Assembly (NCBI GenBank): GCA_016292155.1
Contig: JAEFBC010000136.1
Span: 1 to 40,845 of the forward strand
Direction: 5' to 3'
Length of the DNA: 40,845 bases
Origin: Saccharofermentans sp.
Lineage (GTDB): Bacteria; Bacillota; Clostridia; Saccharofermentanales; Saccharofermentanaceae
The first letter of the stretch is position 1, and each line of letters begins with the position of its first letter. Of the stretch, positions 1 to 40,845 are shown one piece after another. The position numbers and the translations under genes were made by a program. The notes under the pieces are model-generated. The model was not told where the DNA came from. It made no database searches and saw only the letters and a program-made list of their open reading frames with translations.

Positions 1-89
1 GAAGCTATTTAAATGATATCTAAGTAACAAAATATTTCAAAGCACGGTAATACAAAAAATTGCACGAAAAGTGATGAAAAGATTGTTCA

Positions 90-695
90 TTATTTGCATA
101 CCTCATCAGAGAGGGCCTGCTTTAAATCATTTATTCCTGATTTTTGAGGATTTGTCTCACTCGAAGAAACCGCGAAAACACGGGCATCTTCGGCAAAATC
201 AAGAACGTTTGACATCATCTGGAGCTGTTTTCTTACCTGCTGTGCAGAAAGCTTGTCACACTTGGTGAAGACCAGGAAGTAGGGAAGCCCTGCGCTGTTG
301 AGGAAATTAAGCATTCCGATGTCGTCATTAGAGGGTTCGTGTCTGATATCGATCAGCAAAAGCACAAGGTCGATGCCTTTTCTGACCCTGAAATAGTTGT
401 CGCAAAGCTCTGAAAAGCCTCTGGACTTGTCTTTCGAAGCTTTTGAATAGCCATAACCGGGGAGGTCGGCAAGAATTGCCTGACTGTCCATATCAAAATA
501 GATGATCTGCTGTGTTTTTCCCGGTGTCTGGGATACTCTTGCAAGCTTTTTGTTTCCGCCGAGTGCGTTAACAAGTGAAGATTTGCCGACATTGGATCTT
601 CCGGCAAGAACGATCTCCGGAAGCGTCTCGTCAGGAAGGTCCTTAATAGAACCGCAGGTCTTAAAGTGTCTGATCTTTCCAAAATTAATAGCCAT
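90..695 (-). CDS. ysxC: Ribosome biogenesis GTP-binding protein YsxC/EngB
   Basis: 201-aa ORF with P-loop GRSNVGKSSLVNAL, DLPGYGYSKAS (G3) and TKCDKL (G4) motifs typical of EngB/YsxC. Confidence 0.95.
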   Translation of the reverse strand: MAINFGKIRHFKTCGSIKDLPDETLPEIVLAGRSNVGKSSLVNALGGNKKLARVSQTPGKTQQIIYFDMDSQAILADLPGYGYSKASKDKSRGFSELCDNYFRVRKGIDLVLLLIDIRHEPSNDDIGMLNFLNSAGLPYFLVFTKCDKLSAQQVRKQLQMMSNVLDFAEDARVFAVSSSETNPQKSGINDLKQALSDEVCK

Positions 696-806
696 TGTTT
701 ATAACTCTGTCCAAATTGTAGAAGTTGTCGGTTTTGTCGGCTTTTCTGTCGGTTTTTAGCAAAAGTTGAGACTAAAACCGACAAGGGTCCGCATTAGAAT
801 TTTAAC

Positions 807-3194
807 ATGAACAACTTTTATGGCAAAACAACGGGAAAGATAAGGCGCATGAGCCTTTGTGAACGGATAATGCGGCTGGCTGGAGCGCTCCTTAACGAGG
901 CAGGGCTCCTTGGAAAGGCATTTTCAAAGAGGCCTTTGCTGCTTCCTGCGGTTTTATTGCTGTCCTGCTGTTATCTGAGCTATCTGTCTGGGTCTTTTAT
1001 CCCTACAATCTGCTTATGTGTGCTGGTGATCAGTGTGTGCTTTGTCCATGCCAAAAGCACCAGGCATTTTAATGTGGTCTTAACGGGCATAATGCTTTGT
1101 TCTATATTGATCTACAGCGGTTTTCAGATCTCGTCGGCACTTAATGCGTATCAGGATCTGAATCAGGATGAATTCATCTGCCGGATAACTAATGTGTCAC
1201 ATGATCTGGCCGGTGATACAGACATAGTGGTTAATCTTAAAGGAGGCACTTATGCAGTGCTGAAATACTATGGAAATGACAGCCGCTATAAAGCACTTGA
1301 TACAGGTGACGTCCTTATCGTGAGCGGAAGCATCAAAGAGCCGGAGAAAGCCGGCAATCCGGGCGAATTCGATTACCGCGGATACTTAAGAAAGCAGGGG
1401 ATACTGTATGTTGTTAAGTGCGATTCTTTTGAGATAGCCGGAGAAGCGGGTTTCCCGGCAAATATAGCAGGCCATATCCGGAACCTGTTTTTCAGAATGG
1501 GGAAAAACGCCGTAAATGCTGTAACAAGGGGCTTTGACAGGTCTTCGAAGGCATTGGCGGCTGCTGTCTGTTTAGGTGATAAATCGCTTATTTCAGATGA
1601 GGTAAGAAGAGACTTCAGGATGTCCTGCTGTTCGCATCTCCTGGCTGTGTCAGGCACCCATTTCTCAGGGTTTCTCGTGTGTCTTCCGGTGATCCTTAAC
1701 GCCTTTAAGCTTAAGCGTAAAAGCGCATTTCTAGTACATACGCTGTTCTGCATACTGATCGGCTGCATGACAGGCTGGAGCGACTCGGTCACGAGGGCTG
1801 CCGTCATGAGCATCTGCGTATTCGCAGAAAGAGACTGGCTGTCAGCATTAAGCCTTGCTTCGCTCGTAATGACGCTGGCAGACCCGTTCTGCCCGTTGTC
1901 TTCAGGCTTTCAGATGAGTTTTTGTGCGGTGCTGGGCATAAAGATCTACAGCAAAAAGATCTCAGATCTGCTGATGCGGATCCATTTTGGCGAGAATTCA
2001 TCGGCTGTACTGGCTTCAGCAATAAGTGCTTCCCTTGGCATGATCCCATTCTGGTCTGAAATAGCCATGAGACCTGATATAGAGCACCTTTTGATCCAGA
2101 TGGCAGGCTCATTCATTGCTGGCCTGACGTGTACTTGTTTTGTCCCGTGCGTCTTCCTCTGCGTGATGTTTCCGTCTTTTTCGCAATACTTATCGGCACC
2201 TTTTCACATCTGCCTTAAGTGCCTTCAAGGGATCGTTGAGCTCGGATCGGGATTAAGTGAGAGGGGAGGTGCTCCGGTTCATATGCCAGGAGGCTTTTTG
2301 CTGCTTTTGGGAGCCGTTGTTTTCCTGATATTCCTGCCGCCATGCGCGTTAAAACGTGTGTTTTTGAAGCCTTCGTGTCTGGTGCTGGCCATTATGACAG
2401 GTTTTTCTGTCGTCCAAGTGGTGAATAAGCCTGATGTAAGGATAGTTTTCGCTGACGTCGGGCAGGGTGACTGCTGCCTAATAATGACGCCTTCCGTAAC
2501 CTGTCTGATAGATGCCGGAACTTATGAGGAAGGGGCTTCTACGGTAAGTGATCTGCTGGATTATTACGGTATCTATAAGGTCGATGTCTGTATCATGAGC
2601 CATTGGGACGTCGACCACGCCGGAGGAATAGCTGCTTTGTGCGTTCAGGGGCGGACAAATCAGATACTGACAGCTTATGTGCCGGGTCCTGAAGATCATG
2701 ACAGGGATGTCCTGGATTTTTTCAAGGCTACGGGTATGGATAATGCCCGGAAAGCCTTATTTAAAAGCCAGTTGGAACCAATTCTGGCAGGTGACAGGAT
2801 AGCCCTTTCCGATTCTGTAAATATCGATGTTTTATATCCTTATAAAAGCAGCGGAGGCGGAAATGAGGAAAGCCTCGTGCTGATGCTTAATGTCACTGGA
2901 AAAGAGGAAACTACGGTCCTTTTTACCGGAGATATCGGAAAGCTTACAGAAGACCGCCTGGTAAAAGACGGCTGTGCAATAGACTGCGATATCCTGAAAG
3001 TCGCCCATCACGGCTCGAAATATTCCTCGAGCAGCGGTTTTCTGGACAAGTGCTCGCCTGAGATAGCAGTAATCTCAGTGGGAGCTCATAATTTCTACGG
3101 CCATCCCGCGCCGGCCACTATGGAACGCCTGGAACATGCAGGCTGTAAGGTTTTCAGGACCGACCGGGAGGGGGCGGTTGTGCTGGAATATTAA
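807..3194 (+). CDS. comEC: ComEC/Rec2 DNA internalization protein (full length, with C-terminal metallo-beta-lactamase domain)
   Basis: 795-aa ORF; multi-TM competence domain (LLAVSGTHFSGFLV) and C-terminal MBL domain (FADVGQGDCCLI, SHWDVDHAGG, VAHHGSKYSSS). Start could instead be ATG 849. Confidence 0.93.
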   Translation: MNNFYGKTTGKIRRMSLCERIMRLAGALLNEAGLLGKAFSKRPLLLPAVLLLSCCYLSYLSGSFIPTICLCVLVISVCFVHAKSTRHFNVVLTGIMLCSILIYSGFQISSALNAYQDLNQDEFICRITNVSHDLAGDTDIVVNLKGGTYAVLKYYGNDSRYKALDTGDVLIVSGSIKEPEKAGNPGEFDYRGYLRKQGILYVVKCDSFEIAGEAGFPANIAGHIRNLFFRMGKNAVNAVTRGFDRSSKALAAAVCLGDKSLISDEVRRDFRMSCCSHLLAVSGTHFSGFLVCLPVILNAFKLKRKSAFLVHTLFCILIGCMTGWSDSVTRAAVMSICVFAERDWLSALSLASLVMTLADPFCPLSSGFQMSFCAVLGIKIYSKKISDLLMRIHFGENSSAVLASAISASLGMIPFWSEIAMRPDIEHLLIQMAGSFIAGLTCTCFVPCVFLCVMFPSFSQYLSAPFHICLKCLQGIVELGSGLSERGGAPVHMPGGFLLLLGAVVFLIFLPPCALKRVFLKPSCLVLAIMTGFSVVQVVNKPDVRIVFADVGQGDCCLIMTPSVTCLIDAGTYEEGASTVSDLLDYYGIYKVDVCIMSHWDVDHAGGIAALCVQGRTNQILTAYVPGPEDHDRDVLDFFKATGMDNARKALFKSQLEPILAGDRIALSDSVNIDVLYPYKSSGGGNEESLVLMLNVTGKEETTVLFTGDIGKLTEDRLVKDGCAIDCDILKVAHHGSKYSSSSGFLDKCSPEIAVISVGAHNFYGHPAPATMERLEHAGCKVFRTDREGAVVLEY

Positions 3195-3255
3195 ATGTTA
3201 CAGTTTTCTTTGCCTTATTTTGTCCCATAAACCCCACTGGAAAACAGAAGCAATT

Positions 3256-3264
3256 TGTTATAAT
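3256..3264 (+). promoter_or_regulatory. Candidate extended -10 (TGT-TATAAT) upstream of the GH25 gene
   Basis: Exact TGnTATAAT at 3256-3264, about 50 nt upstream of the start codon; no good -35. Confidence 0.45.
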
Positions 3265-3312
3265 CGGAACGTTAGGATATATAGGAGAGCATCCGGTCAT
3301 TAAGTCCGGGGA

Positions 3313-4548
3313 ATGGAGATTATGAGCACAAATATACGTAAAACATTGAGGTTTTGGGCAGCCGTTTCTCTTGCGGCAGCTGTTTCCATGTCAACATTGA
3401 CAGCCTGCAAGATCCCGGGTGGCAACATCGGCAGCACAGAGATTCCACCGAATACCGTAACCACTGAGACCACTGAGCCGACACCCACACCTGAGCCTAC
3501 TAATTCACCGACGCCCACACCCAGTCCCACTCCGGCAAAGGCCCATATGGACAAGCCTGAAGAGGATACGAAGGCCCCGATGTTCTTAAGCCTTCCTGAG
3601 TCTGTAAGCATCAAGGTCGGCAGTGAATTCAATATCCAGAAGCATATCGGCTATATCGATAACTGTGACGCCGAAGTAGATATCAAGGTTGAAGGTGAGG
3701 TCGACACAGCCACTGTAGGAAGCTATCCGATCACTATCACTTTGACAGACGATGCAGGCAATACGAAGACCGGCAATATGACGGTCAAGGTCTATAAGCC
3801 CAGCAACAACGGCGGTGGCGGCGGAGGCGGATCTGACACGCACAAGACACTCGCATACAGCGATTTTATGGCCAGATATCCTGATGCTGACATCGCTTAT
3901 GGTATTGATGTCTCCAGGTATCAGGGTGATATCGATTTTAATAAGGTCAAGGCTGCAGGATGCGAGTTCGTATATCTCAGAGCCATGATCTACAACAACA
4001 ATGAACTCGGTGTAGACCGCAAATTCGAACAGTATTATGCGGATGCAAAGGCTGCAGGCCTTAAGATCGGCGTTTATTACTATTCGACTGACAGCACCAT
4101 CGAGATGCTCCATGAGCACTGCGCTGAACTCCTTAAGGTACTGGCCGGCAAGCAGATCGATCTTCCTGTCGCATTTGACTGGGAGAGCTGGTGGAATTTC
4201 CAGAAATACAATATGAGTATTGTTGATATCAACAACCTGTTCTATGAATTTGCGGACATCATGACCCAGAACGGTTATAAGACCATTCTCTATGCGAGCA
4301 AGTATTACCTTGAGATCATCTGGGAACCTGCAGGTTACGATGTATGGCTCGCTCACTATGTCAAGCAGACAACCTATGAGGGTGAATATACCATCTGGCA
4401 GACAGGTTCTATCGGCAGGATCGACGGATGTTCTGAAGATGTGGATACTGATATCCTCTTTAAGAGCAAATATCCTGAGGTATTCGGCGGCAGTTCCGGC
4501 GGAGGCGGTACGGACGCCGGAACTGGTGAAGGAGAGCCCGTTGGCTAA
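3313..4548 (+). CDS. Secreted lipoprotein with Ig-like (DUF5011-type) domain and GH25 lysozyme domain
   Basis: Lipobox-like LTAC after a signal peptide, Thr/Pro linker, Ig-like domain, poly-Gly linker, GH25 motifs GIDVSRYQGDIDFNKVKAAGCEFVYLRA and AFDWESWW. Start may be ATG 3322. Confidence 0.88.
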   Translation: MEIMSTNIRKTLRFWAAVSLAAAVSMSTLTACKIPGGNIGSTEIPPNTVTTETTEPTPTPEPTNSPTPTPSPTPAKAHMDKPEEDTKAPMFLSLPESVSIKVGSEFNIQKHIGYIDNCDAEVDIKVEGEVDTATVGSYPITITLTDDAGNTKTGNMTVKVYKPSNNGGGGGGGSDTHKTLAYSDFMARYPDADIAYGIDVSRYQGDIDFNKVKAAGCEFVYLRAMIYNNNELGVDRKFEQYYADAKAAGLKIGVYYYSTDSTIEMLHEHCAELLKVLAGKQIDLPVAFDWESWWNFQKYNMSIVDINNLFYEFADIMTQNGYKTILYASKYYLEIIWEPAGYDVWLAHYVKQTTYEGEYTIWQTGSIGRIDGCSEDVDTDILFKSKYPEVFGGSSGGGGTDAGTGEGEPVG

Positions 4549-5581
4549 GCCGAAGGCATTGCCCAAGGGAGTTTTGAATTCCCGTCAGATGCTCGCAAAG
4601 ATCAGCAAAGAAGCTGATTCTTTAGGTCTCGTTCTTTTGTATGGCACCGAGAACTATATGTTGGACGGTGCTATTTCCATGCTTAAGAAATCCTGCCTTG
4701 GCGAAGGCGCCGAGGACATGGATTATGCCGTGATCGATACCAGGACAGGCGATAAGTTCGATATGGGCAAGCTCGAAGAGCTCGTTTCGATGCCGCCCTG
4801 GATGTCACCTAAGAGGCTTGTAGTCATCAAGCAGTCAGGACTTCCCAACAGGGAATTATCCGATAAGGACATTGAGATATTAAAGGATATCCCGTCTTCT
4901 GCGGTCGTCGTTTTTTTCGAGGAGACCGTAGACAGCAGGAAGAAGGCTTTTAAGGCCTTCCAGCAATACGGAACCGTTGCATCCATGAGCGGTTTTGAAG
5001 AAGACGAGCTAACGGGATGGATCACCAAGAGATTTGCCAAGGAGAACATCAGGATAGGCTTTGAGGCTGCCAATTCCATGTCTTCAAGGTGTGCGAACAA
5101 CATGATGGAGCTTGTAAATGAGATCAACAAGCTCACACTCTACTGCCAGGGCAAAGGATATTCGGAAGTAACTCCCGATATCGTTGAACTCTGCTGTCCT
5201 CCGGACTTAAGCGGCAAGATATTTGACATTATGGACGCCTGCGGCTCAGGAAATGCCAAGATCGCCCTTGGAACCCTTGATAAGCTCATTGCAAACAAGG
5301 AACCTTTGCCCAGGATCAGGGTCTCTATCGTAAATCACTTAAAGGCTTTGATAATGGCCAAGGAAGCAGGGAATGCGGGTGTCCTGGTGGACAGGACCGG
5401 CATGAATGATTTCAGAGCCAGGAAACTGTGCTCCCAGGCCCAGAATTTTAACATGAAGAGCCTTATTTCACTTTATCTGGCGGCTTCAGACTCCGACAGT
5501 GAGTTTAAGCACGGCCTTATCGACGAACGTTATTCACTTGAGATAATTTTGGTAAAAGCATCTGCAAAAACCGGTACTTAA
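4541..5581 (+). CDS. holA: DNA polymerase III subunit delta
   Basis: HolA-like sequence (LVLLYGTENYMLDGAI..., KIFDIMDACGSGNAKIALGTLDKLI); TTG start at 4541 preceded by AAGGAGAG and overlapping the upstream stop by 8 nt. Confidence 0.85.
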   Translation: MAKPKALPKGVLNSRQMLAKISKEADSLGLVLLYGTENYMLDGAISMLKKSCLGEGAEDMDYAVIDTRTGDKFDMGKLEELVSMPPWMSPKRLVVIKQSGLPNRELSDKDIEILKDIPSSAVVVFFEETVDSRKKAFKAFQQYGTVASMSGFEEDELTGWITKRFAKENIRIGFEAANSMSSRCANNMMELVNEINKLTLYCQGKGYSEVTPDIVELCCPPDLSGKIFDIMDACGSGNAKIALGTLDKLIANKEPLPRIRVSIVNHLKALIMAKEAGNAGVLVDRTGMNDFRARKLCSQAQNFNMKSLISLYLAASDSDSEFKHGLIDERYSLEIILVKASAKTGT

Positions 5582-5619
5582 TTAGTAGGAATTCATGATT
5601 TTTTTCCCCATTATCCTAT

Positions 5620-5648
5620 TTGACGTTATGGGGCATATGTCTTAAAAT
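5620..5648 (+). promoter_or_regulatory. Sigma-A type promoter for icd: TTGACG-N17-TAAAAT
   Basis: TTGACG 5620-5625, 17-nt spacer, TAAAAT 5643-5648. Confidence 0.65.
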
Positions 5649-5681
5649 CTTCTAGTATTATTTATAAGAATGGAGATCTTA

Positions 5682-6878
5682 ATGGCTAAGATTCAGATGA
5701 AAACCCCTCTCGTAGAGATGGACGGGGACGAGATGACAAGAATTATCTGGAAGCAGATAAAGGATATCGTCATTTTACCCTTTGTTGACTTGAAGACTGA
5801 GTACTTTGACTTGGGCCTCAAGCACAGAGATGAGACAGCTGACCAGGTTACTATCGATGCAGCTAACAGGACAAATGAACTCGGCGTTGCAGTTAAGTGC
5901 GCTACTATCACACCTAACGCTCAGAGAATGACCGAGTATAACCTCCACACAATGTGGAAGAGCCCTAACGGAACCATCAGAGCTATTCTCGATGGTACTG
6001 TATTCAGAGCTCCTATTCTTGTTAAAGGCATCAAGCCCTTCGTTTCATGCTGGGAAAAGCCTATCACAATCGCAAGACATGCTTACGGTGACGTCTACAG
6101 AGACACAGAGTTCCTTGTAGAAGAACCCTGCAGAGCTGATCTTGTTCTCACTTATCCTGACGGAAGACAGGAGAGCCAGACGATCTTTGAATATAAGGAC
6201 TCAGGCGTTGTTCAGGGTCTGTACAACACAGATAAGTCCATTACTGCATTTGCAACTTCCTGCTTCGAGTATGCTCTGGATACAAAGCAGGATCTCTGGT
6301 TTGCTACAAAGGATACAATCTCCAAGAAGTACGACGGACGTTTCAAGGAGATCTTCCAGAATATCTACGACACACAGTACAAGGAGAAATTCGAAGCTGC
6401 AGGAATCACATATTTCTACACGCTTATCGACGATGCTGTTGCAAGAGTTATGCGTTCTTCGGGCGGATTTGTCTGGGCTCTTAAGAACTATGACGGCGAC
6501 GTAATGAGCGACATGCTCGCATCTGCTTGCGGTTCTCTGGCAATGATGACATCCGTTCTCGTTTCACCTAAGGGCGTTTACGAGTATGAGGCAGCTCACG
6601 GTACTGTTACAAGACACTACTACAGACACCTCAAGGGTGAGACAACATCCACCAATCCTATGGCTACGCTTTTCGCCTGGTCCGGAGCATTGAGAAAGAG
6701 AGCTCAGCTCGACGAGCTTCCTGAGCTCGAGGCTTTCGCTGACAAGCTCGAAAAGGCTTCTATCGAGACTATTGAGGAAGGCACCATCACAGGCGACCTC
6801 AACAATCTCCTTGATAACGACAACAAGAAGACAGTTACAACCGAGGAATTCCTTAAGGCTGTAGCTTCTAAGCTTTAA
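5682..6878 (+). CDS. icd: NADP-dependent isocitrate dehydrogenase
   Basis: [28 protein letters not shown] and [36 protein letters not shown], the eukaryotic-like IDH subfamily. ORF extends to 5670. Confidence 0.95.
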
Positions 6879-6898
6879 TAATTTGGAGGAATTTGAAA

Positions 6899-7423
6899 AT
6901 GGGTTATTACAAGACATGGATGGATAAGTCAGAGGACGCTTCCAACAGACAGGAATATATGGAATACATCAACCGTTACTATGCACTCGAGAAGGTTGCT
7001 TATGAGAAGATCCTCGGTGCATATCCTGACAACGGTGAATTCTTAAGCGGTACAGCTGCAGAGCTCGCAAGAAAGCTCGAGTTCCCTAAGGATTCCATGG
7101 ATGTATTCGTAGGATTCATCGACGGTATCAAGTCCAGCCTTACAAACGGCGACGAGATCGATCTGGATGCAATCGACGATGACTACCAGCTTAATCTTTC
7201 CATCGATTACGAGAAGCTTTACTACAACATGCGTGATGCAAAGGCTGACTGGCTGTTCAACATCAAGGCATGGAAGGATATTCTCTCTGAAGAGAAGAGA
7301 AATGAGATCACTAAGGAATATCGTGAGAGCAATATGGCTCATTCCGAGCATATCGGACGTAACGATCCTTGTCCGTGCGGTTCCGGTAAGAAGTACAAGA
7401 ACTGCTGCGGCAAGAAGGGCTGA
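6899..7423 (+). CDS. SEC-C motif-containing protein
   Basis: C-terminal [21 protein letters not shown] zinc-binding SEC-C motif; N-terminal ~150 aa not recognised; GGAGGAA SD upstream. Confidence 0.85.
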
Positions 7424-7448
7424 TCTGTTTTAAGTCAGGGGAATAGTC

Positions 7449-8333
7449 TTGAAAAAGCTGTTAAAGTCCAAATGGTTCATAGCACTTATCGTTCTGCTTT
7501 TACTGGCAGCGGGTGCTGTATTGAGCCTGATTCCCGGAAGTCCGGTAAAGAATCTCCTTAAGCCCGTTCAGCTCGTGGGATCTCCTTCCCAGTCGATCGT
7601 TAAGAGAGCCGGCGATACAATAACCGACTTCTGGTCGGCTATTACTGACGGTGTTGCGATCAGGGAAGAGAACAGAGCCCTCAAGGAGCAGATCGCGGAC
7701 TTAAGATATCACCTTACACAGAACGAAGAGGCTGCACTCAGATACGAAGAGCTTAAAGATGCGCTTCATATCAAGGATATGTTCAGCAACTACGTTATCT
7801 ATGGTGCTTCTATCCTTTCCAGAGAATCAGATGAATGGTTCTCCACGATCAGGCTTAATGCGGGAAAAGCAGACGGTATCGTTCTTGAGGAAGGTAATTC
7901 CTACCCGGTTCTCGACGTTGAGATGAACCTGGTCGGCCGAGTTATCGAGACTTCAGATACTGAATCAAGAGTATTGCCGCTCCTTCACGAAGGTTTTGCT
8001 GTAGCAGCCAAGGTTAATGCCGTTAACGGTGCGACATTCATGGTCTACGGCGACGCCGAGCTCAAGAACAGGGGCTTGTGCCTTGCTAAGAATATCGATC
8101 CCGATGCACGTCTCGAACCCGGAATGGAGATCGTCTCATCCGGTGACGGCGGCCTTTTCCCTGAAGGTATCCCGATCGGAGTAGTCGAATCAGTTGATAA
8201 CTCCAATCCTTTGGAGGTTACAGCAACGATCAGACCTTATTCACAGATCGGCAAGCTCGAGGACGTGTTCATCATGATCCCTTATGTAGAACCTGAGGAG
8301 ACAACAGCTCCTACTGCTTCACAGGGTACCTGA
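7449..8333 (+). CDS. mreC: Rod shape-determining protein MreC
   Basis: N-terminal TM, coiled coil, beta domain and position directly before mreD and PBP2; TTG start. Confidence 0.9.
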   Translation: MKKLLKSKWFIALIVLLLLAAGAVLSLIPGSPVKNLLKPVQLVGSPSQSIVKRAGDTITDFWSAITDGVAIREENRALKEQIADLRYHLTQNEEAALRYEELKDALHIKDMFSNYVIYGASILSRESDEWFSTIRLNAGKADGIVLEEGNSYPVLDVEMNLVGRVIETSDTESRVLPLLHEGFAVAAKVNAVNGATFMVYGDAELKNRGLCLAKNIDPDARLEPGMEIVSSGDGGLFPEGIPIGVVESVDNSNPLEVTATIRPYSQIGKLEDVFIMIPYVEPEETTAPTASQGT

Positions 8334-8336
8334 TAC

Positions 8337-8972
8337 ATGCGTCTGGTGAACGAAAATACAAGATCAAGGATCAGGAAGGTGGTCGTTTATGCGATCTACA
8401 TCTTCCTTTTGTCTTCGTTACAGGTATCTTTCCCTGATTCGTTCAGCTTTTTAGGGCAGGTGGCAGACCTGACTTTTGTTTTCGTAGTGCTTTCAGGTTA
8501 TTTCAACGGTTTCTGGGACGGCGCTTTAGTCGGTTTCATATGCGGCCTCGTAAGAGATGTTTTCTCGCCTCCGGCAGTTATCGGACTTGACGGAGAGGTC
8601 AGAGTTACGGCATTTATCGGAGCTTTCACGCTCTTTTCCGCCGGCATTATCGGAGCATCTTTCTTTACGAGGAGAATGCACAGGAACATTCCTTTTTCGA
8701 TCGTTGCGGTAATCTTTACAACATTCTGCTACAAGATCGCGGGATATCTCCTTATCTACGGATGGAGCATCCTTGCTGGATCTTACACAAGCATTTATTC
8801 GCCGCTGACTGCGCTTTTATATTCATTCCTTCCGCAGTTGCTGCTTAACACGGTCACGGCTATTCCGATGATCGTACTTATAAGATTTTTAGGTCCTGTG
8901 TCTTTCAAGAAGACAAAACAGGATGATGAGATACTTGAGAATAAGGGTGGTGGAACATGGCTCGGAATCTGA
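8337..8972 (+). CDS. mreD: Rod shape-determining protein MreD
   Basis: Multi-TM ORF with GFWDGALVGFICGLVRDVFSP, between mreC and PBP2. Confidence 0.88.
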   Translation: MRLVNENTRSRIRKVVVYAIYIFLLSSLQVSFPDSFSFLGQVADLTFVFVVLSGYFNGFWDGALVGFICGLVRDVFSPPAVIGLDGEVRVTAFIGAFTLFSAGIIGASFFTRRMHRNIPFSIVAVIFTTFCYKIAGYLLIYGWSILAGSYTSIYSPLTALLYSFLPQLLLNTVTAIPMIVLIRFLGPVSFKKTKQDDEILENKGGGTWLGI

Positions 8973-11287
8973 TAGACGATTACGGTGCATTTGACCATAA
9001 TGCCGAAAAAGCGAACAAGGCAGACGCCGGTTCGGTCTTTAGACGCGCCTTCAAATTCCTCACCAACAGATATCTCGTTCTGGCCGTAGGATTCTCGGTA
9101 TTTGGCGTGATAATCCTCATCATGACCATACAGCTTCAGTTCTCAGGCTACCAGAAGACACTTTCCGAGAGTTCATCCGGTATCATCAGACAGTATTCGT
9201 CACAGGCACCGAGAGGCAATATCTACGACAACAAGGGCGTCCTTCTCGCGTCGACTAACGAATATAACAGCGTAATGATCGCCAATGCATATTTGGACGA
9301 TGCTTCGCTCAATTCTCTCTGCCTTGAGCTGTCCTATCTTTTTGATCAGTATCACTGCATACACGTGTCAGATCTTGACCAGTACTTCGTTCTTGATCCG
9401 AAGGCCAGATTCCTTAAAGAAGAGGCTAAGATCAGAAAATGGCAGACTGATGCGAATCTTTTCGACCTTAAGGACTATGCGTCCGGCGTTATCGTTACTT
9501 TCTCAGACGACTATGTTAAGACAGATCCGAACGTATTCTTCCTTTATCTGCGCCGCAAGTTCAATATCGACAACAGCTATACTATCGAAGAAGCGTACAG
9601 GATCATAAGGATCAGATACCAGATCTTCTCCGATAACTGGGCATTCATTAAGGGTACGCCGGTTAAGATCGCTACAGATGTCCCTGATGAACTTATCAGA
9701 AAATTTGAAGAGCAGAACTATCACTATATGGGTATCGTTGCAGGCAAGGAATATGCCAGAACGTACTCATCGGAAGCTCTTTATGCGAGCCATGTCTTAG
9801 GCTACTGCGGCAAGATCTCGAGCGTTTCATATTCCAGCCTTGCACAGTTTGGATATACGAGTGATGACGTTGTAGGCAAAGCCGGTGTTGAAGCGCAGAT
9901 GGAAAGATATCTGCACGGTAGCAGCGGTACAACACCTTACAGTATCTGGACCAAGAATGGTGAAGAGGGACTTTTCGTTCCTTACAATTACGGTATGCAG
10001 CCGGTTGAAGGCGCGACAGTATACCTTACGATCGACTCGAGAATCCAGGAAGTCGGAATGGAAGCTCTTAAGGAATACATCCTTCAGGAGAAGGAAACCG
10101 ATATTTCAGGATTCAAGACGGCGTCAGCCGGTGCTTTCGTTCTGATGAATGTTAATACCGGTGCCATCGTCGCGATGGGTTCTTATCCGAACTATGACCC
10201 GAACGACTTTATCCTGCAGAACTACGGTTCCGAGCAGGCCAAAGAGCAGGTTAAATGGTACCTTGGTGTAGATGCGTATGAAGAGATCACAGCAGCAGAC
10301 CTTCCTTTGTGGAACCGTGCGATCATGTCAATGTATGCGCCCGGCTCAACATTTAAGCCCTGTACGGCTCTGGCTGGATTAGAGAGCGGTGCCATAACGC
10401 CGACCCAGACAAGGATCGCCTGTGTGAGCCCTTATGACGTTGACGGTTGGAAGTTCCGTTGTTTGGAGTATCCTAACGGCGGTCACGGCTACCTTACTCT
10501 TGATGATGCTATGGCTCAGTCATGCAATATCTACTTCATGATCCTCGGTATCCGTACCGGTATCGACAATATATCTGCAATGGCAAACAGATTCGGTCTG
10601 GGTGTTAAGTCCGGAATCGATCTTCCCGGCGAGATCTCAGGCGTCATGTCCAGCCGTGAGAATAAGAGACTTACAAGACAGTCCGTCTACGATAAGACAT
10701 GGTTCCCGTCAAATACGGCGCAGGCTTCCATCGGCCAGTTCGATAACTGCTTTACGATCCTTCAGCTTTGCAGATATACCGCAGGAATCGCCACAAACAA
10801 GCTTTGCACGCCTTATGTAGTCGATAAGGTAGTCGCAAGTGACGGAACTGTCCTTTATGAAGGCCAGCAGGAATCTGTTGATATCGGCATTTCAGAAGAT
10901 AACATCAAGGCTGTAAGAAAGGCCATGATCAGTGCCGCTTACGGTTCTTACTACTACAATTCGACGATCGGAAACGCGTTTAACAGAGATGAATATCCGA
11001 TCAAGATGGCATGTAAGACGGGTACGGCCGAGACGGGATTCGAGGATTCACGTAAAGAGTATTCTAATGGTCTCTTCATTTGTTATGCGCCTAACGATAA
11101 TCCGGAAGTTGCTCTGGCTCTCGTGGTTGAGAAAGGTAAGTGGGGTTCATCCTCAGTAGGTATCGCGAAAAAGATCATGGCTGCATATTTCAACCAGCCG
11201 ATGAACAGGCTGAAGACAACATATCCCCAGGGCAATCCGATGGTCGGTGACTATCTGCCGCCTTCAAACTCAAGGAGCCGTGGTTAA
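8957..11287 (+). CDS. mrdA: Penicillin-binding protein 2 (class B, transpeptidase)
   Basis: N-terminal TM, PBP dimer domain (APRGNIYDNKGVLLA), STFKP, SCN and KTGTAE motifs. Confidence 0.92.
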   Translation: MARNLIDDYGAFDHNAEKANKADAGSVFRRAFKFLTNRYLVLAVGFSVFGVIILIMTIQLQFSGYQKTLSESSSGIIRQYSSQAPRGNIYDNKGVLLASTNEYNSVMIANAYLDDASLNSLCLELSYLFDQYHCIHVSDLDQYFVLDPKARFLKEEAKIRKWQTDANLFDLKDYASGVIVTFSDDYVKTDPNVFFLYLRRKFNIDNSYTIEEAYRIIRIRYQIFSDNWAFIKGTPVKIATDVPDELIRKFEEQNYHYMGIVAGKEYARTYSSEALYASHVLGYCGKISSVSYSSLAQFGYTSDDVVGKAGVEAQMERYLHGSSGTTPYSIWTKNGEEGLFVPYNYGMQPVEGATVYLTIDSRIQEVGMEALKEYILQEKETDISGFKTASAGAFVLMNVNTGAIVAMGSYPNYDPNDFILQNYGSEQAKEQVKWYLGVDAYEEITAADLPLWNRAIMSMYAPGSTFKPCTALAGLESGAITPTQTRIACVSPYDVDGWKFRCLEYPNGGHGYLTLDDAMAQSCNIYFMILGIRTGIDNISAMANRFGLGVKSGIDLPGEISGVMSSRENKRLTRQSVYDKTWFPSNTAQASIGQFDNCFTILQLCRYTAGIATNKLCTPYVVDKVVASDGTVLYEGQQESVDIGISEDNIKAVRKAMISAAYGSYYYNSTIGNAFNRDEYPIKMACKTGTAETGFEDSRKEYSNGLFICYAPNDNPEVALALVVEKGKWGSSSVGIAKKIMAAYFNQPMNRLKTTYPQGNPMVGDYLPPSNSRSRG

Positions 11288-11304
11288 ACAATTTATAAAA
11301 GATC

Positions 11305-11322
11305 AGATGTTTGTGAAAACAT
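11305..11322 (+). terminator. Weak hairpin downstream of PBP2
   Basis: GATGTTT-GTGA-AAACATC followed by AATTTTC. Confidence 0.35.
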
Positions 11323-11418
11323 CAATTTTCGGATTGTTGATTTGTAATAATAATTAGTTGCTCAAAAACACAATCTATTGTACAATCTGTTCAGTATCGT
11401 TTTAATGGGAGATTTCGG

Positions 11419-11811
11419 ATGAAAATAGTTTTGATGGCTGACAACAGGAAGACCGAGCTTTTGGTCAACTTCTGCATTGCCTACAAGCCTTTGCTTGAGA
11501 AACATCAGCTCATCTCTGTATATAACACTGCAAAACTTCTTAAGTCTGCTGCTGATCTGGAGGTTTCAGGTCTTTCAGTAGATTATTCCAGCGGCTTTGA
11601 GCAATTGGCTTCCAGAGCTGAGTATAACGGAATCGACTGTGTAATTTATCTGAGGGACGGCCGTCAGGTAGGCGAGTCCAATCCTTTCGAGCTTCTGGAC
11701 GTATGCGACCAGAACACGATCCCTTATGCTACCAATATCGCTTCAGCCGAGATCTTAGTTACCGCCATTGACAGCGGTGCTCTTGATTACCGCGAATGGA
11801 CAGCAGGCTGA
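11419..11811 (+). CDS. Methylglyoxal synthase-like (MGS fold) protein, probably catalytically degenerate
   Basis: Overall MgsA-like pattern (MKIVLMADN..., CVIYLRD, IPYATNIASAEILV) but catalytic motifs altered (see findings). Confidence 0.8.
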   Translation: MKIVLMADNRKTELLVNFCIAYKPLLEKHQLISVYNTAKLLKSAADLEVSGLSVDYSSGFEQLASRAEYNGIDCVIYLRDGRQVGESNPFELLDVCDQNTIPYATNIASAEILVTAIDSGALDYREWTAG

Positions 11812-12449
11812 TCCGTATCCCTTTAGGACCGTTAGAGTCCAATATGTATTTAATCACCGGCTCGTCCGGTGTTTATATTATTGACCCTTCTGTTTCTCCT
11901 GAAAGGGCGGAGGATTATACGAAGATCTCAGGTCTTTCCAAAGGTGAGGCATCTGTAAAAGCGCTCTTTCTGACCCATGGCCACCACGATCACATCAAAT
12001 ACATCAGTGACTGGGTCAAGGCATATCCGTCTGTTCAGGTCTTCTTCAGCGGCAATGACAGTGAGCTATTGCCCAACGGCTTCATGAACTGCTCTTATAT
12101 GGAAGGTTCTGAAGTTTTATATAGCTTCAAGTTTACTGATCTTGCCGGCACAGATGGCCAGACCGTATATAAGGATGACGGGATCGAGATCAAATCTTAT
12201 GAGACACCGGGTCATACGATGGGAAGCTTATGTTTCCTGGCAGATCTTGGCAGCGATAAGATGATGTTTACGGGTGATACTGTTTTCAGCGGCTCTGTAG
12301 GCCGCACAGATATGCCGGGCGGATCTTCCAAGCTGATGATGGAGTCTGTAAAGAAGATTAGCAAGTTCGATCCTGACCTTAAGATCTATCCCGGTCACGG
12401 CCCCGGATCCACCATCGGAGACGAGATAAAGTTCAATCCTTTTTTCTAG
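11796..12449 (+). CDS. MBL-fold hydrolase, glyoxalase II-like
   Basis: THGHHDHIKY, GHTMGSLCFL, FTGDTVFSGSVGRTD and PGHGPGSTIGDE motifs. Confidence 0.88.
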   Translation: MDSRLIRIPLGPLESNMYLITGSSGVYIIDPSVSPERAEDYTKISGLSKGEASVKALFLTHGHHDHIKYISDWVKAYPSVQVFFSGNDSELLPNGFMNCSYMEGSEVLYSFKFTDLAGTDGQTVYKDDGIEIKSYETPGHTMGSLCFLADLGSDKMMFTGDTVFSGSVGRTDMPGGSSKLMMESVKKISKFDPDLKIYPGHGPGSTIGDEIKFNPFF

Positions 12450-12533
12450 GTTTTGTTATAAATAGGATAGAAAAGAAATCCTTTCTTTAAATAATCCTTG
12501 AAATGCAATAAATAAAGGCGTTACAGCCGTTTT

Positions 12534-12562
12534 AAACGTCCGTTTTGACGGGCGTTTGTTTT
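12534..12562 (+). terminator. Intrinsic terminator after the MBL hydrolase
   Basis: AAACGTCCG-TTTTGA-CGGGCGTTT (one G-U pair) followed by GTTTTT. Confidence 0.7.
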
Positions 12563-12626
12563 TGTCGATTTTGTCGGTTTTTGTCGAGTTTTGTATGGTA
12601 AATCAAAGGCTTTTCCATTGTAGAAT
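12563..12626 (+). promoter_or_regulatory. TGTCG direct-repeat array plus candidate -10 TAGAAT upstream of the pseudopilin operon
   Basis: TGTCG at 12563, 12572, 12582 (9-10 bp spacing) and TAGAAT at 12621-12626. Confidence 0.45.
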
Positions 12627-12647
12627 CTCCCAAAAAGGAGGTGCCTT

Positions 12648-12965
12648 ATGTCTTCACTGGAATCAGCTATTTGTTTTTCTCTTATCCTTGTTCTTCTGGC
12701 TTTCATGATCGCAGGTCCCGAAGCAATTGCCCTTGATTCTTTTCAAACGGCAAAAGACGGCGGTAATGAACTCTTTTACATGGAAAAGGACAGGGATGTT
12801 CTATACAAAAATAATGTGAGGGGCGTTGACTGTTACGATGCTTCTCCCGAGAAGCTCTGCACATTCCTTACCGGTATCTCGGATAACTTCAGGCTGTTCT
12901 ATGGAACAACATTCGATCTTGCGAATGATCAGGCTGGAAAGGAGGTCCCGGATGAGGAGAATTAA
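12648..12965 (+). CDS. Small TadE/pseudopilin-like membrane-anchored protein
   Basis: MSSLESAICFSLILVLLAFMIAGP N-terminus resembles the TLESA-type pilin segment; strong SD AAAAAGGAGGT. Confidence 0.6.
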   Translation: MSSLESAICFSLILVLLAFMIAGPEAIALDSFQTAKDGGNELFYMEKDRDVLYKNNVRGVDCYDASPEKLCTFLTGISDNFRLFYGTTFDLANDQAGKEVPDEEN

Positions 12966-14313
12966 CCGTAAAACAAGAACTAAACATGGTGCTTCAACGA
13001 TGTTCCTGGCGATAATCATGTCTGCGCTGGTACTTGTCGAATGCACTTATCTCTCGTTCGTCTGGAATCTTGATTATGCCTTAAGCGTAAATGTTGCCTT
13101 GAAGAACCAGATCGAGACCATCTTAAGCGACTATAACAGGCAGCTATACAGTATCTACGGCATTTATGCCTTTTCGATAGAAGGAATCGACAACGAGTGT
13201 TTTGAGAAAGCTCTCGAGATAAACGACCTTGAATCCAGATCCGAGCTGTATATTTCAGGTAAACAGAGATTTACCTGTGAAGACTTAAAGAAAGCGATCA
13301 ATTCGTATTACTGGTACAGAGGCACCGGAATCGGCTTTAAGAGCGTTGTCCAAGGCTACAGGGACATGATCTTAGAGCTCGATAAGAAGGGAATACTGCA
13401 GAAAGTCGGACAGTTCATGAAGAGTCCTGCCGCAGAGTATGTATCAAAGATACTGTCAGGCTCTGAATCTGCATCCGAATGGATCACGAAAGCAGGAGAT
13501 GCACTTAATATCGATGAGCTCACGGAAGAGGCAGACAGTATCGATTCGTTAAGCTCGGATTACAAGAACGCGGTCAAAGATTACGGGATCAATATAAAGA
13601 TCGACGCGGCCGAGTTTGATTCGCTCCTTAAAGCCGTCTCCAGGCTCGAGAAAACATATGCTGCATTATCTGACAACTCCAACGGCATGATCACCAAATG
13701 CAACGCCTCGCATTACTGTGCTTACAATTTTGACTGCTATTTCAGACCTTCAGGTGATGCTTCGATCAACGGCACGTCATTTGATTCGGTTCACGGAAAA
13801 AGAAAGGCTGACTGTGAATACATAATTACCGGCAGCGGAACCGAAGCTGCCACTGCGGAAGTCAGTTTCCTTATAGTTCACGTCCTTGTCGCATCCTGCA
13901 TGCTTAAAGACTTTGCCAATGAGAAGTTCAGGAACACGATGGAGGTTATTGCCAGGGTAATATCAGCGATTATAACCGCGGTAAGCGAAGGCGCGGTCAA
14001 TATCGATTACAGGATCATCGCAGTCGGTCTTACTTTCTATTGCGCCCTCGTTCAGGCAATCAAAGAGTATTACGCTGTGCTTAACGGCGGCAGGGCGGTT
14101 ATCTTCGAATATGACCGCGAGAAGATCGTTACCTTTAACTACAGGGATTTCCTTTATCTTTTCAGTCTTTGCGTGCCTTTGGATACGCTTCTAGAAAGAA
14201 GCCTCACAGTTCTTGAGAGGGACTACGGAAAACTCTATAAGGGACTGACTCTGGAAGCGGATTACAGGGGACAGACATATGCTCTCACGAAGTCATACAT
14301 GCTTTATGAGTAA
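12952..14313 (+). CDS. DUF5702-like / TadG-like secreted or pilus-associated protein
   Basis: GASTMFLAIIMSALVLVECTYLSFVWNLDYAL N-terminal TM and LSDYNRQLYSIYGIYAF; SD AAAGGAGGT at 12938-12946. Confidence 0.6.
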   Translation: MRRINRKTRTKHGASTMFLAIIMSALVLVECTYLSFVWNLDYALSVNVALKNQIETILSDYNRQLYSIYGIYAFSIEGIDNECFEKALEINDLESRSELYISGKQRFTCEDLKKAINSYYWYRGTGIGFKSVVQGYRDMILELDKKGILQKVGQFMKSPAAEYVSKILSGSESASEWITKAGDALNIDELTEEADSIDSLSSDYKNAVKDYGINIKIDAAEFDSLLKAVSRLEKTYAALSDNSNGMITKCNASHYCAYNFDCYFRPSGDASINGTSFDSVHGKRKADCEYIITGSGTEAATAEVSFLIVHVLVASCMLKDFANEKFRNTMEVIARVISAIITAVSEGAVNIDYRIIAVGLTFYCALVQAIKEYYAVLNGGRAVIFEYDREKIVTFNYRDFLYLFSLCVPLDTLLERSLTVLERDYGKLYKGLTLEADYRGQTYALTKSYMLYE

Positions 14314-14326
14314 AGGAGAACCTGAC

Positions 14327-15337
14327 ATGAAATATAAAAACAAGCGCGGTTCAGTGACTTTGGAATCGGCGATCGCATTTACCGTCACGATCGTCTTTAT
14401 TGCTTCGATCGTTTCTGCCATAGATTTTTACCGCACGGATATCCTCATGAGAAGGTCTGTCGAGCAGACTTGCGAGAAGATGGCGCTCCTTTATCCTGTT
14501 TCTGTTCCTGCAAGTGATCTTGTATCCTCAGCAGTCAATGCTTTTCCTGATCTCGGTATCGGGAATACCAAAGGCGCCGAAGTCATCGCGAAAGTGGCGT
14601 CCGCAGGCATGGGCTTCGATCAGAAGACAGGTCACACGATCAGGGAGCTTATCCTTCAGGGCCTGTTCTCGAAAACAATGGAAGAGCAGATTAGAAAAGC
14701 CTTTATCGAGCGTAACGGCGGCTCAGAATTCTTTGCACCTGATGAGATAGAAGTGTTTTTCGCCGTAAACGACAGACATAACATCATTGAGGTGGTTACG
14801 GATTATTCGGTCGTGACAATAGCTGGAAAGAAGACCAGGAGCATTTATTCTGTGATCCCGCTCTATGGCGAGCCCATCCTGATGCTCAACGGGGAAGAAC
14901 ATAAGGAGGCTCAGGAAGAGGATAAAGACGGTATCTGGTCACTTAATAATTTTGACAGGGGAGATGCGTTCAGGGAAAAGTACGGAGCCAACCTTCCCAA
15001 GACCTTCCCTGTGGTGGATTCGGTCAACGGCGGGGAAGTTACGGCCATAAGGAGCATCGATCTGACTTCGCCTTACTATCAGGACACCAAGAATATCGAA
15101 AAGAAGATAATGGCCGATATCAAGTCCCTTAAAAGATTTGAACCTCAGACTGCCACGATAAACGGACAAAAATACAGTGTCGACAGGGTTGATTCCAGAC
15201 ATCTTAAGGTTATAATACCTGAAAACTCCGGCTCGATCGGTAAGGAAACCATCGAGAATCTCAAGGGATATGCCTTTGTACAGGGCGTTATACTCGATAT
15301 CAGCGAGTACGGGACCTCGGAAAGATACAGCAACTGA
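14327..15337 (+). CDS. TadE-like pseudopilin
   Basis: KNKRGSVTLESAIAFTVTIVFIASIVSAIDFYRTDIL; SD AAAGGAGAA. Confidence 0.7.
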   Translation: MKYKNKRGSVTLESAIAFTVTIVFIASIVSAIDFYRTDILMRRSVEQTCEKMALLYPVSVPASDLVSSAVNAFPDLGIGNTKGAEVIAKVASAGMGFDQKTGHTIRELILQGLFSKTMEEQIRKAFIERNGGSEFFAPDEIEVFFAVNDRHNIIEVVTDYSVVTIAGKKTRSIYSVIPLYGEPILMLNGEEHKEAQEEDKDGIWSLNNFDRGDAFREKYGANLPKTFPVVDSVNGGEVTAIRSIDLTSPYYQDTKNIEKKIMADIKSLKRFEPQTATINGQKYSVDRVDSRHLKVIIPENSGSIGKETIENLKGYAFVQGVILDISEYGTSERYSN

Positions 15338-15409
15338 CATACCTGCCCCTTTATTGTATTAAAAATAATAATTTGTTATTATGTATTGGTATGTTTGGAG
15401 GTATGTAAA

Positions 15410-15643
15410 TTGAGACATAATAACAGCGTAAGACGCCCGAGTCTTGCTAATTCAAAAATCACTACCGACAAGACGGCGTCTCTTTCAATTGGGGACTCTC
15501 TTAGGAAAGCCAAGACAAATCTTATTTTCTCCAGATTGCTTCTGGGCATTCTTCTCATGCTTGCTGCAACGGTTATCTTTGCGGCAGTATATCTTGGATA
15601 TGCCAAGCCGATCTGGGACTATATCCTGAGAGTCGTTTCGTAA
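15410..15643 (+). CDS. Small single-TM membrane protein
   Basis: TTG start with SD GGAGGTATG; hydrophobic LLLGILLMLAATVIFAAVYLGY segment near the C-terminus. Confidence 0.6.
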   Translation: MRHNNSVRRPSLANSKITTDKTASLSIGDSLRKAKTNLIFSRLLLGILLMLAATVIFAAVYLGYAKPIWDYILRVVS

Positions 15644-15664
15644 TTACGGGTAAAAGGGGACAAG

Positions 15665-16090
15665 ATGGACGACATTAAGGACAACCATTTTACGGAAAGT
15701 GAGTTAGAGGAATTAACAGATCTTTATAACGCCATGCTGACTATGAGGGACAGCACTGAGATGCATAAATTCTTTGTGGATCTCTGCTCGATAAATGAGC
15801 TTCACTCATTCCTTCACCGTTGGCAGATCGTAAGAAGGATCGAACAGGGGAAGAGCTACGAGGAGATCATCAAAGAGATCTCACCGGCAGAGGAAACTTC
15901 AGCCGACAAGGCTGGCGACGGCAAGAAATCAACCGGCAGGGTTCGTGGCAAGGCCAGATCTTCAACGAAGGTCAGCTCCACGACTATTTCGAGAGTCAAG
16001 AACTGCTATGTAAATCCCGAAGGCGGATACAGAACGGCACTTGAAAGACTCAAGGAAGCTTCCGGAGAAAATAACGAACAAAAACAATAA
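15665..16090 (+). CDS. YerC/YecD-type TrpR-family DNA-binding protein with insertion in the HTH
   Basis: LCSINELHSFLHRWQIVRRIEQGKSYEEIIKEI ... SSTTISRVKNCYVNPEGGYRTALERLKE matches the YerC family apart from a ~29-aa insertion. Confidence 0.85.
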   Translation: MDDIKDNHFTESELEELTDLYNAMLTMRDSTEMHKFFVDLCSINELHSFLHRWQIVRRIEQGKSYEEIIKEISPAEETSADKAGDGKKSTGRVRGKARSSTKVSSTTISRVKNCYVNPEGGYRTALERLKEASGENNEQKQ

Positions 16091-16104
16091 AGGTAACGGA
16101 CAAA

Positions 16105-18900
<2,796 letters not shown>

Positions 18901-18928
18901 TTCTTAAACCTTAAGATTTAAAAAATTT

Positions 18929-18964
18929 ACCGGGTTGGCATATCGAGTGCCGGCCCGGTTTTTT
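18929..18964 (+). terminator. Intrinsic terminator after secA
   Basis: ACCGGG-TT-GGCA-TATCGAG-TGCC-GG-CCCGGT followed by T-run. Confidence 0.85.
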
Positions 18965-19027
18965 ATGTTATGATTTTTGGCCGTATATTCAATCGCGAAA
19001 ATAAAAAATAAATATTATAATTGTCCT

Positions 19028-19873
19028 ATGATTACAGATACTAAAGAATTTATTGAACGTGTAGACGGCGCTGCTGATTATATCAGGAGCGTTTTGTCTG
19101 ACAGAACGCTTCCTGCTGTTTGTATCGTGCTCGGTTCGGGTTTAGGTCCGCTCTCAAAGATGGCTGAGGACGCCATAGAGATTCCCTATAAGGATATTCC
19201 CGGATTCCCGGTATCAACAGCTCCCGGTCACAAGGGATCCCTTATCGCAGGATACCTTTCCGGCAAGCCTGTTTTCATGATGAACGGCAGGTTCCATTAC
19301 TACGAAGGTTATCCCATGGAGACCGTTACTTTCTATGTCAGGGTAATGGGCAGATTGGGTGTTAAGATCCTTCTTCTGACCAATGCGTCAGGCGGTATCA
19401 ATCTTGAGATGAAAGTGCCCGAATTAGTGGCTATTACCGACCATCTCTCTTTCAATGCCGAACCTGTCTTAAGAGGTCCCAATATCGCTGAGTTCGGCAC
19501 AAGGTTCCCGGACCAGTGCCATGTATACGATCCTGAACTTACAGATACTCTTGTTAACAGTGCAAGAGACCTCAATATCAGGATAAGCCGCGGTATTTAT
19601 GCCTATTCAAAGGGTCCGCAGTATGAGACTCCTGCAGAGATCAGGGCACTTCGCATTTTGGGTGCCGATTGTGTCGGAATGTCTACTGTGCCTGAAGCTA
19701 TTGCTGCATCTCATATGGGAATAAGAGTTGCCGCAATGTCCTGCATTACCAATATGGCAGCAGGTATTTCCGGTAATCCTTTGTCGGAACAGGAAGTCCT
19801 GGACAATGCTTCATTGGCGTCCGAGAACAGCTGCGCGCTTGTAAAAGAGTTTGTTAACAGAATCAATATTTGA
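19028..19873 (+). CDS. Purine nucleoside phosphorylase
   Basis: VLGSGLGPLSKMAEDA, MMNGRFHYYEGYPMETVTFYVRVM, LLLTNASGGIN, GPQYETPAEIRALRILGADCVGMSTVPE; class II PNP. ORF also opens at TTG 18977. Confidence 0.93.
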   Translation: MITDTKEFIERVDGAADYIRSVLSDRTLPAVCIVLGSGLGPLSKMAEDAIEIPYKDIPGFPVSTAPGHKGSLIAGYLSGKPVFMMNGRFHYYEGYPMETVTFYVRVMGRLGVKILLLTNASGGINLEMKVPELVAITDHLSFNAEPVLRGPNIAEFGTRFPDQCHVYDPELTDTLVNSARDLNIRISRGIYAYSKGPQYETPAEIRALRILGADCVGMSTVPEAIAASHMGIRVAAMSCITNMAAGISGNPLSEQEVLDNASLASENSCALVKEFVNRINI

Positions 19874-19888
19874 GAGGAATAATTACGA

Positions 19889-21148
19889 ATGGGTAAATTC
19901 AATTACGAAGTAAGAGATATTGCTCTTGCATCAAAGGGCCTCGAGAAGATCGAGTGGGCATACCGCAATATGCCTGTATTAAGAGCTATCGAAGCAGAAC
20001 TGATCGAAAAGCAGCCTTTTGCCGGAATGAAGATCTCAGTATCAGTACACGTAGAAGCTAAAACAGCGTGCCTTGCCAGAGCCCTTGCAAGGGGCGGTGC
20101 AGAAGTAGCCCTTACAGGCTGCAATCCTTTGTCCACGCAGGATGAAGTTGCCGCAGGTCTTGCTTCTCTTGACATCATGAATGTTTATGCCGTACACGGC
20201 GATGACGAAGCACATTACTGGGGAAGACTTAAGAAAGCATTGGAATTTAAGCCTGATATCGTAATCGATGACGGCGGCGATTTTGCTTTGCTCCTGCACT
20301 CAGAATTAAAGGATATGGCTGCAAATGTGCTTGGCGGCTGTGAAGAGACGACAACAGGCGTTCACAGACTTGAGATCCTTAAGGGTGAGAATAAGCTCCT
20401 TTATCCTGTGATCGCTGTTAACGATGCGAGATGCAAGCACCTTTTCGACAACAGATTCGGAACAGGCCAGTCTGTGTGGACAGCGATCATGGCTACAACG
20501 AACCTTGTAGTAGCCGGAAAGACCGTAGTTGTCGCAGGTTACGGCATGTGCGGCAGAGGCGTTGCCATGAGGGCAAAGGGCCTTGGCGCCAAGGTAATCG
20601 TTACTGAGATCGATCCCGTTAAGGCATGCGAAGCGATCATGGAAGGCTATCAGGTCATGACCATGGATGAGGCAGCTCCGTTAGGTGATTTCTTCGTTAC
20701 CGTTACAGGCTGCAAGGATGTAATCGTAGGAAGACATTTCGAGGCCATGAAGGACGGCGCGGTATGCTGCAATGCAGGACATTTCGACTGCGAAGTAAGT
20801 GTTGCTGAGCTTAAAGAAATATGTGTTGAGAGTTCCGAACTCAGAAATAACATCATTGGTTATAAGCTTAAGAACGGAAATACTGTCTGCGTTATCGCTG
20901 AAGGAAGACTCGTTAACCTCGCATCCGGTGACGGACATCCTGTTGAGATCATGGACATGAGCTTTGCCCTGCAGGCGCAGTCAGCTATGTATATTGCAAC
21001 AAATAACGGAAGGCTTCCTATCGACGTATATCAGACACCCGAAGTCATCGATAACAGAGTTGCTCAGATACTTCTGGAAACCAAGGGTATCAGGATCGAT
21101 GAACTTACTGAAGAGCAGAAGAAATATATAAGCTCCTGGGATCTTTGA
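19889..21148 (+). CDS. ahcY: Adenosylhomocysteinase (S-adenosyl-L-homocysteine hydrolase)
   Basis: VHVEAKTACLARALARGGAEVALTGCNPLSTQDEVAAGL, VAGYGMCGRGVAMRAKGLGAKVIVTEIDP, CNAGHFDCEV. Confidence 0.95.
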   Translation: MGKFNYEVRDIALASKGLEKIEWAYRNMPVLRAIEAELIEKQPFAGMKISVSVHVEAKTACLARALARGGAEVALTGCNPLSTQDEVAAGLASLDIMNVYAVHGDDEAHYWGRLKKALEFKPDIVIDDGGDFALLLHSELKDMAANVLGGCEETTTGVHRLEILKGENKLLYPVIAVNDARCKHLFDNRFGTGQSVWTAIMATTNLVVAGKTVVVAGYGMCGRGVAMRAKGLGAKVIVTEIDPVKACEAIMEGYQVMTMDEAAPLGDFFVTVTGCKDVIVGRHFEAMKDGAVCCNAGHFDCEVSVAELKEICVESSELRNNIIGYKLKNGNTVCVIAEGRLVNLASGDGHPVEIMDMSFALQAQSAMYIATNNGRLPIDVYQTPEVIDNRVAQILLETKGIRIDELTEEQKKYISSWDL

Positions 21149-21178
21149 TATTTCATAGACAATTTAGACTAAAAACAG

Positions 21179-21210
21179 CAAGTGCCGGAGTAAATCTTCG
21201 GCACTTGTTT
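21179..21210 (+). terminator. Intrinsic terminator after ahcY
   Basis: CAAGTGCCG-N11-CGGCACTTG followed by TTTG. Confidence 0.8.
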
Positions 21211-21265
21211 GTATTATATATTAATTTATAATATATGAGGAAAAATATGGATTGGAGGCCATAAT

Positions 21266-21748
21266 ATGGCTTTAAGAAATTTGGTATTAGAAGGCGATCC
21301 GCTGCTCCGCAAGACGAGCAGACCGGTAGAAGAGATCACACCCAGGATCATTAAGCTTCTGGATGATATGGCTGATACTATGTATTTTGAGGGAAGAGGC
21401 ATCGGTATTGCTGCTCCCCAGGTTGGCGTATTAAGAAGAGTATTCATCGTTGATGTAGGTGATGAGCACGGGCTTATCGAATTCATCAATCCTGAGATAC
21501 TTGAAGCATCAGGTTCACAGATAGATAACGAAGGCTGCCTTTCTGTTCCCGGCAAGACATGCGAGGTTGAAAGACCTTCACACATCAAGGTTAAGGCTCT
21601 TGACCGTAACGGCAACGAGTTTGAACTCGAAGCTGATGACCTTCTTGCAAGATGCATCTGCCACGAGAACGATCACCTGAACGGTATTCTCTTCATTGAT
21701 AAATCCGTTGACGGCAAGATCTATAAGACAGAAAGTTCTGAGGACTGA
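21266..21748 (+). CDS. def: Peptide deformylase
   Basis: GIGIAAPQVG, EGCLSVPG, CHENDHLNG motifs. Confidence 0.96.
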   Translation: MALRNLVLEGDPLLRKTSRPVEEITPRIIKLLDDMADTMYFEGRGIGIAAPQVGVLRRVFIVDVGDEHGLIEFINPEILEASGSQIDNEGCLSVPGKTCEVERPSHIKVKALDRNGNEFELEADDLLARCICHENDHLNGILFIDKSVDGKIYKTESSED

Positions 21749-21752
21749 TAAT

Positions 21753-22712
21753 ATGGACAGGCGTGATCTTAAGATAATATTCATGGGAACGCCTGAATTC
21801 GCGGAGACGAATCTCAAGGCACTTATCGAAGGCGGCTATAATGTCGTTCTTGCACTCTGCCAGCCTGATAAGCCCGTAGGACGCAAGCATATCCTTACTG
21901 CACCTCCGGTAAAGGTTCTGGCACAGGATAACGGCATTGAGGTATATCAGCCCGACACATTGAAGACCGAAGAAGCTCTCGAGAAGCTTTCTTCATATAA
22001 CGCTGATCTCATCGTTACTGCAGCTTACGGTAAGATCCTGCCTAAGGCAGTTCTTGATCTTCCGAAGTACGGCTGCATCAATTGCCACGGAAGCCTTCTT
22101 CCTGCAAGAAGAGGTTCTGCACCTGTTCAGCGCGCAGTATTGGAAGGCGACAAGGTCACAGGCATCACATTCATGAAGATGGATGTCGGCATGGACACAG
22201 GCGACATCATCGATAAGATCGAAGTTGCGATAGATCCCAATGAACACACGGAATCACTCATGAACAGGCTTGCTATTGCAAGTGCTGATAAACTACCGTC
22301 AATCATCGATGCTTGGGCAGCAGGAGAACTTACATCCACAAAGCAGGACGATTCTCTTGCAACTTCCTGTCCTCCGATAAGACCTGAGGAAGGCGAATTT
22401 ACATGGGATCAGGACGCTATTGATATTCATAACAGAGTAAGAGCTTTGAGTGCATGGCCCGGTGCTTTTGTAATGAAGGGCGATAACAAGCTTAAAGTAC
22501 TTGATTCAGAAGTAGTTGAGGACGAGACTTTGATCCCGGCAGATCTTTTGGATGCTGAGCCGGGAATCGTGGTCAAAGCAAAAGGTGAGAACCTTATTGT
22601 TAAGTGCGGCAAGGGATTTCTTAAGGTAAAGGAACTGCAGGTTCCGGGCGGCAAGAGACTGGCTTCCAGAGACTGCGCCCATAATTTCACCGTAGGAAAC
22701 CCGGTAATGTAG
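21753..22712 (+). CDS. fmt: Methionyl-tRNA formyltransferase
   Basis: FMGTPEFAE, INCHGSLLPARRGSAPVQ; immediately after def. Confidence 0.96.
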   Translation: MDRRDLKIIFMGTPEFAETNLKALIEGGYNVVLALCQPDKPVGRKHILTAPPVKVLAQDNGIEVYQPDTLKTEEALEKLSSYNADLIVTAAYGKILPKAVLDLPKYGCINCHGSLLPARRGSAPVQRAVLEGDKVTGITFMKMDVGMDTGDIIDKIEVAIDPNEHTESLMNRLAIASADKLPSIIDAWAAGELTSTKQDDSLATSCPPIRPEEGEFTWDQDAIDIHNRVRALSAWPGAFVMKGDNKLKVLDSEVVEDETLIPADLLDAEPGIVVKAKGENLIVKCGKGFLKVKELQVPGGKRLASRDCAHNFTVGNPVM

Positions 22713-22722
22713 GAGCAGTCTT

Positions 22723-24138
22723 ATGTCTGACGATATTACGTATAAGAAGAAAGACCTGCAGAGATTAATTGCCGAAGACAATGAAAGGGAATTATGCTTT
22801 CTCATGCTCTACTGGGTATATGAGAAGGATGCTTATTCCAATCTCGTAATAAAGAAAGCAGATAAGATCGCAAGCCTTGAAGGCAGGAAGATCGATTTTG
22901 CAAGGGCAATGCTCTATGGAACTCTGACTTATACATTTACTATCGACTTTCTTATCAGACACATCACCAAGGAAGAGACAGAACTCATGGATCCTGTCTC
23001 CAGGACTGCAATCAGAATGGCAGTCTGGCAGATCCAGTTCGGCAACAACATTCCTGCTTATGCAGCAGTTGATGCTTCCGTTGAGATCACAAAAAAGTAC
23101 AATCACAAAGCATCAGGTTATGTAAATGCAGTATTGAGAAAGTTCACTGAAGCTCCTGAAGCCAAGCGCTATCTCGATCAGTTCAAGCCCGGTATCAGGG
23201 TTGCATTAAAGCCTGAGATCTATGGCATTTTGAAGAAGGATTTCGGTAAGCAGGAAGCTTTCGAGATCGGCAAGGCATTCTTAGAGCCCCTGAATATTAC
23301 CGTAAGATTTGATGCCCACAAGGTCGATCAGGATACTCTTATCAAAGAACTTAAGAAGGAAGGAATCACTGCTGTTAAGGGCGGCTTCATTCCTGACTGC
23401 GTTGAGATTACCGGTGGCCTTAACGGTCTTGAGAATTCCGAGTGCTTCAATAAGTACGGAATGTTCGTTCAGGGCCAGGGAGCTATGCTCGCATCACACG
23501 TTGCACATCCGAGAGTCGCTGACAGGATCCTTGACTGCTGCGCAGCTCCGGGCGGAAAGTCCACCCATATGGCACAGATGTGCAGGGATGACCTCAATAT
23601 CTGTGCCGTTGATATCAATGAGTCCAGATTAGAGCTCATCATGGACAACTGCAAGCGTTTAGGCCTTACATCGATCAAGACAGTCTTGGCAGACGCTTCC
23701 AATATCAGCGAAGATGATAAGGAATCTAAGAAGACTTACGATATCGTTTTGTGCGATGTTCCTTGCAGCGGCCTGGGTCTTTTGGGAAGAAAGCCCGATA
23801 TCAGGGATAAGTTTACTTACAAAGAACTTGATGAGCTTCTTCCTTTGCAGTATTCGATCCTTGAGAATGCTGCGAAAATGGTCCGTCCCGGCGGAACACT
23901 TATTTACTGCACATGCACTCTTAATTCCGACGAGAACCGGAATCAGGTAGAGACTTTCCTTTCGGAACACCGTAAGTACCATACTGTTCCGATAGATAAG
24001 TATCTTCCTGAAGGAATATATATGGATGAGGAAAGAGAGAAAAGTGTCGCAAACGGCATGATCACGCTCCTTCCCAATAAAGACAAGTGCGAAGGATTCT
24101 TTATCTGCCGCATGGAAAGAGACAGAAAGGAAGATTGA
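22723..24138 (+). CDS. rsmB: 16S rRNA (cytosine-C5) methyltransferase RsmB/Sun
   Basis: N-terminal NusB-like domain; LDCCAAPGGKSTHMAQM, CDVPCSGLGLLGRKPDIR, YCTCTLNSDEN. Confidence 0.95.
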   Translation: MSDDITYKKKDLQRLIAEDNERELCFLMLYWVYEKDAYSNLVIKKADKIASLEGRKIDFARAMLYGTLTYTFTIDFLIRHITKEETELMDPVSRTAIRMAVWQIQFGNNIPAYAAVDASVEITKKYNHKASGYVNAVLRKFTEAPEAKRYLDQFKPGIRVALKPEIYGILKKDFGKQEAFEIGKAFLEPLNITVRFDAHKVDQDTLIKELKKEGITAVKGGFIPDCVEITGGLNGLENSECFNKYGMFVQGQGAMLASHVAHPRVADRILDCCAAPGGKSTHMAQMCRDDLNICAVDINESRLELIMDNCKRLGLTSIKTVLADASNISEDDKESKKTYDIVLCDVPCSGLGLLGRKPDIRDKFTYKELDELLPLQYSILENAAKMVRPGGTLIYCTCTLNSDENRNQVETFLSEHRKYHTVPIDKYLPEGIYMDEEREKSVANGMITLLPNKDKCEGFFICRMERDRKED

Positions 24139-24140
24139 TC

Positions 24141-25181
24141 TTGAAGGATAAGTTCTGTCTGGATCTAAATCTTAAAGAGCTTACAGCCTGGTGTGAATCA
24201 CGGGGTGTGCCTAAATACCGCGCTTCGCAGATCTACGGGTGGCTGTCATCAGGTGTTGTTTCCACTGATGACATGACGAATGTTCCCAAAAATGTAAGAT
24301 CGATGCTCGAAGAAGACTTTATTTTCGGCGGATTCGAATTAAAAGAGCATCTTATCTCCAAGTTGGACGGCACCGAGAAGTTCGTATATAAGCTCTACGA
24401 CGGCAACATAATCGAGACTGTTGCGATGAGATATAAGACTGGAATCTCCGTATGCATTTCGTCCCAGGCAGGATGCCGGATGGGCTGTGCTTTCTGCGCT
24501 TCCGCTAAGATCGAATTCGGCAGAAACCTCTCTTCAGGAGAACTCCTCGCACAGGTCTCCGTAACACAGAAAGAATTAGGTGAGAGGGTACACAGCGTCG
24601 TGATAATGGGCATCGGTGAGCCTTTCGATAACTATGAGAATGTCATGGGCTTCATAAGGCTTGCAAACGATCCTGAAGGATTGAACTTAGGCGCAAGACA
24701 TATCACTTTATCAACATGCGGACTTGTCCCCAAGATTGAGGAATTCACTAAAGAAGGCCTGCAGGTAAACCTTGCGGTATCACTTCACGCACCTAACGAC
24801 GAACTCAGAAAGAAGCTCATGCCTGTAGCAAAGGCATATTCAATCGAGCAGCTCATGAAGGCATGCAAAGAATATACGAAGGCTACAAACAGAAGGATCA
24901 CATTCGAATACAGTCTTATGGCCGGTATTAACGATACTCCGCAGTGCGCTTCAGAACTCGTAAAGCTATTGAAGGGCGGACTTTATCATGTAAATCTCAT
25001 TGCCATGAACAAGGTGCCCGGCACGATATTCCAGTCGTCATCTCCGGCAAAAGTAAAGCAATTCAGGGATATCCTTGAATCCGGCGGTATAAATGCTACT
25101 ATCAGGCGTGAGATGGGCAGCGACATCATGGCCGCATGCGGACAGCTCAGAAGGGGAACAATAGAGGCAGAAAGATGTTAG
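24141..25181 (+). CDS. rlmN: Dual-specificity 23S rRNA/tRNA methyltransferase RlmN (radical SAM)
   Basis: CRMGCAFCASAK, VIMGIGEPFDNYENV, STCGLVPKIEE, MNKVPGT; TTG start. Confidence 0.96.
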   Translation: MKDKFCLDLNLKELTAWCESRGVPKYRASQIYGWLSSGVVSTDDMTNVPKNVRSMLEEDFIFGGFELKEHLISKLDGTEKFVYKLYDGNIIETVAMRYKTGISVCISSQAGCRMGCAFCASAKIEFGRNLSSGELLAQVSVTQKELGERVHSVVIMGIGEPFDNYENVMGFIRLANDPEGLNLGARHITLSTCGLVPKIEEFTKEGLQVNLAVSLHAPNDELRKKLMPVAKAYSIEQLMKACKEYTKATNRRITFEYSLMAGINDTPQCASELVKLLKGGLYHVNLIAMNKVPGTIFQSSSPAKVKQFRDILESGGINATIRREMGSDIMAACGQLRRGTIEAERC

Positions 25182-25921
25182 CTTACGGAATGTCTGAAAA
25201 AGGTCCCGCAAGGGATACAAACGAAGACAGCTTTGCTTATGCGAACATAGGCAATTATTTCTGCATGGTCGTTGCAGACGGTGTCGGCGGCGAATGCTGT
25301 GGTGAGATTGCCAGCAAGATCGCGGTAAACGGCGTTTTGGCTGCTTTAAAGGACAGTCTTGCTTTTATCGACAGCAAGGATGAACTGCCGCAGTTCTTTA
25401 AGGTTATTTTCAACAGAGTCAATATCATGATCCTTCACGACTGCCTCGAAAACAGGGAACGTATGGGCATGTGCACGACTCTTACGGTCGCTCTTTTAAA
25501 GGGAACCGAGCTTACGATCGCACATATCGGCGATACCAGAGGATATCTCCTTCACGGATCAGAGCTCATAAAGCTCACCGAAGACCACAATGAAGCTGGA
25601 AAACTCGTAAAACAGGGCCTTCTTTCAGAAGATGAGGCCAAGTACCATCCGGGCAGATCCAGGCTCTTTAAGGTCGTAGGGGAGAATCAGTATCTTAATC
25701 CTGATGTTTACAGTTATAATATAAGTTACGGTGATCTGGTCTTCCTGTGCTCAGACGGACTTTATTCCTACATGAGCAACGAGGATTTCAGGTCCTGCAC
25801 TATGGAAAGGAACAAACCTGAGAGCATCTGCAGCAAGCTGATAGCTAAGGCGCTCGAAGGACAAAGCACAGATAATATTACGGTTACAGTAGTAAGGGCA
25901 GAGCCCGTAACCGAATTATAA
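25175..25921 (+). CDS. prpC: PP2C-type serine/threonine phosphatase (PrpC/Stp)
   Basis: RDTNEDSF, VVADGVGGE, AHIGDTRGYLL, LVFLCSDGLY; followed by the PASTA kinase gene. Confidence 0.93.
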   Translation: MLAYGMSEKGPARDTNEDSFAYANIGNYFCMVVADGVGGECCGEIASKIAVNGVLAALKDSLAFIDSKDELPQFFKVIFNRVNIMILHDCLENRERMGMCTTLTVALLKGTELTIAHIGDTRGYLLHGSELIKLTEDHNEAGKLVKQGLLSEDEAKYHPGRSRLFKVVGENQYLNPDVYSYNISYGDLVFLCSDGLYSYMSNEDFRSCTMERNKPESICSKLIAKALEGQSTDNITVTVVRAEPVTEL

Positions 25922-25930
25922 GGAGATAAT

Positions 25931-28039
25931 ATGGCAAATCAGGTTCACGGCCCGGAGGGCATGATATTTGCGAATAAGTACAGGATCGTCAAGCTCATAG
26001 GCTCAGGCGGTATGGCTAATGTATATCTCGGAATCGATATGAATACCGGCGTAAACGTTGCCATCAAGATCCTTAAGCCTGAGTTCTCGTCAGACGATGA
26101 GTTCATCAGAAGATTCGACGCTGAAGCTAAATCCGTTGCTTCATTGAATCATGCAAATATCGTTAAAGTTTACGGTGTAGGACACGAAGGCAATTTCAGA
26201 TATATCGTTCAGGAATATATCGAAGGCATCACGGTAAAAGACCTTATCAACCAGAATGGTCACCTCGACTGGAGAAATGCAGTCCCGATCGTTATCCAGA
26301 TCGGTCTTGCATTGGATTACGCTCACCAGAACGGAATCGTTCACAGAGACATCAAGCCTCAGAACATTCTCATCTCCCGTGACCGTGTTGCAAAGATCAC
26401 GGACTTCGGTATCGCACGTGCCGCTTCATCCACAACGATCACGATGACAGGCGTACAGATGGGTTCAGTTCATTACTTCTCGCCCGAGCAGGCAAGAGGC
26501 GGTAATGTAGGACCTCAGTCAGATATTTATTCTTTGGGCGTCTCGCTTTTCGAGATGGTTACAGGAAGACTTCCTTTCGACGGTGATTCCAATGTTGCTA
26601 TCGCAGTTAAGCACCTTCAGGAGACACCTCCGGTTCCTTCATCTCTCATGCAGGGCATCCCGAAGGGTCTTGATTCCATCATTGCAAAATGTATGCAGAA
26701 GAGCCCTGAGAGACGTTATCAGACAATGCGTCAGCTCGTAACAGAGCTCGACTCTTTGCTCGTTGATCCTAACGGCGTTTATGGTGTTATTTCCAATGTG
26801 CCCGATAAGGTAGTTAATTCAGATACCACCATTTCTTTCAGACAGGATCCTGAATATGAGAAGATCACTGAGATCGAGAGAAGTGCAGAGGCAAGACGTA
26901 TCTCCAGATTCAGGGATAATGTTCTTTTGGCTCTCATCATCGTTGTAATCATCGGCGTTCTTATCGGTATCGGAATCCTTGTTATTAGAGCTGTAGGAAA
27001 TGCGACGGAGATCACGGTAAATACAGATTATACAGTCGAGAACTATGTCGGTCTTAAGGCTGATGAAGTCATCGGCAGACTCGATGCTGCACAGGTATAC
27101 TATACGATCGAATACAAGGTTACCGATAAGGAACCCGGCATCGTTATCGCACAGAGCATTAAGGAAGGCGTTGTTATCTCTACAACAAACAGACTCAACC
27201 CTCTTGTCATCACGGTATCTTCTGCTGACGAATCCATTATCCTGCAGGAATATGCCGGCGCTAACTATCAGGATGCGTTCAGATCCCTTAAGAACCTGGG
27301 TCTTGAGCCTGTTCTCCGTCTGGAGCCTTCAGACAAGTATGAAGCCGGTATCGTCATTAAGACTGAGCCTGAAGCAGGCACACAGCTCTTAAGAGGTGAG
27401 ACAGTAATCATCGTCTACGCTACTGAGCCTACTTCATCAGTCGTTCCTGATGTAGTCGGAAATACAGTAGCCGAGGCTAAGAAGAAGCTTGAAGATGCTA
27501 ACCTCAATTACACAGTTGAAGGTTCAGTTGAAGTTCTCGCTCTTGATGCGAAGAAGCAGTACGTAATCCTTACTAACCCTGTAGCAGGCACAACAGTAGG
27601 AAGAAAGTCTTCAGTCAAGCTCTTCGTTGGTACCAAGGAAGACTACCAGAACGGCGGTACGCCTACTCCTACACCTCCTCAGGCTGTAGTCGAGGTCTTC
27701 ATGAAGGGCAGCGGTACCGTATCAGGTTCCGGCACATATGATCTCAATACACAGGTAACGCTCACAGCTACACCTGCTAACGGATTCAAGTTCGAATACT
27801 GGGTAGACTCTTTAGGCAATATCGTAGGCTACACACCTAACTTCACATTCGTAGTTAAGGAGAGCACTTCGTATACAGCTGTATTCTCGGCACTCCCGAC
27901 CAATACACCGGTACCGCCTACGGATACTCCTGTTCCGCCTCCGCCTACGAACACACCTGTTCCGCCGCCGGATCAGAATCCGGGCGGAGACGATCCTAAT
28001 CCGCAGGATCCCGGCCAGAATCAGGGCAACAACGGTTAA
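25931..28039 (+). CDS. prkC: Ser/Thr protein kinase with PASTA repeats and extra C-terminal repeat/Pro-rich tail
   Basis: Kinase motifs GSGGMANVYLG, VHRDIKPQNIL, DFGIAR; TM LALIIVVIIGVLIGIGILVI; about three PASTA repeats, then an InlB-B-like repeat and a TNTPVPP tail. Confidence 0.95.
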   Translation: MANQVHGPEGMIFANKYRIVKLIGSGGMANVYLGIDMNTGVNVAIKILKPEFSSDDEFIRRFDAEAKSVASLNHANIVKVYGVGHEGNFRYIVQEYIEGITVKDLINQNGHLDWRNAVPIVIQIGLALDYAHQNGIVHRDIKPQNILISRDRVAKITDFGIARAASSTTITMTGVQMGSVHYFSPEQARGGNVGPQSDIYSLGVSLFEMVTGRLPFDGDSNVAIAVKHLQETPPVPSSLMQGIPKGLDSIIAKCMQKSPERRYQTMRQLVTELDSLLVDPNGVYGVISNVPDKVVNSDTTISFRQDPEYEKITEIERSAEARRISRFRDNVLLALIIVVIIGVLIGIGILVIRAVGNATEITVNTDYTVENYVGLKADEVIGRLDAAQVYYTIEYKVTDKEPGIVIAQSIKEGVVISTTNRLNPLVITVSSADESIILQEYAGANYQDAFRSLKNLGLEPVLRLEPSDKYEAGIVIKTEPEAGTQLLRGETVIIVYATEPTSSVVPDVVGNTVAEAKKKLEDANLNYTVEGSVEVLALDAKKQYVILTNPVAGTTVGRKSSVKLFVGTKEDYQNGGTPTPTPPQAVVEVFMKGSGTVSGSGTYDLNTQVTLTATPANGFKFEYWVDSLGNIVGYTPNFTFVVKESTSYTAVFSALPTNTPVPPTDTPVPPPPTNTPVPPPDQNPGGDDPNPQDPGQNQGNNG

Positions 28040-28051
28040 GGTAAAGGGCAG

Positions 28052-28978
28052 ATGGCAGATGTCGAGACTTTTCGAGGCGTAATAACCAAAGGCGTGGGCG
28101 GTGTTTACACCGTCCGCTTCGAAAACAACGGCAAAAACTGTTATGTCCAGTGCGCTGCAAGAGGCCAGTTCAGACTTAAAGGAATAAAGCCCGCCATTGG
28201 CGATAGGGTATCCATAATGCCGTCAGGCGATCCGGATATTCCTTATGTCATTACGGATATCTCTGAGCGCGTAAGCTTTATCGCAAGGCCCCCTGTGGCA
28301 AATCTGTCGGTAATGCTTCTTACATTCTCTGTGACGAACCCTGAGCCGGACCTTACACTGCTCGATAAGATGCTCCTTGTATGCTCGTTAAATGACATCA
28401 AGCCGGTCATAATATTCACTAAGAGCGACCTTAATGAAGATGACGGTGAGAGGCTTTGTTCAGTTTATACGAAGGCAGGTTATGAAGTTCTTCTATCTTC
28501 ACCTGATAAGCCACTTACCAAAAGTGATCTTAAGGATATAATAGGTGATGGAATTGCTGCCTTTGCAGGACCTTCGGGTGTCGGCAAGAGCACGCTCTGC
28601 AATTCTCTTTTAGGATATGACCTGATGGAGACAGGTGAAGTCAGCGCCAAGATCAAGCGCGGAAAGCATACGACAAGGCATGTTGAACTTCACGAGTTTA
28701 TAGACGGTTTTATCTGCGACACTCCAGGATTTACTTCTCTGTCATTAGAGGACCAGGGCGTCGATTACAGGGATGTGCTTTACGGATATCCTGAGATAAC
28801 TTCTATTGCGACAGGCTGCAGGTTCGATGACTGCTCACACAGGAAAGAAGACGGCTGCGTCGTAAGGAATGCCTTATCTGAAGGCCTGATAGATGAAGGC
28901 CGCTATGAACGATACAAGAGCTTTTACACGGAGCTTTACGATAATAGGAACAATTACAAGCATAGGAGAAAGCAATGA
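28052..28978 (+). CDS. rsgA: Ribosome small subunit-dependent GTPase RsgA
   Basis: OB-fold, AGPSGVGKSTLCNSL, DTPGFTSL, Zn motif CRFDDCSHRKEDGCVV. Confidence 0.95.
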   Translation: MADVETFRGVITKGVGGVYTVRFENNGKNCYVQCAARGQFRLKGIKPAIGDRVSIMPSGDPDIPYVITDISERVSFIARPPVANLSVMLLTFSVTNPEPDLTLLDKMLLVCSLNDIKPVIIFTKSDLNEDDGERLCSVYTKAGYEVLLSSPDKPLTKSDLKDIIGDGIAAFAGPSGVGKSTLCNSLLGYDLMETGEVSAKIKRGKHTTRHVELHEFIDGFICDTPGFTSLSLEDQGVDYRDVLYGYPEITSIATGCRFDDCSHRKEDGCVVRNALSEGLIDEGRYERYKSFYTELYDNRNNYKHRRKQ

Positions 28979-29637
28979 AAGATATTGAGATAGCACCGTC
29001 TATACTTGCTGCCGATTTCGGTTACCTGATGAGAGATATCAAGGCTGTTGAGAACAATGCCGAATATCTCCATATCGATGTTATGGACGGACACTACGTA
29101 AATAACATTTCTTTCGGTATTCCGGTCATCCAGTCGATCCGCAAGTATACGGACATGAAGTTCTATACGCATCTCATGATCACCAATCCCGAGAAGTATA
29201 TCAAGGCTTTCGCAGATGCAGGTTCCGACAATATCACATTCCACTTAGAGTGCACTGATGATGCCGATAAGCTTATTTCCGACATCAAGGCTCTTGGGTG
29301 TTCAGCAGGCATCTCGATCCATCCTGATACACCTGTCGAGAAGGTTTTTCCTTACATCGGCAAGGTCGACATCATCCTTATCATGACCGTTTATCCGGGC
29401 TTTGGCGGACAGGGATATCTGCCTTCTTCAAATGAGAGGATCGCCAAGCTCAGGAAAGCTATAGACGATCAGGGCGCAGATACGATTATTTCCGTTGATG
29501 GCGGCATCACGCTTTCCAATGTAAAGGAAGTCTACGATGCAGGTGCCAGATTATTTGTTGCAGGAAGCACTGTCTTTAATGCCGAAGATCCTGCCAAGGC
29601 GATTGAAGATCTCAAGTCATGCGCTACATTATCGTAA
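28975..29637 (+). CDS. rpe: Ribulose-phosphate 3-epimerase
   Basis: IAPSILAADFGYL, LHIDVMDGHYVNNISFG, MTVYPGFGGQ, SVDGGI; ATGA overlap with rsgA. Confidence 0.96.
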   Translation: MKDIEIAPSILAADFGYLMRDIKAVENNAEYLHIDVMDGHYVNNISFGIPVIQSIRKYTDMKFYTHLMITNPEKYIKAFADAGSDNITFHLECTDDADKLISDIKALGCSAGISIHPDTPVEKVFPYIGKVDIILIMTVYPGFGGQGYLPSSNERIAKLRKAIDDQGADTIISVDGGITLSNVKEVYDAGARLFVAGSTVFNAEDPAKAIEDLKSCATLS

Positions 29638-30290
29638 CGGGCGGGCCGCTGCCTGATGAAGCTTCTGAACTTATAAGGAGCCTTTCAGATCTAAAAGAAG
29701 AGAAGGTCATAATAGCCTGTGATTCAGGCTGTGATCATCTTGCGCGCCTGAATATTGTTCCTGATATCCTCATTGGCGATATGGATTCCATATCCGCGAA
29801 GGGTCTTAAGTTCGCTCAAAAGAATACTGTCTTTACTGAGCATTATCCTGTCGAGAAGGACTGGACAGACACTGAGATAGCTCTTAACAAGACTGAAAAA
29901 GGCGATAAGGTCACTCTCGTATGCCCGATATCAGCAAGGATCGACCATGTTATCGCAAATCTCGGTATAGCATTGAAGCTTAAATCCGAAGGACGGGATA
30001 TCGTTGTTACGGACGGCGTTACTTACTGCTATCCTTTGACAGGTGAAGATAAGGTGCAGATTGATGTAACTTCCTATGAAGGCAACGCTGCAGTATCCCT
30101 GATACCTTGGAACTTCGGCAAGAAAGTTAAGGGAGTAACGACAAAAGGCCTTTACTATCCGCTTACAGAAGCTGATCTTACGGCAGGTTCTTCTTTTTCT
30201 TTTTCGAACCATCCGAAAAAGTCCGCAAAAAAGATCTCAATTTCCATAAAATCCGGAATGCTCTTAATCGCAATTACGAAATCCGTGTAA
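29619..30290 (+). CDS. thiN: Thiamine pyrophosphokinase
   Basis: DSGCDHLARLNIVPDILIGDMDSI, YPVEKDWTDTEIAL, RIDHVIANL. Confidence 0.9.
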   Translation: MRYIIVTGGPLPDEASELIRSLSDLKEEKVIIACDSGCDHLARLNIVPDILIGDMDSISAKGLKFAQKNTVFTEHYPVEKDWTDTEIALNKTEKGDKVTLVCPISARIDHVIANLGIALKLKSEGRDIVVTDGVTYCYPLTGEDKVQIDVTSYEGNAAVSLIPWNFGKKVKGVTTKGLYYPLTEADLTAGSSFSFSNHPKKSAKKISISIKSGMLLIAITKSV

Positions 30291-30417
30291 CGCAGTCAGA
30301 TAAAGGCTTTCAGGCCAATCGGGCTATCGCAAATGTGATTTTTAGGTGCCAAAATTGAGACTTTTGGCTATTGAATGAGACTGGAAAACCTACTACACTT
30401 AAACTGCAAATGAATGA

Positions 30418-30447
30418 ACGCATCCTTTTTAAGGGGTGCGTTTTTTT
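30418..30447 (+). terminator. Intrinsic terminator in the leader upstream of the DUF5688-like gene
   Basis: ACGCATCC-TTTTTAAG-GGGTGCGT followed by a 7-T run. Confidence 0.75.
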
Positions 30448-30478
30448 ATGGCTAAATTTTCATACGGAGGAACAGAAC

Positions 30479-31441
30479 ATGATGGATTACGAGAGTTTCA
30501 AGAAGAGAGTTATGAGAGAGTTTTTGGATTACATGCCTGAGAAATATCAGGACTGTGAATTAGAGCTCCGAAAAGTCCCCAAGGTTAATACCTGCCTTAC
30601 CGGCGTGGTCATTAAGCCTAAGGGAAAGACCAGATCCTACTGCAGTCCGACATTCTATATGGAAAGAATGTACGATCAGTACCTTGACTGCAATTCTTTC
30701 GAGAAGGTCATGGCAAATCAGGCAATCTACCTGGAAGAGTCCCTCAAGTACATGCCTGAAGACGTTATGAAACTTGATTTTGCAGCGATGAAGGAGAAGA
30801 TCGTCTTCCAGATCGTAAACACCAAGGAGAATCAGGAGATGATAAGCCTTTGCCCGCACAGGGATTTCATGGATCTGTCGATCGTTTACAGAGTGATCGT
30901 AAATGTCGATGAGCATGGTGTCTCCGGATTCCTCATCACTCATGACATTGCCAACGTCGAAGACCTTACTGAGGCTCTTTTATACAGCCTTGCCAAGAAG
31001 AATACGAAGAAGATATTCCCGTTTAAGAGCGAGAGGATTGAAGAGACCATGAGCCGCATGATGAGACGCTGGGGCGCGACGGATAAGGATGTCGAGAATT
31101 CTTTTGCAGGCATGGACGATGTTCCCCAGAAGGAAAGAGTTTATGTGATAAGCAATGAATATGAATTCTTCGGTGCTAATGCGCTTCTTTATAAGGACGT
31201 GATCAAGAGGGTGGTAAAGAACATCGGAACCGACTGTTATATCCTGCCTTCATCAGTTCATGACCTTGTCGTCTTATCGACCGAGACATTTTCAGAGAGT
31301 TCAAAGCTGATAAGCCTTGTCAGGGAGACAAATAGTGAGCACGTAAGAACATCCGACAGATTGTCTGACAGCATCTACAAATACAACATCGGGGACGGAT
31401 CTATCGAGCGTGTTGAAGACCAGGTGGAGGAAGCATCGTGA
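30479..31441 (+). CDS. DUF5688-like protein of unknown function
   Basis: Pattern recalled from the DUF5688 family (YESFKKRVMREFLDYMPEKYQ...; LCPHRDFMDLSIVYRVIV); SD GGAGGA at 30466-30471. Confidence 0.7.
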   Translation: MMDYESFKKRVMREFLDYMPEKYQDCELELRKVPKVNTCLTGVVIKPKGKTRSYCSPTFYMERMYDQYLDCNSFEKVMANQAIYLEESLKYMPEDVMKLDFAAMKEKIVFQIVNTKENQEMISLCPHRDFMDLSIVYRVIVNVDEHGVSGFLITHDIANVEDLTEALLYSLAKKNTKKIFPFKSERIEETMSRMMRRWGATDKDVENSFAGMDDVPQKERVYVISNEYEFFGANALLYKDVIKRVVKNIGTDCYILPSSVHDLVVLSTETFSESSKLISLVRETNSEHVRTSDRLSDSIYKYNIGDGSIERVEDQVEEAS

Positions 31442-34400
31442 GATATAAACGGCATAATAAAATCAGATCCAGGATAATATCCGGTCTGTTAACGGCAGCT
31501 GTTGCGATATGCACGTTGCCGTTTTTTATTGGAAAAACCGTCAATGCCGCTGTAATAAGTTCAAATGCACTGGTAACCGAGAAAAACACAAAAGCTGCCG
31601 GATATAAGAGCGAGAAGGCTTTCAGAGATGCTATCCTTGCTGCATGCAAGAAGATGGACGGTGTCAAATACCAGTGGGGCGGTGGCGGCTGGAACGGCAT
31701 TGACTGCGCGGGATCTGTTAGCCTTGCATACAGTGTCGCTCTTAAGACGGCAAAGATAACCGGAACATCCGGTTCATACGGCAAGAAGACATTGTCTTAT
31801 TCAGGCGGCGGAACACCTGATAAGTATGGCTTTGAAAGGCCGGGATTTGCCGGGATCAAGTCGAGCTTTACCAATGGCATCCTTAAGACAAGGAGCATCA
31901 AGCCGGCCGAAAACCGTTTTTCGAATTTTGAGACAAACGGGACGAAGGGCATTCAGAACGATGAGTGGATCAACATCATCAACAAATACGGCTTTAAACC
32001 CGGCGACATGATCTTATGGTGGAATGACAATAACGATAAGACAAATGCCCAGCACATAACGATCTACGCCGGAATCGAGAATGGCACTGCAATGCACTGG
32101 ACAGCGAGTTCCACATCAGGATATTTTCTCAAGAAGTCTCTTGCGAGCAGTTCATCGGAATCCGGCAAAGGAAGCTTTACCGGATTTATGGGGCTTAAGG
32201 CTACGGGATTAGTTGATGTTGCTTATGTTGGCTTTACTTTGGATAAAAGAGATCCTTCTGGCATCAACTACACAGGAGCGATCTTTTCTGTCTTTAGTGA
32301 TCCTGATCTGAATGCTCTGATAGGCGAACTGCGTGATGAAGACGGGAACGGCATCTATACGGATTACTTTGCGCTGAATAATTCTGTTTACACCAGGCAG
32401 AAGTTCAAGCTGACTGAATCAGACGGCCTGTCAGGAAACTATGAGAATACTGTCTACATACAAGAGACTACGGCGCCTGACGGAGTGATACTTCCTGACG
32501 GCACAAAGCACAGCCTCAAAGATCAGGAAGGTAATCTTCCTGATGTATACAGATTCATCGATACGGCCGGATATGCCGTTCACATAAAGCTCACAGGGAC
32601 TGACGGATCCAAAGGAAAGCTTGAGTATTCCGTTGAAAAGATTGGCGGAAGCGTGATGTATCAGACGGTAAAGAACGATTACTCATATGCATCAGGATCT
32701 GATGTGGTGCTTATAACAAATATGGAGACTGAAGATTCCACAGCCGGAAGAGGCAAAGGCTCAGGACTTTTTACGGAAGGCAGCAGTATATCCCTCGAGA
32801 AGATAACGACGACTGCTTTCGATATCAGATCAACGGTATTTACCGTTACCGAAGGTGAGAAGCCCGTAGCCACATACAAGTTCTCTGATGGCTCATGGAA
32901 TTGGTACGACGCATTTGGCAATAAGTGGACATTAGATGCGTTTCCCATCAAGTACAGCACCGAATATGTTGTGACTGAAGAATTCGAAAAGGACGAAGCA
33001 TTCAAGTGCATCGACGGAAACACTATTGATTTTGAGTATACCAACGATTCAGGCTGGACGAAGATCAGTGATACGGCATATCAGTATAAGTTCAAGACAG
33101 AAGGTATTGATTCGAAGAAGACCTATTCCTTTAAGTGTGAGAACAATAAGCTGTCCGGCGAATTTTCTGCAGATAAGGATGTAACTGATAAAGACGATAC
33201 TAAGGACGGATTTGTTTTCGAGCTTTGGAATAAAGACATGACAGTAAAACTAGCGGAAGGAGTGTCAGTTAAAGATGGAAAGATTGTATGGAAAACAGCG
33301 GGCGGAAGTGACCTTGAACATTTTGATGTTCCAGCCGGAGATTATGTACTTGCAGAAATATACCCTGATAAGGGGTATTCAGGAACTTCGTTTCCGTTCA
33401 CGTATAAGATCCCGGAAGGCTTCGAGAATATTCCGGATGAGAAATGGATCAAAAGGATAACTATAGGCACCGGGAAAACAGCAGAGTCCGTTATCAATGA
33501 CAGAACTGAAGGAAAGATAAAGGTAACTAAGACTTCCGAGGATAAAAAGGTAGGTAATGTCGAGTTCAGCCTCTTTTATGGCGGCAAGGGCAATGAGCCC
33601 TCGTGGCAGAAGGAGGAAATGACAAAGGGAAAGACCGATTCTCTTGGAATAGTCTATTTTTCCAATCTTCCGACAGGATGGTACCGTATCGATGAGAAAG
33701 TTGAGCCGGCCTATAAAGCGGTCTGGGATGACGGCACGGCCAGAAGATCAAGGATCATAAAGATCAACGAAGAAGACGATGACAAGGTTACTGAAGTAAG
33801 TGTAGTAAACAAACTGGATATCAATCCGGATATAACCACAACTCTAACGGATACCGGTGATTCCCACGATGTTAACTGCGGAAAGAGCATTGAACTTAAA
33901 GATAAGGTCCATTTCGAGAATCTTACGGCAGGCTATGAATACAAGATCAAAGGAAGCCTTGTTGACCGCATGAGCGGGGAAGTCCTTAAGGATAAAGACG
34001 GCAGGGATTACACGTCTGAAGTCTCGTTCAAAGCGGACAGTTCGCTTGGGACCATAAGCAAGGACAGTCAGGGAAGAGACATGGTATCAGGTGATGTGTA
34101 TGTAAAGTTTACTGTAGATACGAGTTATCTTTACAGCCTGGCGTTCGGAAACGGTGCCAGATCCCTTGCAATCGTATGCGTTGAGGAACTGTACTTCAGG
34201 GATATCCTGATCTCTGAGCATAAAGATCTTGATGATGTTGACCAGACGATCACCGTGGAGCCGAAGTTATCCTCAACCGCTTCGGACAGCAAAACCAACA
34301 CAGGTGTTCTGACACTGTCTGATACTGTCGGCATAAACGATAAAGTCAGCTTCGAAGGACTTAATCCGGGAGACCGTTTTATCGTTACAGGCACCCTGAT

Positions 34401-35175
34401 GGATAAACTTACGGGTGAGCCCTATGTGGATATTGAAGGAAATACTTATTCAAAAGAAGTTTCTTTTGTTCCTGAAGCATCCGAAGGCTTCTTGACCGTA
34501 AGCTTCGAAGATGTGAAGGTGCCGTTGGATTCCGGCGGGCTGGTTGTGTTTGAAGTCCTTAAGATAGACGGCATCGATGTGCCTGTCGCAGCGCATGAGG
34601 ATATCGGAGATGAGGGTCAGACTTTAAGAAGACCTTCATGCAAGACTGTTGCGGCTACCATTAAGGGAGATAAGACATTCCTTAGTAATTCAACAGTCAC
34701 GATAGTTGACCATGTGAGCTATTCGGATCTTGAAGCAGGACACTCCTACTATGCAAAGGCAACGCTTAAACTGACTGACGGTACGGAAGTTACCAACAAG
34801 GGAAACGAAGTGGTATCGCTTCAGCAGTTTGAGCCCGAAGCACCTTCGGGAGTTGTGGATGTCACCATTAAGTTCAAGGCATCTGACCTTAAAGCGGGTG
34901 ACACGGTCGTTGTCATAGAGAATATCTACGACATGTCTACCGATGAAGAGATAACGCAGGGAATTCAGAATGAAGATGTCAGGGTTATAGCTCACGAGGA
35001 TCTTAATAACAAGGACCAGAGCCTTGCCGTAACAGATCTCCCTATATCTGGTGAGCTATTAAGGGGCGAAACAGTCTGGGGCTTTGTGGTTTTCTTCATA
35101 TCGACAGGTGCCGGTGCGGCGGTGATCACATCTGAAGTCAAAAGGAAAAGGCTCAGAAGGACAAGAAGATGGTAA
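31438..35175 (+). CDS. Large cell-wall-anchored surface protein: NlpC/P60-like domain, SpaA-type domains, three VaFE-type repeats, C-terminal sorting signal
   Basis: GTG start overlapping the upstream TGA; signal peptide ending VNA-A; YQWGGGGWNGIDCAGSVSLAY and QHITIYAG (NlpC/P60-like); repeats ending HKDLDDVDQT, HEDIGDEGQT, HEDLNNKDQS; C-terminus LPISG + TM + KRKRLRRTRRW. Confidence 0.88.
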   Translation: MRYKRHNKIRSRIISGLLTAAVAICTLPFFIGKTVNAAVISSNALVTEKNTKAAGYKSEKAFRDAILAACKKMDGVKYQWGGGGWNGIDCAGSVSLAYSVALKTAKITGTSGSYGKKTLSYSGGGTPDKYGFERPGFAGIKSSFTNGILKTRSIKPAENRFSNFETNGTKGIQNDEWINIINKYGFKPGDMILWWNDNNDKTNAQHITIYAGIENGTAMHWTASSTSGYFLKKSLASSSSESGKGSFTGFMGLKATGLVDVAYVGFTLDKRDPSGINYTGAIFSVFSDPDLNALIGELRDEDGNGIYTDYFALNNSVYTRQKFKLTESDGLSGNYENTVYIQETTAPDGVILPDGTKHSLKDQEGNLPDVYRFIDTAGYAVHIKLTGTDGSKGKLEYSVEKIGGSVMYQTVKNDYSYASGSDVVLITNMETEDSTAGRGKGSGLFTEGSSISLEKITTTAFDIRSTVFTVTEGEKPVATYKFSDGSWNWYDAFGNKWTLDAFPIKYSTEYVVTEEFEKDEAFKCIDGNTIDFEYTNDSGWTKISDTAYQYKFKTEGIDSKKTYSFKCENNKLSGEFSADKDVTDKDDTKDGFVFELWNKDMTVKLAEGVSVKDGKIVWKTAGGSDLEHFDVPAGDYVLAEIYPDKGYSGTSFPFTYKIPEGFENIPDEKWIKRITIGTGKTAESVINDRTEGKIKVTKTSEDKKVGNVEFSLFYGGKGNEPSWQKEEMTKGKTDSLGIVYFSNLPTGWYRIDEKVEPAYKAVWDDGTARRSRIIKINEEDDDKVTEVSVVNKLDINPDITTTLTDTGDSHDVNCGKSIELKDKVHFENLTAGYEYKIKGSLVDRMSGEVLKDKDGRDYTSEVSFKADSSLGTISKDSQGRDMVSGDVYVKFTVDTSYLYSLAFGNGARSLAIVCVEELYFRDILISEHKDLDDVDQTITVEPKLSSTASDSKTNTGVLTLSDTVGINDKVSFEGLNPGDRFIVTGTLMDKLTGEPYVDIEGNTYSKEVSFVPEASEGFLTVSFEDVKVPLDSGGLVVFEVLKIDGIDVPVAAHEDIGDEGQTLRRPSCKTVAATIKGDKTFLSNSTVTIVDHVSYSDLEAGHSYYAKATLKLTDGTEVTNKGNEVVSLQQFEPEAPSGVVDVTIKFKASDLKAGDTVVVIENIYDMSTDEEITQGIQNEDVRVIAHEDLNNKDQSLAVTDLPISGELLRGETVWGFVVFFISTGAGAAVITSEVKRKRLRRTRRW
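33823..35040 (+). repeat. Three tandem VaFE-type (T-Q ester) protein repeats, approx. 33823-34260, 34261-34635, 34636-35040
   Basis: Each has an N-terminal Thr-containing strand, a KVSFEGLxPG/HVSYSDLEAG-like segment and a terminal H-x-D-L/I-x-x-x-x-Q-[TS] motif. Confidence 0.75.
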
Positions 35176-35852
35176 GAAGGTTTTACAAAAGCATTCTGAT
35201 AACGGCAATTGCTGTCTTTTCCGTAACAGGTCTTCTGACAGGTCTTAAGGAATATACCAAGTCATTTATAAGAGAGTCGGTAAAAGAAGAGATTCTGGAG
35301 AAGAAAGATGCCGGAGATCTGGTTTTCGAGGTGCCGGCAGGAGATTATCTGTCAGTAGAAGGCGAAGAAGGAGAACCGGAGACTGATATCCTTGACAACT
35401 GGATTGGGATCACAGGCTATGTGTCAGGTAATGACCGTGCCTGCGAATCCCTGCATCTGGCTGGAATAATTGAGATCGGAGCGCTCGGGATCGAAGAACC
35501 CATCTGGGAAGAAAATACCTCGCTGGCCATGAGGTATGGGGTGATTCTGATGAAGAACACCGCCAGACTGGAAGAAACCGGCAATGCGGTGATCGTAGGA
35601 CACAGGAATACGGTTACGCATACAGTTTTCGACAAGCTTACCAGCATAAAGAAAGACGATGAAGTTGTGATAACCACGCCCGACGGCCTTATGCATAATT
35701 ATAGGGTGAACGGTACGTACTACTGTTCACCCTATGATCTTCAAAACTATGTAGGCACTTCAAGCGAATATCCTGTGATGATCACTCTTGTTACCTGTGC
35801 GAGGGAAAAAGGGAACAGCTGGCGCTTTATCGTAACCCTTGTTCCTGATTAA
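35169..35852 (+). CDS. Sortase, probably dedicated to the upstream surface protein
   Basis: N-terminal TM, NAVIVGHRNTVTHTVFDKL (His), ITLVTCAREKGNSWRFIV (TxTC-type Cys and Arg); overlaps the surface protein ORF by 7 nt. Confidence 0.88.
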   Translation: MVRRFYKSILITAIAVFSVTGLLTGLKEYTKSFIRESVKEEILEKKDAGDLVFEVPAGDYLSVEGEEGEPETDILDNWIGITGYVSGNDRACESLHLAGIIEIGALGIEEPIWEENTSLAMRYGVILMKNTARLEETGNAVIVGHRNTVTHTVFDKLTSIKKDDEVVITTPDGLMHNYRVNGTYYCSPYDLQNYVGTSSEYPVMITLVTCAREKGNSWRFIVTLVPD

Positions 35853-35855
35853 GCA

Positions 35856-37046
35856 TCAGAGCTCAGCTCTGTGACTTAAGCCCAATTCCTCTGCTACTGC
35901 GAAGAAAGCCTTTCTGGAATTCCTGATAGAGACTTCGGAAACGCAGAAAGCGAGACGGCAGTAACCGGGACGTGCGAAGCTGGAACCCTTAACGAGAAGG
36001 AGATTCTTCTTAGCGCAGATGGCTGCGAACTCTTCATCAGTTAATCCCTTGGGAGTGTTCATGAAGATGTAGAGCGCACCGTTAGGTTTAACAGCATCAA
36101 AGCCTGCGTCAACGATGTTGGAGTAAAGAAGGTTTCTTCTGTTCTCGTAGTTGGCAACATCGACCTTGGCGTAGATAGCCTTCTCGATAACCTTCTGCCA
36201 GATAGCGGGAGCGTTAACGCTTCCAAGTGTTCTGTTGGAAAGAACGATCGCACCTGTGAGTTCAGCGAAGTCAGCGCACTTGGGGGAGACTAATGTGTAA
36301 CCGATTCTCTCGCCGGGAAGTGACAAAGACTTGCTCCAAGAGAAGCAGATGATGAGGTTGTCGATATACTTAAGAGCGCAGGGAACTTCTGCTCCGTCGT
36401 AAGCCAGGTCGATATAAGGCTCGTCAGAGATCACATAGATAGTGTGATCCTGCTTCTTGAGCATGTCGTTGAGTTCAATAAGGAGCTCAGCGGGATATAC
36501 AACGCCGGACGGGTTGTTAGGTGAGTTTACGATGATAGCCTTTGTCTTTGCTGTGATTGCCTTCTCGATATCAGAGATGATGGGCATGAACTTATCGTCA
36601 GTCTGAACGATGACTACCTTACCGTTGTGGTTGGCAACATATCCGTTGTATTCCATGAAATAGGGAGCAAGAAGGATTACTTCGTCATCGGCATCAAGGA
36701 TTGAGTGAAGGACGTCGTTCATTGCGGAAGCAGCGCCGACTGTCATGCAGACTGCGTCAGGGCCGATCTCCATTCCGGCTTCCTTGCCGCGCTTTTCTGC
36801 AACGATCTGCCTTGTGGAAGGATATCCGGCGTTAGGCATATATCCGTGCATGCCAGGTGTGGGATTGTTTGCAAGATCCTTGAGAGCATCGAAAACTTCC
36901 TTCGGAGGCTCTAAGTCGGGGTTGCCGATAGAGAAGTCATAGACATTTTCAGCACCATAGATAGCCTTAAGTCTGCCGCCTTCTTCGAACATCTTGCGGA
37001 TCTCGGAGCCGCCCTTAAGAGCTTCAGCCATTTTCTTGGAAATCAT
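35856..37046 (-). CDS. PLP-dependent aminotransferase class I/II
   Basis: DFSIGNPDLEPP, VNSPNNPSGVVY, SDEPYIDLAYDG, FSWSKSLSLPGERIGY. Confidence 0.93.
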   Translation of the reverse strand: MISKKMAEALKGGSEIRKMFEEGGRLKAIYGAENVYDFSIGNPDLEPPKEVFDALKDLANNPTPGMHGYMPNAGYPSTRQIVAEKRGKEAGMEIGPDAVCMTVGAASAMNDVLHSILDADDEVILLAPYFMEYNGYVANHNGKVVIVQTDDKFMPIISDIEKAITAKTKAIIVNSPNNPSGVVYPAELLIELNDMLKKQDHTIYVISDEPYIDLAYDGAEVPCALKYIDNLIICFSWSKSLSLPGERIGYTLVSPKCADFAELTGAIVLSNRTLGSVNAPAIWQKVIEKAIYAKVDVANYENRRNLLYSNIVDAGFDAVKPNGALYIFMNTPKGLTDEEFAAICAKKNLLLVKGSSFARPGYCRLAFCVSEVSIRNSRKAFFAVAEELGLSHRAEL

Positions 37047-37160
37047 AGTAATACCTCTTATAAATAAAAATTAGCAATAATATAGCACAAATAACAAAGA
37101 CGAAGTAGCACTTGAAGAAGTCAGCGCTGTATGGAGAGTCAGAATATCTGATTAATAGGC

Positions 37161-38873
37161 TTAAACGGATTCTTCCGTATCTGTGGCCTGAACTGCATCC
37201 TGGGCAGCAACTGCTGCAGGAACCGTGATGCTTCCGATAGTCTCGTAATCGTAAGAGGGGTTCTGGAGTCTGTTGACGAAGAATCTCTCGGACATCGGCT
37301 TATCGAAGAAGAAAGACTGGAAGAGGTTGCAGCCGCACATCTTGAGGTCGTCGACCTGCTTCTGTGACTCAACGCCTTCGCAGATAACCTTGTAACCTAA
37401 GGTGTTTGCAAGGTTGATCATGTCGTTGGTAATGATACGGCCCTTCGGATCATCAGGGTCAAAACGGTCAGCGTCGATCTTAACGTAGCTTGCATCCATA
37501 TCGTGGAGAAGCGTAAGGGTGGACTGGCCGGTGCTGAATTTATCGATCGTTAAAAGAACGCCTGCTTCTCTTAATGTATGGGTTACTTCGTTGAGAATGG
37601 GCATTCTCTGAGTAAAGTCAGGTTCTGCAAATTCGATGCCGATCAGATTGTGGTCAACGCCGTATTTGTCGATTACAGCGAGAATGTCGGTGGCGATCGA
37701 AGTGTTGAAGAGGTGACGGCCGGAGAAATTAATGGAGATAGGAACTATAGAAAGTCCCTGTTCCTGCCATGACTTGATGTTCCTGCAGACGTTCTCGAGA
37801 ACATAGAAGTCAATCTTGGTTACGATTCCTGAGTCGGTAGCAAGAGTAATGAACTCCTGGGGAGACATGATCTTGCCGTCCAGAGGCCATCTTGCCAGAG
37901 CTTCCGCAGCATGCAGAACGGGCTTATCCTCTACGCTTATTACAGGCTGATAGTAGATAAGGAACTTATGCTCATTTAAAGCCCTGTTCAATGTCTCTGT
38001 ATTGTTGTGGTTCTTCTCGTTGATCTCTTCGGTGTAGTAGACGATATCGACATTGTTCTTCTTGGAGTAGCTGAAAGCCTGTGAACACTCGCCCATTACA
38101 TGATTGCCGAAACGGTGGCTGGAACGGATCGTCGTGATGCCGGCCCTGCAGTTGAAGATGTGCTCGAACTTGTCTCCGCCGTAAGTAAGGGAGATAGGAA
38201 CAGAACGGATAAATTCCTCGAGCTCAGGCAGGCGGGAGGTAATGACAACGACTACGAAGTTATCACCGCCCAAATGAACTGCGAATTCGCCCTTGTCCTC
38301 CTCAGGGAATGAGTTCAGCTTGGCTCCGAAGAGCTTAATTGCAGATCCTGCGATGTCAGAACCGAAGTATCTGTTTAACTGGTTAACGTGCTTGATGTTG
38401 ATGAAAGCGACAGAATACTTGATCGCTGTTCCTTTGGTAAACATATTATCCAGTTTTGTCATCAGGTAGTTCTGGTTATACATTCCGAACTCGATATCGT
38501 GGTTGAAGAGGAATGAATACTGGTTGCTCAGACGGGAGACGGCGATCTTATTGGCAACGCTGTCTCTGAATATCTGCATGAACTCTTCCTGCTCGACAGT
38601 GAACTGGGGCGGGAACTGCTTATATGTGAATCTGACAGTTGTCGTGACGGAATCGCTGTTGCCCAATGTGACCTCAAAGAATTCCTGTCCGACATTATCG
38701 GCCAGATAATCGACACTCTTGGATACGGGCCTGCCGCTTAAGAACTGTGTATCTTCGATCTTTGCGATCGAGAGATAGTCAGCGTACCTGGAAAATTTAT
38801 CATTGAATTTACAATCGGTGCATTCACCGAGTGTTTCAAAGAAAACCTTTATGTCAGGTGTTCCAGCGATCAT
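37161..38873 (-). CDS. GGDEF/EAL-domain protein with altered signature motifs
   Basis: GGDNF in place of GGDEF; EALARW present; TIDKFSTGQSTL in place of xDDFGTGYSSL; VKID and CEGVES present. Confidence 0.88.
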   Translation of the reverse strand: MIAGTPDIKVFFETLGECTDCKFNDKFSRYADYLSIAKIEDTQFLSGRPVSKSVDYLADNVGQEFFEVTLGNSDSVTTTVRFTYKQFPPQFTVEQEEFMQIFRDSVANKIAVSRLSNQYSFLFNHDIEFGMYNQNYLMTKLDNMFTKGTAIKYSVAFINIKHVNQLNRYFGSDIAGSAIKLFGAKLNSFPEEDKGEFAVHLGGDNFVVVVITSRLPELEEFIRSVPISLTYGGDKFEHIFNCRAGITTIRSSHRFGNHVMGECSQAFSYSKKNNVDIVYYTEEINEKNHNNTETLNRALNEHKFLIYYQPVISVEDKPVLHAAEALARWPLDGKIMSPQEFITLATDSGIVTKIDFYVLENVCRNIKSWQEQGLSIVPISINFSGRHLFNTSIATDILAVIDKYGVDHNLIGIEFAEPDFTQRMPILNEVTHTLREAGVLLTIDKFSTGQSTLTLLHDMDASYVKIDADRFDPDDPKGRIITNDMINLANTLGYKVICEGVESQKQVDDLKMCGCNLFQSFFFDKPMSERFFVNRLQNPSYDYETIGSITVPAAVAAQDAVQATDTEESV

Positions 38874-38973
38874 AATCTACCCTTAAAAATATATTAACTA
38901 AATTTTAAGACACTAAAGTACGCATTACAACATATACGATAATTATCAAAAAAACAAGACAAATAGGTGCAAT

Positions 38974-39348
38974 ATGAAAGAACGAAATCTAACATTTAAA
39001 CGTTTTTTAGGCGATAAAGGCGAGGATCTGGCAGCTCAAACACTTACAGACAGAGGATTTACCATCATATCCAGAAATTATACAGTCCATAACGTGGGGG
39101 AGATAGATATAATCGCGGAGAAAGCAGGCGATATCCATATCCTTGAGGTAAGGACAAGGCAGAACAGAGGGACATATCCTGATTCGGCTGAGTCTGTCAC
39201 GGCCGCGAAAAGGAGGAAGGTCATGAAGACAGCAGGATACTTCGTTATGGAAAATGATCTTTATGACAGGAACCTGATTTTCGAAGTCGTAATGGTCACT
39301 CACGATAAGCAAGGTAATATACTGGGAATAGAATTTGTGCCGTTTTGA
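38974..39348 (+). CDS. YraN/UPF0102 family endonuclease-like protein
   Basis: GDKGEDLAAQTLTDRGFTIISRNYTVHNVGEIDIIAEKAGDIHILEVRTR. Confidence 0.92.
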   Translation: MKERNLTFKRFLGDKGEDLAAQTLTDRGFTIISRNYTVHNVGEIDIIAEKAGDIHILEVRTRQNRGTYPDSAESVTAAKRRKVMKTAGYFVMENDLYDRNLIFEVVMVTHDKQGNILGIEFVPF

Positions 39349-39531
39349 TGTGCAAAGTGCCGAATTTGTCAAAAAATGCATTTTCGGGAAGTAGAAATGC
39401 CATTTTGGCAAGTTTTATTTATTGCTTTAATAACTTAATAGACTATAATTGTTGAGGTTTTTGAGGGGGAACTCCCTTTAAAAATGCAAGATTTAAATTT
39501 CAAAATTTCATTTTAGGAAGGTTGGCTTATC

Positions 39532-40818
39532 ATGAAGGGTTACCGTGAGATGACAAAAGAAGAGCTCCTCAAAGAGAGATCAGAGCTGAATGAACGCTAT
39601 GAGAAGTGCAAGGCACTTAATCTTACGCTCGACATGACCCGCGGAAAGCCTTCCCCGATCCAGCTGGATCTTTCCAACGATATATACGATACACTCAAGG
39701 CCGGCTTCAAGACCGCTAAGAACGAAGACACAAGAAACTACGGTATCGCTCCCGGTATCGAAGAGATCAGAGCTGTCTTTGCTGAGCTTCTCGGTACAGA
39801 TAAGGACAACCTCTTCATGGGCAATTCCTCATCTCTGAACCAGATGTACGATGCTCTTATGCGTTCCATGGTCTTCGGTGAAGTCGATTCTCCCAAGCCC
39901 TGGTCACAGGTTGAGGGAAGAAAGTGGCTTTGCCCGGCTCCCGGTTATGACAGACACTTCAGAGTTACAGAGACAATGGGCTTTGAACTCATCGCAGTTC
40001 CCATGACAGAAAATGGCCCTGACATGGACGTCGTTGAAGAACTCGTTAAGGATGAGAACGTTAAGGGTATCTGGTGCGTTCCTTGCTACAGCAATCCTGA
40101 CGGTGTTGTTTATTCAGCAGAAGTATGCGAGAGACTTGCAAAGATGGAGACAGCAGCTCCTGACTTCAGGATCTTCTGGGATAATGCTTATGTATGCCAC
40201 CATCTTTATGAGGACAGAAGCACATGGGGCAAGCTCCCTGATATGCTTTCACTTTGCGAGAGCTTCGGCCACGCAAACAGGGTATATGAGTTCGCTTCAT
40301 CTTCCAAGATCACATTCGCAGGCGGCGGTATTTCCTGCTTCGCAGCTAATAAGGACAATATGACATGGGCAAAGAAGTTCTTGAATGCCCAGGCTATCTG
40401 CACCAACAAGGTTAACCAGTTAGCGCATGCAAGATTCCTTCCTGACGCTGAATCTGTATATGCTCACATGATGAAGCATGCAGCAATTCTCCGTCCCAAG
40501 TTCGAAGCATGCCAGAAAGTTCTTAATGAAGAACTGGGCTTTGATGACCTCTGGCATTGGACAAAACCTAACGGCGGTTATTTCGTAAGCTTCTACGCTA
40601 TGCCCGGAACTGCTGCAAAGGTCGTTACGATGTGCAAGGAGGCAGGCGTAGCTCTTACACCTGCAGGCGCAAGCTATCCTTACGGAAAGGATCCTTCTGA
40701 TTCCAATATCAGACTTGCTCCTTCTTTCCCCGGAATAGAAGATATCGAGAAGGCCGTCAGAATCCTCACGATCTGTGCTAAAATCACAGCAGTGGATAAA
40801 TTGTTGGAGGATCTTTAA
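39532..40818 (+). CDS. Aminotransferase class I, aspartate aminotransferase type Ic (MocR-like AT clade)
   Basis: LTLDMTRGKPSPIQLDLSN, SSLNQMYDALMR, CVPCYSNPDGVVYS, WDNAYVCHHLY, ASSSKITFAGGGISC. Confidence 0.9.
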   Translation: MKGYREMTKEELLKERSELNERYEKCKALNLTLDMTRGKPSPIQLDLSNDIYDTLKAGFKTAKNEDTRNYGIAPGIEEIRAVFAELLGTDKDNLFMGNSSSLNQMYDALMRSMVFGEVDSPKPWSQVEGRKWLCPAPGYDRHFRVTETMGFELIAVPMTENGPDMDVVEELVKDENVKGIWCVPCYSNPDGVVYSAEVCERLAKMETAAPDFRIFWDNAYVCHHLYEDRSTWGKLPDMLSLCESFGHANRVYEFASSSKITFAGGGISCFAANKDNMTWAKKFLNAQAICTNKVNQLAHARFLPDAESVYAHMMKHAAILRPKFEACQKVLNEELGFDDLWHWTKPNGGYFVSFYAMPGTAAKVVTMCKEAGVALTPAGASYPYGKDPSDSNIRLAPSFPGIEDIEKAVRILTICAKITAVDKLLEDL

Positions 40819-40820
40819 TA

Positions 40821-40845
40821 ATGAGCAAAGATACATACGAGAGCC
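40821..40845 (+). CDS. Start of a further ORF truncated by the window edge (MSKDTYES...)
   Basis: ATG two nt after the preceding stop with GGAGGAT upstream. Confidence 0.4.

Follow-up and report, generated by a model that had tools for sequence, protein, structure and literature searches.

comEC and a Pilin-like Operon Are Preceded by Similar Box Arrays

The stretch of DNA analyzed here (the window; 40,845 nucleotides) is the entire contig C156 of a 2.4-Mb Saccharofermentans assembly that is 77% complete. It carries comEC and a pilin-like operon, both of which are preceded by an array of TGTCG-containing boxes and a TAGAAT hexamer (Table 1). The product of comEC stays below the cut-off of the full-length family, and its ComEC_N-term domain scores above cut-off. 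The small protein encoded by the first gene of the operon has no match in Pfam or NCBIfam, and an identity of the window proteins as Flp, TadE, or TadG pilins is based on sequence features, with no match in family searches. An orthologous operon with the same array was found in about 20 genomes. The preliminary description of this DNA had named these genes pseudopilin genes; they are better named Tad-type pilus genes, though the window proteins match no Pfam pilin family. As a side observation, C-terminal residues 220–324 of the TadE-like protein (window 14984–15298) resemble the restriction-endonuclease-like domain of the CDI toxin EC869 (PF21111; 26.7 bits, cut-off 27).

Table 1. Features of the comEC and pilin-like operon loci (window coordinates).
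Feature	Position	Strand	Details	Basis
comEC operator array	725..751	+	TTGTCG 725, TTGTCG 734, CTGTCG 746	sequence
Degenerate last box TTGAGA before comEC	766..771	+	29 bp 5′ of −10	sequence and position rule
Single inverted box TTGTCGGT, between comEC array and −10	777..784	−		
comEC −10 TAGAAT	795..800	+	TTAGAATTTTA(A/T)CATG shared by the 16 named relatives listed	sequence
comEC	807..3194	+	795 aa	TIGR00361, 175.8 bits (cut-off 190)
Intrinsic-terminator-like hairpin of upstream gene	12533..12558	+	array abuts directly 3′	
Pilin-like operon operator array	12562..12586	+	TTGTCG 12562, 12571, 12581	sequence
Degenerate last box TTGTAT, pilin-like operon	12591..12596	+	30 bp 5′ of −10	sequence
Pilin-like operon −10 TAGAAT	12621..12626	+		sequence and position rule
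Pilin-like small protein, operon gene 1	12648..12965	+	105 aa	ORF
TadG-like membrane-anchored protein, operon gene 2	12949..14313	+	454 aa	ORF; assigned by sequence features only
TadE-like protein, operon gene 3	14327..15337	+	336 aa	ORF

The positions that had been given for the TGTCG cores (726, 735, and 747 before comEC; 12563, 12572, and 12582 before the pilin-like gene), for both TAGAAT hexamers, and for both start codons are exact, and the distances of the repeats to the start codon (60–81 nt for comEC and 66–85 nt for the pilin gene) are correct as well. No further TGTCG cluster had been noticed, and pairs of TGTCG 3–7 bases apart are indeed confined to the two sites (four matches, compared to a mean of 0.38 and a maximum of 2 in 100 shuffles of the 40,845-base window). 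The identical TAGAAT −10 is present at both sites, but it is not specific, as TACAAT, TATGCT, and TATAAT serve equally at array promoters. Both arrays extend into a degenerate last box, which starts 30 bp (pilin-like operon) and 29 bp (comEC) before TAGAAT, and the two promoters thus share one precise geometry.

Upstream of comEC, the 16 named relatives listed display the same order of elements, i.e., the TTGTCG array, TTGAGAC, an inverted CCGACA, and TTAGAATTTTAACATG, with small changes and variable intervening bases. The comEC relatives comprise rumen Saccharofermentans as well as “Ruminococcaceae” MAGs and isolates. The array is kept in these 16, although a few have lost copies or carry degenerate ones, and the last box of most relatives reads TTGAGAC or a variant differing by one or two bases. 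The inverted CGACA copy (779–783) is also conserved; relative to engB on the opposite strand, the inverted box does not satisfy the spacing rule described below. Regarding the pilin-like operon, the array is laid out identically in G066, G072, G010, G060, G064, and G075, and relatives carry TTGTAT, TTGTAA, or TTGTCA at the last-box position. The ATG of comEC follows 6 nt after TAGAAT. For comEC and many nuclease-like genes of relatives (see below), the −10 lies very near the ATG, and the mRNAs would be leaderless or nearly so.

The Arrays Precede DNA-Uptake and Pilus Genes across the Genus

We scanned 85 related genomes of the genus with the pattern TTGTCGN{2,4}TTTGTCGN{2,4}TTGTCG and used the reversed pattern as control. 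Triple TTGTCG arrays with a 10-bp period were found in 63 of the 85 genomes and the control returned none; across four other genera of the same family, just two genomes contained a match. For 146 unique sites with a gene ≤350 bp downstream, sampled from the scan lists blind to gene identity, we determined the target. Eight families lie downstream of 136 of these arrays. The nuclease-like family is the most common (49 sites in 29 genomes), followed by tadZ-like genes (21), the pilin-like operon (20), comEC (12), comEA (11), recA and comM (9 each), and one unknown family (5), while 10 sites precede other genes. The comEA targets were confirmed by TIGR01259/TIGR00426, and recA and comM were recognized from their sequence. 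A DprA-like open reading frame, recognized by eye, is next downstream of comM, which places comEA, comEC, dprA, and recA under one operator. The tadZ-like genes, which have no family match, are followed by a TadA-family ATPase (best match TIGR03819; 255 bits, below the equivalog cut-off of 373) and a TadB-like frame recognized by eye, so that a TadA-type ATPase and TadB share the operon as in Tad pilus systems. As most of these families are DNA-uptake genes, we read the arrays as the operator of a predicted DNA-uptake (competence) regulon in Saccharofermentans. The shared regulation of DNA-uptake and pilus genes that had been proposed from the two window sites is supported by this target set: in dozens of genomes, arrays lie before comEA, comEC, comM-dprA, recA, tadZ-tadA-tadB, and the pilin operon. 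The position of the arrays suggests the proposed activator role.

The nuclease-like family (L006 126–926 on the minus strand, with orthologs in, for example, L025, L043, L067, L355, and L357) occurs in several copies in some genomes. Its invariant residues (S-E, D, and E..G) follow the pattern expected for a PD-(D/E)XK-like nuclease; a Pfam search gave no match, and comparison with solved structures nothing convincing. A function as a DNA-uptake-specific nuclease is possible. The unknown array-controlled family comprises proteins of 150–300 aa (L039, L041, L199, L228, and L260), and the one member searched had no Pfam match. Furthermore, a few arrays in G025 and G032 (L034, L239, L233, and L262) precede toxin–antitoxin-like genes (HicB-like and RelE-like).

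Within the window genome, the arrays at real promoters are those of comEC and the pilin operon, together with one before a nuclease-like gene on C246, where TAGAAT again lies 29 bp after the last box. Matches on C61, C126, and C275 were rejected as promoters and assigned to an interspersed repeat (G000 C61:1–62, C126: about 2258–2385, C275: about 3215–3577; L001, L003, and L008). Its pieces of 44–130 bp are 74–100% identical, occur in both orientations, are rich in TTGTCGG, and are partly palindromic. It may serve as a decoy, or may be a mobile repeat with no relation to the arrays.

Most Array Promoters Combine a Regular Spacing with a Missing −35 Element

Neighboring boxes are 10 bp apart in 315 of 353 pairs (512 boxes). 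In 60 promoters, a −10-like hexamer under a strict criterion (5/6 match to TATAAT) begins 29 or 30 bp from where the last box starts; the distances peak again at 40. Usually, the last box starts 29–30 bp upstream of a TAnnnT −10, or further away by whole helical turns. This rule is common to the unrelated nuclease-like, tadZ, and pilin families, and to comEC if the degenerate last box is counted. With 21 of about 110 promoters that have TAnnnT at this position, TAGAAT is the commonest −10; comEA promoters carry TATGCT or TATCCT by inspection. Matches to a −35 are near the shuffled level at array promoters except for recA, which has TTGACA-like −35 elements (n = 2).

The spacing bears on whether the arrays act as promoter elements at all. 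The window genome does contain the TTGTCGG-rich repeat on C61, C126, and C275, and the arrays might likewise play no role in promoters and represent a DNA-uptake sequence or interspersed repeats; the fixed distance to the −10 in unrelated genes and the conservation at orthologous promoters, however, make this explanation very improbable. We regard it as equally improbable that the U-rich repeats function in RNA, as a terminator or part of a leader. The pilin operon array does lie behind a terminator-like hairpin, and one terminator-like call falls within the comEC array, but the arrays are located 5′ of the predicted −10, the comEC and nuclease genes, being nearly leaderless by prediction, would leave the repeats outside their mRNAs, and a spacing that varies by whole turns fits a function in DNA.

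A class-II activator would need a box placed in this way, at about −42 to −37 next to a −35-less promoter, and we infer that the array-bound protein activates. That it mainly represses its targets is unlikely, if somewhat less so than the two preceding explanations: Spo0A, whose DNA-binding domain is considered below, both activates and represses, and does both at B. subtilis comK (PMC3297582), whereas an array 5′ of the core promoter with no −35 except at recA fits activation.

A Single-Copy Protein with a Spo0A-Type DNA-Binding Domain Is the Candidate Regulator

The 0A box has the consensus TGTCGAA, in which Spo0A contacts G2, C4, and G5 (PMC3485338). The TGTCG of the arrays equals this base-contacted core. 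Since the core positions were preset by our search pattern, the box logo is informative at the flanks only; there, the AA of the 0A box is not conserved, with A following TGTCG in 24%. Full-length Spo0A was rejected as regulator, as no full-length match was found; instead, one weak Spo0A_C match each was detected in 60 of 85 genomes. A profile built from these weak matches hit 82 of the 85 genomes exactly once each. This protein, termed mini-Spo0A, reaches 26.5 bits for Pfam Spo0A_C (PF08769; cut-off 25), and its profile hits the solved structures of the Spo0A DNA-binding domain (PDB 1fc3/1lq1) at E-values of 2–4e-6. It comprises about 180 aa, with an N-terminal part of about 75–80 aa before the DNA-binding domain in which D19 and D50 are invariant. 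A full N-terminal receiver is not present, as judged from a Pfam search with no receiver match, and mini-Spo0A scores 15.3 bits against the Spo0A equivalog TIGR02875 (cut-off 200). The recognition helix follows the pattern E-R..R-Y and contains the equivalents of what we take to be E213 and R214 (numbered by PDB chain alignment and a presumed chain start), with R in 82/82 and E in 71/82 genomes. Genuine spo0A typically adjoins spoIVB in the argR-recN region. In G006, the gene order is ligA-fthC-small gene-mini-spo0A, and the spoIVB/argR-recN neighborhood is absent. No array precedes mini-spo0A in any of the 82 genomes (0/82), which speaks against autoregulation through such arrays. Together with the covariation described below, the box core and the DNA-binding domain strongly suggest, short of proof, that mini-Spo0A is the reader of the boxes.

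We consider it probable that the arrays are the operator of a competence regulon with the target set described above, read and activated by mini-Spo0A at TTGTCG boxes. The regulator would be this single-copy protein, in which a shortened N-terminus, in place of a full receiver, precedes the Spo0A-type DNA-binding domain. Several copies of it would bind side by side, one every 10 bp and thus one per helical turn, and the promoter-proximal copy at about −42 to −37 would sit beside RNA polymerase and activate the −35-less promoter in a class-II-like manner. This would switch on comEA, comEC, comM-dprA, the Tad-type pilus (tadZ-tadA-tadB and the pilin-like operon), and the PD-(D/E)XK-like nuclease, and would add recA transcription to that from recA's own sigma-A promoter. 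As a presumed outcome, cells would become transformable.

Comparison with Known Spo0A and Competence Systems

The predicted system shares with Spo0A and its 0A boxes in Bacillus and Clostridium the ER..R motif of the recognition helix and the TGTCG core. The boxes also lie upstream of the gene at a similar distance from the ATG (−75 for spo0A and −78 for sigH in C. difficile; PMC3485338). In contrast to Spo0A with its full receiver, mini-Spo0A has the short N-terminus and is not a Spo0A equivalog; its gene neighbors ligA and fthC, the arrays comprise 3–5 boxes, the targets are DNA-uptake instead of sporulation genes, and the box sequence varies within the genus Saccharofermentans. Late competence regulons under ComK or sigma-X likewise co-regulate comEA, comEC, dprA, recA, and pilus genes. 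The ComK box and the cin-box of these regulons both differ from the TTGTCG operator. In B. subtilis, Spo0A~P gates comK by direct promoter binding (PMC3297582); here, a Spo0A-type factor is likewise predicted to bind promoters directly in competence, but the boxes lie on the late genes themselves and not on a master regulator such as ComK. Transformation of Micrococcus luteus depends on Flp/Tad pili and, as in Saccharofermentans, ComEA/ComEC occur together with Tad pilus genes; this organism belongs to an unrelated phylum and lacks TadZ, and the available portion of the report describes no such operator (PMC4322843). The system thus appears to operate like one with Spo0A boxes, yet by a protein that is no Spo0A equivalog, and its nearest precedents are comK gating (PMC3297582) and M. 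luteus Tad transformation (PMC4322843).

We found no report of this regulon and no paper on competence in the rumen lineage in the literature searched, most subscription journals being outside its reach. For Saccharofermentans, a genus of Clostridia that is mainly known through metagenomes, the regulon predicts natural transformation in a rumen lineage, together with a likely master switch and its operator. Through co-regulation, DNA uptake in Clostridia would be tied to Tad pili, and a DNA-binding domain of the sporulation type appears to have been turned into a competence activator.

Box Sequence and Recognition Helix Change Together in Two Clades

The E of the recognition helix is kept in 71 of the 82 genomes and replaced in 11 (by V in 6, S in 3, A in 1, and K in 1). 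In the regulator tree, the S and V genomes fall into two distinct clades, both well supported. The three S genomes (G028, G034, and G049) lack the TTGTCG array and are the sole 3/85 with TTGTGAG triple arrays, which precede tadZ, comEA, and nuclease-like genes; their comEC promoters carry TGTGAG-type pairs (3/3). The boxes of at least four S-clade targets therefore appear to have been rewritten as the reading helix changed. The V genomes also lack the TTGTCG array, and their comEC promoters, from which the V-clade box (TTTCGGA) was read with one promoter per genome, carry TTCGKANNNNTTCGGA in 6/6 and in no others examined. No clear array was apparent upstream of V-clade comEA, which in this clade seems to lie directly behind another gene. 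The comEC promoters of the remaining genomes mostly have TGTCG pairs, and the clades separate without overlap. Rewritten boxes in two clades would represent a natural experiment on binding-site change across a whole regulon.

Some genomes deviate from this pattern. G044 (E to A) and G033 (E to K) retain TTGTCG arrays, and G065 (97% complete) and G079 (69%) have arrays with no mini-Spo0A detected by profile search. Twelve E genomes are without a perfect triple array, and several of those inspected retain looser TTGTCG boxes. As the covariation comprises two clades, another regulator may have changed coincidentally. Response regulators of the OmpR/PhoB type bind direct repeats of 10–11 bp, and the 10-bp direct repeats of the arrays would be typical of this family. 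The same regulon and operator could accordingly be read by such a different regulator, with the link to mini-Spo0A being coincidental, and the exceptions G044, G033, G065, and G079 fit this alternative. It is nevertheless doubtful, though to be taken more seriously than repression, as the arrays share their core with the Spo0A box and, in two separate clades, box shifts coincide with the replacement of a single helix residue.

Whether the more far-reaching reading applies appears to us evenly balanced: a shortened Spo0A derivative would be the direct master activator of Tad-pilus-based transformation, the arrays would have been rewritten at many promoters with the helix change, and the dedicated PD-(D/E)XK-like nuclease would be new to competence systems. 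Further box variants were observed outside the S and V clades. G078 has T near the helix where Q is usual and instead carries TTGTGTG-like repeats about every 10 bp (L155 and L331), while G061 and G027 (L169, L172, L341, and L345) carry TTGTAACGGA repeats, suggesting more specificity changes than those of the two clades.
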